This document shows, piece after piece, positions 1-64,000 of a stretch of DNA of 64,000 bases. The DNA lies in the NCBI GenBank assembly GCA_020851635.1, contig JADZCJ010000140.1:1-64000 (forward strand). Reading direction: 5' to 3'. The stretch is from Anaerolineae bacterium (lineage in GTDB: Bacteria > Chloroflexota > Anaerolineae > UBA4142 > SHND01). A program made the position numbers and the translations under genes. Within the stretch, counting starts at the first letter, position 1. Each line of letters starts with the position of its first letter. The notes under the pieces are model-generated. The model was not told where the DNA came from. It was given only the letters and a program-made list of their open reading frames with translations, and did no database searches.

Positions 1-82
1 ATTTCAGGATTCATCGGATTTATAGGCGATTTCTGCACTTTGCATCGAATATTCTGCCGTAATTTCATGATCGATTATCTGC

Positions 83-370
83 CTATTTTATCGAGGTTTC
101 TGAACAAATGGATAAAGTCCAGCTTAGCGCAGCTGCAAATGTGGCTGCTTGAGAAATTTCCGGATGGTCAGCCCATATTCCGAATGCAGGGTGCGCTTGC
201 TTTGATGAGCGTTTGATCCGTCGCTTGGAACGGGGCCGATCATACAACAGAATCACCTGGACTTGTCCAACGTGCGTGTCATCAGGCAATGCGACCAATA
301 GGCGCCTGTCAGGGGTAACAGTCCCGGCTAACTTTTTGGCGAGTAAATACATTTTTTTCAGCTCCGTCAA
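83..370 (-). CDS. Antitoxin-like small protein
   Basis: The 95-residue product has an N-terminal segment (RRLLVALPDDTHVGQVQVIL) followed by a charged linker and a HPAFGIWADHPEI block. This layout resembles small antitoxins that precede PIN-domain toxins, where the GIWAD segment lies near the C-terminus. That assignment is by pattern memory only. The listed start is a TTG; an in-frame ATG lies six codons further in. No toxin gene is recognisable in the 82 bases downstream, so it is either solitary or its partner is lost or outside the window. It is divergent from acs. Confidence 0.45.
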   Translation of the reverse strand: MTELKKMYLLAKKLAGTVTPDRRLLVALPDDTHVGQVQVILLYDRPRSKRRIKRSSKQAHPAFGIWADHPEISQAATFAAALSWTLSICSETSIK

Positions 371-433
371 CAGGTATCATACACGCGGTTTTGGAATTAG
401 AGAATTGGATTTATTTATCATTATCACAAACGG

Positions 434-462
434 TTGACGTCAGCCCCATCCAATTTTAGAAT
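434..462 (+). promoter_or_regulatory. Candidate sigma-70 promoter of acs
   Basis: TTGACG (434-439) and TAGAAT (457-462) are separated by exactly 17 bases and lie about 50 bases upstream of the acs start. Both hexamers are one mismatch from consensus. A start point near 470 would leave a leader of about 40 bases holding the AGGAG ribosome site. Confidence 0.5.
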
Positions 463-510
463 GGTCCAAACGAGAACAGAATCAGATCCAATCCTATCGC
501 ACAGGAGCGA

Positions 511-2400
<1,890 letters not shown>

Positions 2401-2558
2401 GTATTGAGCGTTGAGCAGCGAGCGTTGAGTGGCATGAAACAGGACTGAGGACTGCGGATTGTGTGGGAGCGTTGATCGGCAGACGGCGCGTTGACGCATC
2501 GAGCAATGAGACTTGAGCGCGTAGCACGATTCCGATGTGAGCTTATAGAGCAATTTGT
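2401..2558. repeat. Intergenic stretch of degenerate TTGAGCG-like repeats
   Basis: The gap after acs is built from variants of a short word (GTATTGAGCG, TTGAGCAGCG, AGCGTTGAGT, GAGACTTGAGCG), with GAGGAC and GCGTTGA variants between them. No ORF or clear terminator is seen. It looks like decayed low-complexity repeat sequence rather than a gene. Confidence 0.4.
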
Positions 2559-2792
2559 ATGGAGCGCCTACAAGAAGAGTACGTAACACCAAATGGCGAT
2601 AAGTGGCAGGTCTGGTTTGTGATTTATGCGTCTGACCGTTATGCTCAGGGTGGACGGGACGAGATTCTGCAATTCAAGTGCAACGGGCGCGAGGTAGGAC
2701 ATATTACACGACATTTGGATGCGGAAGGCAGACTTTTGCAAGAGAACTACCATGGCACTACATCGGTCCCGTCGGATGGGAGACGATTATGA
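2559..2792 (+). CDS. Small hypothetical protein
   Basis: A 77-residue protein of unknown function. Its first half (TPNGDKWQVWFVIYASDRYA) predicts two beta strands, then a polar C-terminal half. The upstream ribosome site is weak. Its TGA stop overlaps the ATG of the RNA methyltransferase gene by four bases (ATGA), which supports it being translated and coupled to that gene. I do not recognise the family. Confidence 0.55.
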   Translation: MERLQEEYVTPNGDKWQVWFVIYASDRYAQGGRDEILQFKCNGREVGHITRHLDAEGRLLQENYHGTTSVPSDGRRL

Positions 2793-3409
2793 GTACGGTT
2801 AATAACGCGGGCAAGCAGCTGGACAACAAGACGTTGTTCGAGCGACAGAAGGCTTTTCGAGAGGCAGGAGACTTGCTCCCCGGACCGGTGGTCGTGGCGC
2901 TTGGCTTGACGGTGCCCGAAAATCATGGAATGGTGCTGCGGCTGGCAGACGCGGCGGGTGCGTCGCGCGTCATCTTTGTCAATGAGCAGGCGCCCATCCG
3001 TGCGCGGTTGCGCAAAACAGCGCGAAATGCCGACAACCTGGTACCCTGGCAAGTTGTCTCGATAGCGTCGTTTATGCAAGAAATAGAGACACTCGCGCCC
3101 CTCATAGCCGTCGAGCTGACAACGCAATCCACAAACCTCTTTACGACACAACTGCCCAAGACATGCACGCTTGTTGTGGGGAGCGAGCAATATGGCATCG
3201 CGGATGAGGTTCTTGAGAAATGCCAGAGCGCAGTCCACATCCCACTTTACGGGGTCAACAGCTCGATGAATGTAACGCATGCTCTGGCGATTGCGCTTTT
3301 TGAATGGCGCAGAAAAATGTCCATATCAATGATCGCTCCGTATACATATCCGAAAGATAAAAAGGTCCCCGACTCGGTCACGTTATTGAGAGAGGACAGA
3401 AAGCGCTAA
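2789..3409 (+). CDS. TrmH/SpoU-family RNA 2'-O-methyltransferase
   Basis: This protein probably methylates the 2'-hydroxyl of a tRNA or rRNA nucleotide using SAM. It shows the SPOUT-fold signature blocks: LTVPENHGMVLRLADAAG for motif 1, LVVGSEQYGIADEVLEKC for motif 2 and IPLYGVNSSMNVTHALAIAL for motif 3, which forms the knotted SAM site. At 206 residues it is a compact member without an extra RNA-binding domain. I chose the ATG at 2789, which overlaps the upstream stop, rather than an upstream in-frame start, because homology begins soon after it. The RNA target cannot be told from the sequence. Confidence 0.85.
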   Translation: MSTVNNAGKQLDNKTLFERQKAFREAGDLLPGPVVVALGLTVPENHGMVLRLADAAGASRVIFVNEQAPIRARLRKTARNADNLVPWQVVSIASFMQEIETLAPLIAVELTTQSTNLFTTQLPKTCTLVVGSEQYGIADEVLEKCQSAVHIPLYGVNSSMNVTHALAIALFEWRRKMSISMIAPYTYPKDKKVPDSVTLLREDRKR

Positions 3410-3417
3410 AATCTGGC

Positions 3418-4245
3418 ATGGACATTACGATCGAACGCGAACAGATCATCGAATTGGTCTCACCCCTTGCGGACGAGACCATTCGCGAGCGCGCGCAGGC
3501 AAGGCGTGTGGACGCGTTCGGGACGCTGACGAAATTTATGCAGCGCCCCAAGCCCGAAGAGATCGAGATCACCGATTCGCAAAAGCGTTATGAGCCGTTT
3601 TGGTATGGCTCGGCGCAGGCGCTGTATGTGTATGACCGCAAGCACCGGTATGAGGTCCCGGTCGCAGACGAGGTGAGAAGCGTCACGCTGTATGATACGG
3701 AACACCCGGTGGACAAAAAAGCGTTTCACCTGGAGGCGCTGGAACACTGTCGCGAAGAAATCAAGCGCGAAATGATGCTCGAGCCGCAGCACGGGAACGA
3801 GCGCGATTATCACAAATATCTCGCGTTCACCGGGCGCGAGGTAGATAATCTGGAAATCCTGCGCGCCGGGGATACGCTGGTGGTCATGCCCGAGGTGCGC
3901 AGTTCGTTTTTGGTGGGCAAGTTGACGCAGGCGCTCATGAAAACGATTCAGGCGGACAAGATTCACGAGCAAAGGATTGATATAGATAAGGTGATTCTCT
4001 ATCTGCGCCCCGTCTATGCGTTCGAGTTTTTCTGGAAACCGAAAGACAAGCACCAGGTGGTGGAATTTGACGCGCTGACCGGAGAGCTGAGCAACGAGCC
4101 GGGTCAAATGAAAAAGCAGCTCACGGGGGTCCTGGAAAACGACGACCTCTTTGACATTGGCTCGGACGTCGTCGGCACCTTTGTGCCGGGGGCAAACATT
4201 GCGATCAAATTGGGGCGTCTGGCGGCGCGCAAGGCGTTGAAATAG
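3418..4245 (+). CDS. Conserved-looking hypothetical protein
   Basis: The 275-residue protein follows the methyltransferase after eight bases and is probably co-transcribed with it. It is soluble and charged, with a helical N-terminus (EIIELVSPLADETIRERAQAR) and a Gly-rich C-terminal helix (GTFVPGANIAIKLGRLAARK) that may sit against a membrane. No catalytic motif or known family is recognised. Confidence 0.7.
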   Translation: MDITIEREQIIELVSPLADETIRERAQARRVDAFGTLTKFMQRPKPEEIEITDSQKRYEPFWYGSAQALYVYDRKHRYEVPVADEVRSVTLYDTEHPVDKKAFHLEALEHCREEIKREMMLEPQHGNERDYHKYLAFTGREVDNLEILRAGDTLVVMPEVRSSFLVGKLTQALMKTIQADKIHEQRIDIDKVILYLRPVYAFEFFWKPKDKHQVVEFDALTGELSNEPGQMKKQLTGVLENDDLFDIGSDVVGTFVPGANIAIKLGRLAARKALK

Positions 4246-4295
4246 TCGGTTAGGAGGGAGGGGAGAGGAGCGAGGAGAAAAGTTTGATTCTGAAT

Positions 4296-4323
4296 TTGAC
4301 AGGTAAGGTCAAGTCTTTATAAT
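4296..4323 (+). promoter_or_regulatory. Promoter of tRNA-Gly
   Basis: A perfect TTGACA (4296-4301) and a perfect TATAAT (4318-4323) are separated by 16 bases. The predicted start near 4330 is only a few bases before the mature tRNA 5' end at 4336. Confidence 0.8.
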
Positions 4324-4335
4324 AAGAATCGTACT

Positions 4336-4407
4336 GCGGGAGTAGTACAGTGGTAGTACGTCTCCTTGCCAAGGAGAAGGTCGCGGGTCCGAATCCCGTC
4401 TCCCGCT
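4336..4407 (+). tRNA. tRNA-Gly (anticodon GCC)
   Basis: The cloverleaf folds by eye. The acceptor stem is GCGGGAG/CTCCCGC, the anticodon stem TCTCC/GGAGA holds the loop TTGCCAA with anticodon GCC, and the T arm is GCGGG TCCGAAT CCCGT. CCA is not encoded. With an integrase gene 400 bases downstream, its 3' half is a plausible attachment site. The matching second copy is not visible in this window and would lie at the far end of the island. Confidence 0.95.
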
Positions 4408-4440
4408 CTTGGGGGGTGTGAAATCGCACCTTCCCCCACA

Positions 4441-4474
4441 AACCAGTCCGAAGTGGACTGGTTTTTTGTTTTTC
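4441..4474 (+). terminator. Rho-independent terminator after tRNA-Gly
   Basis: A 9-bp stem AACCAGTCC/GGACTGGTT closes a five-base loop and continues into TTTTGTTTTT. It ends the tRNA transcript before the repeat array. Confidence 0.85.
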
Positions 4475-4522
4475 TCCCCACTCGTGGCCATAAATTGAAG
4501 AGAGAATAGGAGTTTCAAACCA

Positions 4523-4774
4523 TGACATTCTCTCTTTTTCGAAAAGACGACATTCTCTCTTCGGTTCGTCCTTTTCGAGAAATTTTGTCAGCCTGACAAA
4601 ATCGAAAGACGACATTCTCCCTGATCATCGTCTTCAAAGAATTTTGTCAGCCTGACAAATGGGAAGACGACATTCTCCCTCATACGCGTCGTCAACAAAT
4701 TTGTCAGGCTGACAAATCAAAAGACAACATTCTCTCTTACGCTATGTGTCCCAAAAAAATTGTCAGCCTGACAA
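4523..4774. repeat. Array of ~58-bp repeats with a TTGTCAG-C-CTGACAA palindrome
   Basis: Two sequence blocks alternate. The palindrome TTTGTCAGSCTGACAAA occurs at 4584-4600, 4643-4659, 4700-4716 and, trimmed to 15 bp, at 4760-4774. The block GACGACATTCTCYCT occurs at 4546, 4608, 4666 and 4723 (the last with one change), with a partial copy at 4523. The period is 57-62 bp and the ~18-20 bases before each palindrome vary. The last palindrome ends 27 bases before the integrase start. The location between a tRNA and an integrase suggests recombinase arm or directionality-factor sites, or an operator controlling the integrase gene. Confidence 0.85.
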
Positions 4775-4801
4775 TAGATTTTCCCGGAGTGGAGGTTTAC
4801 A

Positions 4802-5842
4802 ATGAGTCACAAGTCTGAACTGTTACGGAAGAAAGAGCGGATGGAGATCACTCTCTCGACCCTGATCGAGTACTATATCACGAGTAAACAGGTCAAAGGC
4901 TGCTCGAAAAAAACACTGATTGGCTTGAGCAGCAACTTGGCCAGATTTGTCCGTTGCCTGACGCAAAATGGGCATTCGCTCAAGTTGGCCGACTTGACCA
5001 TTCACGATGCCCGCTCGTACATCGCATCGTTACAGGGCACTGTCACAAAATATGAGGGGCATACCTTGACGCCGCCCAAGCCAGGTTGCACCTTCTCGCC
5101 CCAGACCGTGCACAAGCACGTCACAACCCTGCGCGCGTTCTCCAATTGGCTGCATCGAGAGGGCTACACCAAAGATCCCCTCTTCGATCTGCTCGAACTG
5201 CCCAAGTTGCCGCAAATCAAGATCGAGGTATTGTCGCCGGAGGAGATTCAACAGGTTCTTTCCTGCATTAACCCAAGCACGTTCATGGGCGCACGCCTCT
5301 ATGCCATGGTGGTCTTGATGATCGACAGTGGAGTGCGTGCCGGCGAAGTCGTCGGCGTCAAGCTGGGAGACGTGGACTGGGCTCGCGGCGTCTTTAAGGT
5401 ATTCGGGAAGGGGTCCAAAGAGCGGTTTGTGCCATTGGGTGGCACAGCGAAGCAGTTGCTGCTACGCTACGTTCAGGTGTTTCGACCCAAACCGGCGCGA
5501 CCGGATGTGGACAACGTCTTTCTCTCCGTTGACGGTTATCCCCTAACAGTGAATGCGATCACACAGATTATGAAACGTCTGGCGAGGAACAGCGGCATAA
5601 CGCGCTTGCATGCGCATCTGCTGCGCCACACTTGTGGGGTTCAATATCTGATGGTCGGCGGAGATACCAAGTCGCTACAAATGTTTCTGGGGCACTCATC
5701 GCCTTTTATGACGCATCATTATGAGCAATTCACGGACGAGCAGGTGATGGCTCAACATCGCAAGTACAGCCCGATTGACGCTTTGGGTGTTGCACCCCGG
5801 CGGTTCAGCAAGGGCAAACGGTCGGCCCAAAAAGAAAATTGA
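4802..5842 (+). CDS. Tyrosine recombinase / integrase
   Basis: This site-specific recombinase probably integrates and excises the island, most likely at the adjacent tRNA-Gly. The 346-residue protein has an N-terminal SAM-like core-binding domain (about 15-125) and a C-terminal catalytic domain with the full set of active residues: R179 (GVRAGE), H272 and R275 (HLLRH), H298 (LGHSS) and the nucleophile Y307 (HHYEQF). GGAGTGGAGG upstream of the ATG is a strong ribosome site. It is XerC/D-like in length and layout. The palindromic repeat array runs up to its start codon. Confidence 0.93.
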   Translation: MSHKSELLRKKERMEITLSTLIEYYITSKQVKGCSKKTLIGLSSNLARFVRCLTQNGHSLKLADLTIHDARSYIASLQGTVTKYEGHTLTPPKPGCTFSPQTVHKHVTTLRAFSNWLHREGYTKDPLFDLLELPKLPQIKIEVLSPEEIQQVLSCINPSTFMGARLYAMVVLMIDSGVRAGEVVGVKLGDVDWARGVFKVFGKGSKERFVPLGGTAKQLLLRYVQVFRPKPARPDVDNVFLSVDGYPLTVNAITQIMKRLARNSGITRLHAHLLRHTCGVQYLMVGGDTKSLQMFLGHSSPFMTHHYEQFTDEQVMAQHRKYSPIDALGVAPRRFSKGKRSAQKEN

Positions 5843-5920
5843 CTCGCGAGAACGCTATCACGGCTTACCCTCAAGGATGATCGGTTTGCATGTCAAAGTT
5901 TCAAAGGGAGAAGTGCCTGG

Positions 5921-6391
5921 TCACGGCTTCGGCAGAGTGTCATTCCGTCTTGGCTTGGTCTTGGGTTCAACTTTGAGTTTCCAAGGCGTTCGTAGCATTT
6001 TAAGCCCAGCGGCATCCAGGACTTCGTTTGCCACTTCGAGGACTTGATCGGTCGTGACAACATCCAGTACCATTGCCATACTAAGCACAATGAGGACTTC
6101 ACGCGATGTGTTCGGGCGCTCTCCCTGTTCGATACGCCAGATGTGCGCCACATCTATTCCGCTCACCTGAGCGAGTTCGGCTAGCGACAGTGCTCTCGCT
6201 TGGCGACACTTTTGAAACGTGATCGCAAGCCGATCGCGTGGAAGCTCAAGGGGACGAGCCTTATGATGTTGGCGCTTTATGCGCGGAGAGGTCTCCGCAC
6301 CGCTCTGCCGATCCGGTTGGCTTTTGGCAGTGCCAACATTCTGAAGCAGATGGTCTATGACCGATGGAAGATCTGAGGGATTGCTGGACAT
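5921..6391 (-). CDS. Xre-type helix-turn-helix regulator
   Basis: A probable DNA-binding repressor of 156 residues. The HTH spans ARALSLAELAQVSGIDVAHIWRIEQG, the usual lambda-repressor-like arrangement, followed by helical dimerisation-type sequence (VLIVLSMAMVLDV). An upstream ATG at 6433 is in frame, but TTGAGGTC before the ATG at 6391 is a better ribosome site. It is convergent with the integrase gene and may control integrase or element genes. Confidence 0.85.
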   Translation of the reverse strand: MSSNPSDLPSVIDHLLQNVGTAKSQPDRQSGAETSPRIKRQHHKARPLELPRDRLAITFQKCRQARALSLAELAQVSGIDVAHIWRIEQGERPNTSREVLIVLSMAMVLDVVTTDQVLEVANEVLDAAGLKMLRTPWKLKVEPKTKPRRNDTLPKP

Positions 6392-6489
6392 TGCTCTGAC
6401 CTCAAGGCCCACGTTGATCCCGATTAGGACCAACGCGCCAGAATTTTATTTTTCTTTGACTAAAATAGCAGGACTACAGAGGAGTGTCC

Positions 6490-6651
6490 ATGCCATTGCG
6501 ACAAATAATGGGACATCTTGTGCGACAATTTCGGAAATGGCTGGGAGAAGTGCTGCAAGTGGGATGCCTGGTAGCGGGTTGCACACACTCGCAAGAATTG
6601 CCGCAAATTCTGTCGCAAGAGCGTTCCACAAGCGACCCTATCTGCCTATAA
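6490..6651 (+). CDS. Possible 53-residue protein
   Basis: A short ORF with AGAGGAG six bases before its ATG. The predicted peptide starts MPLRQIMGHLVRQFRKWLGE, is basic and amphipathic, then has a short hydrophobic VLQVGCLVAGC stretch that resembles a lipobox but is short for a signal peptide. No homology is known to me. The ribosome site is the main support. Confidence 0.3.
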   Translation: MPLRQIMGHLVRQFRKWLGEVLQVGCLVAGCTHSQELPQILSQERSTSDPICL

Positions 6652-6702
6652 TGAGCGCAGAAGATTAGAGGGGAGTGGGAAGGGTATTGCGTGACGACAG
6701 GA

Positions 6703-6834
6703 ATGAAGGGGGGGATGGCTGAGGAAAGGAATTACGAGGTCGCGCGGCGAGGACGGTTGGCACAGACGTTTATCAAACTTGAGTACAACTCGCGACTGCA
6801 TTCGGAATCCTTGAGTGAATCTCTATCTTGGTAG
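6703..6834 (+). CDS. Possible 43-residue protein
   Basis: A short ORF encoding a charged peptide (MAEERNYEVARRGRLAQTFI after a Gly-rich start) that ends next to the palindrome at 6831. It is convergent with the NACHT-type gene. Two possible ATG starts sit either side of a G7 run, which itself may act as ribosome site. The composition is protein-like, but the evidence is thin. Confidence 0.25.
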   Translation: MKGGMAEERNYEVARRGRLAQTFIKLEYNSRLHSESLSESLSW

Positions 6835-6850
6835 GAACCGTGGTTCCTAC
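6831..6850. repeat. Inverted repeat GTAGGAACC-GT-GGTTCCTAC
   Basis: A perfect 9-bp inverted repeat with a two-base centre overlapping the stop codon of the NACHT-type gene. A near-identical palindrome (TAGGAACC-GC-GGTTCC) lies at 54885-54900, just before the lipoprotein gene. Confidence 0.7.
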
Positions 6851-9189
6851 GGGCCGCAGAGCGAGAAGTCGCGCAGTAACAACTTTTCCTGGTGCCACGC
6901 GCCAAGTGCCAGTGCCATTTGATGAATCGGGTCCCACGTGTCTTGTTGGAATTCCCTGAGCGCGCGACCTAGCCAGCGTTTACCATGATATGGGGCGAGC
7001 ATGGCGATCGCAGCGAGGAGAAAGCCGACTTCAGGCACGACAAAACAGTAAGTTCGACCGTCGTCATTGACTTGCAACAGTTTGCCTCGAACTGCCTTGG
7101 CAATTCTCTCCATTGCAAGTTGACGATTCTCTTCTCGGTTGCCCGCACCCATGTATGGCAGAATTTCGTCAATCCGAATCTGAGAGAAATCCTTCGAAGT
7201 TGCGCCGATTCCAGTTTCCTGCAAGAGATTGTTCGAGGTTCGTCTTGAGCGTCTTAAAGCTGCTTTGACGATGAGATACGAAGAGGTAAGGACATCGGAT
7301 TGCCATGCAACTTCCTTGAGCCCATCGAAGACAAGTTCGTTGGGGTTTAATCCTGGCTCCCCAATGCGCATCAGATTATTGTTGATGTAACCCAGCAGAA
7401 TGTCCACAATTGTCTCGAGCTCAGGATGAGTGCACATGTACTCCAGGCCGCCAGGGAGCTTTGCGTGTCCAGGGAGCTGCAATATGCGCCGTTCTACTTT
7501 CACTCGATTGATTGTTTGCGTTGTGGAATTTGCCCGGACGAATTCGCAGATTTGTTCTGCAGTGAATAGTTGAATACTGATCACACCTGAAAAGGGAGTC
7601 TCTTGCGTTTTGAAAACCTCAAGAGCAAAATTTGGATTCGAAGTTGAAAACGTAAATTGTGAGAGAGGTATGAGGGTAGTGGCAACGGACGGCCGATCTG
7701 ATTTTGAAACCATATCCCAACCGTCGAGATGCCAACAGATTTTCCGGTCAAGGTCAAGTGCGAGTAAATCCTCCTCTAATTTGATCACAGGCTCGCGATT
7801 TCGTTCAAGCAAATTGAAAACTTGGTTCGCCGCAAAGCGGTGAAAGGAATGGAAACCAGAAGTAGGAAATTTCTTGAGGTCGATCCATAAATGATAAATA
7901 TTAGGATCACGGGCTCTGAGCACAATCTCTTGTTGCAAGCGCGTTTTCCCGCCATCCGGGGGGGCTGCTAAAACGAGACGCCGATTGGTGGAACCGACCA
8001 CTTCGTCGATTGTGATCGCCCGGGTGATCTCATTCAGAGGATCGTAGTAATCCAGGTCTTGAACGACAAAGATCGAATGGGTAGAATCGCGAATCACTTT
8101 TTCTTGAACCCGCTTGATCCTTTCCAAAATCTCTAGACGGTGCAACTTGTGCGTATCCGGGACTCTTGTCACAACGGTATGAGAATCGCCGGTGATAACT
8201 TTGGTGTCACCCTGTTCCGCACCTGCGTCCAGCGTGTTAGATTCATGAGTGGGAATGGAAGCAGGCAATGAACTTGGAGAAGATTCCTCTGTCTCGAGAA
8301 AAGTTTCTGCTCGCTTCTGAGCATTTGGAGATTTGACCTTTTGGTGTTCAATGAAGAGCGCGGACGAGGCTTCTGTGATAATTTGGGTGAAGACAGAATC
8401 CAATGAAGCGGAAGAGAGAAGGCTGGAAAGGCGATCATTCGGGTTTTCTGCTGACAGCATGCAACCATCGCGGAGATGTGTGGCAAGATGCTTTGCAAAT
8501 TTGTTCACATACCGGTTCAAAGTCCGCTCTTGAACCAGCAGCTCGCCTAGCGCGATGCCTTTTTTATTCTCTTGGTGATTCAGGGCTGAGATGAGACGGC
8601 GTAATGTCTCATTCCGAATGTATGAGGCAGCGTACTCGAATACGAACAAAGTACCCAACTGCGTGACAAGCGCGTAGATTTGGCTCTCACTCAGTGGTGG
8701 CTCACACGGCAAAGTCCGACCATCGGAAAGCATGACTAAGCCATTCGAGAACAACTCGGAGCCACAGCATGGCTCGAGAGGCAGCGAGAGTTTGACGTGC
8801 AAACAGAGTCCGCCCCAAAACAGCTGGAGGGTCTTGCGATTGGGCCGAGGAACTTGGCTTTGTTTTGCAGGTACACAGTTACGAATGAGGTCTAATTCAA
8901 TCAAGCCGCACACCATTTGAATCAGGCGGTCGTAGGGTGTGATGCGTTCAGGTTGGAGTAGAATATATGAGTCGTCACCCGAATTCAATGATGGTGCAAA
9001 AGAATCTTTAGATTCGAGTAAGAGCCAGACTTGTAGGATCAGGGCTTGAAGCAGTCGACCTTCCCGCTTTCGGCCGGGCGCTGCTAATAAATCAATCAAC
9101 GCCTCGACAAATTCAACAGGGCTCTTTTCAAGATGGGTTAGTACCGTCCGCACCAACATTTTAGCTTGACCACTGGCAGTTGCAGGCAT
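6847..9189 (-). CDS. NACHT/STAND-type NTPase
   Basis: A 780-residue protein with a central P-loop NTPase domain. Walker A is APPDGGKT (K415) and Walker B is LDGWD (D489-D492); the hhhDGxD form is typical of the NACHT group of STAND ATPases. About 390 residues precede the NTPase, including a low-complexity Ser/Glu/Thr linker near 285-335, and about 270 follow. No repeat sensor or nuclease domain is recognised. STAND proteins of this type act as signal-induced switches and several bacterial ones are anti-phage sensors; that role here is inferred. It is divergently transcribed from the CpaE-like operon. Confidence 0.75.
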   Translation of the reverse strand: MPATASGQAKMLVRTVLTHLEKSPVEFVEALIDLLAAPGRKREGRLLQALILQVWLLLESKDSFAPSLNSGDDSYILLQPERITPYDRLIQMVCGLIELDLIRNCVPAKQSQVPRPNRKTLQLFWGGLCLHVKLSLPLEPCCGSELFSNGLVMLSDGRTLPCEPPLSESQIYALVTQLGTLFVFEYAASYIRNETLRRLISALNHQENKKGIALGELLVQERTLNRYVNKFAKHLATHLRDGCMLSAENPNDRLSSLLSSASLDSVFTQIITEASSALFIEHQKVKSPNAQKRAETFLETEESSPSSLPASIPTHESNTLDAGAEQGDTKVITGDSHTVVTRVPDTHKLHRLEILERIKRVQEKVIRDSTHSIFVVQDLDYYDPLNEITRAITIDEVVGSTNRRLVLAAPPDGGKTRLQQEIVLRARDPNIYHLWIDLKKFPTSGFHSFHRFAANQVFNLLERNREPVIKLEEDLLALDLDRKICWHLDGWDMVSKSDRPSVATTLIPLSQFTFSTSNPNFALEVFKTQETPFSGVISIQLFTAEQICEFVRANSTTQTINRVKVERRILQLPGHAKLPGGLEYMCTHPELETIVDILLGYINNNLMRIGEPGLNPNELVFDGLKEVAWQSDVLTSSYLIVKAALRRSRRTSNNLLQETGIGATSKDFSQIRIDEILPYMGAGNREENRQLAMERIAKAVRGKLLQVNDDGRTYCFVVPEVGFLLAAIAMLAPYHGKRWLGRALREFQQDTWDPIHQMALALGAWHQEKLLLRDFSLCGP

Positions 9190-9203
9190 ATCGGCTCTGT
9201 GGT

Positions 9204-9232
9204 TTCTAGATATCTCACTGTCGCGCTATAAT
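9204..9232 (+). promoter_or_regulatory. Candidate promoter of the CpaE-like operon
   Basis: A perfect TATAAT (9227-9232) lies about 60 bases upstream of the TTG start, in the 102-base divergent gap. The -35 region is poor (TTTCTA near 9204), so activator dependence is possible. Confidence 0.35.
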
Positions 9233-9291
9233 GGCGTCCAATTCATCCCGATCCGGTTAACAGCGTAAATATTTTCAATGGGAATGGCATT

Positions 9292-10170
9292 TTGATTTTC
9301 CAAATCCATAATCCGCAAGATCTTCCGAAAACTATCGCCGTGCGCGGGATCTCACGTCAAGTCGGTACGACATCCATTGCCGCGAATCTGGCGTTGATGC
9401 TGGCGCAACGTGGCGAATCGGCCCTTTTATTGGATTTGTGCTTGTGGAATTGTGATCTGACGCGCTTGTTTGGACATGCGCCGGCGCGTGCATTGGTTGA
9501 CTTGGCACAAGAACTTGATTTGGACGAGGCGCTGTCAATGGATTCGATTGATGGATACATAAAGTCATGCCGTCCGAACCTTGACCTTTTGCCGGGCACC
9601 GAGCATTGGCTTGAATCTTCCTTACTGCAGGCAGAAAACGGCTGGAACTTTATTCATTCCTTCCTCATCCGTGCCGTCGAACGCTGGAGCATCGTGATAG
9701 CCGATTTGGGCTCGCACGTTCCAAGTACTGAACCAAGGGATAACACGTTTCTGCCTTCGTGCGCCGTTCACGCCTCCATTTTGCAAGCAGTCACTTCCAT
9801 TGTGGGCGTATGCGATTCCATTGAATATCTCAAGCTCTGGCAAGAACATGCAAATCAAGACCTGGATTTCTACGGCAAGACGATTTACGTGATCAACCAA
9901 CATCGCTCCGACCTGCCGTTTGGTTTAGACCGATACAAAGTGAATCCAAGAATGAGGTCCCAAAGCCATTTTATTCCCGCTCTCAAGAGTGGACTCGTCG
10001 CAGATGACGATGGATTATTTTTTGTCGAGCGCATCCCGCATGCGGGAGATGTATCTGGAGAAGAAAAAAAAGCCTTGCGTGAGTTCCAAGACCTCGCCGC
10101 GCAGGTGAATCGCCAAATCTTGCACAAGGGGGAATCTGATCGCTCAGCCGAATCCTTTAGCAGCGCATAA
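9292..10170 (+). CDS. CpaE/MinD-like ATPase with a lysine-less P-loop
   Basis: A 292-residue protein of the ParA/MinD/CpaE superfamily. The N-terminal P-loop is GISRQVGTTSIAANLALML, with Thr where the Walker lysine is expected. This GVGTT-type variant is usual in CpaE/TadZ-like members. DLCLWNCDLTRLFGHAP follows as in CpaE (DLDLQFGD position), and IVIADLGS is the Walker B strand. It may organise or localise a complex instead of partitioning DNA. The start is a TTG in the divergent gap with NACHT. It is the first gene of a + strand cluster reaching 13213. Confidence 0.7.
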   Translation: MIFQIHNPQDLPKTIAVRGISRQVGTTSIAANLALMLAQRGESALLLDLCLWNCDLTRLFGHAPARALVDLAQELDLDEALSMDSIDGYIKSCRPNLDLLPGTEHWLESSLLQAENGWNFIHSFLIRAVERWSIVIADLGSHVPSTEPRDNTFLPSCAVHASILQAVTSIVGVCDSIEYLKLWQEHANQDLDFYGKTIYVINQHRSDLPFGLDRYKVNPRMRSQSHFIPALKSGLVADDDGLFFVERIPHAGDVSGEEKKALREFQDLAAQVNRQILHKGESDRSAESFSSA

Positions 10171-10282
10171 CCTTGAGAAGGAAGCTGCACAGCTGCTTGC
10201 GAAAATCGAAAAAGCCCTCACGGCGGTCGCCCCTTTCTCCTCTCTGACCGACAGCGCATCCAACACGATTTCCAACGAATTC

Positions 10283-11227
10283 GTGAGCTTGTGCCTTCAG
10301 ACCCACTCTGCGCGGCGCGATGAGGTGAACATTGCGCTCCAACAGATGCAGGCGCTGCTGGAAAATTTACCACTCCCAATCCTCGTCCAAAATTCCGATT
10401 GTCTGACTCTGCGTACGCTATTGCAAGTTGCGTTAGAGACGCAAAAGGAAATGCCACAGCTCCGCTGCGGTGCCCTCGGTTTTTTGTATCTTGAGCGCCA
10501 TAATGCGAACGGGAAGGATGAGCGTACTTCTGAGGTTCAAGGCGAGCTGCTAGCGTTCTTTTTGATGCAGCCGCGTCGCCCATGGACGAGTGAACAAATT
10601 TTTGAGGCACTCTGGTCTCAAAAAGACGTCCAGCGCGCCCAATGGTCCTTTCATACCGCACGCAAGCGCCTACATGAGTTTGCAGGCGAGGAAGTTATCT
10701 TCAAGCTAAAGCGAGGACAATATTCACTCAATCCCGAGATAACAATTTGGTTCGACGTCACAGAATTTGAGAGTCTTCTCACTCGCGCCTATACAATCCC
10801 CAACGTGACGGCTCGCATCCAACTGCTCGAAAGAGCGGTGCAGTTGTATCGCGGCGATTTTTTGGAAAAGAACTACAAGGATTGGGGAGTGCCGATACGC
10901 AGTCGCCTTCGCGAAAAATATATTAGCGCATTATTGCAGCTTGGACAGTTGACGCAGGAAGCCGCACCCGAACAAGCGATTGGATGGTATGAGCGAACAT
11001 TGCACCTTGATGATCTCAACGAGGATACTTGGCTCAAATTGATTCGGTTGCACGTTCAAACCAACAATCTGATTTCCGCCCATCGCACACTTGTTTTGTG
11101 CGCGGAAACATTCCAGCGCGAGATGAGCACAAAGCCAAGTGTTACGTTTTTGCAAACAGTTCGTTCACTCATTGGAGATGCAACTTTGACCAATTCTGGG
11201 AGGGACGAGCGGGTACATGTTGAGTAA
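10283..11227 (+). CDS. Winged-helix plus BTAD regulator (SARP-like)
   Basis: A probable transcription factor. Residues ~85-150 form a winged helix (PWTSEQIFEALW...SFHTARKRLHEFAG) and the remainder a bacterial transcriptional activator domain (YRGDFLEKNYKDWGVPIRSR, AIGWYERTLHLDDLNEDTW). The first standard start is GTG 10283, which has no ribosome site. Protein-like sequence continues upstream in the same frame to 10109, beginning near LIAQPNPLAAHNLEKEAA, without any ATG/GTG/TTG. The true start may be CTG 10136 behind AAGGGGG, inside the end of the ATPase gene. Confidence 0.7.
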   Translation: MSLCLQTHSARRDEVNIALQQMQALLENLPLPILVQNSDCLTLRTLLQVALETQKEMPQLRCGALGFLYLERHNANGKDERTSEVQGELLAFFLMQPRRPWTSEQIFEALWSQKDVQRAQWSFHTARKRLHEFAGEEVIFKLKRGQYSLNPEITIWFDVTEFESLLTRAYTIPNVTARIQLLERAVQLYRGDFLEKNYKDWGVPIRSRLREKYISALLQLGQLTQEAAPEQAIGWYERTLHLDDLNEDTWLKLIRLHVQTNNLISAHRTLVLCAETFQREMSTKPSVTFLQTVRSLIGDATLTNSGRDERVHVE

Positions 11228-11531
11228 AGCCGTCATTATTGGGAGCGTGTATGAAGAGCCACGTCGCGTCAACGAAAACACAATTGTCTTTAAAGTGATT
11301 TCCAAGACGGGCGATCATGCGCCGCGTCCCATCATCTTTCATGTGAGCGCTAGTGCCGACCTCGCAGCAGAGTTTATTGATTTGAAACGCGGAAATGGTG
11401 TATTGATTGACGCCTCGTTCAAGACAACACCCCAAGGAAATCCCCCACTCTACACATATCCAGACGGTCAACCATACACGCAGTACGAAGTCATCGCCGA
11501 GAAAATCGCAAAACTCAAAGGAATGACATGA
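11217..11531 (+). CDS. OB-fold protein, SSB-like
   Basis: A 104-residue protein whose N-terminus (MLSKAVIIGSVYEEPRRVNE) matches the opening strand pattern of single-strand DNA-binding proteins, followed by NTIVFKVISKTG and FKTTPQGNPPLYTYPDGQ. It lacks the acidic C-terminal tip that recruits partners in typical SSB. Its ATG overlaps the end of the BTAD gene by 11 bases. Function as a ssDNA or RNA binder is inferred. Confidence 0.5.
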   Translation: MLSKAVIIGSVYEEPRRVNENTIVFKVISKTGDHAPRPIIFHVSASADLAAEFIDLKRGNGVLIDASFKTTPQGNPPLYTYPDGQPYTQYEVIAEKIAKLKGMT

Positions 11532-11706
11532 GTCTGGACTGACCAAATCTAGACCAAAACAATCGTTTCTCCCCGAATGTTTATCCTCCATTCTATCTGC
11601 GTACTTTGACCACTCTTTGACACCTCCGCGCTGTCTGTCAATCAAAAGTCAAATTAGAATCATACAATACCCGCACAAATGATCGTCCTCGTGCGGAGCG
11701 ATTGAC

Positions 11707-12033
11707 GTGCCTACCCAGATTTTCACCGTCGGCAAGGTTGTTGCCGTAACTTTTGTGCATCTGCCCTTGCAAGGCAAAGTCACATTTGTTGACATTGCAG
11801 ATGAAGAAAACTCGGAACTGCTCTATCGCTACTGCTACAAGTCATCCAAGTTTCGCAAATTTGCACAAACGCTCGCTTTAGAAACTTATGTTGTAGCGGA
11901 AGGAGAGGTATCGCATCACAAGATGCAGAATCCCCGGAATGAGGTGCGTTCGACGCTGATGGTGGCTGGCAAGGTGTTGCGTATTTTGCAGTGCCCCGCC
12001 ACATCACTCGATCCGGGAAGGACAAAAGAATGA
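11707..12033 (+). CDS. Second small OB-fold-like protein
   Basis: A 108-residue protein from a GTG start, about 175 bases after the previous gene. The strand pattern (IFTVGKVVAVTFVHL, GKVTFVDIADEE, ETYVVAEGEVSHHKM, STLMVAGKVLRIL) suggests an SSB-like OB fold. The fold assignment is by pattern only. Its TGA overlaps the next ATG. Confidence 0.45.
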   Translation: MPTQIFTVGKVVAVTFVHLPLQGKVTFVDIADEENSELLYRYCYKSSKFRKFAQTLALETYVVAEGEVSHHKMQNPRNEVRSTLMVAGKVLRILQCPATSLDPGRTKE

Positions 12034-12686
12034 AAATGCGCAGGTTCAATCTGTCCAAGCGACGCGCACTCACTTTTGGTGCGACGGCGCGCATCATTTC
12101 CAGCATGGTAATGGGCGCGGTTTGGGGCGGCGGGTGGGCACTGTGCGTCGAAAGCTATCAAAACGAAGGCGGCATTTCATTTTTGGGCAATACCATTTCA
12201 CCATTGCAGGCGCTCAGTATCGGAATCGTCGCTGCTATTTTCGCGTTGGCGACCCTCGCGTTCGTCTTTCATCCGCATCGTCCCTTTTGGCGACCTCTGC
12301 TTGCAGCATTGATTGTTGCGTTTCTCGCCGCCATGTCGTTCTACGCAGCTCTCGCAGTACTCGCCACAATGCTGCCGAATGTTGCTCCGTCAACCCTTGA
12401 GGAATTTTGTCTGCCATTGGGTTGGAGTATTGACAACGCAGTACTGTTCATTACTCTGAGCAACATTGATGCGAGGTGTCAACATAGGTCGGATGACAAG
12501 CGCCGGGAGAAAAACGAGCGCGAAATTGTCAAACCTCTGTTCCTTCTCTTGCTTGTTTGGGGACTTTGGTTAATCTTTTTCGCCGCGCGCTCGATTGTTT
12601 CAATCAGCGTCATGCTGACGATTGTTCCATCTGTCGTGTGGACAGTACTGACAGTTTTTGCTGAAAAAAGGCTCGGGGTCACATGA
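12030..12686 (+). CDS. Multi-spanning membrane protein
   Basis: A 218-residue protein from the ATG that overlaps the previous stop (ATGA). Hydrophobic segments lie at about 20-40, 55-80, 88-112, 128-145, 172-190 and 193-212, separated by short charged loops, with a basic loop (QHRSDDKRREKNEREIVK) between the fourth and fifth. No transporter motif is recognised. It is translationally coupled to its neighbours, so it probably anchors or signals for the same system. Confidence 0.65.
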   Translation: MKMRRFNLSKRRALTFGATARIISSMVMGAVWGGGWALCVESYQNEGGISFLGNTISPLQALSIGIVAAIFALATLAFVFHPHRPFWRPLLAALIVAFLAAMSFYAALAVLATMLPNVAPSTLEEFCLPLGWSIDNAVLFITLSNIDARCQHRSDDKRREKNEREIVKPLFLLLLVWGLWLIFFAARSIVSISVMLTIVPSVVWTVLTVFAEKRLGVT

Positions 12687-13213
12687 GCGAACCTGTACTG
12701 ATTTCTCGGCAACAGCTCATTCGAACTTTTGGCTTTAGCGCGACGCTTGTGGAAAGCCTTGGACCTCCCGATTACATCCGTGCAAACCCGCATTGGGGCA
12801 ATACGCATTTTTATGACCTCGCGCGCGTGGAGGTATTCGCGGAAGAACATGCGGCCCGTATTGCGCGCATTGTTGCAACGAGACGGCGACGGCAAGAGAG
12901 CGCGCGTCATGTGATTTCTCGGCGGCGAGCGGAAACGCTAGAATGGAGCAGGACGGTTACGATCATTCTTGAACCTATCTCACCGTCCGCCTTCGAACGC
13001 GCGCGGCGCTATTTCGCGCCACAGCCCTTGACACGCGAGCGGGCATTGCTGTATCTGCAACTTCACTACACAAACTATCTTGAATGTGTGTCACTCGCCG
13101 CGGGTCGTTGCAATGCGAATGAGGCGCGGCTTGTTTTGCGTGAACGGGTTGAGGAGATGTTAAACGAGGTAGTGGCAGCACAGAGCATCGCGTTGCTCGC
13201 GCCGCCAAATTAA
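12683..13213 (+). CDS. Hypothetical protein with possible MerR/excisionase-like N-terminus
   Basis: The 176-residue product overlaps the membrane protein gene by four bases. Its N-terminus (ISRQQLIRTFGFSATLVESLGPP ... THFYDLARVEVF) resembles an excisionase/MerR-like winged helix in which a Tyr/Phe-Asp strand ends the wing. A basic helix (RRRRQESARHVISRRRAE) follows, then a helical C-terminal region. Function unknown. Last gene of the + strand cluster. Confidence 0.55.
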   Translation: MSEPVLISRQQLIRTFGFSATLVESLGPPDYIRANPHWGNTHFYDLARVEVFAEEHAARIARIVATRRRRQESARHVISRRRAETLEWSRTVTIILEPISPSAFERARRYFAPQPLTRERALLYLQLHYTNYLECVSLAAGRCNANEARLVLRERVEEMLNEVVAAQSIALLAPPN

Positions 13214-13267
13214 ATCGTTATGAGGAGGGAATTTCCGAGGCGAGGAATTCGAATCGAGAGGCCTTCT

Positions 13268-13615
13268 TCAAGTGAGTAGCTGTTTCAAATTGTTCCCACT
13301 TGTTGCGTATTTGGCATTGGCTAGCAAAACGGTCAAAAAGGTGCGCGGTGGTTGTCCGAAGGGATCAGCAATATCTTGCAGATCGAGCGCCCGCGCGATT
13401 TCCGCCTTCAGTTTGTTCCTCCATCAGAGCGATTCGGACATATCGCAAAAATTCTTGTCGGTGATGCCCTCGTGTCCATCCAAACATATCATACAAAATC
13501 GCGCTTCAAGTGATGAGGTCCAACGTGTCAATTCTGGATGCGTGTTCCATCCTGGGTCATACAGTAAGCAATGTTGCGCTGCGTGTATGGATGCGTGCGA
13601 TTTTTTCGTCGTCAA
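13268..13615 (-). pseudogene. Decayed gene remnant with an in-frame TGA
   Basis: A minus-strand reading frame encodes protein-like sequence (RFCMICLDGHEGITDKNFCD) up to a TGA at about 13424, then continues in the same frame (WRNKLKAEIARALDLQDIAD, PFGQPPRTFLTVLLANAKYA) to a second stop at 13268. Upstream of 13615 the frame breaks again, and a fragment DAWIIDDEKIARIH sits in another frame. UGA is used as stop by certain genes nearby (acs), so recoding is unlikely. The CxxC plus DGHEG part hints at a metal site. The family is not recognised. Confidence 0.5.
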
Positions 13616-13661
13616 TTATCCAAGCGTCCGCTCAGCCTATCAGAAATGCAGGTGGCCGTGT

Positions 13662-15041
13662 TCAGTCTAATCCCTGTGATGAAGTTGTTCCCAATAGATC
13701 TGTCAACCCATCTTCGAATTTTCGTGTGAGATCATCACCTCCACTTCGCGCATGGGCTGTTTCGTGCAACAAGGCCCCAGCATACTCTCGCAGATTTCGG
13801 AGTTGAGATCGCTTTATGACAATTCTTTGTTCATTTTCTTCCCATACCCCGACCGCCTCATCAAATCCCTGTAACCTCATTGTTTCCGAAATCAGAATCT
13901 TTTTGACGTTGGGGGGTTTGCCACCTGCTAAACGTAGAATATCTTTGGTTCTGTCGAAGACCATACGTTCCTTGTGCGTCAATTCATCCGGCTTGACAAA
14001 AGTGAACTCGAAGCTCTCGTTCCATTGATGAGCATATACGTCAAGGTCTCTGATTGGCTGCCCCAACAAGTCCTTGAGTCCGCGAATCCTTTGTTTTACG
14101 TTCTCCGGGATGGTAACGACCTTATATCCATCTGCAATCGCACTATCAACCATTGATGCCGCCAGCAAGTATTCCATTGGAGTAAGAAAGATATATTTGC
14201 CGCTCGCATTCAAAAGTTTGCAACCGTGAACGGCCACATCAATCCATTTGAGTTCATCATGTGATTTTCCCGTCTCAAACTGTTTCAAGTCACCAACGAT
14301 AATTTCAGCAACAGCTGGCTGCCGGCATTCCAAGAGAATGTCCTTGACCCTGTCAGCATAGGCACTTCTCCCAACATGGGTGCGCTCTCGGTTGAGCGCT
14401 TTTCGCATGGATTGAGTCATAGACGTGATATTGTATGAAAAAAGAAAATTGTCTTCTTCAGCAACTCTCACTCCGCTAATAAAGATCCGAGCGCCGTGTT
14501 TCCCTCGTCTCAATACATGTCCGTACTTTGTATCCTCTAAAAGTTTTTCATCAGAAAACTTGAGAAAGAAACTTTTGGCGCGCTCAATCTGTTTCTGGGT
14601 GATGCCTTTGAGAATGAATTCTGTGCCAACAAATGATGAGTCACTTGGTTCCGAGATTAGCGCGTGCAGAGTAATCACATCATCAAATCCTTGCTTGGAG
14701 GATTTTCCCAACTCAATGTCTCCGTGTCGTAAGAGAATAGACACTATGATTCTGTGTCTGTCTAGAGTGGCAAGTGCATCCTTCAATCCGACGCCGAATT
14801 TACCTATCACCAAGTTCGGGCTATTCAGTTTTTCCGAATTCTCGTTTTGCGTTAGGTGTTGATATCGCAATCCTCTACCAAAATCTCGGATATGCCAGCC
14901 AGAGGCATTCTTGAATATCTCAACCTCACGTGTGTTAGTTAACAGCTGTTCGTCTATGGCATTCGCGATAATTTCACGTAAAGCGTCGGAAACATCCCAG
15001 TTCTCAAGAACCTTTTCCATATTCAGATCGAATTTTCTCAT
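13662..15041 (-). CDS. GHKL ATPase fused to an HExxH metalloprotease
   Basis: A 459-residue protein. The N-terminal third is a Hsp90/MutL-type ATP-binding fold: N box REIIANAIDE (E23, N27), DFGRGL for the next ATP-contact motif and GKFGVGLKDALATL for the lid glycine motif. The C-terminus carries LLHETAHARSGG with a zincin motif (H426, E427, H430) followed by acidic residues. An in-frame ATG further upstream exists, but GAGGAAAGG eight bases before 15041 marks this start. ATP-gated proteolysis is an inference. A frameshifted small gene precedes it on the same strand. Confidence 0.75.
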   Translation of the reverse strand: MRKFDLNMEKVLENWDVSDALREIIANAIDEQLLTNTREVEIFKNASGWHIRDFGRGLRYQHLTQNENSEKLNSPNLVIGKFGVGLKDALATLDRHRIIVSILLRHGDIELGKSSKQGFDDVITLHALISEPSDSSFVGTEFILKGITQKQIERAKSFFLKFSDEKLLEDTKYGHVLRRGKHGARIFISGVRVAEEDNFLFSYNITSMTQSMRKALNRERTHVGRSAYADRVKDILLECRQPAVAEIIVGDLKQFETGKSHDELKWIDVAVHGCKLLNASGKYIFLTPMEYLLAASMVDSAIADGYKVVTIPENVKQRIRGLKDLLGQPIRDLDVYAHQWNESFEFTFVKPDELTHKERMVFDRTKDILRLAGGKPPNVKKILISETMRLQGFDEAVGVWEENEQRIVIKRSQLRNLREYAGALLHETAHARSGGDDLTRKFEDGLTDLLGTTSSQGLD

Positions 15042-15128
15042 CAGAGTGCCTTTCCTCGTGCCAAGAGTTTGGTTTCGAATGGCTACCATAGGTACAGAAT
15101 TTTGATGAATCCGATTGTACACGCAGGA

Positions 15129-15426
15129 TTAACTCTCATCAACCACTATCCAAGCAAGACCTTCATACTTTGAATGGGCCTCGCGCACATATGGAGCACA
15201 ACGCGCGAGGGTGAGTTGCTTCAATTCTTTTTTGGTATCCTCTACTTCAATTAGCCCGATGATACAACCGCGACCCTTTTAGAGCGCGGTAAAGATTTGG
15301 CATTGCGGGCACGCAATTGGTAATACGCTGCCGTAAATCGTCTTGTACGATGTATTCGCCTAAACGATGGCAGTAATGTTGGTCGCAGCTAAGCACCAAG
15401 GCACGTGAAATTTTGGAAATACGCAT
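15129..15426 (-). pseudogene. Frameshifted small gene upstream of the GHKL-protease
   Basis: From ATG 15426 (GAAGG ribosome site) the frame reads MRISKISRALVLSCDQHYCH and on through LGEYIVQDDLRQRITNCVPA to about residue 50, then stops at 15247. A single-base change in the AAAAGGG run near 15275 restores an open frame (GRGCIIGLIEVEDTKKELKQ) ending with WIVVDES at 15129. The 298-base length is one base over a codon multiple. It is therefore a ~98-residue gene broken by one indel or a sequencing error. Cysteines and a histidine near the N-terminus could bind metal. It is probably a partner of the GHKL-protease. Confidence 0.55.
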
Positions 15427-15453
15427 ATCATCCTTCTATTATTTGGGCTGTGG

Positions 15454-15509
15454 AAAAAAAAGAGGGATTTCGTCCTGCTGTGAGTACTCACAGCAGGACG
15501 AAATCCCTC
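15454..15509 (-). terminator. Perfect 48-bp palindrome with U-tract
   Basis: The arms at 15462-15485 and 15486-15509 are 24 bp and fully complementary with no spacer. On the minus strand the hairpin is followed by eight U residues (A-run at 15454-15461), so it is a very strong terminator for the P450 operon, 200 bases after its stop. It lies 28 bases upstream of the small frameshifted gene. Confidence 0.8.
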
Positions 15510-15708
15510 GACTACAAAATGACCGAACCTTATTCCTGACGTCTCCATTTCCAATGGATGCAGAGGTCAGGGCAAATGCGACAACCTACGCAGAGAGATG
15601 TGACGCAGAAAGGCGTCTATTATTCAATTGTACGATGAGTATAACGGTTCGAATGTTGTAGGTCAAGAGTTTGACAATCCAATGTTTTGCGAATTGGTTT
15701 CAGTATCT

Positions 15709-17034
15709 TCACTTGCACCGCGTTACTCGCATCGTAATCGGCGTACGCGGGCGCAGAGTAAACCCCGGCTTGACATCAGGAATCGGAGAGACGAGCTCGA
15801 AATTCCAACGCGGCAGCAGTGTCGCCAAAATGAGCGCGCCTTCCATCAAGGCAAAGCCCTCGCCAATGCAGCGACGCGGACCGCCACTAAAGGGAGTATA
15901 AGCATAGGGCGGTGGGTTGTAATTCTCCCAGCGGTCGGGACAATACGAATACGGCGATGGGAAAAAGCGCGCGTCTCGATGCACAATCCAAGGTGACATT
16001 GTTACGAACGCGCCTTTCGGGATGTGTTCGTCGCCGAGCATAACGTCCTCGACTGCGCGCCGTCCCAGTCCCCACACTGGAGGATACATTCGCAGTGTCT
16101 CGGTGATAACGGCGCGCAGATACGGAAGACGTGCGGTTGTTTCGCCCGATAGATTTTCCAATTTGAGCCGCGTCTCGATTTCGTTTCGCGCCTGTAGCAA
16201 AACTGCAGGATGCTGCGAGAGCAGATAGATCGCCCAGGTCAACATCAATGCCGTCGTCTCGTGCCCTGCAATCAGCAGCGTGACGAGTTCATCAGTCACC
16301 CTCTCTCTTGCATCATGCTCACCTGCCGCTGTGCTATTACCAGAAGAATGCGCTGGGCAACCTCCATCGTTTTGCAGTGCGGAACCCCATTCGATTTGTT
16401 GCTCCAAATACGCGCGATGCGCGAGCCCGCGCAGTGTCTCGCGCGCAGCGTAAAAGCGTTTTATCGCTGGCAGCGGCAGCCGAACCAAATTGTCCCCCCA
16501 CGGCAGCATCAGCACACCAAACATGTTTACAACTTCGCTCAACGCGTGATATGCTTCGGTGATTTCATCATCCTCGAGTCGCAAACCCAAAAACACTTCT
16601 GCCGCGATGGCGAGCGCGAGATGTGACATTTCACCAGCAAGATCAATCGTTTCCCCGTCGCGCCAATGCGCGCCCGTTTCGCAAGCGCGAGCAGTAATCG
16701 CATCTGGATATTCCATTAAACGCTCGCGGCGAAACAACGGCTGGAGTGCGCGCCTACGCTCGACATGTTCCGCGCCTTCGAGCGTGAGCGTGCTAAATCC
16801 GAGCACGAGACGCGCGCGCTGGATCCCTCGCCCTTTGTGAAAGGAAGAATGCTTGGTGGACAAACATTCTCGAATGATGTCAGGATGAAACGCATAATAG
16901 ACCGGTGCGGTCGGATAACGGACATGCACCAAATCGCCTTCGCGCGCGAGCGCTTCGAGCCATCCGAGCGGATCGCGGCGCGGTCCAAAGATAATTCGAG
17001 GTAGACGAGTGAGAGGAATCTCAACTGCATGCAT
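15709..17034 (-). CDS. Cytochrome P450
   Basis: A heme monooxygenase of about 441 residues. It has the I-helix motif LLIAGHETTALML, the K-helix ETLRMYPP (ExxR), the PDRW segment and the heme loop FSGGPRRCIGEG with the proximal cysteine at about residue 389. There is no membrane anchor, so it is a soluble bacterial type that needs a separate redox partner; none is encoded nearby. The start is uncertain: ATG 17034 or a TTG at 17058 overlapping the upstream gene. It is the last gene of the Xre-protease-membrane protein operon. Substrate unknown. Confidence 0.93.
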   Translation of the reverse strand: MHAVEIPLTRLPRIIFGPRRDPLGWLEALAREGDLVHVRYPTAPVYYAFHPDIIRECLSTKHSSFHKGRGIQRARLVLGFSTLTLEGAEHVERRRALQPLFRRERLMEYPDAITARACETGAHWRDGETIDLAGEMSHLALAIAAEVFLGLRLEDDEITEAYHALSEVVNMFGVLMLPWGDNLVRLPLPAIKRFYAARETLRGLAHRAYLEQQIEWGSALQNDGGCPAHSSGNSTAAGEHDARERVTDELVTLLIAGHETTALMLTWAIYLLSQHPAVLLQARNEIETRLKLENLSGETTARLPYLRAVITETLRMYPPVWGLGRRAVEDVMLGDEHIPKGAFVTMSPWIVHRDARFFPSPYSYCPDRWENYNPPPYAYTPFSGGPRRCIGEGFALMEGALILATLLPRWNFELVSPIPDVKPGFTLRPRTPITMRVTRCK

Positions 17035-17041
17035 AGGGGAA

Positions 17042-18106
17042 TTACGCCGTTGGTTCAATGGGGAACGGAAGGATCAGTTGGCGCAGACGCACTGTCCACT
17101 GCTTGAACCAGAGTCGCCGCGCCATCTGGCGAAGACGTTCCAAGAGCTCATCGGGTGCGATTGGGTCATGAATCGCTTCGACGCCATCGAGGTGTAGCGT
17201 CGCCGAGGCAGGCAAACTCTCGAGCAGCAAAAGTCGGTCGAGAACATCAATCATCGAACTGTAAAGCACGTACGCAGGCTGGTTCAGACGCGTGCGCCAA
17301 TCGGGCAGGGGCCAGGGAAGCGGCGCGGTCGAATGAACCAGCGCAGCTCGCAGAATGGCGAGCTCGAGAATCGCGCGCTGCTGATCGAGATAAATGAGTG
17401 CTCGTGCCACCCGCTCTATGATCAATGGGGGCAAACACCCCGCGAGGAAAAACACAGTGGCGGCGAGATTGATGTTCTTTTCAAGCGTGAGCGCTAATGC
17501 GCTCCATTCACTTGCGGTTAGGACGGTGCCGATGTGGACAAGCACAAACAACCGATTCACAAACGCGAGAACGGTGCCGAAGGTCAAAAAACCAAAGCGC
17601 AGTCGCCCGGCGAGGAACCGATCACCTTTCCATAAGCGGACCAGACAGCGCGTCAATTCCAGGAATAGCACCACCGTACTCAGTGCCGCGGAAACACGAA
17701 GCAGGATAAACGCGGGCGAGGTGTAGTAGAGGGTTGCATCAACATTAGCAAACGGAGGCAGAGACGTTTGTAGCAGCTGCAAACACACGACGATCCAGAT
17801 GCCGTAAAAAGCAAGGATCGCTGCGGCGACGATTCGGGGCATTTGCCAACCCTTTATCGTGTAGAGCGCGGCGAGTGCCAGAACGTAACATATCTCGAGA
17901 AAGAAAAAGCGCAGCACGAGTTGCCATAGCGGGTTCATGAACGTGCCAAGCCATGGTTCGCTGCCAACCCAGTAGGCGAGACCGTTAAAGAAAACAAAGC
18001 CCCGAATGAGCCAGGTCGTGCGCGAGCCGCTACGGCTGAGGATGTGATGGGGCAAGAAAAAGTAGAGGATGACGGCGATGAATGGAATGAGGAGCAGGAT
18101 TGGCAT
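17042..18106 (-). CDS. Multi-spanning membrane protein with cytoplasmic C-terminal domain
   Basis: A 354-residue protein. Seven hydrophobic helices occupy roughly residues 1-235 (for example MPILLLIPFIAVILYFFLP and VVLFLELTRCLVRLW), followed by a ~120-residue soluble helical tail. This topology, with Xre and ImmA-like neighbours, resembles the MAB_1171c-type membrane proteins of actinobacteria; that link is from memory. It starts five bases after the protease stop without its own ribosome site, so translation is coupled. It may be a sensor for the operon. Confidence 0.65.
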   Translation of the reverse strand: MPILLLIPFIAVILYFFLPHHILSRSGSRTTWLIRGFVFFNGLAYWVGSEPWLGTFMNPLWQLVLRFFFLEICYVLALAALYTIKGWQMPRIVAAAILAFYGIWIVVCLQLLQTSLPPFANVDATLYYTSPAFILLRVSAALSTVVLFLELTRCLVRLWKGDRFLAGRLRFGFLTFGTVLAFVNRLFVLVHIGTVLTASEWSALALTLEKNINLAATVFFLAGCLPPLIIERVARALIYLDQQRAILELAILRAALVHSTAPLPWPLPDWRTRLNQPAYVLYSSMIDVLDRLLLLESLPASATLHLDGVEAIHDPIAPDELLERLRQMARRLWFKQWTVRLRQLILPFPIEPTA

Positions 18107-18110
18107 CGTT

Positions 18111-18704
18111 CTATTTACCGATGATGGACTTGATCAACCGATCGGTTGCTGCATCGGACGAGAGTCCCTGGGCGCGGCCGCGGGCGTGCAGCCCTATGCG
18201 CCGCTGTTCAGCCAGCCGGGCCAGGGTCTCCGCCATAATATCGCGTTCTAGTACCGGCACGGACAGACGTTCGGGGTCTACGGCTCGGCACGTCGCACCA
18301 GGAGAGCGGCATACGCCTGAAATATCCCCTTTCAAGTCTAGCAGCTGCTCCGGAGTGAGCATGATCGTCTGATGCCCGAGCGCGATATGCGCCAGTTCAT
18401 GCGCGCGGACATGTTCAACCATGATGGGCATCAGTCCGGTTGACGTGATTACGATCTCAACGGGGCGCGATTCAAGTGCGCCCGGAGCCGGGAGAAGGAC
18501 CAGGCGAGCGCCGAAAAATCCTTTTGGCAGCGGCAGCTGAATAAACTGAATTTTCTTGAAGAGGAAGGACTCGAGACGCTGCGCCCAGTTTTCGATGCTA
18601 AAGTCTTGGGCATCCGGCACGAGCGCCTCCAGCGCGTCATTGATGTGCGCGAGGGCGCGCGCATCTAAGACATCTGTCAAGTGTGCTTGGCGTTGCTGAT
18701 TCAT
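18111..18704 (-). CDS. ImmA/IrrE-like metalloprotease
   Basis: A 197-residue protein with AHELAHIALGH, giving zinc ligands H102 and H106 and catalytic E103. The N-terminal part (ENWAQRLESFLFKKIQFIQL) and the strand before the motif fit the ImmA/IrrE fold. Members usually cleave a partner Xre repressor to switch on genes. The preceding gene encodes such an Xre protein, which is the likely substrate. Confidence 0.8.
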   Translation of the reverse strand: MNQQRQAHLTDVLDARALAHINDALEALVPDAQDFSIENWAQRLESFLFKKIQFIQLPLPKGFFGARLVLLPAPGALESRPVEIVITSTGLMPIMVEHVRAHELAHIALGHQTIMLTPEQLLDLKGDISGVCRSPGATCRAVDPERLSVPVLERDIMAETLARLAEQRRIGLHARGRAQGLSSDAATDRLIKSIIGK

Positions 18705-18783
18705 CGTTCTCTCTCAAGGTTAGAAAACGGGAGAGACCTGAGCGCAGGGGGCAAAAGGTATGCCCTGGCCTGACGATGGGCGA

Positions 18784-19308
18784 TCACGTATCCGGCGGCA
18801 AGTTCAAATCTGTGCCCTGCACGGCGCTAACGATTTCGCTAAAAATTTTTTCGAGGGTCTGCCGCGCCTCGGGATCCAGCGCGTCCATTTGTAAGGCACG
18901 CGCCGTCATCAAGGCAAACGCATTGTCAGTCGCGGGCAGAGAAGTGGTGTAATGCTCGACATGGTACTGCGCCACCTGTAGAACCCATTCCTGGGGAATA
19001 CCGTACAGGGTCGCAAGGACTCGCAACCGCTGCTCGTTGACGAGATCGAGGTAACCACTCTCAAGGCGGGCTAGTTCCGCCCGAGTCAGCGCCACATCTG
19101 CGGGAAAGCCGCCGAGATTTTCTTCGACAGCCTCCGGCGTCGCGTCACTCGCGGCACGCAAGCGCAAAAGATACTCGCCGAGCGAATCGCCTTCTTGCGG
19201 ACGAAACTCGAGCTTCCCTCCCGCATCGAGGACACGCCCGCGAGCGAGATAGCCGTCAACTGATTCCCCGGATTCGGGGCGCAGAATTTCTAGTCTAGTA
19301 CGAGCCAT
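18784..19308 (-). CDS. Xre-family regulator
   Basis: The 174-residue protein contains an extended HTH region (SLGEYLLRLRAASDATPEAV ... ALTRAELARLESGYLDLV, ending RLRVLATLYGIPQEWVLQVA), the usual Xre form. GGAGG precedes the ATG. It heads the operon with the ImmA-like protease, the membrane protein and the P450. A perfect palindrome at 19395-19409 just past its own -10 box is a likely autoregulatory operator. Confidence 0.8.
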   Translation of the reverse strand: MARTRLEILRPESGESVDGYLARGRVLDAGGKLEFRPQEGDSLGEYLLRLRAASDATPEAVEENLGGFPADVALTRAELARLESGYLDLVNEQRLRVLATLYGIPQEWVLQVAQYHVEHYTTSLPATDNAFALMTARALQMDALDPEARQTLEKIFSEIVSAVQGTDLNLPPDT

Positions 19309-19394
19309 TCCTGCTTTTCCTCCGACACGTGTTCACTCGACTGGTGCCAAGCCATTGTTTGGCGAAATGTGCGCTACGAGTGCCCGTGTGTCGT

Positions 19395-19443
19395 CGCCAA
19401 TAGTTGGCGGACATAGATTAATAGGTCAAAGCGCATTTGTCAA
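19395..19443 (-). promoter_or_regulatory. Promoter and operator of the Xre-P450 operon
   Basis: On the minus strand TTGACA (19438-19443) and TAATCT (19415-19420) are 17 bases apart. The perfect palindrome CGCCAA-CTA-TTGGCG (19395-19409) covers the expected start of transcription. A related imperfect element (AGCCATTGTTTGGCGA) lies at 19350-19365. Repressor binding there would block initiation. Confidence 0.65.
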
Positions 19444-19580
19444 CGCTTTGGAATATGGATTTTGAAAGTTGAATTGCCATCCGGGTTTCGTTCGTGGCAA
19501 AAGTGCCCATATTATCGGTATTTTCATTCACCAAATGCACAGTCGGCAGCCGCGTTTGGAATTTTTGGAATTCCATCCGG

Positions 19581-20255
19581 CTATGTGCGTTTTGAGGCAA
19601 GAAAAACATGAACGCGACTGCGAGCGCCTTCGACCCGTTCCACGCGCCAATCGAACAGCTTCATCAGCGAACCACCGTCCACCGCGCGCAGTGTTTGCAT
19701 GACTCGGTCCGCCCCCGCGTTTGCGCCAACGCCGGTCAGATTCAAGGCGCCATTCAGGATGCGCGACCAAATATCGCGTGAGTAAAGATAGGGATCGTCC
19801 ACCCAGACTAGAACTCCGCCCGGCTCCATCACGCGCCAAAGTTCGCGCATTGCCACACCGTCAAAAGTAAAACCGGGAGGGAAGGTCATCACGAGCGAAG
19901 AGAAATAGTCAGGCGGAAAGGGTAATTGCTTGGCGTCCGCGCGCACGAGACGCGGCTTAATTGAGTTGTGAGGAGACTGCGAAGCAAACTTGCGGCGCGT
20001 AATGTCGAGCATGTATGGCGATAAATCTATGCCGATGGGAACATAACCTGCGTTATACAGGTCAAGGTGAAGACTGCCCGATCCGACGGCGAGTTCCAGA
20101 ATGCGCGTGCCGCGAAGGAACGGAATCGCCGCACGCGTCCAATCCCACCACTCACCGCGCGAGACGATGATACTAAACCTGTCATAGGTGAATGAGAACT
20201 TGTTGTAGAGTTGGTGGAAGAGGAAATGGAGGGAGGAGGGTAATAGGTTGAGCAT
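19581..20255 (-). CDS. Class I SAM-dependent methyltransferase
   Basis: A 224-residue small-molecule type methyltransferase. SAM motif I is ILELAVGSGSLHLDL, motif II acidic loop is PIGIDLSPYML, and LVRADAKQLPFPPDYFSSLV fits the ubiE/Methyltransf_11 pattern; GGVLVWVDD is the post-motif strand. It lies upstream of the Xre promoter on the same strand and may act with the P450 on one metabolite, an inference from proximity. No good ribosome site is seen. Confidence 0.85.
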   Translation of the reverse strand: MLNLLPSSLHFLFHQLYNKFSFTYDRFSIIVSRGEWWDWTRAAIPFLRGTRILELAVGSGSLHLDLYNAGYVPIGIDLSPYMLDITRRKFASQSPHNSIKPRLVRADAKQLPFPPDYFSSLVMTFPPGFTFDGVAMRELWRVMEPGGVLVWVDDPYLYSRDIWSRILNGALNLTGVGANAGADRVMQTLRAVDGGSLMKLFDWRVERVEGARSRVHVFLASKRT

Positions 20256-20690
20256 CGAGACTTGCTTTTCTCAAGTCCACGTCAGTTATATGCGGACTGA
20301 ACGCCGGCACACTCTGCGTTTCCTGACTCAGCTTTGGGTTCCACAACGGTACTGGACTCTCTGCAAGGTTTCGAGCAGGGCATCGAGGTGTTCGGGAATA
20401 GCCATATGATAACACCTACCGTTTTTCCAACTCCTTTGCCTTGGCCTCGGCAGGGACAATTACAACTCTACCGAGCGAGACGAGCAAATGGTTTGTGCCT
20501 TGATATTCGTATTTCTTTGACTGCGCAAAGCACTAATTGCGGAGACATCACAACAATTATGTCGATTTGTTACGTTGCTGTCAACGCCAGCAAGAGACCT
20601 GCATCGAACAACAAGGATCTTTTGTATACATAAAAAAAGAACGCTGTACACAAAAAAAAAGAACCAAAAGCGCTCGTTGCTTGCCTTTTC
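20256..20690. other. Gap without a confident gene
   Basis: A minus-strand mini-ORF at 20328-20405 encodes MAIPEHLDALLETLQRVQYR and five more residues, which reads like the start of a real protein but stops at once. The rest is A/T-rich, with A-runs and the half-palindromes TTGTATACA and TGTACACAA near 20620-20652. Nothing else is supported. Confidence 0.3.
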
Positions 20691-20743
20691 GAAAAAAGCG
20701 AGAGGTGTTCACGTTAATAATTCCTTTCCGCAAACACCTCTCG
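20691..20743 (-). terminator. Terminator after the large GHKL gene
   Basis: An 11-bp stem (CGAGAGGTGTT/AACACCTCTCG) with a 23-base loop is followed on the minus strand by CTTTTTTC. It lies about 12 bases past the stop of the GHKL gene. Confidence 0.75.
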
Positions 20744-20754
20744 AAATTACTTTG

Positions 20755-22581
20755 TTACTCTGCCGATTCTTGGCGCACCACCACGGGCGCAGAGGGCGTC
20801 ACCGCTTCTTGCATCAGTGTCCGCGTATACTCCATCCGCGCGCGCATGCCTTTCAACGAGCGATGGCAAATGTTTGTCATCGGACTGCGATGGTTCCGCA
20901 GCCCGCGCGCGGCGCTCTCAACGTTGCGTTCCGCCTCCTTCAAATGAGCGATAGCGCGCTGTAGATCATAATGCAGGCGTAGTGCTGCTTCAAGTTCCGG
21001 AGACCACGCCCGGGCGATACAAGTCGCAACTTCTTCGAGTGCCTGGTCGCGTTCGAAGGTCACGTCGTCGCCGTCGCGGCTCGCCCATTCGGCGTTTTCG
21101 TTCGCGACAAAGAGATAGCCGATGGGCCATCCTTTGCTGTAGAGCCACTCCACACACGCTTCCGCACTCCCGACAAAAACGAGTTTTGTCCGGGTGTCAC
21201 CGCTCTCTTCATGCTCTGTGATCAAGAATGGCACATCACCAATTCCGTCAACCTCGATACGATCCGCGAGGGCGAGATACGGACATATTTCAACATCGGC
21301 GCGGCAACCGTTGATGTGAATCTCCGGGACCGGCGCGCCTTGTTCGTAGGCGACCTCTTTTCCTAAAAAGTTGAGCGTCGCAGCCAAGTGTTCGTCACCA
21401 ACGATTTGTGCTGTGCGGTTGTAGATGAGAGTTGATTCGAGATGGGGCTGCCAACTGTTCTCGTCCAACGTTTCTACCCACACATCGCCGCTGTATTGCT
21501 CAACCAATGCGTAGCCCAAGGACTTGAGCAGCACCTGAGTGAATTTACCTCGCTCAAGCCACTTGCCGTATGGCGCTTGGAGACAATGCGTGCTCACAAA
21601 CCGCGTAGGCGCTTCGCGAAAATCCTCCCGCGCACGAGTGAGAATGTCGCTCACTATGGACTCTACGATTACATTCGCCGCCGCGCGCAATGCATCATCT
21701 TGAATCAATTCGCCGCGTTCAGGAAGCTGAGGGCGAACGCCACACGCGGGTTCGATGTACCAGATTGTAAGACTGTGCGCCGCCATTTCTGCCAGCGCTG
21801 CGAGCGGATGAGATTCCGCCGCCTCTTGCAGCGCCTTGTTCAAGTGGTCCGAAAAGAATGGCACGAATTCCCAGCACGCGCGCCCGTGGCGATATCCTTC
21901 GCCGTATGGTATTTCCCACTCGATCGGTCCCACCGCCGTTTCAATCGTAGTGACGCTCGAGCCGTACTTGCGGGGTAGCACCTCAACTGTTTGTTCACCC
22001 TCCGTGTAAAAGACGGTGTAGGGGTATTGCGCGCGTACCTCGACGATGGTTTCCCGATCCAATCGCCGTATCTCTTTGTCATTCACGCCGAGGCGTACAC
22101 AGAGCCCGTGAGCGCGTTCCGTTTCAGCGACGGGCTCCACCGGAATCCACACGTTCTCGTCTTCAATCGCGCGGCGAATGTCGGTTGGTTCAAGACGCAA
22201 GTGCCAATTTCCCGCACCGCGTGAAGTGATCTCGATCCATTCGACATACGCGGGATTGAACAGAGAAAAGAACCCCAAGCCCGCCGGTTCGATGACGCTT
22301 TTTTGGTCCCAACCGCTCGCCCCCGCGTCCAGCAGGATTTGCGGATCATGGATGCCAGCACCATCGTCCTCGATCTCGAGCGTCGCGGATCGGGGATCCC
22401 AACGCACATCCACGCGCGTTGCGCCCGCGCGATGAGCGTTTTGAAACAGTTCACGCATGGCACGCGGAAACGAGCTGAACATACGCGGGGCTTCAATCGC
22501 GACGCGCGGCGACACGCGTGGTCGCACGCGCCACGACGAACTATCTTGGGCCATTATGGAAGGGGTTGCATCTTGAATCAT
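20755..22581 (-). CDS. Large GHKL-ATPase protein (Hsp90/MutL-like N-terminus)
   Basis: A 608-residue protein. The N-terminal ~170 residues carry the GHKL ATP site: RELFQNAHRAGATRV (N box), LEIEDDGAGI and PAGLGFFSLFNPAYVEW. The rest has no recognised domain and ends in a basic helical tail (HLKEAERNVESAARGLRNHR). It is not MutL or Hsp90 by length or C-terminus. AAGGAG precedes the ATG. It is the last gene before the core module ends at this side, and may remodel DNA or proteins for the element. Confidence 0.7.
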   Translation of the reverse strand: MIQDATPSIMAQDSSSWRVRPRVSPRVAIEAPRMFSSFPRAMRELFQNAHRAGATRVDVRWDPRSATLEIEDDGAGIHDPQILLDAGASGWDQKSVIEPAGLGFFSLFNPAYVEWIEITSRGAGNWHLRLEPTDIRRAIEDENVWIPVEPVAETERAHGLCVRLGVNDKEIRRLDRETIVEVRAQYPYTVFYTEGEQTVEVLPRKYGSSVTTIETAVGPIEWEIPYGEGYRHGRACWEFVPFFSDHLNKALQEAAESHPLAALAEMAAHSLTIWYIEPACGVRPQLPERGELIQDDALRAAANVIVESIVSDILTRAREDFREAPTRFVSTHCLQAPYGKWLERGKFTQVLLKSLGYALVEQYSGDVWVETLDENSWQPHLESTLIYNRTAQIVGDEHLAATLNFLGKEVAYEQGAPVPEIHINGCRADVEICPYLALADRIEVDGIGDVPFLITEHEESGDTRTKLVFVGSAEACVEWLYSKGWPIGYLFVANENAEWASRDGDDVTFERDQALEEVATCIARAWSPELEAALRLHYDLQRAIAHLKEAERNVESAARGLRNHRSPMTNICHRSLKGMRARMEYTRTLMQEAVTPSAPVVVRQESAE

Positions 22582-22630
22582 TTCATCTCCTTGTGGTTCG
22601 TGTGTCGGTTTTAAATCGCACTCAGTTCTA

Positions 22631-22954
22631 TTACCGCTCTTCAGGCAACAGAATGGTGGTCACACGCCGTCCTGCGTTGTCAGCGGGATCAGAGATGATC
22701 CAAAGCATGGTTTGATCGGGCAAGCGGTATTGTGACAAGATCATGTTGCCGTCGCCGAGTGCTCGGTCGTTCATTGCTCGGTCGCTCTCATCGAGCTCGC
22801 CCCAATCGCCTGCCGCATGGCGCGCCAGCAGCTGGATGATTATTTCCGCGCCAGAGGTAATCCCCTCGAGCGCAGTCTGCGCTCCCGCCGAGAGGTAAAC
22901 CGTGCCTGCGTCGAATTTCGGTTGATTCGTTAAAGAAATCGGATTGGACATCAT
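22631..22954 (-). CDS. Small plasmid/ICE-type hypothetical protein
   Basis: The 107-residue protein has the pattern AGAQTALEG, LLARHAAGDWGELDESDRAM, NDRALGDGNMILSQYRLPD, then LWIISDPADNAGRRVTTILL. I recognise this as a widespread hypothetical family found on plasmids and integrative elements next to PRTRC genes; its function is unknown. GGGAGGGA precedes tandem ATG codons. Confidence 0.7.
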   Translation of the reverse strand: MMSNPISLTNQPKFDAGTVYLSAGAQTALEGITSGAEIIIQLLARHAAGDWGELDESDRAMNDRALGDGNMILSQYRLPDQTMLWIISDPADNAGRRVTTILLPEER

Positions 22955-22965
22955 TCCCTCCCAAC

Positions 22966-23517
22966 CTAAATTTGAAACAGCGCCTGTTGTTCACCGCGCG
23001 GCGACACATTCGCCCGCGCGGCCGTTTCGCCATTTCCATTCACCGAAAGAACAGGCGCGCTCCGTTCCTGTACAAGGCGGGACACATCTTCGTCCGTCAG
23101 TTCGTTCAGCGCTGCCTTTGCGACGGCGAGAGTGGTTTGATGGCGCGTGACGGCTGCCTCGAATTCGTACTCGCGCAGGATGCCGCTCTCGGCGATCCAA
23201 GCTTGCAATGTCCGCTCGACATCGCTCCACGTCCATTCCGGGTCACCCGCACACGCATATTCGCGGTGATGATGGAGCAATGCAAGACGCTTTTCGGGTG
23301 CGTCGCACCATATCGCGTGGAATGCAAAGCGATTATAGTGGGCGATGTGCATGAACATGTGCATCAGGCGGCTGTAAAACCACTCGTGAAACTTTTCAAA
23401 GGGACAGCGCGCCTGTACGAATTTGATATAGTGTCGCGCGAATTTGTCCTTGTCCGCGATACTGTGCCATTTCGTTGGAGTGAACTTCCATGCTCCGTGG
23501 GAATCGTTGAGGTTCAT
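22966..23517 (-). CDS. Hypothetical protein with C-terminal clamp-type peptide
   Basis: A 183-residue protein, rich in His and aromatic residues in its first half (KFHEWFYSRLMHMFMHIAHY). The second half is helical with an acidic patch. The C-terminus contains QQALF, close to the beta-clamp binding consensus. Family unrecognised. A TTGTAC palindrome lies 30-44 bases upstream of its start. Confidence 0.6.
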   Translation of the reverse strand: MNLNDSHGAWKFTPTKWHSIADKDKFARHYIKFVQARCPFEKFHEWFYSRLMHMFMHIAHYNRFAFHAIWCDAPEKRLALLHHHREYACAGDPEWTWSDVERTLQAWIAESGILREYEFEAAVTRHQTTLAVAKAALNELTDEDVSRLVQERSAPVLSVNGNGETAARANVSPRGEQQALFQI

Positions 23518-23546
23518 CGCCCTATACCTATCGAAAGAGCCGCGCG

Positions 23547-23561
23547 TTGTACACGGTACAA
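23547..23561. promoter_or_regulatory. TTGTAC-ACG-GTACAA palindrome (site 1)
   Basis: One of three exact TTGTAC-N3-GTACAA sequences in intergenic gaps of the core. This one is 30 bases upstream of the gene starting at 23517 and is framed by GCGCG and CGCGC. Probably an operator for an element-encoded regulator. Confidence 0.65.
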
Positions 23562-23654
23562 TTCGCGCTCACAATTTCTGCTTATTCGCAATTGCATGTT
23601 CAGATTCCTGCCTCCTTTCACAATTCGCGTCGTTCATCATGTTGCAGATAAACA

Positions 23655-23690
23655 GAGAGACCCCCAAGCCTGTTCGCTTGGAGGTCTCTC
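23655..23690 (-). terminator. Intergenic hairpin
   Basis: A 15-bp stem with one mismatch (GAGAGACCCCCAAGC against GCTTGGAGGTCTCTC) and a short loop, 30 bases past the stop of the small gene at 23721. The following sequence is only weakly U-rich. Confidence 0.6.
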
Positions 23691-23720
23691 TATAAAGTTG
23701 CCCGTGACAAAGCGATGATG

Positions 23721-23942
23721 CTAGACGGGATGTTTGTTCTTTTGTGCCGCGCACACGGCGAATGCCATGGCTTGATGCATATCGTCGCTCTCTTCAACCT
23801 TCCGCGAGGCAATGACCAGCATGAGCAACTCTGCATCACCTGGCTGCTCTGCATTCATCATAAGGTGCGCCACACGCACCGCCGCTCTGATTTGCGTATC
23901 AAGATGGCGATCAGACGCCGAATCGGAAACCTGACTTTTCAT
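23721..23942 (-). CDS. Small hypothetical protein
   Basis: From the ATG at 23942, preceded by ACGGAGG, the product has 73 residues (MKSQVSDSASDRHLDTQIRA ... LLMLVIASRKVEESDDMHQA). An upstream TTG at 24008 is possible but has no ribosome site. Helical; family unrecognised. Confidence 0.55.
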   Translation of the reverse strand: MKSQVSDSASDRHLDTQIRAAVRVAHLMMNAEQPGDAELLMLVIASRKVEESDDMHQAMAFAVCAAQKNKHPV

Positions 23943-24080
23943 ACGCGCCTCCGTGGTATCAAGTGCACTCGCGCGCACTATACCACGCCGCGCATCAATT
24001 ATCAACAACCGGACGCGTTCGTTTTAACCGCAACGCTAGTGGGGGATTCGCCTCCTCCTCTAGACCGCTTCCACATTCTT

Positions 24081-25427
24081 TTATGTGTGGGGCATATCTC
24101 TTCCATTCGCGTCTTCACGTTCGGTGAGAATGTTCAAACGCCAGCGCAGCGCGTTTTCAATCAGTGGCTCCAACATCGCGAAATTCTCCCCTGACCAATA
24201 CGCCGCGCGGCGCGCGAACCACTCAAATTCCTCGAATGCGACTTGGGGCGCGGCAAAGCGCTTGGCGCAGAATTGTTCGCACAACCGCGCGAGCACCTCA
24301 CGTGGCGCCAGCCAATAGTCGCCGTGACCAAGGACGAATTTGTAGATTTCGATGTCCTCTGCTGCAAGATCGCCAACATCAGATACCTTTTTGCGCGTCA
24401 TCTTTTCTGCGAGCGCAGGATCGCGGACCAACGACGTGGCTAATGCAATCAGGTAGCCATCTTCGCGCAGCGTACGATCCGGATGGTTCACTCCATTTCT
24501 CACACTGTATTCTGACAGCGCACTCGCATCCACGAAACGCCGTCCCTTTTTCACGCGTGTCGACACGCCAAGTGCTTTGCCTGCCTCATAGTCAAGCCAA
24601 TGCCCGAGCAGTTCATGCGCCAAGGAGCGGATCGCGTGCCTTGCGTGAGTCGCTGTGCCAATCGTCACCGTCTTTTCGCTTGGCAGATACAATCCGCCCG
24701 CGTCTCCACGCATGAATGGATGCTTTCCGAGTGTATGCGCGATTGTGATGTCGGTGGAGCGTAATATGTTGCGCAGTGAGCCAATGACTGCCTCGATTTC
24801 GTCAAGACCCTGTGCGATCTCATCCAAAGTCTCGGCTCGTAATGGTTTACCGTTTTGCAGCTTGGCTTTGAATCCACGGGTATCCACAAGTCGCGCATCT
24901 ACTCCGATGCTACGATTCGCGAACGAAGTGTGTCGTCCCTTTTCATACCGTTGGCGTCCCGTGAGCGCGCGTCGGAATTCGATCCGCTGCGCGATGATTG
25001 AATAGGGTACGTTCTCACCGCGTCGAATGGCATCTTTGATGAGCTGCATGTATTCACGGCGATAGTGGCTCTCTCTTTCTGGCGTCAGCCCCTCCCTCTC
25101 GAATGCTTCGAGAGTTCGCGTTAGAACGCGCAGCCGCAACAAGAGTTCGAGGCGGCGTTTGTGAGCGCGTTCGCTTATGGTTTTCAACTCCGCTTGTTTT
25201 GCTGCGCGCTCAAGTTCACAATCCCGTTTTTGGGTTTCGAAGCGGTATCGGATGTATTCCGCTTCACTCATTTCATACGGACGGCGTGAGGAAACGTCCC
25301 GCATCTCTAAAGTGACGAGCGCGGAATTTATCGGATTCGTCTCATTCGATTCTCCCGCCAAGACAAAGCTCGTCTGCACCCAACTGTTCACAGAATCACG
25401 TGACATCATGTTGCGCTTTTCATTCAA
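24081..25427 (-). CDS. Zincin-like metallopeptidase-domain protein of the mobile-element type
   Basis: A 448-residue protein. A charged helical N-terminal half (coiled-coil-like, residues ~50-130) precedes a domain with GGLYLPSEKTVTIGT and LAHELLGHWLDYEAGK. This resembles the peptidase-like domains of polyvalent proteins on conjugative elements. The putative metal motif is HELLGH (H271, E272, H276), one residue longer than canonical HExxH, so activity is uncertain. Its TTG start overlaps the preceding stop (TTGA). Confidence 0.6.
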   Translation of the reverse strand: MNEKRNMMSRDSVNSWVQTSFVLAGESNETNPINSALVTLEMRDVSSRRPYEMSEAEYIRYRFETQKRDCELERAAKQAELKTISERAHKRRLELLLRLRVLTRTLEAFEREGLTPERESHYRREYMQLIKDAIRRGENVPYSIIAQRIEFRRALTGRQRYEKGRHTSFANRSIGVDARLVDTRGFKAKLQNGKPLRAETLDEIAQGLDEIEAVIGSLRNILRSTDITIAHTLGKHPFMRGDAGGLYLPSEKTVTIGTATHARHAIRSLAHELLGHWLDYEAGKALGVSTRVKKGRRFVDASALSEYSVRNGVNHPDRTLREDGYLIALATSLVRDPALAEKMTRKKVSDVGDLAAEDIEIYKFVLGHGDYWLAPREVLARLCEQFCAKRFAAPQVAFEEFEWFARRAAYWSGENFAMLEPLIENALRWRLNILTEREDANGRDMPHT

Positions 25428-25873
25428 TCAACATTCACCAGCACGCGGTTTTTGCAGTCACGCGTAACCCAGTGACGTTCGCCGCCTGCATCGTGATGTG
25501 GCAAGCCGATCTCCACGACTGTGCCATGCGGGTCGCCAAGCGCGCGAGCACAAATCACGTAACAGCGACGCGGGGCGCGTGACCATGTCGATGTTTCAAT
25601 GGTAAGTTGTTGCGTTGGATTCTCTGACGCCCAAAGCGCGGCGAACGATTGCCATGCAGTGAGGCGGCTGGTGTGTTCGCGTATAAACTTGTCAGTCGGC
25701 ACCTCTTTTCCGACCAAATAGGATTTGCCAGTCTCAATGAGTTTTTCCCACGTCCACTCTTTCCACTCGCTTTGATCGGCGTAATAGGGGTTTTCTGCTG
25801 TCGCAACGGAATATGTTGCTCCAACGGCGCGCCGTAAATCGTCGATTGACACATGCAAATTGGAATTGTTCAT
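25424..25873 (-). CDS. Hypothetical protein
   Basis: A 149-residue protein with GGGAGGTG before its ATG. It starts MNNSNLHVSIDDLRRAVGAT and has several Trp residues (SEWKEWTWEKLIE). No family recognised. It lies between the ThiF-type gene and the zincin-like gene, coupled to the latter. Confidence 0.6.
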   Translation of the reverse strand: MNNSNLHVSIDDLRRAVGATYSVATAENPYYADQSEWKEWTWEKLIETGKSYLVGKEVPTDKFIREHTSRLTAWQSFAALWASENPTQQLTIETSTWSRAPRRCYVICARALGDPHGTVVEIGLPHHDAGGERHWVTRDCKNRVLVNVD

Positions 25874-25888
25874 CGTTTCACCTCCCTT

Positions 25889-26812
25889 CTATTTCACTCC
25901 GCCGAACAATTCTTGAGTGTCCGAACGAATTGCGGCGGCGACGTTTTCGCGCGTGACAAAGCGCGCGTTCGATGTACCCGGGTCAAGTGAAAAATACAGT
26001 GAGAAGCGCTTGAGCTGTCCCAACAACAACTGGAGCAGCATGTCGGCGGCATGTGCAGCAACACAGCGATTGATCGTCGCCGATTGCAAATTGCGCAACG
26101 CGATTTCGGCGCACGACAAGTTTCCCATACCCGTTTCTTCAGGCAGGGGCTGCAAGATCCCGGGTTCCATCCAAGCGGGCGAAGGCAGGTCAACACAGAT
26201 GCTGCCGCGCCGCGCGGGGAATGCCTTTTGAACGCGTTCAAGCGAATTGGTGGAGCCGACCAAAATCTCTCCCGACCGCGACCAGTTACCGCAATTAAAC
26301 CACCACACTGACGCCTGATAACCGGAGCGATTTAGCGCTTCATTCAAACTTTGTCGCGCTTGAGCATTGTCCACACAGCCGATCAGAATGTGTTGGCTTC
26401 CATATTCGAGCATCTCCGCACTGAACTTTTCTGGAATAGCACTCATACGCAGCCCGAACGTCAGCGCATAGCGATCGGCAAGCGCGATCGCTTTGTGTTT
26501 GCCAACATCGGCGGGGCAGAAACGCTGGCGCCCCACATTTTTGAGTTCGACCATATCGGGATCAACCAGATAAATCTGCTGTAGCGGCGTTGGAGTGCGC
26601 TTCATGCCGTTTGTCGCAACCCAGAGCTGCGCGACCGCATCCGCCATGTGGCTGCCGGTCCCGCCACATCCGATGATCCAAAGATTGATCTCCCCCTGTC
26701 GCAATTTGATCGGAGCTGCGCGCACATAAGAGGAATCAAGGTGCGACAGATTGTCACTGTTCATGTCGCGCGTTTTGCATTTCGATGCAGGTTGTTTGTT
26801 TCTATTTGCCAT
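25889..26812 (-). CDS. PRTRC-system ThiF-family protein (E1-like)
   Basis: An E1-superfamily adenylating enzyme of about 307 residues. The nucleotide loop is IIGCGGTGSH; the acidic strand and Arg finger are YLVDPDMVELKNVGRQRF, as in PRTRC ThiF proteins; HILIGCVDNAQARQSL and WWFNCGNWSRSGEI follow the same family. A conserved Cys occurs in MGNLSCAEIAL. I chose the ATG that overlaps the protein A stop. It would activate the C-terminus of a ubiquitin-like partner; the substrate in PRTRC systems is not established. Confidence 0.88.
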   Translation of the reverse strand: MANRNKQPASKCKTRDMNSDNLSHLDSSYVRAAPIKLRQGEINLWIIGCGGTGSHMADAVAQLWVATNGMKRTPTPLQQIYLVDPDMVELKNVGRQRFCPADVGKHKAIALADRYALTFGLRMSAIPEKFSAEMLEYGSQHILIGCVDNAQARQSLNEALNRSGYQASVWWFNCGNWSRSGEILVGSTNSLERVQKAFPARRGSICVDLPSPAWMEPGILQPLPEETGMGNLSCAEIALRNLQSATINRCVAAHAADMLLQLLLGQLKRFSLYFSLDPGTSNARFVTRENVAAAIRSDTQELFGGVK

Positions 26813-27416
26813 AACGTTCAAAGACCTCCGTGGGTAAATCAAAAGCGGCGCTGGCAGGAATTTCCCACCAGTCGCCGTAAACACTCACTCGCATTTTGAG
26901 TTCGGGACGTTCAAAGATGCGTCCCAATACACCGTAGATGCGAAAGCCCACTTCGTCTCGATCGTCGTCTGGTGAAAAGCGCGGTTCCATCCAATGATGC
27001 GAATGGACTTCAACCAGCGCCTTGACATAGGCGCTGTTGGCGCTGGTGTCGGTTGCATATACCCACGTTACCCCTTGCGCTTGTGGCGGAGTGTGCAATG
27101 TCCATCCTTGAACATCGTCCCAACAACAATAGAACAGGACTTCGACAAACTCACCGCGCTCGATGCACTGGCGTCGCGCTTGATTCAACATCATTTGCAC
27201 GAGCTGCATCGGCACACGGGGCGCGTTCAAACGAAAACATGGTTCTACAATTTTTAGCAGACGCGTTGGCGGCGCGGCAGGAATCATCGCTTCCAAACCG
27301 GGACGTTGTGCGCGTCGCAAGAGTCCATTCGCTGCAAAGATGTACTCGCAAAGCGCAGCATCGTACTCAGGAATGGCGTTTTCTTGTGCAAACAGAAAAC
27401 GCGTTAAAGGTCTCAT
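26802..27416 (-). CDS. PRTRC-system protein A (JAMM/MPN protease)
   Basis: A 204-residue protein with an intact JAMM metalloprotease signature VEVHSHHWMEPRFSPDDD: zinc ligands H138 and H140, S148 and D151 with the correct HxH-x7-S-x2-D spacing. The following FRIYGVLGRI and VSVYGDWWEIP match PRTRC protein A. The ATG at 27416 sits just after the hairpin at 27435-27471 and has GGAG. Longer in-frame starts run through the hairpin and are unlikely. It is expected to process or remove a ubiquitin-like tag. Confidence 0.88.
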   Translation of the reverse strand: MRPLTRFLFAQENAIPEYDAALCEYIFAANGLLRRAQRPGLEAMIPAAPPTRLLKIVEPCFRLNAPRVPMQLVQMMLNQARRQCIERGEFVEVLFYCCWDDVQGWTLHTPPQAQGVTWVYATDTSANSAYVKALVEVHSHHWMEPRFSPDDDRDEVGFRIYGVLGRIFERPELKMRVSVYGDWWEIPASAAFDLPTEVFERYGK

Positions 27417-27429
27417 CGTTTTCTCCGCT

Positions 27430-27471
27430 GAAAACGAAAGACGCAACCCACATTGCAGGTTGCGTCTTTCG
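27430..27471 (-). terminator. Hairpin between protein B and protein A genes
   Basis: A 14-bp perfect stem (CGAAAGACGCAACC/GGTTGCGTCTTTCG) with a 9-base loop, followed on the minus strand by TTTTC and then the GGAG of the next gene. It starts right after the protein B stop, inside the operon, so it is an attenuator-type terminator. Confidence 0.75.
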
Positions 27472-27472
27472 C

Positions 27473-28168
27473 TCAATAATTGCGCATCAGCGCCCTCTCT
27501 AACTCTCTGCCGATGCTGTTCCCTATCGGCATCAAATCGTCGCAGGGAAATCGTAGGATATTCTGCTTGGACAATGCTCGCCATAATTCGCGTATATCCT
27601 GTGGATACTGCTTTGATTTGTTTTCAATGTTATGGTTGTTAAAGGGGCTGTTTAGAAAAATCTGCCATGCGTCGAGAATCGTTTGCGGTGAACAGGGTGG
27701 CAAGATGTTGGTGCCAAAACAAACGAGTCCCTTTTCATTCACATTCGGGAATGGCGCATGAAACGCGGCAACACGAGGATCGCGCGTCCATGCTTTATCA
27801 CCCACCGCCCAGATGTAATATTCGAGACGTGTTCCAGCAAAGATGACAGGAGGCATCGGAACCGTAAACCGTGCTGCATTGTTGTCATCCGCAAGGAGCA
27901 ATGTATGAACGCTCGCAGGAATACAAAGCGCAAGCCACTCGGCGCCGTCGGCTTTGCCCCAACACCACACGTCAGGCGGCAAGAATCCACTCCACACCGG
28001 CGCCTTGATGAACACACTTGCTACGGTTTCCGGCGACAGTCCTTTGCGCTGAATGCTATGTTTGTTTTGGCTGCAATAGATAATCTGTCCGTCATCCGTG
28101 AAGACCAGACCGGCGCGGGCGTTGTTTGGAAAAAGCGGTGGCGTAGCCAGCATCGATTTTCGCGGCAC
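27473..28168 (-). CDS. PRTRC-system protein B
   Basis: A 231-residue protein matching the PRTRC protein B pattern: FTVPMPPVIFAGTRLEYYIW (the FPVPLPGLVF-type block), then HAPFPNVNEKGLVCFGTNIL and AWQIFLNSPFNNHN. The protein is soluble with no catalytic motif. The start is GTG with GGAGG seven bases upstream. Gene order F-like, B, A, ThiF is that of PRTRC cassettes on plasmids and integrative elements. Biochemical role unknown. Confidence 0.82.
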   Translation of the reverse strand: MPRKSMLATPPLFPNNARAGLVFTDDGQIIYCSQNKHSIQRKGLSPETVASVFIKAPVWSGFLPPDVWCWGKADGAEWLALCIPASVHTLLLADDNNAARFTVPMPPVIFAGTRLEYYIWAVGDKAWTRDPRVAAFHAPFPNVNEKGLVCFGTNILPPCSPQTILDAWQIFLNSPFNNHNIENKSKQYPQDIRELWRALSKQNILRFPCDDLMPIGNSIGRELERALMRNY

Positions 28169-28191
28169 AATTCATCCTCCATTCGTATTAA

Positions 28192-29148
28192 TCACACGCA
28201 CGCCATCGTAATTGAGCGCGGTGCGACGCTCCAGCTCTTATTCCACAATTCGATGAGATGCGCGCACAGCGACGGCTGCTCGGTCATCTGATGAATCCCA
28301 CTCCAGAACGCGGTCATCATCTTTTCGCCTTGTTTCCATTCGTCGGTGAGCCACTCAATGTTCTCCTCTGTCCAATCGAGCGTCTCAATCATCATCTCTT
28401 CGTCAAGGTCAACGAGTATATTTCCGGTCTCGCGCAATAACACCTCCACCGCGGTCCGCAGCCACTCGTAACCCACAGCGTGCGTCATGTCAAAAAAGAC
28501 ACTTTGGTGGAGCGTCATCAGCGCGTCGCGTGCGTGCGTCTCCACGCCGAACGCAAATGGTTCACCGCGCCATGGATACCAAATTGGAGTAGGGAGCATC
28601 GCGCCATGCTCACCGAAACGGTCATGCAGGGCTTGCCAGCCGTTCTCGTCAGGCGCGAGCCAATTGTTCCACGTAAAACACAGCAGCACTTGGATCGCGT
28701 CGTAGTCGGGCGAATCGGGGTCCCATTCGTCGGAACGCGGTAGAAGCGAGTAAAGCGGGATGTGCGGGATGATGTCATCCCCATCGCGAATTTCTTGAAG
28801 AATCATCTCCATCCAATCGGTACTGATCGGAAAGAGGTGTCGGTCAACGAGTTCAAAGAACTTGGTCTCATTCGGCGCGATGCGAGTGCGCGGGTCAAGC
28901 ACCCAAGCGTCCGGTTTTTGTGAAAGCTCGGAATGTTGGAGTGGAAAATATTTTTTGAACAGCTCTATGAACTTGAGCGACTCTTTCCACGCCTCGAGGT
29001 GCGAGACTGTATTTTTGACGTTTGTCGCTCGCGCTGCCCACGCAATTAGCGCCTTTTTGCATTCTTGCGCGTTGTAGCCACTGCTATCTCTCGGCAGATG
29101 CACAAACCGCGCGGAAGGTTTCAGTCGAACGAAAGAGGAATTGAGCAT
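28192..29148 (-). CDS. Candidate PRTRC-system protein F
   Basis: The 318-residue acidic protein (LLRSD-like PRSDEWDPDSPDYDAIQVLL, then WNNWLAPDENGWQALHDRFG) precedes protein B as protein F does in PRTRC cassettes, and length and Trp/Asp richness fit. I cannot confirm the family by motif, so the name rests on position. The ribosome site is weak. Confidence 0.45.
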   Translation of the reverse strand: MLNSSFVRLKPSARFVHLPRDSSGYNAQECKKALIAWAARATNVKNTVSHLEAWKESLKFIELFKKYFPLQHSELSQKPDAWVLDPRTRIAPNETKFFELVDRHLFPISTDWMEMILQEIRDGDDIIPHIPLYSLLPRSDEWDPDSPDYDAIQVLLCFTWNNWLAPDENGWQALHDRFGEHGAMLPTPIWYPWRGEPFAFGVETHARDALMTLHQSVFFDMTHAVGYEWLRTAVEVLLRETGNILVDLDEEMMIETLDWTEENIEWLTDEWKQGEKMMTAFWSGIHQMTEQPSLCAHLIELWNKSWSVAPRSITMACV

Positions 29149-29155
29149 ACGCGAT

Positions 29156-29461
29156 TCAGAATCCGACTGGCGCGATCATCACAGGTTCAGGCGCCATCTC
29201 TTCGAGCGCATGTACGATCCCATTGACCTCATTTGCTTCGCGCTCACCCGCGTGTGCAGCTTCTTCCATGTCTATGGCAAAGACCTGCAGGTCAAAGAGT
29301 GAGAGTGTTTGGATTTTCGGTTTGAGTTCGATGTACAGCGCTATTGCTGGGTTCAGGTGAGGCGGTGCCGCATCGAGTTCGCGGCGCGCCCACGCAAGAA
29401 ATGTTCGCGCCGGTGTTTTTCGCGCAGTGCGTGAACATGGAGCACGTTTCCTCTTTGGCAT
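29156..29461 (-). CDS. Small hypothetical protein
   Basis: A 101-residue protein with a very basic first twenty residues (KRKRAPCSRTARKTPAR) and a helical remainder. It starts one base after the previous stop behind AAGGG, so it is coupled to the C-like gene. Unrecognised. Confidence 0.55.
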   Translation of the reverse strand: MPKRKRAPCSRTARKTPARTFLAWARRELDAAPPHLNPAIALYIELKPKIQTLSLFDLQVFAIDMEEAAHAGEREANEVNGIVHALEEMAPEPVMIAPVGF

Positions 29462-29462
29462 C

Positions 29463-29753
29463 CTAGCCCTTGGGTGGGTTCTGCTTGATCATGGTTGCGA
29501 TCAGGCAGGTGCCTTCCTGATGATATTCAAATTTGGCATCGGTTGCCGCGCTGTAATGTGGTTCGAGCAATTTGCGTAAATATTCGGTGTCGCGCGCTTC
29601 ATCGGGATCGAGTTCAAACAACACTACCTGTTCGAACATCACTTTGGCTTTTGTTGGCATCTCAGGGGCGAGAGTGCTTGTCGTTACATCTGACTCTACT
29701 TGCTGCACTTGCTTGTCTTGCGAATCTGTGATTACCACCGCTTCACTATCCAT
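29463..29753 (-). CDS. Candidate PRTRC-system protein C (ubiquitin-like tail)
   Basis: A 96-residue protein. After a disordered 35-residue head, the rest (VLFELDPDEARDTEYLRKLL, then FEYHQEGTCLIATMI) could form a small alpha/beta fold and ends in a basic-glycine tail QNPPKG. PRTRC protein C is of similar size and ends with a lysine-glycine tail. A Gly-ending tail next to ThiF and JAMM genes makes it a candidate conjugated or adenylated protein. GAGGAGG precedes the ATG. Confidence 0.45.
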   Translation of the reverse strand: MDSEAVVITDSQDKQVQQVESDVTTSTLAPEMPTKAKVMFEQVVLFELDPDEARDTEYLRKLLEPHYSAATDAKFEYHQEGTCLIATMIKQNPPKG

Positions 29754-29769
29754 TCTGACCTCCTCTGGT

Positions 29770-30501
29770 TTAGAACATCGTCATTTGCGCTGACGGCGCA
29801 ATTGGCTCTGGCTCAATATTGTTCGTCATGATTTGCACTCCTGCCACCTGCGAGGGAGCGCCCTCTTTTTCATTTTTGTCTGGGAGTGCAGGCGGCACAT
29901 TGAGATCAATCTTTTTGGGTCTTTTCTGCGGAGATTGCTTTACGCTGGCGTTCGTGTGGGAACTCGCTTTTTCTTTCTTTGCCGCGCGCCGCTTTTCACT
30001 ATCCGCTTGAAGCTGCGCCTGGCGTTGACGCTCGGCTTCTTCTGTAGCGTGTTGCTCGGCAGCGCGCTGCGGCAAGTCCTGTTGCAAACGTTCGAACAGT
30101 GTCTTGATTTCATTCGGCAGGCGCGGTGCGAGTTCGTCCCAGAGCATCTGTGTTACCTGCGGCGGATACGAGTGTGTGCGCGCCGATATAAAGACCTTGC
30201 GTGCATCAGACAACTGTCCTTCGCGCAGCGGCATGAGTTGTAACAACACCAAGACCGTGCATCGCTCAAAATCGTATGGCTCGTCGTCACGAGAAGACTT
30301 ACGCTGGAACGAACGCGAGAGCTGTGCGTCGGGCTTTGTAGTTTTCGATTGCGTCCGGATTGGTGCTGTGGCTTCTTGCATCTCGCTTTCTGGAGTGTCG
30401 TCGCTTGCAAATGTTTCTTCCGTTTCATTTTCACTTTCATCATTGTCTGTCGCATCTTGTTCAAATGTTTGCTCTTGATGTTTGTCCGTATCTTTAGCCA
30501 T
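29770..30501 (-). CDS. Charged low-complexity protein ending in a clamp-type peptide
   Basis: The 243-residue protein has an acidic, Gln/Thr/Ser-rich N-terminus, a central helical domain (about 85-150), a Lys/Arg/Glu-rich segment (EKRRAAKKEKASS) and a disordered tail ending QMTMF. That end resembles the QLxLF clamp-binding peptide, and the beta clamp gene is immediately upstream in the operon. GGAGG precedes the second of two start codons. It might be PRTRC protein E by position; sequence does not prove it. Confidence 0.55.
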   Translation of the reverse strand: MAKDTDKHQEQTFEQDATDNDESENETEETFASDDTPESEMQEATAPIRTQSKTTKPDAQLSRSFQRKSSRDDEPYDFERCTVLVLLQLMPLREGQLSDARKVFISARTHSYPPQVTQMLWDELAPRLPNEIKTLFERLQQDLPQRAAEQHATEEAERQRQAQLQADSEKRRAAKKEKASSHTNASVKQSPQKRPKKIDLNVPPALPDKNEKEGAPSQVAGVQIMTNNIEPEPIAPSAQMTMF

Positions 30502-30510
30502 CACATCCTC

Positions 30511-31755
30511 CTACTTACCATTCGACAAGTGCATGGGCATCAGTACGTGCGTGTAGCCCGGATTTCCAACTTCGGTGAACATGACGGGCGCGGCAGCGCT
30601 ATTGAATTGCAAGGCGATTTGTGGCGTGTTTACGGACTCGATAAATTCTTTGATGAACTTGCCGTTTAACGCGAGTTTTTGTTCCGCACCCGTGACGCTC
30701 ACAGGCAGCGCGCGGCGCACGTCGCCGCTTTCGGCAGAGACCGCAGCGAGTCGTAGAGTTCCCGCGCCTTCGCTTTCGCCGGGTGTCACTTCGACGATCA
30801 CCAAATTTTGTGCATGCTGGGCAAAGATCAGCGCGAGGTCCACCGCCGCGCCAAGCGCGCTCGTGTCAACGACCATCCGCGTCGCGTGCGTGTTCGGCAC
30901 GAGACTCTGCACGCTTGGAAAATTCCCTTCGAGCAGCGACGCGACGAGACGATAGTTTGGCATGGAGAATTGAATATGCGTTTTAGTTGCATTGATCGCC
31001 AACGCCAAGGTTGCATCGTCGCCAACAATCTTTTCGACATCGTGCAGCACTTGGGCAGGCACGATAGCACGCAGTGACTCTAGAATTCCCGTTGTTGCAG
31101 TTTGCGCGCGCAGCGACAGGCGAAAACCATCCGCCGCAGCGAATGCCAATCCATTCGCGGCAATTTCGCACAACACCCCCGTCAGCACTGGACGCGAATC
31201 GTCCGCCGCAGCGGCATAAGCGACTTGCCGAACGATACTTTTCAGTTCTCTGCCTGGCAGTTCAATCTCAACGCCACTTTCCCATGCAGGCGGATGTGGA
31301 AAATCATTCGCAGGCAGCCCTTTGATGTTGGTCATAATGTCATCACACTGCACGCGCAGAACTTGGGTCGCGGAATCGACTTCAAAATGCAGAGTCGCAT
31401 TTTGCGGCAACCGACTCACCAAATCGGAGAGTGTCGCATACGGCACGGCGATACTGCCGGGAGCGGCCACATGTGCTGCAAGCCATGCGCTGGTCGTCGC
31501 ATTGAGATTGCTGGTTGTAACCACAAACTGCCCGCTCGATGCCTCATTGGTCATCTGCGCAGAGAGCAGAACGCATTTGAGCGCGGGCAAAGCTGTTCGG
31601 GAAGCAACGGTAGGTTTCACATACCGCAACGCGAGCGCCAATGGTGCAGGCGAACACAAAGCATTCAGCGCAGGCGCGGGTTGAAGATTGGGTGTAGAAA
31701 GCGGCGCAGCGAGTTGGAAATTCGTATTCGGACTTTCAGGCAAAGTGGTGTTCAT
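30511..31755 (-). CDS. dnaN: DNA polymerase III beta subunit (sliding clamp)
   Basis: The clamp tethers polymerases and repair proteins to DNA. The 414-residue length is slightly above the usual ~370 because of a Pro/Ala-rich N-terminal tail. Characteristic blocks are ALRYVKPTVASRTALPALKC, YATLSDLVSRLPQNATLHFE, RPVLTGVLCEIAANGLAFAA DGFRLS-type strand pattern, and the C-terminal THVLMPMHLSNGK, where family members end in VMPMRL. ATG 31755 is used here; a GTG two codons upstream has better spacing from AAAGGA. It is an element-borne second copy, inferred from context. Confidence 0.9.
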   Translation of the reverse strand: MNTTLPESPNTNFQLAAPLSTPNLQPAPALNALCSPAPLALALRYVKPTVASRTALPALKCVLLSAQMTNEASSGQFVVTTSNLNATTSAWLAAHVAAPGSIAVPYATLSDLVSRLPQNATLHFEVDSATQVLRVQCDDIMTNIKGLPANDFPHPPAWESGVEIELPGRELKSIVRQVAYAAAADDSRPVLTGVLCEIAANGLAFAAADGFRLSLRAQTATTGILESLRAIVPAQVLHDVEKIVGDDATLALAINATKTHIQFSMPNYRLVASLLEGNFPSVQSLVPNTHATRMVVDTSALGAAVDLALIFAQHAQNLVIVEVTPGESEGAGTLRLAAVSAESGDVRRALPVSVTGAEQKLALNGKFIKEFIESVNTPQIALQFNSAAAPVMFTEVGNPGYTHVLMPMHLSNGK

Positions 31756-31803
31756 GAGCACAGAGATTCCTTTTTTTATTTGAAAATGCGGAGAAAAACG
31801 AAC

Positions 31804-31830
31804 GGCGCGTTGTACACTGTACAACGCGCC
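31804..31830. promoter_or_regulatory. TTGTAC-ACT-GTACAA palindrome (site 2)
   Basis: The core palindrome is at 31810-31824 and extends to a perfect 27-bp inverted repeat with GGCGCG arms. It lies 49 bases upstream of the clamp start and 41 bases after the previous stop. Strong operator candidate that would also form an RNA hairpin. Confidence 0.7.
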
Positions 31831-31871
31831 GGAATGACTTACTCGAATCGGACTGATCGAGTTGAATTAGT

Positions 31872-33386
31872 TTATTCTTCTCCTTCTTTCGCTGTCTCCT
31901 CTTTGGGATTCAGAGCATTAACAGGCAAGTCAACACCCGCGGGCAGAAAGTACATCGTGTGATCGTCATAGTGAAAGCGATAGCCCCACGTTTGCATTTG
32001 CGCGACGGCGCGACAGAGCGGTTTGTGATAACTGAGCCGGCGACGCAGCACGTAAGGAATGACAACCATTATTCGCCCTGCCATATCGCAATACCACCAC
32101 CCGTTGTCGCGCCCGCTGCAAAAATCACCCCACAATTTCACGACGTGATCAGGCAGTGCAAACCCTTCCTCCTCCCCGCGATAGCCCTGCGCCCAGAGAA
32201 ATTGTTTGGCTTGTTCGAGCGCGGGCGTCGCAATTGTCATTTGACGTGTTACTCGGTTTTCCGCATCAAATGTCGCCAGCAATGTATAGCCTGGAAAGCG
32301 TATTACTCGCTGATCGACAATCGCATGTCCTTCAAAAGTTGCCACGGTGCATCCATCAACGCGCTGTGCAATCCAAGGTGTGGACTCTGTAATTTGTGTT
32401 TGTCCACTATGCGCCGCTTCCCATGCCAACATTGTGGTTTGCGCGGTGAGTCCCAAACGCGACAGAGTTTGCAAACTTTCGCGCATCGTATTGGCATATC
32501 CCTTTTCACGCGCGTGCGCCAGAACGCGTTCGGGAAAAGGGAGTTCATTCGCTTGAAGTGAATGGCGCACTATATCGCGAAAAGGTCTTTGCAACGTTGA
32601 GAGCACTAACGCCGGGTAAATGCTATTTGAATGTCCCACGAGAACTTTTTGTACCGCCGCCTCCATCACGTGACGAATCCATATCTCTTCGTTTTCATAC
32701 GATTGGCGTGGCGCATGTTCCATCATAGTGTTCACGCAGCGAGAAATTTCTTCGTTCGCTTGGTGCGTGACATCGCCGTACAAGCGCTGTGCCAGCGTTT
32801 CAAGATCGCGGCAGCAATCCAACAGTGATTTCCCTGTCTCCGCGTGTGTGCGCGATCCGCTCAAGGAATGCACCAACTGCGGTGCGAGAATACGTTCCGC
32901 ATTTTCGAGTGAAGTCAATCCCTCACATTCACGCATTGAATTCCAAATTGCAGCAATGCGGGTGAGCAGATCGGGCTGATGTTGGAAAAGCCATTCGGGA
33001 ACGATGGGCAAGAAAGGGGATTGGGATTCTTCTTGCTTGCGAAGGATGACTTCAAGTTCACCCTCGCGCGGCGCGCTGGCCGTGCGCTCTTGGTTTTCCG
33101 TTCCGGGTTGGGTTGCCTTTCCTTCTACGCTTGTTTCCAAGCTCGCTTTATGGTGCGTTCTAAATGGTGCTGTGGTCGGCGTTGACTGTGCAAGGGCAGA
33201 TATGAAATCGAACAAGTCAGCCATCTCATCTGGTGACGGTGAGACAGTCGAAGGTGGATAATTCTCAACGGGAGTGGTTGTCAAAGCTTCAAGAGGTTCA
33301 ACTGACGGTGTTTCGGTTCCGCTTCCGAGTAGGAGCGTTTCGAGAAAGGAGGCCTGTCGCGTCGAGGTTATTCTGCGATGTCTCAT
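31872..33386 (-). CDS. Hypothetical protein
   Basis: A 504-residue protein with no recognised domain. The first ~115 residues are Thr/Pro/Ser/Glu-rich and look disordered. The rest is helical, then from about 330 a strand-rich part (VRFPGYTLLATFDAENRVTR-like) with KLWGDFCSGRDNGWWYCDMA. It lies between the helicase fusion and the clamp genes and has GAGGTG before its ATG. Confidence 0.6.
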   Translation of the reverse strand: MRHRRITSTRQASFLETLLLGSGTETPSVEPLEALTTTPVENYPPSTVSPSPDEMADLFDFISALAQSTPTTAPFRTHHKASLETSVEGKATQPGTENQERTASAPREGELEVILRKQEESQSPFLPIVPEWLFQHQPDLLTRIAAIWNSMRECEGLTSLENAERILAPQLVHSLSGSRTHAETGKSLLDCCRDLETLAQRLYGDVTHQANEEISRCVNTMMEHAPRQSYENEEIWIRHVMEAAVQKVLVGHSNSIYPALVLSTLQRPFRDIVRHSLQANELPFPERVLAHAREKGYANTMRESLQTLSRLGLTAQTTMLAWEAAHSGQTQITESTPWIAQRVDGCTVATFEGHAIVDQRVIRFPGYTLLATFDAENRVTRQMTIATPALEQAKQFLWAQGYRGEEEGFALPDHVVKLWGDFCSGRDNGWWYCDMAGRIMVVIPYVLRRRLSYHKPLCRAVAQMQTWGYRFHYDDHTMYFLPAGVDLPVNALNPKEETAKEGEE

Positions 33387-33466
33387 AACACACCTCGCGA
33401 TTCATTTGGATGCTGAACATCAGCAATTCTGTTCATTTGTCTGTGAACACGTATCCATCAGAAGTA

Positions 33467-33500
33467 AATATTCCAGATTGCGAATGTAATCTGGAATATT
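33467..33500. other. Intergenic hairpin without U-tract
   Basis: A perfect 13-bp stem AATATTCCAGATT/AATCTGGAATATT with an 8-base loop, just after the stop of the helicase fusion gene. The downstream side is AT-rich but not a clean U-run; it may be a processing or stabilising element. Confidence 0.6.
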
Positions 33501-33501
33501 T

Positions 33502-36500
33502 TCAGAAGAGAGTCGTTTGATACGTCGCTGTGGGCTCCATGGGAGTGAGAGTAATATTTGCGACAGGCGTTTGTTGAGTTGGCAGCAGGATCGCGTTTTC
33601 TGTATCTTTCATCTGATTTAATTCTGTTGCTTGCTTCCGCTCCTGTTCCTGTGCACGTTTCACATTCGCTTCTCGCTCCTTTTCGTGAAACAGCGCGCGT
33701 AGGTCTCTCACTTGTGCTGTCCCTTGCAGCACTTTGCCCAATTGGCTCAAGACGTCATCGGCGTTGGCTTGGCTTGCCATCAGGGATGCTTCGAGACTGT
33801 TGCCATTGACTTTTTCCGCCGCCGCCATTTTCTCCATGATGAGTGACACTGCCGCACTCTCCATCGTGTCACGGTAGACGAGATAGTAGGCGTCCACCTC
33901 ATATTTTTGTGTCAGACGCAATGGACGGCGCAGCGCTTGTTGCATGGTGAAAACCGAATAGTTCGGTTCGTAAAAGATTTCGCGCGGGAAAAATATGAGG
34001 TCGAGGCCGGTTTTCACCAACTCCATATTCGTGATCAAAACCTTGACGCCGTTTCGCACCTGCTGCTCGATCCACGCTTCGCGTTTGCGTGATGAAATCT
34101 TTGACTTGAGCACGGCGACGGGCAGACCTTCGTGCGCGATCAATCTTCGCAGGCGTTCGCTAATATCGCGGGTGCCGGTTTGGCGCAAGTACACGATGAC
34201 GCCGCGCCCTCGCATCACCGCCTCTTGAGTGAGCTCGAGCAATTCCTTTTCCTTGGGATAGAGACGATCTTCGCCAAGGGCTGCGGCGACCGCAATCACT
34301 CCTCCCTCCGGGTCGCGTACCACTTCTTCACGATGCCCGGAATTGCAGTAGCCAAGCAGAGATTGTAAGTAAGCGGCAAGCAGGCGGCGAGGGCTTTCGT
34401 TGTTCGCGCGTAGCTCATCCATCGCCTTTTCGAGCGCCTTTCGCAATTGGTCGTATTCCTTGCGATGGCCATCGGCCAAGTCAATCTCAACCAAATGTTC
34501 GCGCAGCGGCACGAGGTCATAGCCGAGGTCGGCGAGCTGCACGAACACGGTATAGTTTAATAGCCGAACGATCAACTCGGGCGAAATGCCTGCGCGCTCG
34601 CGCACATAAGTTTTGCTGCGACGCTTGGCAGTGAAAACGCCAATGTCGTCTTCGTCGTCCACATTTCCATTGCCCTTGAACGTCACCTCTTCCAGAATCC
34701 CATAGCGTGCGACGAATCGCTGCATTTCGTTCCATCTATATTCGCGGCGAGTTTTTGGATCGAGACGATAGAGGAGCGAAAAAAGTGTGGATGCGTATCC
34801 ACCGTAAAGCGTCCCAGTCATTCCCAACGTATGGCGGCATGATTGCGCGAGCGCGCCCATTGCATAGCCCACATCCGTCGCATGTCCCTTTGCTTCGTGC
34901 ACTTCGTCACTCACGAATAGTCCGAAAAAAGCGGGCAGCTTGCGTCGGACGTATTCGGCAATGGGGTAGCGAATTGTCTTTAATCGCAGCGCATCCACCT
35001 CGCGCTTGCCGCGTTGATTGAGGTGAATCATCTGGAATAGCGGACTGCGACACGCTTGGCAAAAGCGTTTTTTGTTTTCAAAGTAGTCGGCATCCACCGG
35101 ACGATCCTCTGCATCTCGAATTTCGATGCCGCAGCGCGGACAATAGATTTGCTCGCGCAAAAGATAGTAACCATCTTTCAGCGCAGGTGCAACTTGCAGC
35201 GCGTCAAGAGCGCGGCTTGGGTCTTTTGGATAATCGTCGCGCTCGCCCAGATACGCCGCTTGCAGTGTCGCTTCATCGAGCTCTCCGATCAGCGCGTTCC
35301 CGGCGTCCTCATCTCCAAGTTCGTCACTTTCACCATCGAACGTATCGCCATTATTTTCCGAATTGAGCCAGCGCGCCGTTTCAGTTTCGAGCCAATCCCA
35401 AACGCGTGGGGCGTTTGCATCTTGATATGCCGTTTGCTCAAAGTGGAGTTCATGTTTTCGCACGTACGCGGGTTCGTGTCCCGAACCAAGTTTTGCCATC
35501 TCTTTCGAGCAGATAGCGAATGCCATCTGTTCTTTCGGCCGCGCGCGGACTGTGCGCGCAAAACGCGCAACATCGCTGATGCGCCCGACAATTTCTACGT
35601 ACGCGCCCGGCAAAATTTCTTGAATCTCGCGCTTCCATTTGTCAACCAGATGCGCGGGACACATTACGAACACGGGATTTGCTTCCTCCCCCATTAACGC
35701 AGCGAGCGCGGTCCCGATACTCGTTTTCCCAACGCTCATCTCGCCGACGAGTGCGGCACATTTCTCGCGCTGTAAATGAAAATACAACGCGGCGGCAACG
35801 TGCTTTTGCGCCTCGAACAAACCGCACACATTTCGTCGAGGCAAGGGACGATGCGGACTCAGCGCGTTCAGCAACCGCACTTTTTCAGATGGCAGTGATG
35901 TTTCGTAATCCATGTTGTAGATCGGCGGGAACGAATCCATCACGCGCTGCAACAGGATTGCATTCCATTTCTCGCCGAACGCTGCCAGTTTGCCCGTATC
36001 GTCAATGCGCATGAACTCGCCTTGTTCCAGATCAAGAATCAGTAGCTCCGTCACAAAACGGTCGGTCACGCGTTCGGATTCTTCGTCTTCGTTCTCGACC
36101 TGATCCTTGTAGGTGCGCCCTTTGACCAGAATGCGCTCAGCGTTGCGTTCAAGTCGAATATTCTGGACGTGTCCCGCGGCGATAAGCGAAATGAGATGCC
36201 CCTCTTTCAGAGGCATTAGTGGGCGAAAAGTATCCAGTTCCGTCTCGGGGTTAAAGTGCTCGCGCCACCCAGCGGTGTTGCATACGCCGCTCTGTTTAAC
36301 CGCCTCAACCAATTCTTCCGGCGAAAGATTCTTGGCGTAAAAGTAGAAATCGGGGATGGTGCGCGGGGTGGGGAGCGCATACATTGCTTTTTCGTCAAGT
36401 GTCTCGACGAGCAATGGCAGCCCGCCTTGGCACGCATGGTAGAGTGCTTGTTCTTTATCAAGCCCGTCGTCACACGCTTCATCGCGCTTGACGCCGAACA

Positions 36501-37011
36501 CGACGATTTGTTTATAGGCGGCATACTCGGGATCCGGAAACCTGTATGCGCGCAGCGCGTGATACCAACACGCCAGGTAGGCCGCGATCTTGGCATTGAT
36601 GGCGTACTGCGGCACGATGTAGATCAACAGCCCGCCAGGCGCGAGAAATTGCGTGCAGTGTGTCAGGAATTTGTGTTCGAGCCGCTTGCCTTGCACGACA
36701 TCGTACGGCGGGTTGAGCCATAGGAGCTCGAATGCCTCGCGTGCGATCTTGACCATATCAAAATCCTCGGCGACGACGTGATCAAGGCGCAGTGATGCCG
36801 CGTTCGCCCGTTCCAAATCGAGTTCGACGCCGTACGATTCGAGTTCACAAGCGGAAGCGATCGTCGCCGCCGCAATGCCCTCGCCGCAGCAGGGATCCAG
36901 CAATTTCCCACCGTCTCCATTGGATAGACGCACACAACGCGCGATCAATCCCGTCACCCTTTCGGGAGTGGGGTAATATCCCGCTTTGGCGATGGAGGCT
37001 AATCGAGCCAT
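33502..37011 (-). CDS. N6-adenine methyltransferase fused to an SF2 helicase
   Basis: A 1169-residue fusion. The N-terminal ~200 residues form a DNA adenine methyltransferase: LLDPCCGEG for SAM binding and LLWLNPPYD (N100-Y103) for catalysis. A spacer leads to an SF2 ATPase with Walker A GEMSVGKTS (K429), a four-cysteine zinc site (CPRCG and CQACRS, about 624-655) inserted between RecA motifs, and DEVHEA (D702). LGMTGTLYGGYAS fits motif III, and VLITNMELVKTGLDL the C-terminal RecA domain. The last residues are QTTLF, a good clamp-binding peptide. Such fusions occur on phages and integrative elements. Confidence 0.85.
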   Translation of the reverse strand: MARLASIAKAGYYPTPERVTGLIARCVRLSNGDGGKLLDPCCGEGIAAATIASACELESYGVELDLERANAASLRLDHVVAEDFDMVKIAREAFELLWLNPPYDVVQGKRLEHKFLTHCTQFLAPGGLLIYIVPQYAINAKIAAYLACWYHALRAYRFPDPEYAAYKQIVVFGVKRDEACDDGLDKEQALYHACQGGLPLLVETLDEKAMYALPTPRTIPDFYFYAKNLSPEELVEAVKQSGVCNTAGWREHFNPETELDTFRPLMPLKEGHLISLIAAGHVQNIRLERNAERILVKGRTYKDQVENEDEESERVTDRFVTELLILDLEQGEFMRIDDTGKLAAFGEKWNAILLQRVMDSFPPIYNMDYETSLPSEKVRLLNALSPHRPLPRRNVCGLFEAQKHVAAALYFHLQREKCAALVGEMSVGKTSIGTALAALMGEEANPVFVMCPAHLVDKWKREIQEILPGAYVEIVGRISDVARFARTVRARPKEQMAFAICSKEMAKLGSGHEPAYVRKHELHFEQTAYQDANAPRVWDWLETETARWLNSENNGDTFDGESDELGDEDAGNALIGELDEATLQAAYLGERDDYPKDPSRALDALQVAPALKDGYYLLREQIYCPRCGIEIRDAEDRPVDADYFENKKRFCQACRSPLFQMIHLNQRGKREVDALRLKTIRYPIAEYVRRKLPAFFGLFVSDEVHEAKGHATDVGYAMGALAQSCRHTLGMTGTLYGGYASTLFSLLYRLDPKTRREYRWNEMQRFVARYGILEEVTFKGNGNVDDEDDIGVFTAKRRSKTYVRERAGISPELIVRLLNYTVFVQLADLGYDLVPLREHLVEIDLADGHRKEYDQLRKALEKAMDELRANNESPRRLLAAYLQSLLGYCNSGHREEVVRDPEGGVIAVAAALGEDRLYPKEKELLELTQEAVMRGRGVIVYLRQTGTRDISERLRRLIAHEGLPVAVLKSKISSRKREAWIEQQVRNGVKVLITNMELVKTGLDLIFFPREIFYEPNYSVFTMQQALRRPLRLTQKYEVDAYYLVYRDTMESAAVSLIMEKMAAAEKVNGNSLEASLMASQANADDVLSQLGKVLQGTAQVRDLRALFHEKEREANVKRAQEQERKQATELNQMKDTENAILLPTQQTPVANITLTPMEPTATYQTTLF

Positions 37012-37024
37012 GCTGTTTTCTCCA

Positions 37025-37669
37025 TCATTTGATTTGACCGTGGAGCAAGCCGTGTTCGATGACGTTCATCCAATAATCAGTCGCGGTGAGCACGCGCCAT
37101 CCGCCACAGCCCTGCGTCTTCAGCGGCACGATGGCACGTTGCTCGCGAACCATAACTTCATCATCTTCATCATCACCCGTTTCGTCGCGGCGCTTGAATC
37201 GCACGCGCGTTCCAACCTTCCACAAGTAATCCGTCCATTCCGGTGCGAGTGGGAGCGCCAGCGCTCGGTTCAGCATCGGGTAGAACAAAGGCAATGGAAC
37301 TTGCTCTTGCGATTCGCTCAAGAGGTAAAAGCATTCTTGCCCCGGCTGCATTTGAAGGAGCGATGCCTGCGGATGCAACAACGTCAGTGAATACAATCGG
37401 CTCATCGCCAGCGGTTGCTCGAAACGCAAGTAGGAAGCTTCCCGTTTGAACCGAATTAGCGTCTGATTGATTTCTAGCGCGCTGTTACCGGCGAGACTTG
37501 CCCAGAGTGAACGCAACACTTGCTGCGTACCGGCGGTGTAGAGGAAAATGACGTCGTCCATATTGTCCACCGCGTAGCCCACACATGTCGCCTGAATCCC
37601 TTGAAACGACACCCACCCGCACACTTGCGGCGTGTGCCCAGGGATACTTACAACCTCATTTGAAACCAT
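37025..37669 (-). CDS. Hypothetical protein
   Basis: A 214-residue protein starting 13 bases upstream of the fusion gene, so co-transcribed. Predicted mixed alpha/beta with an acidic loop (RRDETGDDEDDEVM). GAGGAG is 10 bases before the ATG. No family recognised. Confidence 0.6.
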   Translation of the reverse strand: MVSNEVVSIPGHTPQVCGWVSFQGIQATCVGYAVDNMDDVIFLYTAGTQQVLRSLWASLAGNSALEINQTLIRFKREASYLRFEQPLAMSRLYSLTLLHPQASLLQMQPGQECFYLLSESQEQVPLPLFYPMLNRALALPLAPEWTDYLWKVGTRVRFKRRDETGDDEDDEVMVREQRAIVPLKTQGCGGWRVLTATDYWMNVIEHGLLHGQIK

Positions 37670-37726
37670 CGCGTTGTTCTCCTCGAATACTGATTTTCTT
37701 TTTGCGGCGCATCGTCCAACTCTCCA

Positions 37727-37966
37727 CTAGGCGCGCATCGCCTCGATCACGAGTTCGACATTCATCTCACGCGCGATCAGTTTGCCCAACTCCATTGCGC
37801 TTTCATAACTGGCGCAGTTGTAAGTTTTGATGTCGTCGCCTCCGTCCTCACATAATGCAACAACCCATTCGGGAATTTCGTCGCCGATGTAATCGCTGAT
37901 CCCGCCACTGTACGGTCCATCTACAATGACGCATTTGACTTGTGCCAAATCGGTTTCCTTTCGCAT
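37727..37966 (-). CDS. Small hypothetical protein
   Basis: The ATG at 37966 follows a perfect AAGGAGGTG ribosome site, giving 79 residues (VKCVIVDGPYSGGISDYIGD ... GKLIAREMNVELVIEAMRA). Longer in-frame starts run into the hairpin at 38036 and are rejected. Acidic, alpha/beta; unrecognised. Confidence 0.6.
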   Translation of the reverse strand: MRKETDLAQVKCVIVDGPYSGGISDYIGDEIPEWVVALCEDGGDDIKTYNCASYESAMELGKLIAREMNVELVIEAMRA

Positions 37967-38029
37967 GTTCACCTCCTTACCCACATATGACTCTGCGCGT
38001 TCTTCTGCAATCGTTCGCATGGTTATGAA

Positions 38030-38075
38030 AATAAAAGTGCCACATAAGTCGTGAGATTTCGACTTGTGTGGCACT
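38030..38075 (-). terminator. Terminator upstream of the 79-residue gene
   Basis: A 16-bp near-perfect stem (AGTGCCACA and AAGTCG arms, with one internal mismatch) and a short loop, followed on the minus strand by TTTTATTTTC. It stands before the ribosome site of the gene at 37966. Confidence 0.8.
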
Positions 38076-38175
38076 CGCTCTATTGTGAAAATTGACTCTG
38101 GTTCTGTGTGTTTGTTGAATCAAAGAATAAAACAGCCCTCAAATTGATCCACCAACTTGCTGTTCTCCATCAACC

Positions 38176-38208
38176 AAAACGCGTCGCACGAGTAGTGCGA
38201 CGCGTTTT
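38176..38208 (-). terminator. Bidirectional terminator
   Basis: AAAACGCGTCGCAC pairs perfectly with GTGCGACGCGTTTT around a 5-base loop. Both sides are T-flanked in their own strand. It lies 21 bases after the stop of the gene at 38229. Confidence 0.85.
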
Positions 38209-38228
38209 AACATCCGAACTCAGAGATG

Positions 38229-38507
38229 CTACACGGGAATGTTCCCGAATGGAGAAATCGGAAACACCCGTGCGTGCATTTGTGTAACCGCTTTCCGCAA
38301 TTCGCTTTCCGGCGCAAACAGGTTGATCCAGTCAATCAGAAGGTACATTGGAGGTTCTTCTCGCAACGATACAATCTGATCACAACGGAACGACCAGATT
38401 ACTGCAGCGCGAGCTGCCGGCATCGTCACATTGTTTGATTCGGGCTCGATTTGAAATGCCCAGCCCGCCCGGTTTAACTCTGCAAGTTGCAGAAAGAATT
38501 CGTCCAT
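38229..38507 (-). CDS. Small hypothetical protein
   Basis: From the ATG at 38507 behind GAGGTGAG the product is 92 residues, beginning MDEFFLQLAELNRAGWAFQI, with a hydrophobic MYLLIDWINLF segment in the middle. A longer start is possible but lacks a ribosome site. Flanked by terminators on its downstream side, so it may be a separate unit. Unrecognised. Confidence 0.55.
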   Translation of the reverse strand: MDEFFLQLAELNRAGWAFQIEPESNNVTMPAARAAVIWSFRCDQIVSLREEPPMYLLIDWINLFAPESELRKAVTQMHARVFPISPFGNIPV

Positions 38508-38566
38508 AGCGCTCACCTCGACTCTGAACTTTACAAGCGCATTATAGGACGACTGCACGTTCTAGG

Positions 38567-38917
38567 TCAAGGGATGTTCCACTTGAGAATGTCACGCAGA
38601 GCGCGATAAAGAATCTCATCCCAATCCGCAATCGTTTGCTCAAATGGTTGCTTCCACACATTCGGATCAACTTCTTCCATCGCGTTCTCGACCTTTTCCG
38701 CGCTATCGCCGCGCTGCATGCAGAGATCACCGGGCAGGCGCAAAAAGAGGAAAAAGTTATCGCCGCAATCGTCGCGTGGATACTGGAATGCCTTTTGCTC
38801 ATGCACGCTTTTGGACGGATCAAAAATCACTTTGCCGTATTGACCCGCCAACATCACAAGTGACAACATCAGGAACGACATCAGCCACTTACGGTGATTG
38901 GAAAGAGACTTTGACAT
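38567..38917 (-). CDS. Small membrane-anchored or secreted protein
   Basis: The 116-residue protein begins with a basic N-region and a hydrophobic helix (WLMSFLMLSLVMLAGQYG), which fits a signal anchor or signal peptide, then a polar domain with two Cys (DDCGDNF, GDLCMQ) that may form a disulfide. GGGAGG precedes the ATG directly after a terminator hairpin. Function unknown. Confidence 0.6.
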   Translation of the reverse strand: MSKSLSNHRKWLMSFLMLSLVMLAGQYGKVIFDPSKSVHEQKAFQYPRDDCGDNFFLFLRLPGDLCMQRGDSAEKVENAMEEVDPNVWKQPFEQTIADWDEILYRALRDILKWNIP

Positions 38918-38934
38918 TTTCTGGTTCCTCCCTG

Positions 38935-38978
38935 AAAAAAGTTGAGGTTGAGGTGACAGTGTGTCACCTCAACCTCAA
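38935..38978 (-). terminator. Attenuator-type terminator before the membrane protein gene
   Basis: A perfect 17-bp stem (TTGAGGTTGAGGTGACA arm) with a three-base loop, followed on the minus strand by TTTTTT and immediately by the GGGAGG of the gene at 38917. This is an intercistronic or leader terminator. Confidence 0.85.
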
Positions 38979-39022
38979 ATCCCTTTGGCGCAGACTACGA
39001 GTTCGTCTGCTGACTTGAAATT

Positions 39023-39037
39023 TTGTACTCTGTACAA
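39023..39037. promoter_or_regulatory. TTGTAC-TCT-GTACAA palindrome (site 3)
   Basis: Third exact TTGTAC-N3-GTACAA sequence. It lies between the DnaE terminator and the attenuator hairpin of the small membrane protein gene, about 106 bases upstream of its start, where a promoter is expected. Confidence 0.65.
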
Positions 39038-39073
39038 CTTGCGTTTTCATCCAAAGGATGATTTCGCGGTCTT

Positions 39074-39114
39074 TCAAAAACAATGTCGGCATGCGATCAA
39101 CACACGCCGACATT
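39074..39114 (-). terminator. Terminator after dnaE
   Basis: A 9-bp stem AATGTCGGC/GCCGACATT with a 15-base loop, followed on the minus strand by GTTTTTG. It is about 100 bases past the DnaE stop. Confidence 0.7.
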
Positions 39115-39217
39115 AATGCTCAATACAATGTTTCACCGATGGCATATGTAACAGCCATTCGATGTCCTCACGACACTCAAATATCCGCATGAGTGTTGGT
39201 GTCGCCTGACCTCCTTC

Positions 39218-42200
39218 CTACAAGATTTCAACGACGGCATCTTCACCAATAATGTCCACGACGGCATCGGTGATCGTGTCATAGTCCACGCCATACGGCG
39301 CGCCAATTTTGATTAGACCATTGCTGCGCTCGAATAGTAACGCAACTTCATCCCTGCCTGAATATGCGTTGAACAATGTAAAGAGTGGCTGAACGTACGC
39401 TGCGCCTCGTTCAGGTGGCACTTCTCGGAAATGGATGTAGATTCGGCGTCCTGCACCTCCTGTTGAACTTTCAGGGGATGGTTCTTGGGCATCTATCTCA
39501 TCGCTTGCAGTTTTGAGCTCGCTCTCCCCTTGCTTTTCAACCGCTACTGAAATCGGTTGCCTACTGGTCGCTGCAAGTGGGAGCGGATGCGTCACTATTT
39601 CCGAGCCGCGCGTACCGAAAACAGATGCAGTCCGGCGGAGCGGCGGTGCACTTGGCACGAAGGGACTGACAGCAGCGGCCTTCCCCATTTGCACTCTGCC
39701 AACGCGACGTGTAGGGGATAGCGAATGCGCCTCATGCACAGAAAATTCTTTTGCTGTAATTCCAATCGCGCTAGCAGCTTCAGCATCAGTAATACATTTG
39801 GCTGCTTTCTCCGCACAGATGCTGTCTCCACTTTCTCCTATGGTGGATGTTTTATCGTCCCCCCCGTCTGGGGGCTCCTCACAACGGCGCATCGCGTCTC
39901 CCTCCAACTGTGCCTCGTTTTCAAAGAATGCCTGCATCCGTTCAACGAGGAAAGAGATTTTATCGTCGCGCAATTGCACGCGTCCCTCAACTATCACTGC
40001 GATCCCTTTGCATAGTAACGACGACGCGTGAATATACACGCGGGGAAACAGAACGAGCTCGACATCTCCCTCGTCGTCCTCGATCTGGACAAATGCCATT
40101 GACTCGCCCTTTTTCGTCTTGGTCTTGCGAACGCTCTTGATCACCCCCGCCGTCGCGACCAATCCGCTCTTTTCATTACAATCAGCGAGCGCTGCGGACG
40201 ACAACACTTTGCCTTTTCGCTCGCGCATTGCGACGCGCAGCTGTTCCATTACATCTTCGGAGAACGCGACGCCCAAAAGCTCGCGCTCGCGTTCTGCTTT
40301 TTCGGATGCCGGCATCGGCGGGGTGTCCGATAGTTCAACGCTGGCGAATGCCTCCGCCGCACCACCGAACAGCGACATCTGACCATTTTCGCGCGCCGCC
40401 GCTGCGGCTGTGCTGGATGCGATCAAGCGTTCGACGCTCTTGAACAATGCCGCGCGTTCGCCCAGACCGTCGAGCGCCCCCGAAGCGATCAAGAATTCGA
40501 GAGCGCGGCGGTTGACCTGCTTGAGCGCAATACGCTGGCAGAAATCGGCGAGCGATGCGAATGGTTCGCCCTTTCGTTGCGCGGCGACGATTGTTTGAGC
40601 TGCTCCTTCGCCCACATTTTTAATTGCGCCAAGCCCATAGCGCACGGCAGAGCGTTCGCCGCGCACTGCGCGCAGGTCAGATTCAATGGAAAACTCCACA
40701 CCGCTATAGCGCACATCTGGCGCCAACACCTCGATTCCTGCTCGCCGCGCTTCCGACACGAGAAGAACCAGCTTTTCGAAATCGCCTGCTTCGTTATTCA
40801 ACAGCGCCCACATGTACTCGAGCGGATAGTGTGCTTTGAGGTAAGCGGTCTGGCAAGTAAGCGCGGCGTAGTTCGCCGCGTGCGCCCGCGGGAAGCCGTA
40901 CCGCGCGAAATATTCAATATCATCAAAAAGTTTGTTGGCAATCGGGTCTGTCATGCCTGCTATCGCAATCGCACCACGAACAAATCTTTCGCGCTGTGCA
41001 AGCAGCTGTTCTTTATTTTTCTTGCTCACTGCTTTACGCAACGTATCGGCTTCCGCGCCCGTGAACCCACAGCAGTCGCGAGCGATCCGCATCAGCTGTT
41101 CCTGAAAAATTAGGATCGCGTACGTCTCGGCGAGGATCGGTTCGAGCGAGGGATGGAGAAATTCTACCGGCTCTTGCCCATGCATTCGTTTGATGTACGT
41201 CGGGATGTACTGCAACGGACCGGGACGATAAAGCGCGATCGCGGCGACGATATGCTCAAAACGAGTTGGTTTCATTTGCACGAGCACGTCACGCAAACCC
41301 TGCGATTCCACTTGGAAGATTCCTAGCACGTTACCACGCGCCAGCAGTGCAAACGCCTCCACGTCGTCGAGAGGAATGTTGGAGAGATCAAGCGCAACGC
41401 CGTAGCGTTCTTGCACGATCGCGCAGACATTCCGCATGACACTCAACGTCGCAAGACCGAGCAGATCAATTTTGAGCAACCCGATACGCTCGAGGTCGTT
41501 CATGTCATATTGCGTTATTGGTACGCTCTCGTCTTTGCCATTCGTTGCGCGATGCAGCGGCGCATACTCGACAATCGGACGGTCGGCAATAATGACACCC
41601 GCAGGATGTGTGGACACAGTGCGCGCCACACCCTGAAGTGGGCGCGCCATGTCAATCAATTGTTTTGCGCGGGGATCGCTTTCATACAGTGTGTTGAGTT
41701 CGGACGATTGCTCGAGCGCGTCCGAAAGTGTTTGTCCCGGCGCGTTGGGAATGAGCTTGGCGACTCGATTCACTTCAGGAATAGAATATCCAAGCACGCG
41801 TCCCACATCGCGCACTGCCGCTTTCGCGAGCATGCGACCGAAGGTAACGATCTGCGCGACATTTTCTTTGCCATAGCGCGTAACTGCATAATTCAAGATG
41901 CGACCCCGTTTATCATCAGGAAAGTCAAGGTCAATGTCGGGCATTGAGACGCGATCAGGATTGAGAAAGCGTTCAAAGATGAGATGATTAGACAGCGGCT
42001 CAAGCGAGGTGATGCCGAGCGCATAAGCTACGATCGAGCTCGCCGCCGAACCGCGCACATTGAACCAGATGTTATTTTCCCGCGCATAGCGAATCAGGTC
42101 CCACACGATAAGAAAGTACGTGTCGAATCCCATTTTGTGAATGACCGACAGCTCATACTCCATGCGTTGACGCACAGTGTCGGTTATGAGATCATAGCAG

Positions 42201-43126
42201 CGCGCTATACCCTCTTCGCACATGGCGCGCAGGTACCTTTCGGGTGTGTGTCCTTGCGGCACCTCAAAGCGCGGCAGGTGATAGCCCTTGAACGATAAAT
42301 CTACATTGCAGCGTTCGGCGATTTCTAGTGTGTTTGCAAGTGCCCGAGGAACTTCGCGCCACAATGTGGACATTTCTTCCGCCGAACGCAGGTAATAGTC
42401 GCGGCTGGTCATGCGTAGGCGTTTGGGATCGTCGAGCGTCTTGCCAGTTTGCACGCACAGTAATGCGTCATGCGCCTCGGCGTCTTCGGCGCGCAGATAA
42501 TGTGCATCGCAGGTCACAATGAGCGGCAAGCCCAACTGCTCGCTCCACTGGACAAGTTGGCGATTGATGGGATCGAGTTCCTTTAACCCTTCGTGCTGTT
42601 GGAGTTCGAGATAGAATCGCTCCGCAAATATCTCGCGATACCAGTCGAGCGCGGCAGTTGCTTCACTCACGCGTCCCGCGCGTAATAAGTCTGGAATCTC
42701 GGCGGCGAGGCAGCCGCTTGTGCAAATCAATCCGCTACTATGTTCTGCCAACAGTGCCTTATCAACGCGCGGGTGACGGTAGAATCCTTCCAGTTGTGCC
42801 GCAGTGGCAAGACGCAGCAAATTATGATAGCCCTCATCGTTTTCAGCGAGCAAGAGGAGATGAAAAGCATCCGCATCGAGGTGCGGATCGCGATCGCTGC
42901 GACCCCGGCGAGCAAGGTACGCCTCCATGCCAGCAATTGGCTTGACATTCGCGCGACGACACGCTTCATAAAACTCGATCGCGCCAAACATAACCCCATG
43001 GTCCGTCAGTGCAATCGCTTGCTGCCCCATCGACGCGCAATGTTCTGCAATCGCTTTAACCGAGGGCAGCCCATCGAGTAGAGAAAATTCAGAGTGAACG
43101 TGCAGATGAACAAAGGTTTCGCCCAT
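39218..43126 (-). CDS. dnaE: DNA polymerase III alpha subunit
   Basis: The replicative polymerase, 1302 residues against ~1160 in E. coli. The PHP domain opens with HVHSEFSLLDGLPSVKAIAE, and the palm carries MPDIDLDFPDDKRG with metal-binding D397 and D399. RLAKAAVRD-type and HPAGVIIADRPI finger motifs are present, and the internal clamp-binding peptide QMSLF is at 916-920, followed by the OB fold (VIKSVRKTKTKKGESMAFVQ). The extra ~150 residues after the OB fold are disordered, then a small folded C-terminal domain. AAGGAG precedes the ATG. A DnaE in a PRTRC island implies an element-dedicated polymerase, possibly for translesion or own replication. Confidence 0.96.
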   Translation of the reverse strand: MGETFVHLHVHSEFSLLDGLPSVKAIAEHCASMGQQAIALTDHGVMFGAIEFYEACRRANVKPIAGMEAYLARRGRSDRDPHLDADAFHLLLLAENDEGYHNLLRLATAAQLEGFYRHPRVDKALLAEHSSGLICTSGCLAAEIPDLLRAGRVSEATAALDWYREIFAERFYLELQQHEGLKELDPINRQLVQWSEQLGLPLIVTCDAHYLRAEDAEAHDALLCVQTGKTLDDPKRLRMTSRDYYLRSAEEMSTLWREVPRALANTLEIAERCNVDLSFKGYHLPRFEVPQGHTPERYLRAMCEEGIARCYDLITDTVRQRMEYELSVIHKMGFDTYFLIVWDLIRYARENNIWFNVRGSAASSIVAYALGITSLEPLSNHLIFERFLNPDRVSMPDIDLDFPDDKRGRILNYAVTRYGKENVAQIVTFGRMLAKAAVRDVGRVLGYSIPEVNRVAKLIPNAPGQTLSDALEQSSELNTLYESDPRAKQLIDMARPLQGVARTVSTHPAGVIIADRPIVEYAPLHRATNGKDESVPITQYDMNDLERIGLLKIDLLGLATLSVMRNVCAIVQERYGVALDLSNIPLDDVEAFALLARGNVLGIFQVESQGLRDVLVQMKPTRFEHIVAAIALYRPGPLQYIPTYIKRMHGQEPVEFLHPSLEPILAETYAILIFQEQLMRIARDCCGFTGAEADTLRKAVSKKNKEQLLAQRERFVRGAIAIAGMTDPIANKLFDDIEYFARYGFPRAHAANYAALTCQTAYLKAHYPLEYMWALLNNEAGDFEKLVLLVSEARRAGIEVLAPDVRYSGVEFSIESDLRAVRGERSAVRYGLGAIKNVGEGAAQTIVAAQRKGEPFASLADFCQRIALKQVNRRALEFLIASGALDGLGERAALFKSVERLIASSTAAAAARENGQMSLFGGAAEAFASVELSDTPPMPASEKAERERELLGVAFSEDVMEQLRVAMRERKGKVLSSAALADCNEKSGLVATAGVIKSVRKTKTKKGESMAFVQIEDDEGDVELVLFPRVYIHASSLLCKGIAVIVEGRVQLRDDKISFLVERMQAFFENEAQLEGDAMRRCEEPPDGGDDKTSTIGESGDSICAEKAAKCITDAEAASAIGITAKEFSVHEAHSLSPTRRVGRVQMGKAAAVSPFVPSAPPLRRTASVFGTRGSEIVTHPLPLAATSRQPISVAVEKQGESELKTASDEIDAQEPSPESSTGGAGRRIYIHFREVPPERGAAYVQPLFTLFNAYSGRDEVALLFERSNGLIKIGAPYGVDYDTITDAVVDIIGEDAVVEIL

Positions 43127-43134
43127 GTGGCTCC

Positions 43135-43629
43135 TTATGCCGCGCGAACACGCTGTTGCGCCGCGTTCTTTCCGCCGACTTGCACATGCGGTGCCAAGCG
43201 GCGCAAAGATTTTTCTGATTGCTTGATGCGCTCGATGGTTTTCTGAAATGCTTCCGCCCCACCGTCATCCTCTTTGGCAAATCCATGTTCATCCAACGCA
43301 ACAATGAGTTCACGGTGGAACTGCTCGATGTGGTCTTGAATGATTTGTGCGTGTTCACTAAAAAGCAGCTTGACGAGTGGCGTGAGCGCTTGGCGACGTT
43401 CCCAATTAAATGCGGCTTCGCTCTCTGTTTTGATTTGTCCCTGCTCGAGGATGAAATCACCGTCCACGATTGTGACACCGCGCGAAAAGTGCCATGGTAG
43501 CGCGGGATCAATAGAGACGAATCGCGGCAGCATCCCACCGACGGCGCCGATGGCTTCGATGTAAAACCCCCCTTCGATCGGATAGCCACAGCCGCGCGGA
43601 CCTACTTGACGCTTGATGATCTCGCTCAT
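43135..43629 (-). CDS. Hypothetical protein
   Basis: A 164-residue protein between dnaE and the 261-residue gene, overlapping the latter by four bases (ATGA) behind GGGAGG. A strand-rich first half (MLPRFVSIDPALPWHFSRGV) is followed by a long helix. No family recognised. The tight packing with dnaE suggests a role in the same process. Confidence 0.6.
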   Translation of the reverse strand: MSEIIKRQVGPRGCGYPIEGGFYIEAIGAVGGMLPRFVSIDPALPWHFSRGVTIVDGDFILEQGQIKTESEAAFNWERRQALTPLVKLLFSEHAQIIQDHIEQFHRELIVALDEHGFAKEDDGGAEAFQKTIERIKQSEKSLRRLAPHVQVGGKNAAQQRVRAA

Positions 43630-44411
43630 GCCACCTCCCCATCTTTGCCCGGCTTGCGAATTATTTCGCCATCGTCTATGACCGCTTTTTCTTTGATACG
43701 CTTGGCGCGCACGCCGATGTAGCCGCGTTGCGCCGCTTGCGCTGGCAGCTCACTTTGGTTCGCTTTGAGATAGTACGTCGCCGCCGAAGCATAGACGTAT
43801 CCGAAAATACCGTACTCGAATGAGATGTGAAATTTCCGAAGCACGCGTTCGCGCAAAGGCGATGGCAGTTCAAGGAATCGCGAAGGTGGATGTATGAAAG
43901 GGCGTTGAAGGACGCGCGTGACGAGGGGGTCCTTCACTCCTTGCAAGTAAGCAAGCAATCCTTCGATTGTCCCTTTTCCAATTTGCATGATTGCTTTTTG
44001 GTGACCGAGAAAAACGCGCGACGCGCCTCTTCTCACTCGCCTCGCATCAAAGTTCGAAGGCAGACGGTGCGAAAAGCCCATGACATTGATCTCGCGGATC
44101 AAATCTTCTGGGGTGTGCCAGAATTCTTCTCCGCACGAGATGAGCAAATCAACGGGTTCGGCAACCTCGATTTCACGCAAACACAACATCTCGCGCGGGG
44201 AAATGGATGTCGACTTGTACCGACTTGCATCGCTACGCTGTCGCGCGGCAAAGAGAAGTAAGTAGCCGCTCGGCGTGTGTTTAAGATTGACGATCTTGCC
44301 TTCATCTTGAGGCAGCATTGGTCCAAAGCGACGCAGGACATGATAACGCCGCCCCATCAGGTTTTCTGCTTCACGAAGCGAAAATAACTTTCCAGTTCCT
44401 TTCTTGCTCAT
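43626..44411 (-). CDS. Hypothetical protein
   Basis: A 261-residue basic protein, with KIVNLKHTPSGYLLLFAARQ and TIEGLLAYLQGVKDPLVTRV segments. It overlaps ParB by four bases and is probably translationally coupled. No catalytic motif is seen. It may bind DNA, judging by charge. Confidence 0.6.
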   Translation of the reverse strand: MSKKGTGKLFSLREAENLMGRRYHVLRRFGPMLPQDEGKIVNLKHTPSGYLLLFAARQRSDASRYKSTSISPREMLCLREIEVAEPVDLLISCGEEFWHTPEDLIREINVMGFSHRLPSNFDARRVRRGASRVFLGHQKAIMQIGKGTIEGLLAYLQGVKDPLVTRVLQRPFIHPPSRFLELPSPLRERVLRKFHISFEYGIFGYVYASAATYYLKANQSELPAQAAQRGYIGVRAKRIKEKAVIDDGEIIRKPGKDGEVA

Positions 44412-45430
44412 TGTTTCCTCCGCGTGTGACCATTTTTCTCCACTGTTCGCCCCTTCAACTGACGTAGCACCGGTTCGATTCGGGCAAGAACGGCATAAAG
44501 ATTGCGTGCGAGTCTGCGCGTTTGCGATTCACCTTTGCGCTCGTCGCTCTCGTCTGCAAGCGCCATCAAATGCTCGGCGATCTCTTCGAGTGTGGAAATT
44601 GGATCCTTTGTGTCGCCACCGATTTGTTCCTCTGTCTGTTGTGCTGCGAGCGAGTTGGCATTCAAATAGTTTTGATAGAGGTTACTCCAGGCACCATCTT
44701 TTTGGCTTGTGTTATCCTGCTTGGGGCCATTTCCATTCGTCTTGCCATTTTGCTTGTATTCATCTTGCTTGCTCTGCGCGGCATCAAGCGCTTTGAACGC
44801 GCGCACAACATTTCGCACTTCATTAAGCGGCAGGTCTCTTATTTCACCATTGCGCGACTTGCAGCGGGCTAGGAGTTCGTTCCACGCTTCCCTCTGCGCG
44901 TTTTCTTCGAGCCGCAAGAGTTCACGCGCCTGAGAAAAAAGAACCCGCCGCCATTGAACTCCTTCTTGGATGGGCGGGATCAATTTGAGCAGGTCGACAT
45001 GCTGATAGATGAACGAAATACTCTTTTTAGTGAGTTCAGCAATCTCTTCTACCGTTGCTCCTTCATCAATCAGTTGCTGATAGCGCTTGCCGCGCGTCAC
45101 TGGGTCAATATCGGTCTGGACTTCGTTCGAGACGAGAGCAAATTCCAGATGCTGACGCCGATTGTTCGGATCGAGTTTGATAACTTCGACGTCAATTTCT
45201 TTTTTTCGCGCGTGTTTTGCTGACCACCAGCGATGGCGTCCATGAATGAGCAAATAACGCGGTTGGTGGTTTTTGGTCGGCTTGGATTTTGGAGCAGCGA
45301 GCAGTCGGACAACCTGAATCGGTTGCTGGACTCCGCGTTCCTTTATGGATTCGGTGAACTCGTTCGCGCCCAACCATTCGTCGGGCAAATCTTCTTTTCT
45401 GACGACGACCTGACTCAACAATACTTTCAT
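44408..45430 (-). CDS. ParB-related nuclease-fold/partition protein
   Basis: A 340-residue ParB/Srx-superfamily protein. The N-terminal domain contains GANEFTESIKERGVQQPIQV and the box II-like LIHGRHRWWSAKHARKKEI; a HTH follows (VEEIAELTKKSISFIYQHVD). The C-terminal third is Gln/Asn-rich linker and a helix. ParB-related proteins are a defining member of PRTRC systems, although here it is 15 kb from the ThiF gene. No ParA is adjacent. AAGGAG precedes the ATG. Confidence 0.88.
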   Translation of the reverse strand: MKVLLSQVVVRKEDLPDEWLGANEFTESIKERGVQQPIQVVRLLAAPKSKPTKNHQPRYLLIHGRHRWWSAKHARKKEIDVEVIKLDPNNRRQHLEFALVSNEVQTDIDPVTRGKRYQQLIDEGATVEEIAELTKKSISFIYQHVDLLKLIPPIQEGVQWRRVLFSQARELLRLEENAQREAWNELLARCKSRNGEIRDLPLNEVRNVVRAFKALDAAQSKQDEYKQNGKTNGNGPKQDNTSQKDGAWSNLYQNYLNANSLAAQQTEEQIGGDTKDPISTLEEIAEHLMALADESDERKGESQTRRLARNLYAVLARIEPVLRQLKGRTVEKNGHTRRKQ

Positions 45431-45527
45431 AGAGGGGTCTCCTTACTTGTGCTGCCAGGAAATTTTGCGCGCGCTGATTTGGAGGTGGCTTGGTTTTGAC
45501 GCGTGTGTGGGGACTTGCTGCGAGAAG

Positions 45528-45926
45528 CTATGTGGGTATTACTTCAGAAGTCTCGTTGGTACGTAGCGATTGTGGAGAAAAAAGGTGTACTTGCGGTTCC
45601 TCGTTCGGTTTGGGAGAGAGATAGACGCCGTTCATCCCATAACAGTTTTGCACGAATACTTCATCTACCTCGCGCAAACTTGTTACTGTCCAGTAGATTT
45701 TGCCTTTGGACTTGCGACCGATTTGGAGCTCGAGCTGGTAAATGTCCACCCATTCGTTGTAGCGAGACCCGCGCATCATCCCTCGTCCTATTTTTTCAGC
45801 GTGTTCTTGGGCTTCCTTGGCGTTTGGTGCAACGACCAAGCCAGGGATCACGATTGAAATTTCATCGGGGTCGCTCTTGGGGTGAAGTGGAATAACAACT
45901 TCGATCTTGAAGGAGTAGATGGGCAT
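45528..45926 (-). CDS. Hypothetical protein with QVHLF motif
   Basis: From ATG 45926 (GAGGTG nine bases upstream) the product has 132 residues. It begins MPIYSFKIEVVIPLHPKSDP, a single-domain alpha/beta pattern with a helix EAQEHAEKIGRGMM, as in small double-stranded beta-alpha folds. Near the C-terminus QVHLF fits a clamp-binding peptide. An upstream GTG at 46004 is possible. Unrecognised. Confidence 0.55.
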   Translation of the reverse strand: MPIYSFKIEVVIPLHPKSDPDEISIVIPGLVVAPNAKEAQEHAEKIGRGMMRGSRYNEWVDIYQLELQIGRKSKGKIYWTVTSLREVDEVFVQNCYGMNGVYLSPKPNEEPQVHLFSPQSLRTNETSEVIPT

Positions 45927-46040
45927 AGCGGAAGGCACCTCTTCAGAATTTGGGCGAGAATAGCGTCGGGTCCGGACTCGCCCTTTCTCTGCTCCATTAT
46001 TCACCCCAACTTTGACTTTAGTTTGACACCTAACGCTAAC

Positions 46041-46071
46041 TCAAAACAGGCGGCTATTTTAGCAGCCTGTT
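46041..46071 (-). terminator. Terminator overlapping the primase stop
   Basis: A 12-bp stem with one mismatch, AACAGGCGGCTA against TAGCAGCCTGTT, encloses the TAA of the primase gene and is followed on the minus strand by TTTTG. Confidence 0.75.
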
Positions 46072-47504
46072 TCATCCAAAACCTCAATGTATTCTGCCGA
46101 CAACAGGTCACATTCAGCATCTGCGCGCCCTTTTCGTCGTGCGCTGTAGTGCAAGTTCGGTCCGCGTAGTGCGCCTATCGTTCGAATAATGTGCCCCCCC
46201 ACGGGCGATGTTTTGCCTCCGACGTGATTGGCATACGCCCGCGACCACAACACCACAGTATGCCCGTGTTCGATCTCCGCGCCGATAACATCCATAACCT
46301 TCCACAGCAACGCCCAGGCAATGTCCTCACGCTCCGGGTGAGCTGCGTTGTGGGCGTGCAGGCGTCGCAACGCATCCTGTACCGCTGCGCTCATTTGCGA
46401 CCGCGCGTCGGCACGTGCGACAAGTCGCTCAAAGCGCGCTGTCGCATCTCGGTAGCGTTGTGCTATTTCATTCACATCCTTGCCCTGCAGCGACAGATCG
46501 CTCGGCACGATTGTCGCTCGCGCACCCAATTCACACGCGATCACGCGCGCTGCCGTTTGTCCCGCGGCATCGAAATCGGTAACGACATAGACGCGCTCAA
46601 ATCGTTCTAATGTGCGGCGCAAATCCTTCTTCAGGTACGAGCCGAGCAAGCACACGGCGGGCAAGTCCCACATCATCAGCGTCAGCGCGTCGAATGGACC
46701 TTCTGCGACAAAGACGCGCTGATAGTCTCCCCCGCGCTCCAGGCGTGCAAATCCAAAGAGTGGCTTGGGCACACCTGACAAGCCGATGTATTTAATTTTT
46801 TGTTCCCCCCGCGTGCTGCGTCCAACCAAATACACCGCGCGTTCACCGTCAAGGTCCGGAATAACGAGCCGTTGGCGAAAGTATTCGCGTTCGTTTCCGC
46901 GCTCGTCCTTTCGCACCAGTCCGAGTTCTTGCGCGAGCACAGGAATCCATTTCCAACTGCGAAATTGAAAGTATCTCTGCAAGCTCTCGCCATCCGCATA
47001 GCCGATTTGAAAGCGGCGGACTGCCTCACCGTCAATGCGCCGTTCGTCGAGATACCGCAACAGCCTAAGCTCGCTCGCCAACGCCGCGCGATACACATCT
47101 TTGGTGAGAGTGAGATAGGTATAGTGTTCTTCCGTCACTTGCGCTAAAGATTTGGCAGGAGAGTAAGGGCGCAATGGGGTCGTAGCATGAACTTGGCGCG
47201 GTGCATCTACAATGCTGCCATTGTCCAGAAATTCAACCGCACCTTTGAAATCTAAATCTTCCTTTAACATCACCAACTTGAATACGTCACCGCCCGTTTG
47301 ACACGCGCCGTAACACCACCAGCGCCCCTGTTCGGGGTAGACGACAAAGCTGGGCGTGTTTTCCTCATGCAGTGGACATAGTCCCTTGAATTGCCGGCCT
47401 GCGCGTATTAAGTGGGTATAGCGCGCGGCGATTATTTCAATCGAGTTCGCCGCGCGCACTCTCTCTTTGCGCTCCTGCCCTGCTGTTTTGTCCATCTGCA
47501 TCAT
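46059..47504 (-). CDS. DnaG-type primase (CHC2 zinc finger and Toprim)
   Basis: A 481-residue primase-like protein. The CHC2 zinc finger (FKGLCPLHEENTPSFVVY and CYGACQTGGD) is at about 41-75; the catalytic Toprim domain contains FVAEGPFDALTLMM (catalytic Glu) and VYVVTDFDAAGQTAARVI (DxD). It is shorter than chromosomal DnaG (~600) and seems to lack the helicase-binding C-terminal domain, so it may work without DnaB. It would make RNA primers for the element polymerase. A TATAAT is seen at 47538-47543 on the minus strand, with no good -35. Confidence 0.9.
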   Translation of the reverse strand: MMQMDKTAGQERKERVRAANSIEIIAARYTHLIRAGRQFKGLCPLHEENTPSFVVYPEQGRWWCYGACQTGGDVFKLVMLKEDLDFKGAVEFLDNGSIVDAPRQVHATTPLRPYSPAKSLAQVTEEHYTYLTLTKDVYRAALASELRLLRYLDERRIDGEAVRRFQIGYADGESLQRYFQFRSWKWIPVLAQELGLVRKDERGNEREYFRQRLVIPDLDGERAVYLVGRSTRGEQKIKYIGLSGVPKPLFGFARLERGGDYQRVFVAEGPFDALTLMMWDLPAVCLLGSYLKKDLRRTLERFERVYVVTDFDAAGQTAARVIACELGARATIVPSDLSLQGKDVNEIAQRYRDATARFERLVARADARSQMSAAVQDALRRLHAHNAAHPEREDIAWALLWKVMDVIGAEIEHGHTVVLWSRAYANHVGGKTSPVGGHIIRTIGALRGPNLHYSARRKGRADAECDLLSAEYIEVLDETGC

Positions 47505-47626
47505 GCAATCCGTTCCGTTATGTGATTCATCGCGGATATTATAGCTCGACTTTTGGTTGTTTTCGACAAGATTGCTCTTTTATTTTGGGAATTGACTCTT
47601 CCGTTCCTCTCATTCGTCGTCACCCA

Positions 47627-48325
47627 TTATTGGAATCCCAACCCGCGTTCGCGCAAGGATACAAAGCGCCCTCCCTGCCCGACAACTATATGATCGGCAA
47701 TATCAATATCCATCAGCGAACCTGCCTTGACGATTTCACGCGTGATCGCAGCGTCTTCTGGACTCGGAGTTGGGTCAGAGCTGGGATGGTTGTGCGCAAG
47801 TGCAATCGCAGTCGCGTTCCAGCGAACGGCTTCACGCAAGAGTTCGGCAACGCGGATAACAGTGGTGTGGACGCTCCCTTGATAAACAGTAACAACCTTG
47901 ATCACACGATGTTTGGTATTAAGCAGCACCACACGCATCTGCTCTTGTTCGAGATATTGCATATCACTCACAAGCGTAAATAGGTCGGCAGGCGAGTTCA
48001 CTCTAAACCGTTCTTGGTCAGGCGCGCTGATGCGCTTGGCGAGTTCGAAAGCGGCGGTGAGGCGGCGGGCGCGTCCAAATCCAATGCCTTTCTGACTTAT
48101 CAACTCACCCATCGGTAACCGCGCGAGTTGTGCGATCCCGCCGTACTGCATTAACAATCGTTCCGCCAAGGCAACCGGGTTCTCGTCACATGGTGCGTCG
48201 CCGAGCAGGATGGCTACAAGCTCATGATTGGAGAGAGCGTGCGCTCCACATTGATCGAGGCGAACCAACGGATTTAATTCTGGGGGTAATTCACGAAGAG
48301 TATGCATATGTTGTTGATGGTTCAC
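47627..48325 (-). CDS. radC: RadC-family JAB-domain protein
   Basis: A 232-residue RadC protein. The N-terminal HhH-like region (GAHALSNHELVAILLGDAPC, then GIGFGRARRLTAAFELAKRI) precedes a JAB/MPN domain with HNHPSSDPTPSPED (H178, H180, S188, D191), an intact JAMM metal motif. Its role is uncertain; RadC is common on mobile elements and is sometimes anti-restriction linked. It starts with a GTG overlapping the previous stop. Confidence 0.92.
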   Translation of the reverse strand: MNHQQHMHTLRELPPELNPLVRLDQCGAHALSNHELVAILLGDAPCDENPVALAERLLMQYGGIAQLARLPMGELISQKGIGFGRARRLTAAFELAKRISAPDQERFRVNSPADLFTLVSDMQYLEQEQMRVVLLNTKHRVIKVVTVYQGSVHTTVIRVAELLREAVRWNATAIALAHNHPSSDPTPSPEDAAITREIVKAGSLMDIDIADHIVVGQGGRFVSLRERGLGFQ

Positions 48326-48636
48326 GCCTGAATATCCTGCAAGAGGTCATTCAGCAATTGCGGATTGCGTCGCGCCAAATCTTCGATCGCCTGACGCTGC
48401 GGTGCGGATAGCACCTCGCGATCGTATTGCACCGCGAACGCGATAAATTGTGCATCATCCAGAGTGCCATCTCCCACACCAACCAACTCGCACAATTGGC
48501 GCGCCGACATTTGCTGATCATTTTTTTCTTTCTGACATTGCGCACAGCGACAGCTCCGAGGGTGCGGCGATGCTTTGCCACAGAAAGCCAATTGTGCCAA
48601 GATCCATCCGTAGGCTGCATATCGCAATACGTTCAT
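48322..48636 (-). CDS. Small Cys-rich hypothetical protein
   Basis: The 104-residue protein has a hydrophobic N-terminus, then HPRSCRCAQCQ, a possible metal-binding Cys cluster, and an acidic helical C-terminus (RNPQLLNDLLQDI). GGAGGAG precedes the ATG. A strong hairpin just upstream contains a CCTCCTC tract that could pair with this ribosome site. It is coupled to radC by overlap. Confidence 0.6.
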   Translation of the reverse strand: MNVLRYAAYGWILAQLAFCGKASPHPRSCRCAQCQKEKNDQQMSARQLCELVGVGDGTLDDAQFIAFAVQYDREVLSAPQRQAIEDLARRNPQLLNDLLQDIQA

Positions 48637-48649
48637 GATAGGTCTCCTC

Positions 48650-48692
48650 CAAAAGAAAGAGGAGGACGCAGAAATTTCTGCGTCCTCCTCTT
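48650..48692 (-). promoter_or_regulatory. Hairpin able to mask the ribosome site of the radC operon
   Basis: A perfect 36-bp palindrome (48657-48692; 18-bp arms, no loop) is followed on the minus strand by UUCUUUU and then the GGAGGAG of the gene at 48636. Its distal arm contains CCUCCUC, complementary to that ribosome site, so the RNA can switch between the long hairpin and an anti-ribosome-site pairing. It also resembles a terminator. Confidence 0.6.
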
Positions 48693-48712
48693 CACATTTG
48701 CTTCCAGTTTAT

Positions 48713-49105
48713 CTAGACGGATACTTGTGCCGCTGTATCTTCGGCGTTTCCTGCCTGTGAACGATAGCTGCGCCAATCAACGGGCGAGTTATCGTCCCAC
48801 GTCTCTGGAAAATCGCTTTCGCACGCCAGAGCGTATGCTACAGCATCCCCCAAATTAGGGTTGTAATACACGCGAAGAGATAAATAGGGTCCAAAGTCAT
48901 GCTCATTGCGATGCGGATGAATCAGTACGCCAATCGGCGGCTCCCCGAATTTTTGGAGCAAGAGCGATTTCGTTCTTTTTGCTTCCTCTCTCATTTTTCG
49001 CAGCGCGTCTGGATCACCCACTTGTGTGCATTTTTCCTCGATGGGTACGGTGTCGAAATCGAACCAATCCATTTTGGCTGCCATCAGTACATTATCGGTA
49101 AGCAT
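48713..49105 (-). CDS. Hypothetical protein
   Basis: A 130-residue acidic protein, with FGEPPIGVLIHPHRNEHDFG and YNPNLGDAVAYALACESDFP segments, behind AGGAGG. No family recognised. Placed between the UvrD helicase and the radC operon. Confidence 0.6.
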   Translation of the reverse strand: MLTDNVLMAAKMDWFDFDTVPIEEKCTQVGDPDALRKMREEAKRTKSLLLQKFGEPPIGVLIHPHRNEHDFGPYLSLRVYYNPNLGDAVAYALACESDFPETWDDNSPVDWRSYRSQAGNAEDTAAQVSV

Positions 49106-49123
49106 TGGAGACCTCCTGTATAA

Positions 49124-49164
49124 GCAAATGAGGGCGTGTCTTTCGGGTGTGCGCCCTCATTTGC
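49124..49164 (-). terminator. Hairpin overlapping the uvrD stop
   Basis: The perfect 13-bp stem GCAAATGAGGGCG/CGCCCTCATTTGC encloses a 15-base loop, overlaps the last codons of the helicase gene and is followed on the minus strand by TTATAC and then the next ribosome site AGGAGG. Confidence 0.75.
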
Positions 49165-51202
49165 CGAGTAGATTATTTGCAACTATTGCGCCATCAGAAT
49201 AGTGCGGTGGCGGTTGAGTGCGTGTCTGAACGAACCTCAACCATTCCCGCGGAATTTTGCCGAGAAAAGGGCTCGGTCCATGTTCGACGACTTTGCCATC
49301 TTCACTAGACCGTGAACGCGCATAGGTCATGTAGAGTTTAGAACAGGCGCGCGTTACAGCGACGTGCGCTAAACGGTATTCCTCCTCTAGCCCGAGCTGC
49401 GTTTTTGTTGCGCGTGCATTTGGAAAAACGTGCTCCTCAACCCCCGCCAAAAAGACGATTGGCCATTCCAATCCTTTCGCGGCGTGAATCGTCGATAGCG
49501 TGACAAACCGATCGTCTTCACCAAAACCCACATCGGCGACTCCGCTGATTTGTACATCGCGATAAAACTCGGCGAGAGGGTCATCGGCGTTTTCGTATGC
49601 GGCGAGCATACTGCGAAGCATTTCAAGACTCATCCGTTTGCGTCGTCCTTCGAGTACATCGCCCAACCACTCTTGATATGCAGTGCGCTCAAGGATGAAA
49701 TCAATTCGTTCCGTGATGCTCCCGTCGCAATCCTGTATGTCAAAGATAACCTTGAGAAACTCGTTCACGGCTGTTTTGATTTCTTTTGTCAGGTCTTGTC
49801 GGCCCGTTGCTTCATATAGCATCTCGATTGCGAGCCCCGAGCTCCCCTTTTGGATTTTTCGCAAGACTGCGCGTCCTAGTCCGCGCTCGGGGCGATTGAG
49901 AACGCGCAGCACCGATCCGATTTCTTGTTGCAACACATCTGTCGCCGCGTTTGTGTAGTATGTAATGTGCAGATACGCGAGTAGATCACGCACTTCGGCG
50001 CGGTCCATAAAGTATCTGTCCCCGACGATCCCGTACGGAATACCGGCTTGCAAAAATGCCTGCTCGAGTACATGCGCTTGCGCCCATGTTCGATAGAGGA
50101 TGGCAATGTTGCGCCCGCGATAACCTTCCTCAAGGAGTCGCTGCGTTTCGCGACCGACATAGTCGGCTTCGTCCCATTCGGTCTGAAATTCGGCAACCTG
50201 CACCGGATCGCCTTTGCCCTTGCCTTTGTGAATCGCCAACGGCGGGCTGTAATTGCACTCGGCGACGAGCGCCTCTCCTGTGCGGACAATCGCCTCCGTC
50301 GAACGATAGTTTTCACGCAGAGCATATTCAACAATTTCCGGAAAGTCCGCGCGCAGGTAGCGCAGTACCGTGTCTGTCTGCGCGTCGCGCCACGAATAAA
50401 TGGACTGTGCGGGCGAAATTACGCAGCAGAGATTTCGATGCGCCCACGCCAACATTTGCACAATTCCGTACTGCGCGATGCTGGTGTCCTGAAACTCGTC
50501 CACCGTGACATAGTGGAAGAGTTCTTGCCACATCCTCCGCACTTCGTCCATTTCAAGCAGCAGACATGCTTGGTAGATCAGGTCGTCCTTATCGAGCGCG
50601 TTCGCCGCGCGCATCTTGTCGAGATAACATTCGTAGATGCGGCGCATCGTTCGATTCCAAAAGTCATCGCGGAAATCGGCGCTCTCGAAATCAGCGGGCG
50701 TCACGCGATTATCCTTCCAGTGCTTGATTGCCTCACTGACACGCTTCGGATCCCAGATTCCTTGGTTCGCTCCGACCTCGCGCATCGCATCCAGCAACAA
50801 TTTGCGCGCCTCTTCTTGACTGTAGATGACCAGTTTCTTGGGGTTATAGCCAAGACGGTCTCCGTACGCTTGAAGCATTTTCAGCCCGAAGGCATGATAG
50901 GTGACGGCCGTCATCTGTTGCGCTAAATCCGCGCCCAAAAGTTTTTCAAGGCGATGCACCGTTTCGCGTGCTGCCTTTCGCGTAAATGTTAACGCGAGGA
51001 TCGAATGTGCAGATACATTCCCCTGATCAATAATGTAGGCGATACGGTATGTGATCGTGCGCGTCTTGCCCGTGCCTGCAGCGGCGTTGATCAGCACAGG
51101 TCCGTTGACGTGACGGACGGGAGCAATCTGACTATCTGACAAATCATTCCAATCGAACGGCGCTGCACCCAACGTATTCGAATCTACAAAAGATGTATCC
51201 AA
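49157..51202 (-). CDS. UvrD/PcrA-type DNA helicase
   Basis: A 681-residue SF1A 3'-5' helicase. Walker A is INAAAGTGKTRTITYR (K46), motif II VDEFQDTSIAQ, motif IV LRENYRSTEAIV and motif V TIHAAKGLEWPIVFLAG. It is shorter than PcrA and may lack the Tudor tail. The TTG at 51202 is the first standard start in frame, yet AAGGAGGTG lies ~45 bases upstream before a short dead-end frame; the true start is therefore uncertain. It likely unwinds DNA for element replication or repair. Confidence 0.92.
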   Translation of the reverse strand: MDTSFVDSNTLGAAPFDWNDLSDSQIAPVRHVNGPVLINAAAGTGKTRTITYRIAYIIDQGNVSAHSILALTFTRKAARETVHRLEKLLGADLAQQMTAVTYHAFGLKMLQAYGDRLGYNPKKLVIYSQEEARKLLLDAMREVGANQGIWDPKRVSEAIKHWKDNRVTPADFESADFRDDFWNRTMRRIYECYLDKMRAANALDKDDLIYQACLLLEMDEVRRMWQELFHYVTVDEFQDTSIAQYGIVQMLAWAHRNLCCVISPAQSIYSWRDAQTDTVLRYLRADFPEIVEYALRENYRSTEAIVRTGEALVAECNYSPPLAIHKGKGKGDPVQVAEFQTEWDEADYVGRETQRLLEEGYRGRNIAILYRTWAQAHVLEQAFLQAGIPYGIVGDRYFMDRAEVRDLLAYLHITYYTNAATDVLQQEIGSVLRVLNRPERGLGRAVLRKIQKGSSGLAIEMLYEATGRQDLTKEIKTAVNEFLKVIFDIQDCDGSITERIDFILERTAYQEWLGDVLEGRRKRMSLEMLRSMLAAYENADDPLAEFYRDVQISGVADVGFGEDDRFVTLSTIHAAKGLEWPIVFLAGVEEHVFPNARATKTQLGLEEEYRLAHVAVTRACSKLYMTYARSRSSEDGKVVEHGPSPFLGKIPREWLRFVQTRTQPPPHYSDGAIVANNLLGK

Positions 51203-51270
51203 ATCGTTCGGCGGTGGAATTATTTCTTCCGCATCACCTATTTCACCTCCTTGCTCCTTCGGTTTGATTT

Positions 51271-51582
51271 CTAATCGGCGTCTTCAATGTCGGCTGCGTG
51301 GCGATACGCGAATGGGTTGCACAACGGGCAAAGCAGAGGCGTGTTCTTGCGACGCTTTAGCCGCCGTTCCACTTTTCGATCCCCTTTCCAAACCCGTACC
51401 AATTCGAGCACTGTTCCGTTGGCGACTGCTACCTGCGTCAACCGTGCTCCCGCGCCGCGTTGATGTTCTCCAAGCCGCGCCGCGACGTCAGTGGAGTAAC
51501 CAAGATAATGGCGGGCATGTTTGTAGTGCGGGCGAAAGTGAAGTAGATACACAAATCCCGAGCATGGGACTTGCTGAAACAA
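51271..51582 (-). CDS. GIY-YIG domain protein
   Basis: A ~104-residue protein of the UvrC/Slx1-like GIY-YIG family. FVYLLHF and HYLGYSTDVAARLGEHQRG hold the GIY- and YIG-like strands and the catalytic Arg. It lacks other domains and is typical of small mobile-element nucleases. Upstream in-frame codons run through the terminator at 51583-51619, so TTG 51582 (or GTG 51591) is the more likely start. A C-terminal CPLC motif may bind zinc. Confidence 0.7.
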   Translation of the reverse strand: MFQQVPCSGFVYLLHFRPHYKHARHYLGYSTDVAARLGEHQRGAGARLTQVAVANGTVLELVRVWKGDRKVERRLKRRKNTPLLCPLCNPFAYRHAADIEDAD

Positions 51583-51619
51583 AGAACGCACTCCGCACAC
51601 AACAGGCGGAGTGCGTTCT
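51583..51619 (-). terminator. Terminator after the coiled-coil gene
   Basis: A perfect 14-bp stem (AGAACGCACTCCGC arm) and a 9-base loop, followed on the minus strand by TTTGTTTC, sits ahead of the GIY-YIG gene. Confidence 0.75.
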
Positions 51620-51669
51620 ACGTTCGCGGTGATTTGAGTTTTTGTTCCCAAAATTTTCGTGATTGGCCC

Positions 51670-53187
51670 TTATTGCGTTTCAGATTCGCCTTGCCCGCTC
51701 AAGGGGAGTTGCAAGCGTCTTTCAAAGCGCGCACGACGTTTATCCCATTCGACTTGATCTTCAAAGGCAGTCTTGTGTTCATAGTACGTGGTCTTGATCT
51801 CATAGCTGCCTTCTGACACGACCATTGTGCAGAGCGCATGCCGCAGCCACTGCCCATTCTTTCTGATGGCGATCATCGCTCGCCCAGAATCTGGCATTAC
51901 CTGTGCTGAAAAGAATTTGTTTTGGCTGTTGATGTACTGCGCCGCGTGCGCCTCAAGCGTTCGCCGCCGCGCCGCCACACCTTGTCCTGCAAGTCTCTCG
52001 GCTTGTGCAAGTACTCGGGTGAGATCACGCGAAAGTGCTTGGTAGCCCGCCTCGCGCGACTTGGAGGCGATGCGTTCCTTGTAGCGGTTGAATGTGCTCA
52101 TCCCATGCAGCTGTGGTGCGCGCTGCAGAAGGTCTTGTCCCCACGCTTTGACGAGTTCGGTATATTCCGCGTGAGCAATCTCTTTCCAAATTTCATTCGC
52201 ATTGCTCTCATCCAAACCGCCGCGCAGCGCGAGTTGCAGCATCCGCTTGGCGTCCGCGATTTGTCCATCTTTCGCTCTCGCGAGCGCGCCCGCCGCGTTG
52301 ATCGGCGCGTCCAATTCGAGACGCGCTTGTTCAACATAGCCAGGGTATCTCTTGGCGATCCCACTCATACGCTCGTTCTCTGCGAGACCGTTTTCGACGC
52401 GTGCGACGTCTCTACCAAGGTTTTCACGCGATGCCATGAGTTCGCGCACGGCAGCATAGAGTGCCGCGCTTTCGCCCGCGCTTCCCTCACGCATTGCTGT
52501 GACGCGTTTTTGCGTTTCGCTTTGACCTTTCACTACTTGTTCTAAATCTTCTTCACGGCCGCGTTTCTGGTCCTCAAGTGCTGCGATTTGCTGTTCGAGC
52601 GGTAACCGGCACGCTGTCCGTTCCGCTTCGAGTGCAAGATAGCGTTCCTCAAACGGCTGCAAGCGCGCTTTCAATACCAACTCCACCTTGTGTTCAAACT
52701 GCGAGCGCGCCTCGGGGTTGAGCCCGGCTGCCTTGTTGCGCAGCTGTGCCGCGCGCTGCTTTTCGGCTTCCATTTCTTGCGCGAGCTGCTGATAGTACGG
52801 CTCGAATTTGTTTTCCATTGCTTTCGTCTCATCGCGCAAACGATTGAATTCTCGTTCGAGCGCTACTACTTCGCGACGCGCTACTTCCAGCTCCGCTTGT
52901 GCTTCGGCGTCGGCTACTACGAATGCTGCGTCGAGTGCAACTTCCGCTTGCCGGACGCGTTCATACGCGGCGCGCAATTCGTTTGCCTGTAGTGAAGCGA
53001 GTTCGTTTTCGAGTTCATCAAACCCTGGCGTCACCTCGGCGACGCCTTCGAACACATCTGCATTTTCGAGCGCCATCACCATCAATAGCGCGTTGACCGC
53101 GCGATCGAGGCGTGCATCATCTTCGTGTGCGTCAGATGCGACGTTGTATGACAAAGATGCCGACTGGGCAAAGTTTAGATCCAACAT
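51670..53187 (-). CDS. Long coiled-coil protein
   Basis: A 505-residue protein. ATG 53187 follows AGAGGAC; an upstream in-frame extension runs through the hairpin and is rejected. Residues ~80-250 form a long Glu/Ala/Arg coiled coil (VARREVVALEREFNRLRDET), and the C-terminal 130 residues are a folded domain. No ATPase motif is present, so it is not SMC-like by activity. It may be structural. Confidence 0.65.
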   Translation of the reverse strand: MLDLNFAQSASLSYNVASDAHEDDARLDRAVNALLMVMALENADVFEGVAEVTPGFDELENELASLQANELRAAYERVRQAEVALDAAFVVADAEAQAELEVARREVVALEREFNRLRDETKAMENKFEPYYQQLAQEMEAEKQRAAQLRNKAAGLNPEARSQFEHKVELVLKARLQPFEERYLALEAERTACRLPLEQQIAALEDQKRGREEDLEQVVKGQSETQKRVTAMREGSAGESAALYAAVRELMASRENLGRDVARVENGLAENERMSGIAKRYPGYVEQARLELDAPINAAGALARAKDGQIADAKRMLQLALRGGLDESNANEIWKEIAHAEYTELVKAWGQDLLQRAPQLHGMSTFNRYKERIASKSREAGYQALSRDLTRVLAQAERLAGQGVAARRRTLEAHAAQYINSQNKFFSAQVMPDSGRAMIAIRKNGQWLRHALCTMVVSEGSYEIKTTYYEHKTAFEDQVEWDKRRARFERRLQLPLSGQGESETQ

Positions 53188-53256
53188 GGCTTGTCCTCTT
53201 TCGGGGCTGCGCAATACCAACCGGGGGTACCGGTCACCTCCGCGCAGAATCGTATG

Positions 53257-53297
53257 GAAAAAACGCAGGGATGGGCAGTTCTGCCCATCCCTGCGTT
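53257..53297 (-). terminator. Terminator upstream of the coiled-coil gene
   Basis: A perfect 17-bp stem (arm AACGCAGGGATGGGCAG) with a two-base loop and TTTTTT next on the minus strand. It lies in the leader of the coiled-coil gene. Confidence 0.85.
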
Positions 53298-53413
53298 CGA
53301 TTAGAGTTGCATCGCAATGCGAGCGCAAAATGATCGACGCGCCCCCGACCTTGTGCTATAGTTGGCTCAGTTGAATACGTTTGTGAGCTCACTGGTCGTG
53401 GGCTTGTCAAACT

Positions 53414-53450
53414 GAAAAAGGCAGAGGTGAACACCCTGCCTTTTTGTTTT
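53414..53450 (-). terminator. Bidirectional terminator
   Basis: AAAAAGGCAG pairs with CTGCCTTTTT; the plus strand continues TTTTTGTTTTT and the minus strand has TTTTTC. It follows the gene at 53485 by about 35 bases. Confidence 0.8.
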
Positions 53451-53484
53451 TGATGTTCTTGCTATCGCAAGTTTGTTCCATTAC

Positions 53485-53973
53485 TCATGTAACAGGGTTG
53501 CAGTTTGCTAACCGCGAGGCGAGGTGCTCGCGTACGAATTTCTTATATCCCGCACAAAGCTTCCCCTTGCCTACTCTTGGATCCAGATTGTAGCGAGCGA
53601 CTACTGACATGCCCGCGACAAATTCAAGCGTCACTTGACGGTCTATCCGCATATCAAGCGGCACATCTCCAGGTGACACAGTGACAACAATGCCTTGTGG
53701 CAATGTCGCCTCGTTTAGCACTGCTCCTACCGTAAAGGCGTTGGCGATTCGCTCGCGCTCACCAGTTTGCGTTATCTGGTCCGTTTGTACCCGGTAGATT
53801 GTTTCGAGCGCGTCGGCGAATGGAATTGTCATCCAGTGCTCTCCCTTTGCCATCGCGTCCAGTGCTTGCCCAATCTCGGGTTGCTCTTTGAGCCAACGCA
53901 CCTGCTCATCCATTGCAAGCGTGTGAATAAAGTGTCCGAGAAAGCGTCGTTCCATTTCTTGTGGGTTCATCAT
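53485..53973 (-). CDS. Hypothetical protein
   Basis: A 162-residue protein behind AGGAGG. Starts MMNPQEMERRFLGHFIHTLA and has a strand-rich C-terminal half with a basic KGKLCAGYKKFVREH helix. Family unrecognised. Ahead of it lies a ~65-base stretch with a second ribosome site and a tiny ORF. Confidence 0.6.
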   Translation of the reverse strand: MMNPQEMERRFLGHFIHTLAMDEQVRWLKEQPEIGQALDAMAKGEHWMTIPFADALETIYRVQTDQITQTGERERIANAFTVGAVLNEATLPQGIVVTVSPGDVPLDMRIDRQVTLEFVAGMSVVARYNLDPRVGKGKLCAGYKKFVREHLASRLANCNPVT

Positions 53974-54038
53974 TTCCTCCTATATTGCTTTGAGAATTAG
54001 ATGTTCATTTCACGATTGGGATCATTCACCCCTCCTTG

Positions 54039-54083
54039 AGAAATAGAAAGGCGCATCGTTAAATGATGCGCCTTTCTATTTCT
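54039..54083 (-). terminator. Terminator after the lipoprotein gene
   Basis: A perfect 19-bp stem with a 7-base loop; its distal arm ends TTTCTATTTCT. It lies just after the stop of the lipoprotein gene. Confidence 0.85.
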
Positions 54084-54097
54084 GAATCTTGTTCAAT

Positions 54098-54808
54098 TTA
54101 TTCTTCAAGCAACGATTTACCTGTGACCTTGTCCACCGCCGATTTGGTGTGGTCCACTTTCCAACGACTGTCTTTTACGTCCAGCGTCAGCACATAAACG
54201 ATGGAAAATGGATTCACATCAAACTCTATGAGTGGCTTCCAACTCTGATCGTATTGCACTGCCTTACCCGCCCGTGTCAGTTCAAAAATAAGAATGCCCT
54301 CGTCGGTTTTCCCGGACCACAAATTATCTGTCAGTTCGCCAACCTTGTATCGCACCGCCTTCTGGATCTCCCACTGCGCTTGTTCGAGTGTTTGCTGTAA
54401 TGCCTTACCAGTGAAATATTGAGCTGCACTCTTGGACACATCTGTGGGCTCGGTTGAATTCAGCCACGCGCGCCCTTCAAGGAAATGTTTGAGCGCCAGC
54501 TGTTCGGCTGGAACATTCGTAGCGAGTTTGGTTGCCGTCGGAGTCGCGGTGCGCGTGGGAAATGGCGTAAATGTCGCGCTTGCCGTTCGCGTCTGCGTAT
54601 TGCTTGGTGCGGCAGTCGCTGTCCGCGTGGGTGTCGTTGTCGCAGTCGCGCTCGGCTTTCGCGTCGTTTTACTCGTCGGCGTATTTGCCCTAACAGGCGC
54701 CGGGACAATTGCCAAGCGTGTTTGTGCTGGCAGCGGCTCGGTGCTATTGCATCTCGCAAACATCATTGCTGCGCCAAGCAGTATGAAAAGAAAAACGATC
54801 CGCTGCAT
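54098..54808 (-). CDS. Putative lipoprotein with Thr-rich linker
   Basis: A 236-residue exported protein. The N-terminus is a short basic head and a hydrophobic segment (IVFLFILLGAAMMFARC) with a lipobox-like FARC. A ~75-residue Thr/Pro/Ala-rich linker (RTATAAPSNTQTRTASATFT) follows, and then a folded domain of about 130 residues (QALKHFLEGRAW-type helices, then strands) of a general IMS/ARC6-like size. It is presumably anchored on the outer face. Such linkers are usual in Chloroflexi surface proteins, in my experience. Confidence 0.7.
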   Translation of the reverse strand: MQRIVFLFILLGAAMMFARCNSTEPLPAQTRLAIVPAPVRANTPTSKTTRKPSATATTTPTRTATAAPSNTQTRTASATFTPFPTRTATPTATKLATNVPAEQLALKHFLEGRAWLNSTEPTDVSKSAAQYFTGKALQQTLEQAQWEIQKAVRYKVGELTDNLWSGKTDEGILIFELTRAGKAVQYDQSWKPLIEFDVNPFSIVYVLTLDVKDSRWKVDHTKSAVDKVTGKSLLEE

Positions 54809-54884
54809 AGATTCTCCTCACGCATCGCCAAGAACGTGCAACCCTCCGGATAGCAGAGAGTACGGGGGCAGAGTGTCTTGCGTT

Positions 54885-54900
54885 TAGGAACCGCGGTTCC
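54885..54900. repeat. Inverted repeat TAGGAACC-GC-GGTTCC
   Basis: An 8-bp perfect inverted repeat, the partner of the palindrome at 6831-6850. The two flank the region 6.85-54.9 kb. Confidence 0.65.
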
Positions 54901-54902
54901 GA

Positions 54903-55760
54903 AGATGCTGGAGGGTGGGTTGTTGCTAGAAAAACAAGGACATCACGCTCAGAACAAGTGTTCGATTTGTGCGACTGCCAAAGCACAGGAAGGATTTGTT
55001 GCTTGCGCGCATTGAGAGGAAAGCGATGTGGGGAACTGTTTTCTTCGATTATTTTTGTTGATTGCGCTTTGGGAAAAGACACCGCTGCGTAATCCATCGT
55101 CGCCGAGAAAACGACGCGCCTCTTTGTAGGATGTAGAGGAAACTCATTGATTGTTAATGCGAATAAAATATCAGATACCCTCTCCACAGTCAATGATTTG
55201 AGGACATGACTTTTCGAGGAGGTGCTTATACCGCACTCTCAAAATAGGGTTTTTCGAGAATATTATTTGTCAATCGAAATTGGATGGAATTATAGACTAC
55301 GCATATTTTCGAATCCGTGTAACAGATCAACAGAGCATACAGGCAAATGTGCAGAATGCTCGAGCACTTAATCAGACCGGGGGAAAGAATTGTCCGCGTA
55401 TTTGAGTGCGGGAAAATTTGGGCGGGGACAAAGGCGAAAGGCGAGGGCGTAACAAGCAAGTTAGAATAGGGATTTCAGATCAACAATTGATCACCACAAA
55501 TAAATTCTGCGATGCAAATGCCGGCAACACTGACAAACACGAAAGAAATGTTCTCGCGCAAAGAGTCACTCAGGTATTGGGACAATGGGCAAGTTCATAC
55601 TATGAAAAGATAAATATAAAGTCGCACTTTTTTGCGCGTAATCCGCCGCAATTAAAGGCCCATCCACGAACTTTGAAATCAATCAACTTGAAGGGTTTAC
55701 AATCAATCTACATGGAAGCCGCGTTCGATCGAGTGCATTTAGAAATTTGGTTATCCCACG
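54903..55760. other. 858-base gap without a confident gene
   Basis: This is the longest gene-poor stretch. A plus-strand frame from 55406 is open for 129 codons, but it overlaps no ribosome site and its base composition is like noncoding AT-rich DNA. A shorter open frame at ~55200-55400 (FENIICQSKLDGIIDYAYFR) looks protein-like but has no start. The region may hold a decayed gene and the downstream end of the ubiquitin-like operon; no hairpin of note was found. Confidence 0.4.
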
Positions 55761-56618
55761 TCAGCTGTTTGGCAAAACGTACCGATAGAGATTAGCCCGC
55801 TCGCGAGAACCGACGAGAAACCCACACGTGTAGCAATCGGGGCTTTGCTGATCTTCCCGCGCATTTACTTTCCCGCGCATCCCGTAATAGACCAGATGAC
55901 GTTTTGGCTCGCGAAGGTTCGTAGTCATCGCGAGAAATTCATTCAGCGCCAGGTTTGCAAGAACCCCGTTGAGTGAAACAACAGACGGAGCGGTCCCTCG
56001 ATGCCCGAGTCCATAGCCATGTTCCTTTCGCAGTTCTTGGATCTCAAGCGACTCGAGCTCCTGCTTGGCGACCTCCATGTCAATCTGGTGAGCGCAGTCC
56101 AAACAAAAATCGCCGGGGCGGGCAACGACAACACGCCCGCCAAATTCGGTAATTTGGTTTTCAGATTGTATGATTTCAGTTGCCGAGTCGATGAGCGTTA
56201 CTTCATAAGCAGCCGCAAGCTCCATCAAAACAAGTCGTGCGCCGTCGTAATCAACGCAGCCAAAAATGACGGGGCATTCTGTCAGTGCGTCGATGGCCTC
56301 GCGGGACCGCAGGTTCTTTGGTACCACACGGATTTGCGCCTCAGGGCTGATGGACCGGATCATTCGCTCCGTGACACGGACCTTTAGATCGTGGCTTTTT
56401 GCGTCTGTCGGGACACCGCCGATCAGGCGATTAAGATTCGTTTCCTCGACGCGGTCGTCGTCAACTAAAGTAAGTGTCCCGACGCCGAGGAACGCCAAAC
56501 CTTGTGCGATGTGCGACCCTATGCCGCCTAACCCGACAATGCCAACATGCGCCGCCCCTAGTTTGGCTTGCCCTTGCGTCCCGAACACCAGAATCTGGCG
56601 GTCAAATCGTTCACTCAT
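55761..56618 (-). CDS. E1-like adenylating enzyme of a ubiquitin-like system
   Basis: A 285-residue ThiF/E1 protein. The nucleotide loop is GLGGIGSH (G29-S35) and the acidic/Arg strand is LVDDDRVEETNLNRL. Zinc ligands CLDC (C172, C175) and CYTC (C262, C265) are intact. At the place where ThiF-like enzymes keep the catalytic cysteine, the segment is HRGTAPSVVSLNGVLANLAL, without Cys. It therefore looks able to adenylate a Ubl tail but may not form a thioester. It overlaps the JAB gene by eight bases. Confidence 0.9.
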   Translation of the reverse strand: MSERFDRQILVFGTQGQAKLGAAHVGIVGLGGIGSHIAQGLAFLGVGTLTLVDDDRVEETNLNRLIGGVPTDAKSHDLKVRVTERMIRSISPEAQIRVVPKNLRSREAIDALTECPVIFGCVDYDGARLVLMELAAAYEVTLIDSATEIIQSENQITEFGGRVVVARPGDFCLDCAHQIDMEVAKQELESLEIQELRKEHGYGLGHRGTAPSVVSLNGVLANLALNEFLAMTTNLREPKRHLVYYGMRGKVNAREDQQSPDCYTCGFLVGSRERANLYRYVLPNS

Positions 56619-57159
56619 TTCGGTTCACCTCCCATCGTGGACCGCTGGGCGCGAACCAGGAGCCCTTCGGAATTAGAATTTTGTCCTTGCCGTTGACCAC
56701 GAGAATACTCTGAACTCGTAATGCCTTACCAAAATCGTTATCCCAGACCACGGCATCTATCGAAGATTCCGCCCAGACCATCGCTGTGTATGGCTTTGAA
56801 CCAAGTTTCCATTTCGCATATACGGCGAATTCCGAAATGCCGTGGCGGTCGCTCGGCGAGAACCAGACCTTGTCGAATGAGCCAGGATGGGAATGGCAAT
56901 CTACGAGTGCCAGATTTTTCTGTTTAGCTTGGCTCATGATTTTGGCGCGTTCCTCATCCTTCATTTCGAGATGCACGTCCATCTGAACCTGCCACCCTTC
57001 CGCCGGCACCAAATACGCCTCTAACACCTCTAGAGTGGTTTCGTTAGTGTTCTCTCTAACACTTGCATATAGAAACGCACCTTGTTCCAGTTCATTCTGA
57101 AACAGGTGCGCGCGCACGAGTTGCTCTATCCGGGCAGGGATACTGATTATGTAAATCAT
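56611..57159 (-). CDS. JAB/MPN deubiquitinase-like protease
   Basis: A 182-residue protein with a complete JAMM site: E25, H89 and H91 (CHSHPGSF), S101 and D104 (FSPSD). It should cut after a Gly in the Ubl tail to mature or remove it. It overlaps the E2 gene by ATGA and the E1 gene by eight bases, so the four genes are translated as a unit. Confidence 0.88.
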   Translation of the reverse strand: MIYIISIPARIEQLVRAHLFQNELEQGAFLYASVRENTNETTLEVLEAYLVPAEGWQVQMDVHLEMKDEERAKIMSQAKQKNLALVDCHSHPGSFDKVWFSPSDRHGISEFAVYAKWKLGSKPYTAMVWAESSIDAVVWDNDFGKALRVQSILVVNGKDKILIPKGSWFAPSGPRWEVNRNE

Positions 57160-57596
57160 GTTGTCTCTTGTCCTTGAAGGCAGAGATTGACGCCGTGCAG
57201 AAAAGTGAGCAGGTTATCTCCAGCTTCAACTGTTGCTGCGGGACGCCACTCTGCGGGATGCCATGAAAACCATGCCCAGTCGCCAGCAATGGGCGCGGCA
57301 CCACTACTCGAATTCGACCCGATATTGAAACCGGATGGGTTTCCTCCATCGTGTAGTCTCAAGTCTACATCCACAAAAAAATTATCAATCCCGGTATTTG
57401 GATAGCCCGCCGGCAGGACAAAGAGGAGTTTAGTCCCTCCTTTATTAAAACGCCCTGCTGGCAGCTTGTATTTGGGAATGAGAACCCAACTGAGCTGCTC
57501 CCCATGTACAAGATTGGGATATTTGTTCTTGAGAAGCTCAATCTCTTGCCGCACTCTTTCGTACACGTCACATGCCTCGGCGATATTTCGGAGCAC
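57156..57596 (-). CDS. E2/UBC-like protein (prokaryotic family E type)
   Basis: A 146-residue UBC-fold-like protein. WVLIPKYKLPAGRFNKGGTK, FVLPAGYPNTGIDNFFVD and WAWFSWHPAEWRP follow the E2 strand pattern seen in multiubiquitin operons. Only two Cys exist, C9 and C139, and none lies in the usual position right after the HP turn, so the thioester site is not obvious; C139 in the last helix is the only reasonable candidate. The GTG start lies inside the Ubl gene. Confidence 0.7.
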   Translation of the reverse strand: MLRNIAEACDVYERVRQEIELLKNKYPNLVHGEQLSWVLIPKYKLPAGRFNKGGTKLLFVLPAGYPNTGIDNFFVDVDLRLHDGGNPSGFNIGSNSSSGAAPIAGDWAWFSWHPAEWRPAATVEAGDNLLTFLHGVNLCLQGQETT

Positions 57597-57831
57597 GACC
57601 GTGGCGATGACCGGGTTTAATCGTCACTATCTCATTTTCAGCAATGGTCCGCTCGGTCCCATCGGGCGCTTCCTCGACGATTTGCTGGTCGGAGGGAATA
57701 TTCCCAAGACGGCGAATTTCGGGGACGGTAATCGTTTCCCTGTTCCATGAGAACTCGTTGCCCTCGATATTGACAAAGAACTCCTTCCCTTCGACTTTTC
57801 CTTGTTCCTGCTGTAAAGTGATATTTGCCAT
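57568..57831 (-). CDS. Ubiquitin-like protein (multiubiquitin family)
   Basis: An 87-residue protein with a short charged N-terminal tail and one beta-grasp domain (EFFVNIEGNEFSWNRETITV, then EIVTIKPGHRHGRAPKY). The C-terminus is RRGM, with a single residue after the Gly. JAB trimming would expose a terminal Gly for adenylation by the E1. It heads the operon (AAGGAG before the ATG), followed by E2, JAB and E1 with overlaps. Related operons defend bacteria against phage; that role here is inferred. Confidence 0.82.
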   Translation of the reverse strand: MANITLQQEQGKVEGKEFFVNIEGNEFSWNRETITVPEIRRLGNIPSDQQIVEEAPDGTERTIAENEIVTIKPGHRHGRAPKYRRGM

Positions 57832-57934
57832 TTTTGGCGCTCCTTCGGTTAAAATTGGCCAACCACGAGTATCGTTTGCTTGTTTTGTAGGTTTTTCATA
57901 TCGTTACTTTTGGCGGGCTTGTTTTCACTAGATA

Positions 57935-57991
57935 CTACCGAGTAGGATGGAATTTTCGCCACGATGGCAAAATTTGCATTCTCCTCGGTAG
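57935..57991. promoter_or_regulatory. Imperfect 26-bp inverted repeat in the divergent promoter
   Basis: The left arm begins CTACCGAG and the right arm ends CTCGGTAG; the arms are 26 bp with five mismatches around the loop ACGAT. It lies directly before the sigma-like gene, in the gap that also must hold the Ubl operon promoter. Probably an operator shared by both units or a leader hairpin. Confidence 0.6.
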
Positions 57992-58011
57992 ATTAAGTAG
58001 AGGTGATTTGT

Positions 58012-58665
58012 TTGGAGACCTTACCCATACGCAAAGATATCTATGACCGTCTTCAAGCGGCAGATTGGTCAGTAATCATTAAAAATCTTATGGCCTTCGC
58101 CATTTGGTTCGCGCGCAACAACTTTGGCTGGTGGGACCCCTCCTCAGACCAACTGCCGAAAGGCATGAAGTTTGAGGATATTGTCCAACTGGTTATCCTA
58201 AAAACCATTGACGGTCGCCGCCAATGGGATCCCGCAAAGGGTTCACTCGAACCATGGCTGAAAGACCAAATAAAAAGCGAGTTAGACGCGCTTTACAAAT
58301 CGGCGGCGCATTGGCGCGAGTCGCACTCGGTTGAGGTGGAGGAAGGAGGTGATGGTTCGGAAACTCTGCTTACGCGCCGAGGGCGCGCAGATGCCAGGGA
58401 TGTTCCACACGCACCAAGTGCAGAGGATGAAGTCATCGAGCGAGAGGAGGAAGCAATTGCGGCAAAGGTATTAGGGGCGATATATGAGAAAACTGCTGGG
58501 CAAGCGGAATTGGAAGACATGATATCCGCGATGATAGGCGGGTGTGAACCCAAACCGCAAGCTTTGGCAGATGCACTCGGCGTTGAAGTAACAGAAATCA
58601 ATAATAGACAAAAACGCTTGAAGCGTCGAGCAATGGAAGCGAGAAGGGAGTTGGAAAATGGATAA
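58012..58665 (+). CDS. Sigma-70-like transcription factor
   Basis: A ~217-residue protein with a sigma region 2-like part (MKFEDIVQLVILKTIDGRRQ, then WDPAKGSLEPWLKDQIKSEL) and a C-terminal region 4-like part (PQALADALGVEVTEINNRQK) that would be the HTH. GAGGTG six bases before TTG 58012 marks the start; a GTG nine bases upstream is an alternative. It is an unusual sigma on a mobile island and may direct transcription of the adjacent genes. Confidence 0.65.
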   Translation: METLPIRKDIYDRLQAADWSVIIKNLMAFAIWFARNNFGWWDPSSDQLPKGMKFEDIVQLVILKTIDGRRQWDPAKGSLEPWLKDQIKSELDALYKSAAHWRESHSVEVEEGGDGSETLLTRRGRADARDVPHAPSAEDEVIEREEEAIAAKVLGAIYEKTAGQAELEDMISAMIGGCEPKPQALADALGVEVTEINNRQKRLKRRAMEARRELENG

Positions 58666-59116
58666 GCGCAAAGCCCCAACCACGAACAAGGAACTCTTGG
58701 AAGCGCTTGATGAATTATTGCAACAACCGGAACCTAGAACCCCGGACGAAGTGAACGCAGTGCTGATTGAGGCAGGGTATGATCCTGAAGAGATCGTTGC
58801 AAAAATTAAAGCCGAAGTGGAGCGGGGACTAGAAGAGTCCCCGCTTAATTGGAGGAATCGAAACCGTGAGCTTGAGACAGAGAAAAAACAGCTTGCGAAC
58901 TTTGTGCCTGATGCCAATCAACCACGCAAAAAATTGCTGGAAGCCATTGAAGCTGCGCTGAGAAATCTGGCTTTAAAAAACCCGCAGCTCGCCATGGTAC
59001 ATCATCGCAATTTCGAAAGTGCAACCGACGAGGATTTAGCGAGTTTGCTTGCCGATATCTATTATCTTGGTGCCTCAGAGGACAACTCGAAAGGTAATAT
59101 TACCAACGAAGAATGA
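58658..59116 (+). CDS. Small acidic protein, possible antitoxin/anti-sigma partner
   Basis: A 152-residue acidic, helical protein overlapping the sigma gene by eight bases and the protease gene by ATGA. The first half is Glu-rich (LEALDELLQQPEPRTPDEVN). No family recognised. Position between a sigma-like factor and an ImmA/IrrE protease suggests it is an inhibitor that the protease cleaves, an inference only. Confidence 0.55.
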   Translation: MDKRKAPTTNKELLEALDELLQQPEPRTPDEVNAVLIEAGYDPEEIVAKIKAEVERGLEESPLNWRNRNRELETEKKQLANFVPDANQPRKKLLEAIEAALRNLALKNPQLAMVHHRNFESATDEDLASLLADIYYLGASEDNSKGNITNEE

Positions 59117-59925
59117 GTCAACCCAACTATTACGCAAACAACCTGCTTGACAAACTGAAAATCAAGAGCGTCAAAGATTTGCAGCTCCTTGAACTGATTG
59201 CGCGTGAACGCGGCGCGCTCGTTCAGGACAAACCGTTGCAAGGGGCAGAAGCACGCATTGCCATCGCTGGGCGGAGAGCAATTATTACAGTCTCTACCTT
59301 GATCACGGACCCTCGCCGCAGACGGTTCAGCATTGCGCACGAGCTCGGTCATTTTGAAATGCACCGCAGTCATGGCAATCTCGCTTTGTGCACAGCGGCG
59401 GATTTGGAAGACTGGAGCGCAAAACGAGCCGGGGCCGCGCGCGAGCAAGAAGCCAATCAGTTTGCCGCAGCCCTACTTTTACCCGAACGTTTTTTTGCAG
59501 TACGCTGTAGGAACCAAGAGCCGTCGCTAGATTTCATTGCCGGTTTGGCAGACGCATTTAGCGTTTCACTCACCGCAACCGCAATGCGCTTTATGCAATT
59601 TACCAATGAGCCGTGTGCCATCGTCTTTTCCAAGGACGGCGTTCTCAAGTGGTTCCATGAGAGCAAGGGGTTCAAGGACTTGGGACTCTTTGTCGAAGTA
59701 CACAGCAAGCCCGACCCCGCGACACTTGCCGCTGCGCTCTGGGAAGGACGCTCCACCTCCAAAAGACCGAGACGGGTTCAGGCAAGTACATGGTTTGCGG
59801 CGGGAAACTGGAACAAAGATGCCACGATTGTCGAACAATCGTGGATTTTTTCTGAATATGGCAGTATGTTGACGCTCTTGTGGGTGGATGACGACATAGA
59901 GGATTTCGATGTGGACGATGAGTAA
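59113..59925 (+). CDS. ImmA/IrrE-family metalloprotease
   Basis: A 270-residue protein with RRRFSIAHELGHFEMHR (H76, E77, H80), the zincin motif of ImmA/IrrE, and an EEANQFAAALLLPE-type helix (REQEANQFAAALLLPERFFA), which supplies the third ligand. The C-terminal ~130 residues are a GAF-like or sensor part, as in IrrE. It probably cleaves a repressor encoded nearby, here the small protein or the sigma-like factor. Confidence 0.85.
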   Translation: MSQPNYYANNLLDKLKIKSVKDLQLLELIARERGALVQDKPLQGAEARIAIAGRRAIITVSTLITDPRRRRFSIAHELGHFEMHRSHGNLALCTAADLEDWSAKRAGAAREQEANQFAAALLLPERFFAVRCRNQEPSLDFIAGLADAFSVSLTATAMRFMQFTNEPCAIVFSKDGVLKWFHESKGFKDLGLFVEVHSKPDPATLAAALWEGRSTSKRPRRVQASTWFAAGNWNKDATIVEQSWIFSEYGSMLTLLWVDDDIEDFDVDDE

Positions 59926-59947
59926 AACTTGATACACACGAATTGAG

Positions 59948-59976
59948 TTGCCGACATACGTTCTCATTGCTATAAT
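59948..59976 (+). promoter_or_regulatory. Promoter of the type I RM operon
   Basis: TTGCCG and a perfect TATAAT (59971-59976) are 17 bases apart and 38 bases before the hsdM start. Confidence 0.65.
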
Positions 59977-60013
59977 CGCGCGCTAGAACACATGTTTGAC
60001 ATTGGAGACTCGG

Positions 60014-61552
60014 ATGGCTGAACCCCGTATCCTCGATTTGCCCGCCCTCGAAAATTGGCTCTGGGAAGCCGCGTGCGTGATTCGCGGTCCCATTGACGCG
60101 CCCAAGTTCAAAGACTATATCCTTCCTTTGCTTTTCCTCAAGCGCCTGTCCGATGTGTTTGAAGATGAAGTAAACGAGTTGGGCGAAGTGGCCCGTTTTG
60201 TGGAGGAGGATCACACGCTTGTCCGTTTCTATATCCCGCCGAATGCGCGCTGGGACAAGATTCAGCGCCGGACGACGGAACTGGGCGATTTTTTGACCGA
60301 CGCCGTTCGGGCGGTCGCGCGAGAAAATCCGAAACTGCAAGGCGTGATTGATAGTATTGATTACAACGTGACCGCGGCGGGTCAGCGGACTTTGAGCGAC
60401 GAACAGTTACGCGCGCTGGTGCAGGTATTGTCGCGGCATCGCTTGGGACTGAGGGATGCGAGTCCGACACTGTTTGGGCAGGCGTACGAGTATCTACTCC
60501 GCAAATTTGCCGAAGGGCAGGGTTCCAGCGCGGGCGAGTTTTTCACCCCGCCCGAAGTCGCGGTATTAATGGCGTATATTCTCGATCCCGAACCCGGCGA
60601 TACAGTCTATGATCCTGCCTGTGGTTCCGGTGGACTCTTGGTCAAGACCCATTTGCGATTCCAGGAAAAATATAAGGATACGCCGCGCGTGTCCCCCTTG
60701 AAATATTTTGGTCAAGAGATCAATCCGACGACGTTCGCCCTCGCTCGGATGGATGTTTTCATCTATGACATGGAAGCGGAGGTTGCGCTTGGCGACACGA
60801 TGAATCGTCCTGCGTTTTTGAATCATGATGGTTCGCTGCGCGCGTTCGCCAAAGTGACGGCGAATCCGATGTGGAACCAAAAATTCTCTGCTTTAGTCTA
60901 TGAACACGACACGTATAATCGGATGGTCATGGGCATCCCGCCTTCCTCATCCGCTGATTGGGGTTGGATTCAACACATGCATGCGTCACTCAACGAACGC
61001 GGCAAGATGGCAGTGGTGTTGGACACGGGCGCGGCATCGCGGGGCAGCGGCAATCAGGGTTCAAATCGTGAGCGTGATATTCGTAAAGCGTTCGTCGAGC
61101 GCGATTTGGTCGAAGCAGTGATTCTGCTGCCCGAAAATCTCTTTTACAACACCTCTGCGCCAGGCATCATTCTCGTCGTCAATAAGCGCAAAAAGGAACC
61201 ATCCAAGATTCTGCTCATCAATGCCTCCAAGGAATTTTTGAAAGGGCGACCGAAGAATTATTTGACGCAGGATAATATTGCGCGCATCGCCGATGCGTAT
61301 TTGAATTGGCGCGAGATTGAGGGCTTGTCAAAAATCATTTCGAACGATGAGGCAGCGCGCAATGATTTCAACTTGTCGCCATCGCGCTATGTGGCGAGCG
61401 ACAGCCAGGAAGAGGTGCTGCCCGTGGAAGAAGCGTTGGTCTTATTGGCGGAAGCGGAAGAGGAACGCGCGGCGGCGGATGTGGAGCTGGATGCGGTTTT
61501 AGGGCAACTGGGATTCAGAGATTGGCGAACCAACGGAGGAACCAAGTTGTAA
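60014..61552 (+). CDS. hsdM: Type I restriction-modification DNA methyltransferase subunit
   Basis: The 512-residue subunit methylates adenine in the HsdM2-HsdS complex. SAM motif YDPACGSGGLLVK is at about 199-211, and the catalytic motif is ANPMWN (N284), a variant of NPPF that occurs in this family. The N-terminal helical domain (LENWLWEAACVIRGPIDAPK) and RQ-rich FFTPPEVA segment fit HsdM. The ATG at 60014 has GGAG; the listed TTG upstream is less likely. Confidence 0.92.
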   Translation: MAEPRILDLPALENWLWEAACVIRGPIDAPKFKDYILPLLFLKRLSDVFEDEVNELGEVARFVEEDHTLVRFYIPPNARWDKIQRRTTELGDFLTDAVRAVARENPKLQGVIDSIDYNVTAAGQRTLSDEQLRALVQVLSRHRLGLRDASPTLFGQAYEYLLRKFAEGQGSSAGEFFTPPEVAVLMAYILDPEPGDTVYDPACGSGGLLVKTHLRFQEKYKDTPRVSPLKYFGQEINPTTFALARMDVFIYDMEAEVALGDTMNRPAFLNHDGSLRAFAKVTANPMWNQKFSALVYEHDTYNRMVMGIPPSSSADWGWIQHMHASLNERGKMAVVLDTGAASRGSGNQGSNRERDIRKAFVERDLVEAVILLPENLFYNTSAPGIILVVNKRKKEPSKILLINASKEFLKGRPKNYLTQDNIARIADAYLNWREIEGLSKIISNDEAARNDFNLSPSRYVASDSQEEVLPVEEALVLLAEAEEERAAADVELDAVLGQLGFRDWRTNGGTKL

Positions 61553-62925
61553 TGGTGCACGTGGGAGATTCTATTATGATAGATGAGACCGAAAATAATG
61601 ATGGGCATGGTGGGAATCAAGTCCCCAATTCATCTGCGTCAACAAGCAGAAACGATCAAGTCTTGAAACGGCTCTTGGACGAGATCCGAACAGGGGTACC
61701 TGCTATCAACGCGCTCGATGGGATCAAGAGCATTCCTTTGATTCAACCTGAATTGAGCAGTCACATGGCGGAAATTATTGATCGAGCGGGTGCCGCAACA
61801 GCAATGATGCAGGCATTCGACAGACCCGCGCAAGACGCGCTCGCACGACTGGCGACAAGTGTCAAGATGCCCGAAATCATTTTCCCTGATGTGGAGTCAA
61901 GCAAACGCCTTCTACTTCAATCAGACGCACTGCGTGAAGCCGTCTCACGTGCATTGGAGGGAATCAATACCTCAGCCAGTCTTCAGGGAATGCTCGCGGC
62001 TGGGATAGGTGAGCTGGTCAAGGCGAATCTTGTCATCGAAAATCCCCTGCGCGATTACGCGCAGAAGATAGAGGAAAGTCTATCGCTTCAAAAAACAGAG
62101 CTCCAAGCGCACCTCGCTTCAGCATTCGATTCGCGCAAACTGTTGGAGAATGTTTTCCAAACGTTGAATCCCGCGGTTGAAGCAATGCGCCAGATGGCAG
62201 CGGAGCAGGAGACTATGCTTGCCCGGGCAATGGAGCCATTGCGGCAATATTTTCGACAAGAGAAAGAAGCTGCTGAAGCATTCCTATACGCGGGATTTTG
62301 CATGGCGCCCTCCATGAACAGCGCATTAGTGGAGCGCGTCAAAACTCTGCACGCCCAAAAAAAGAAGAATCTAATTGCGCAGACCATCATGCGCTACTAC
62401 AAGAGTAGAAATTATGCGCGGCTCAAGGGGATGGTTTCGGGATGGGAAACGAATCCTCTGTTCGCGCCTCGAATGGCCACTATCCATGACGCGTTTGATG
62501 CTCACCTCGATCGGCGGTTCACACTCTCAATTCCTGTGTTATTGATGCAAATTGATGGAGTTGTCGGCGACTTTGCGCGACATTACCAAATCGAAACGAA
62601 TTTGGCCAAGAAGCAAATGTTTACAGATACATTGGACAGCATCCCATCTGATTGGATGCGACTTGGCGTCCATGAAAGCGTGAGCAGGTTTGTGGATGCA
62701 ACACTTTATGCTTGGAAGGATTTCAAGAGACTCCCATTGCGTAACAAGGAACGCATCAACCGCCATTTAGTGTTGCATGGGCGTCAAGTGAATTACGCCA
62801 ACGAGCGCAATTCTCTGCGCTTGTTTCTGCTACTTGATGCCTTTTCTGCTCTGAGGATCGAGCCACAGGCGAATCTAAAGCTGCGTCGCAGGAAGTCTGT
62901 TTCTAGCAAGCCAAAACCGAAATAA
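61552..62925 (+). CDS. Putative HEPN-like protein inserted between hsdM and hsdS
   Basis: A 457-residue helical protein with a HEPN-type signature at its C-terminus: R404 and H409 in RINRHLVLHGRQVNYANERN (Rx4H), followed by SLRLFLLLDAF, as in Abi-like RNase domains. The rest is long amphipathic helices. The ATG overlaps the hsdM stop (TAATG). A growth-arresting RNase tied to the RM system is an inference; a structural role is also possible. Confidence 0.6.
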   Translation: MVHVGDSIMIDETENNDGHGGNQVPNSSASTSRNDQVLKRLLDEIRTGVPAINALDGIKSIPLIQPELSSHMAEIIDRAGAATAMMQAFDRPAQDALARLATSVKMPEIIFPDVESSKRLLLQSDALREAVSRALEGINTSASLQGMLAAGIGELVKANLVIENPLRDYAQKIEESLSLQKTELQAHLASAFDSRKLLENVFQTLNPAVEAMRQMAAEQETMLARAMEPLRQYFRQEKEAAEAFLYAGFCMAPSMNSALVERVKTLHAQKKKNLIAQTIMRYYKSRNYARLKGMVSGWETNPLFAPRMATIHDAFDAHLDRRFTLSIPVLLMQIDGVVGDFARHYQIETNLAKKQMFTDTLDSIPSDWMRLGVHESVSRFVDATLYAWKDFKRLPLRNKERINRHLVLHGRQVNYANERNSLRLFLLLDAFSALRIEPQANLKLRRRKSVSSKPKPK

Positions 62926-62984
62926 CAATTAACCACACTGTTCGATGAATTCGCGATCAATGAAACGGTTGCTTTGTCAAAGAT

Positions 62985-64000
62985 ATGACGGAATTTAGAG
63001 ACACCGAATTCGGCGCGCTGCCCGCAGACTGGGAAGTCGAAACTATCGCAAACATAATAAAGCGCTCAAGCGGTTCGGTTCAAACAGGACCGTTTGGTAG
63101 TTTGTTGCATGCGTCTGATTACGTTCCAGATGGCATTCCATTCATCATGCCAAAAGATTTGAGCGCGTCGGGAGAAATTATCACTGACAGCGTTGCGCGG
63201 ATTGGTAAGAAGGATTACGAGCGACTTGCACGCTACCATCTCCAAGAAGGAGATTTACTTGTCGGGCGTCGTGGCGAAATGGGGCGGCGAGGACTTGTTA
63301 CATCAACAGAATCTGGGTGGGTGTGTGGCAGCGGCTGCTTGAGAATCCGCGCAGGAGCTTTGATTGATCCCGACTTTTTCTCCTTTGCTTTTGAAACACC
63401 AATTGTTCGCGAGTGGCTTGAGGCAAATGCAATCGGGACAACGATGAAGAATCTTAGCGCAGAGATTGTATCAAGATTGCCTGTGATTCTTCCGCCGGTC
63501 CCCGAACAGCGCGCTATCGCCCGCATCCTCTCCAACATTCAGCGCGCGATTGAAAAACAAGACAACCTCATCGCCGCCGCGCGTGAATTGAAAAAATCGC
63601 TGATGCGGAAGTTGTTCATGCACGGTCTGGACGCAAATGCCGCGGTAAAAGAGACAGAGATTGGGGTGATGCCGGAGCATTGGCAGCTAGGGAGATTAGA
63701 TGCAGTTGCGAAAGTTGAACGCGGAAAGTTTGACCATCGTCCACGTAATTCACCCGAGTTCTATGGCGGGACAGTTCCATTTATACAGACTGGTGATGTT
63801 TCCCGTTCAAATGGTCGCATCAGGAAGTACTCCCAGACTTTGAATGACAAGGGTTTGTCTATAAGCCGTCTCTTTCCGAAAGGAACAATTGCCTTAACAA
63901 TCGCGGCAAATATCGGAGATTGCGGAATTTTGGAGTTCGATAGTGCTTTCCCTGATAGTTTGGTGGGCATAACGCCCCTAGATTCAATGAATGTCTATTT
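62985..64000 (+). CDS. hsdS: Type I restriction-modification specificity subunit (partial)
   Basis: The frame is open from ATG 62985 to the window end (338 codons). It has two target recognition regions. The first starts MTEFRDTEFGALPADWEV; the conserved coil PVPEQRAIARILSNIQRAIE lies between them, and the second opens with TEIGVMPEHWQLGRLDAVAK. TRDs choose the two halves of the recognition site. The 3' end and hsdR are outside the window. There is no strong ribosome site. Confidence 0.92.
   Translation, partial: MTEFRDTEFGALPADWEVETIANIIKRSSGSVQTGPFGSLLHASDYVPDGIPFIMPKDLSASGEIITDSVARIGKKDYERLARYHLQEGDLLVGRRGEMGRRGLVTSTESGWVCGSGCLRIRAGALIDPDFFSFAFETPIVREWLEANAIGTTMKNLSAEIVSRLPVILPPVPEQRAIARILSNIQRAIEKQDNLIAAARELKKSLMRKLFMHGLDANAAVKETEIGVMPEHWQLGRLDAVAKVERGKFDHRPRNSPEFYGGTVPFIQTGDVSRSNGRIRKYSQTLNDKGLSISRLFPKGTIALTIAANIGDCGILEFDSAFPDSLVGITPLDSMNVY

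Follow-up and report, generated by a model that had tools for sequence, protein, structure and literature searches.

The window considered here is a 64,000-nucleotide stretch from an Anaerolineae bacterium (contig JADZCJ010000140.1). Four genes on its minus strand, coding for a ubiquitin-like protein (Ubl), an E2-like protein, a JAB/JAMM protease and an E1, diverge from three genes on the plus strand, and a palindrome lies between the two groups (Table 1). An original prediction, made from the sequence alone, had described the first four as overlapping genes of one operon; the genes do overlap and match their families, with the Ubl, JAB and E1 genes placed as predicted and the start of the E2 corrected.

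Table 1. Features of the divergent locus, with positions in the window.
Feature	Position	Strand	Supporting match or property
E1/ThiF adenylating enzyme, BubD-like, 285 aa	55761-56618	minus	Pfam ThiF 127.6 bits; BubCD E 1.4e-26
JAB/JAMM metalloprotease, BubC-like, own gene	56611-57159	minus	JAMM residues and BubCD profile match
E2-like protein, BubB-like, 136 aa from GTG 57566	57156-57566	minus	Prok-E2_E; BubB fold
Ubl, BubA-like, 87 aa, tail ...KYRRG-M	57568-57831	minus	Multi_ubiq; PDB 9d59
Imperfect palindrome, 57 nt, between divergent operons	57935-57991	both	22/27 paired
Sigma70/ECF-like protein, region 2 and region 4 parts	58003-58665	plus	Sigma70_r2 22.6 bits
152-aa "RNFE" protein, matching no known family	58658-59116	plus	Homologues beside Bub operons
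CapP-type ImmA/IrrE metallopeptidase, HELGH motif	59113-59925	plus	PADLOC capP 9.8e-61; Peptidase_M78 64.3 bits

The best PDB match of the E1 is BubCD of Citrobacter, which is also the best match of the JAB profile (4.4e-10). The E2 profile finds Citrobacter BubB first (2.8e-11), and the Ubl matches the multi-ubiquitin protein 9d59 (E 0.0014). In Pfam, the E2 scores about 47.5-47.8 bits against Prok-E2_E (PF14462, cut-off 25), the Ubl 24.1 bits against Multi_ubiq, slightly below the cut-off of 24.5, and the JAB protein 17.4 bits against Prok-JAB, below its cut-off; PADLOC and NCBIfam give no match for the Ubl, the E2 or the JAB protein. A profile and structure comparison, which the original prediction had proposed, places the E2 with BubB above any eukaryotic E2: a model built from 19 relatives (pLDDT 91.1) fits BubB (9eae_C) with a Z of 14.1, compared with about 10 for eukaryotic E2s. 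The operon is assigned to Bub on the basis of the PDB matches of E1, E2 and JAB and of this fit. Judged by its sequence, the four-gene set, with JAB and E1 encoded separately, forms a Bub (bacterial ubiquitination-like) operon: it has a multi-ubiquitin-type Ubl ending in a C-terminal Gly, a BubB/Prok-E2_E E2, and a ThiF-type E1 adjoining a JAMM gene. Dozens of unrelated genomes and plasmids contain the same set, and the operon is ordinary within its family.

Bub operons encode a Ubl, an E1, an E2 and a protease (PMC12687455). The name Bub came after the listing of operon type 6e, whose E2 domain lacks the cysteine (Iyer et al., 2006, PMC1779556; PMC13373217; PMC12687455). Like the window, type 6e combines a multi-Ubl protein, an E2-like domain without Cys and a JAB domain adjoining or fused to a ThiF-type E1 (PMC1779556), but the window shows no CxxxC...HxxC (DUF6527-type) gene. 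Extra genes for an APH-like phosphotransferase and a DUF6527 protein follow the E1 in L019, L021, L022 and L023 (Alphaproteobacteria, Deinococcus), and both are absent from the window. The Bub system of Citrobacter (BubCD 9ea4/9ea5/9ea8/9eae/9eav; BubB 9eae_C, 9eav_D) has the same E1 and JAB families and the same E2 fold as the window. By contrast, its JAB and E1 are fused as BubCD, the stretch of BubCD matched by the E1 is without the first CxxC pair, and the window's Ubl is a single domain.

The window falls into a clade with separate JAB and E1 genes (support 0.74), where its sister is L043 (60% E1 identity, support 0.997); L045, from Verrucomicrobia, is another close relative. The contig of L043 was assigned to an Aenigmatarchaeota MAG, reflecting either horizontal transfer or a binning error, and the E1 of L045 (L045:4935-5788) seems split over two frames by a frameshift or sequencing error. 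Other relatives occur in Dormibacterota, Gamma- and Alphaproteobacteria, a Desulfuromonadaceae MAG and one IMG/VR contig. A search of the genome contigs with the E2 alone gives no match. The occurrence of the Bub operon is sporadic, which suggests horizontal spread: of 400 genomes belonging to the phylum, 11 contain a match to the E2 profile, and five congeners yielded no copy of the window's own E2.

The Ubl ends in RRGM, as had been noted, and by its sequence JAB trimming of one residue would expose Gly, the tail being RRG plus one Met (Gly86, codon 57574-57576; Met87, 57571-57573). The terminal Arg-Gly is invariant in all 13 aligned Ubls, among which the extra Met belongs to the window's alone. 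Stand-alone Ubl relatives of the same clade nearly all end exactly at RG, and one extra Ala is found in L060. In L048, L050 and L053 the Ubl and E2 are fused, the sequence passing through RG-F directly into the E2 domain, and trimming would be needed to release the Ubl. The JAMM residues of the JAB protein (E25, H89, H91, S101, D104) are intact and invariant (15/15), and together with the invariant RG end they make trimming after Gly the expected first step.

The E1 had been predicted to be without a Cys in the usual catalytic place, and none is present in the 86 residues between its CxxC pairs, a feature of 22 of the 25 Bub E1s, window included. Four of its six cysteines form these pairs, which are conserved and of zinc type (172, 175, 262, 265; kept in 24 or 25 of 25); all four are retained in the window, unlike in the matched part of Citrobacter BubCD. 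The ATP-site residues GxGGxG, D53, D55, R64, K79 and D123 are kept in 23-25 of 25, C115 occurs in 8/25 and C121 in 18/25. The frequency of C121, and its presence in Citrobacter BubCD, would favor an E1 thioester on this residue, followed by transfer. This route is nevertheless very unlikely: Ala, Ser or Gly is found instead in 7/25, and C121 adjoins the conserved Asp123 in a C-x-D motif that lies outside the crossover loop. A Cys at the C-x-D position is common in MoeB-type enzymes. A ThiF/MoeB-type E1 without a loop Cys would also be consistent with a ThiS/MoaD-like sulfur carrier, for which the E1 makes a thiocarboxylate and proteins are not conjugated. Such a function is just as improbable, as a dedicated E2 and JAB go with the E1 in the relatives examined, the operon is without a rhodanese or sulfurtransferase, and its nearest relatives are Bub and not ThiF/MoeB.

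The E2 begins at GTG 57566, as placed by the Ubl/E2 junction of the window (CGAGGCATGTGACGTGTACG) compared with those of its two closest relatives, L045 (CGAGGCTAGCGATGCACC) and L043 (CGAGGGTAGAGTGCACG); the open reading frame as listed (57156-57596) starts too early. The original prediction had counted C9 and C139 as the only cysteines of this protein. With the revised start C9 is not part of the E2, and C139 becomes C129, its sole Cys. A thioester relay through C129 would draw on its retention in L043 and L045. However, it is common to these two alone (3/45 E2s with the window's, absent from 42/45), and in the E2 model it sits 28 residues past the catalytic column, within the last helix (119-130). 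So narrow a distribution makes a catalytic role of C129 unlikely, and the relay is scarcely credible. The case that was to overturn the original prediction, in which C139 proves to be a hidden catalytic Cys, thus fails, the catalytic column being occupied by Ser.

This residue, Ser101 (codon 57264-57266), holds the place of the E2 cysteine, and the UBC-type catalytic Cys, of the kind found in Bil, Cap2 and eukaryotic UBC proteins, is absent. Over 45 E2s, which take in related sequences and do not represent independent events, the column contains Ser in 38, Cys in 6 and Tyr in 1. Five of the Cys-type E2s form one clade (0.986), and the sixth, L042, stands apart. These Prok-E2_E proteins (L037-L042) show a W-Y-C motif with Cys for Ser at the nucleophile column, and in the E1 of five of the six loci Ala replaces C121. 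The Tyr belongs to a Crossiella relative (L059:4076-4465; WYYLE). In a global profile alignment (hhalign) of low score, with a probability of about 4%, Ser101 pairs with Cys85 of UBE2D2 and the following W-x-P is aligned; the eukaryotic E2 sequences used were UBE2D2, UBE2L3 and UBE2N, the last of which was verified. A profile of the Cys-type E2s gives PDB alignments that stop short of the catalytic region. Citrobacter BubB has a Ser near the nucleophile column in a W-S-R-H motif, from which this Ser was taken, since the HMMER alignment near the active site is at least one residue off the motif-based register. The E2 motif of L087 is likewise W-S-R-H.

Ser101 could be structural. The E2 of a Bub operon would then be a non-catalytic, RWD-like scaffold, and the E1 adenylate would react directly with the target amine. 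The absence of a loop Cys from the E1 is in keeping with this, and the domain has been called catalytically inactive, as it is without Cys (Iyer et al., 2006, PMC1779556). Against it, six relatives, among them the clade L037-L041, have Cys in this column, and nearly all the others have Ser; so clean a swap is not expected of a structural Ser. The conserved Ser/Cys column thus challenges the type 6e view of an inactive E2, and a scaffold role is rather unlikely.

Without the usual catalytic cysteines in E1 and E2, a normal thioester relay is unlikely. That the system differs from all those known from bacteria is not supported, as the operon belongs to the described Bub kind. A system that only adenylates, also suggested originally, is possible, but the invariant JAMM site and the conserved E2 Ser/Cys column speak against it. 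We consider it probable that this Bub operon serves conjugation from the E1 adenylate through an oxyester on E2 Ser101 to an amine, under the control of the sigma-like, RNFE and CapP-type proteins. The chemical steps that we infer would begin with the JAMM protease cutting off Met87 and exposing the RRG tail, after which the E1 would adenylate Gly86 with ATP. Having no loop Cys, the E1 would transfer the adenylated Ubl to Ser101, where it would form an oxyester, and the E2 would move it onto an amine of a putative target; the JAMM protease may be able to undo the conjugation. Expression would be governed by the divergent module, with DNA damage as the probable trigger. Bub conjugation is reported to be cysteine-independent in the primary Bub paper, a point that is given no weight as evidence here.

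Bil (BilABCD) and CBASS Cap2/Cap3 are Cys-thioester systems. They share with the window an E1, an E2, a JAMM protease and a modified target, which in the window would be a presumed one; they differ from it in that the window is without Cys in the E2 column and the E1 loop (for the Bil and Cap2 systems, see citations in PMC12687455). A defence role of Bub is not demonstrated according to PMC13373217, and any such role of the present operon would be a presumption.

Many Bub operons carry DNA-damage regulators (PMC13373217). As in the CapH and CapP pair described there, a CapP-type peptidase gene of the window diverges from the Bub operon, and a classical HTH CapH with CapP occupies the position of the window's trio in L043 and L046. 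Unlike these, the window is without CapH and has the sigma-like and RNFE proteins in its place. The Bub regulators that PMC13373217 lists do not include this trio, which is probably an undescribed regulatory module. Four of four sigma-like homologues match TIGR02937, with a best E of 2.6e-6 that is below its cut-off; a PDB profile search with their alignment found no sigma factor, and a single-sequence model is poor (pLDDT 51.5). The RNFE protein is a candidate anti-sigma factor or peptidase substrate. In two overlapping samples of about 300 genomes each (class and phylum), its homologues adjoin Bub operons only, one weak fragment aside; a match in an 839-aa frame of G221 (E 4.5e-4) was dismissed. 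No RNFE relatives were found in viral contigs, and plasmids gave no close relative of the sigma-like or RNFE protein.

The trio adjoins Bub operons in Chloroflexota, Bacteroidota and Alphaproteobacteria. Within Chloroflexota it flanks those of L030, L031 and L033, and the sigma-like proteins there share only about 38% identity with that of the window. In Pontibacter L087 it is recognized by gene order and profile (hhalign about 95%). In Paracoccus L085 and Celeribacter L088 the hhalign values are weak (19-33%), and the case rests on gene order, size, CapP and the RNFE motif. In the E1 tree the operons that carry the trio are not grouped in a single clade, so that operons appear to exchange the module. 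A Spirosoma plasmid (L086:1853-3815) has the trio near an exonuclease gene and without a Bub operon. In the window, type I restriction-modification genes (59996-63998) are located downstream of the CapP-type gene, with HsdM at 59996-61552, an HsdS-like gene from 62985 and a 467-aa unknown protein between them.

The palindrome is not equaled in any of 300 shuffles, and consists of two half-sites, TGRCNAAW-N13-CGGTA, at 57936-57961 (minus) and 57965-57990 (plus). The same back-to-back arrangement on both strands is found in L030, L031 and L033. Since these three are close relatives, they amount to roughly one independent case, and the pattern itself was derived from them and the window. It has four matches in the whole 5.8 Mb genome, two of them here, and its reversed control has one. 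A match at 19495 of the window is taken as chance, because no gene follows it on its strand. A search next to the trio in L085-L088 did not find the pattern. Its geometry in the window would suit either a dimer-binding operator or a pair of divergent promoters read by a single sigma factor. A tentative possibility is an undescribed class of controller, in which DNA damage would activate the CapP-type peptidase to degrade the RNFE protein, an anti-sigma factor in this reading; the dedicated sigma factor thereby freed would fire both operons from a symmetric divergent promoter, switching on serine-based ubiquitin-like conjugation.

A puzzling, Cys-poor operon is now placed in the known Bub pathway. 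Because the Bub E2 column is mostly Ser and in a few cases Cys, one substitution, made in either direction, would be enough to test oxyester against thioester chemistry. What is new here is the divergent sigma-like, RNFE and CapP trio, together with the palindrome of the Chloroflexota cases. The trio is a conserved regulatory module beside Bub operons, and in Chloroflexota it comes with a compact, symmetric control site that is open to direct testing.
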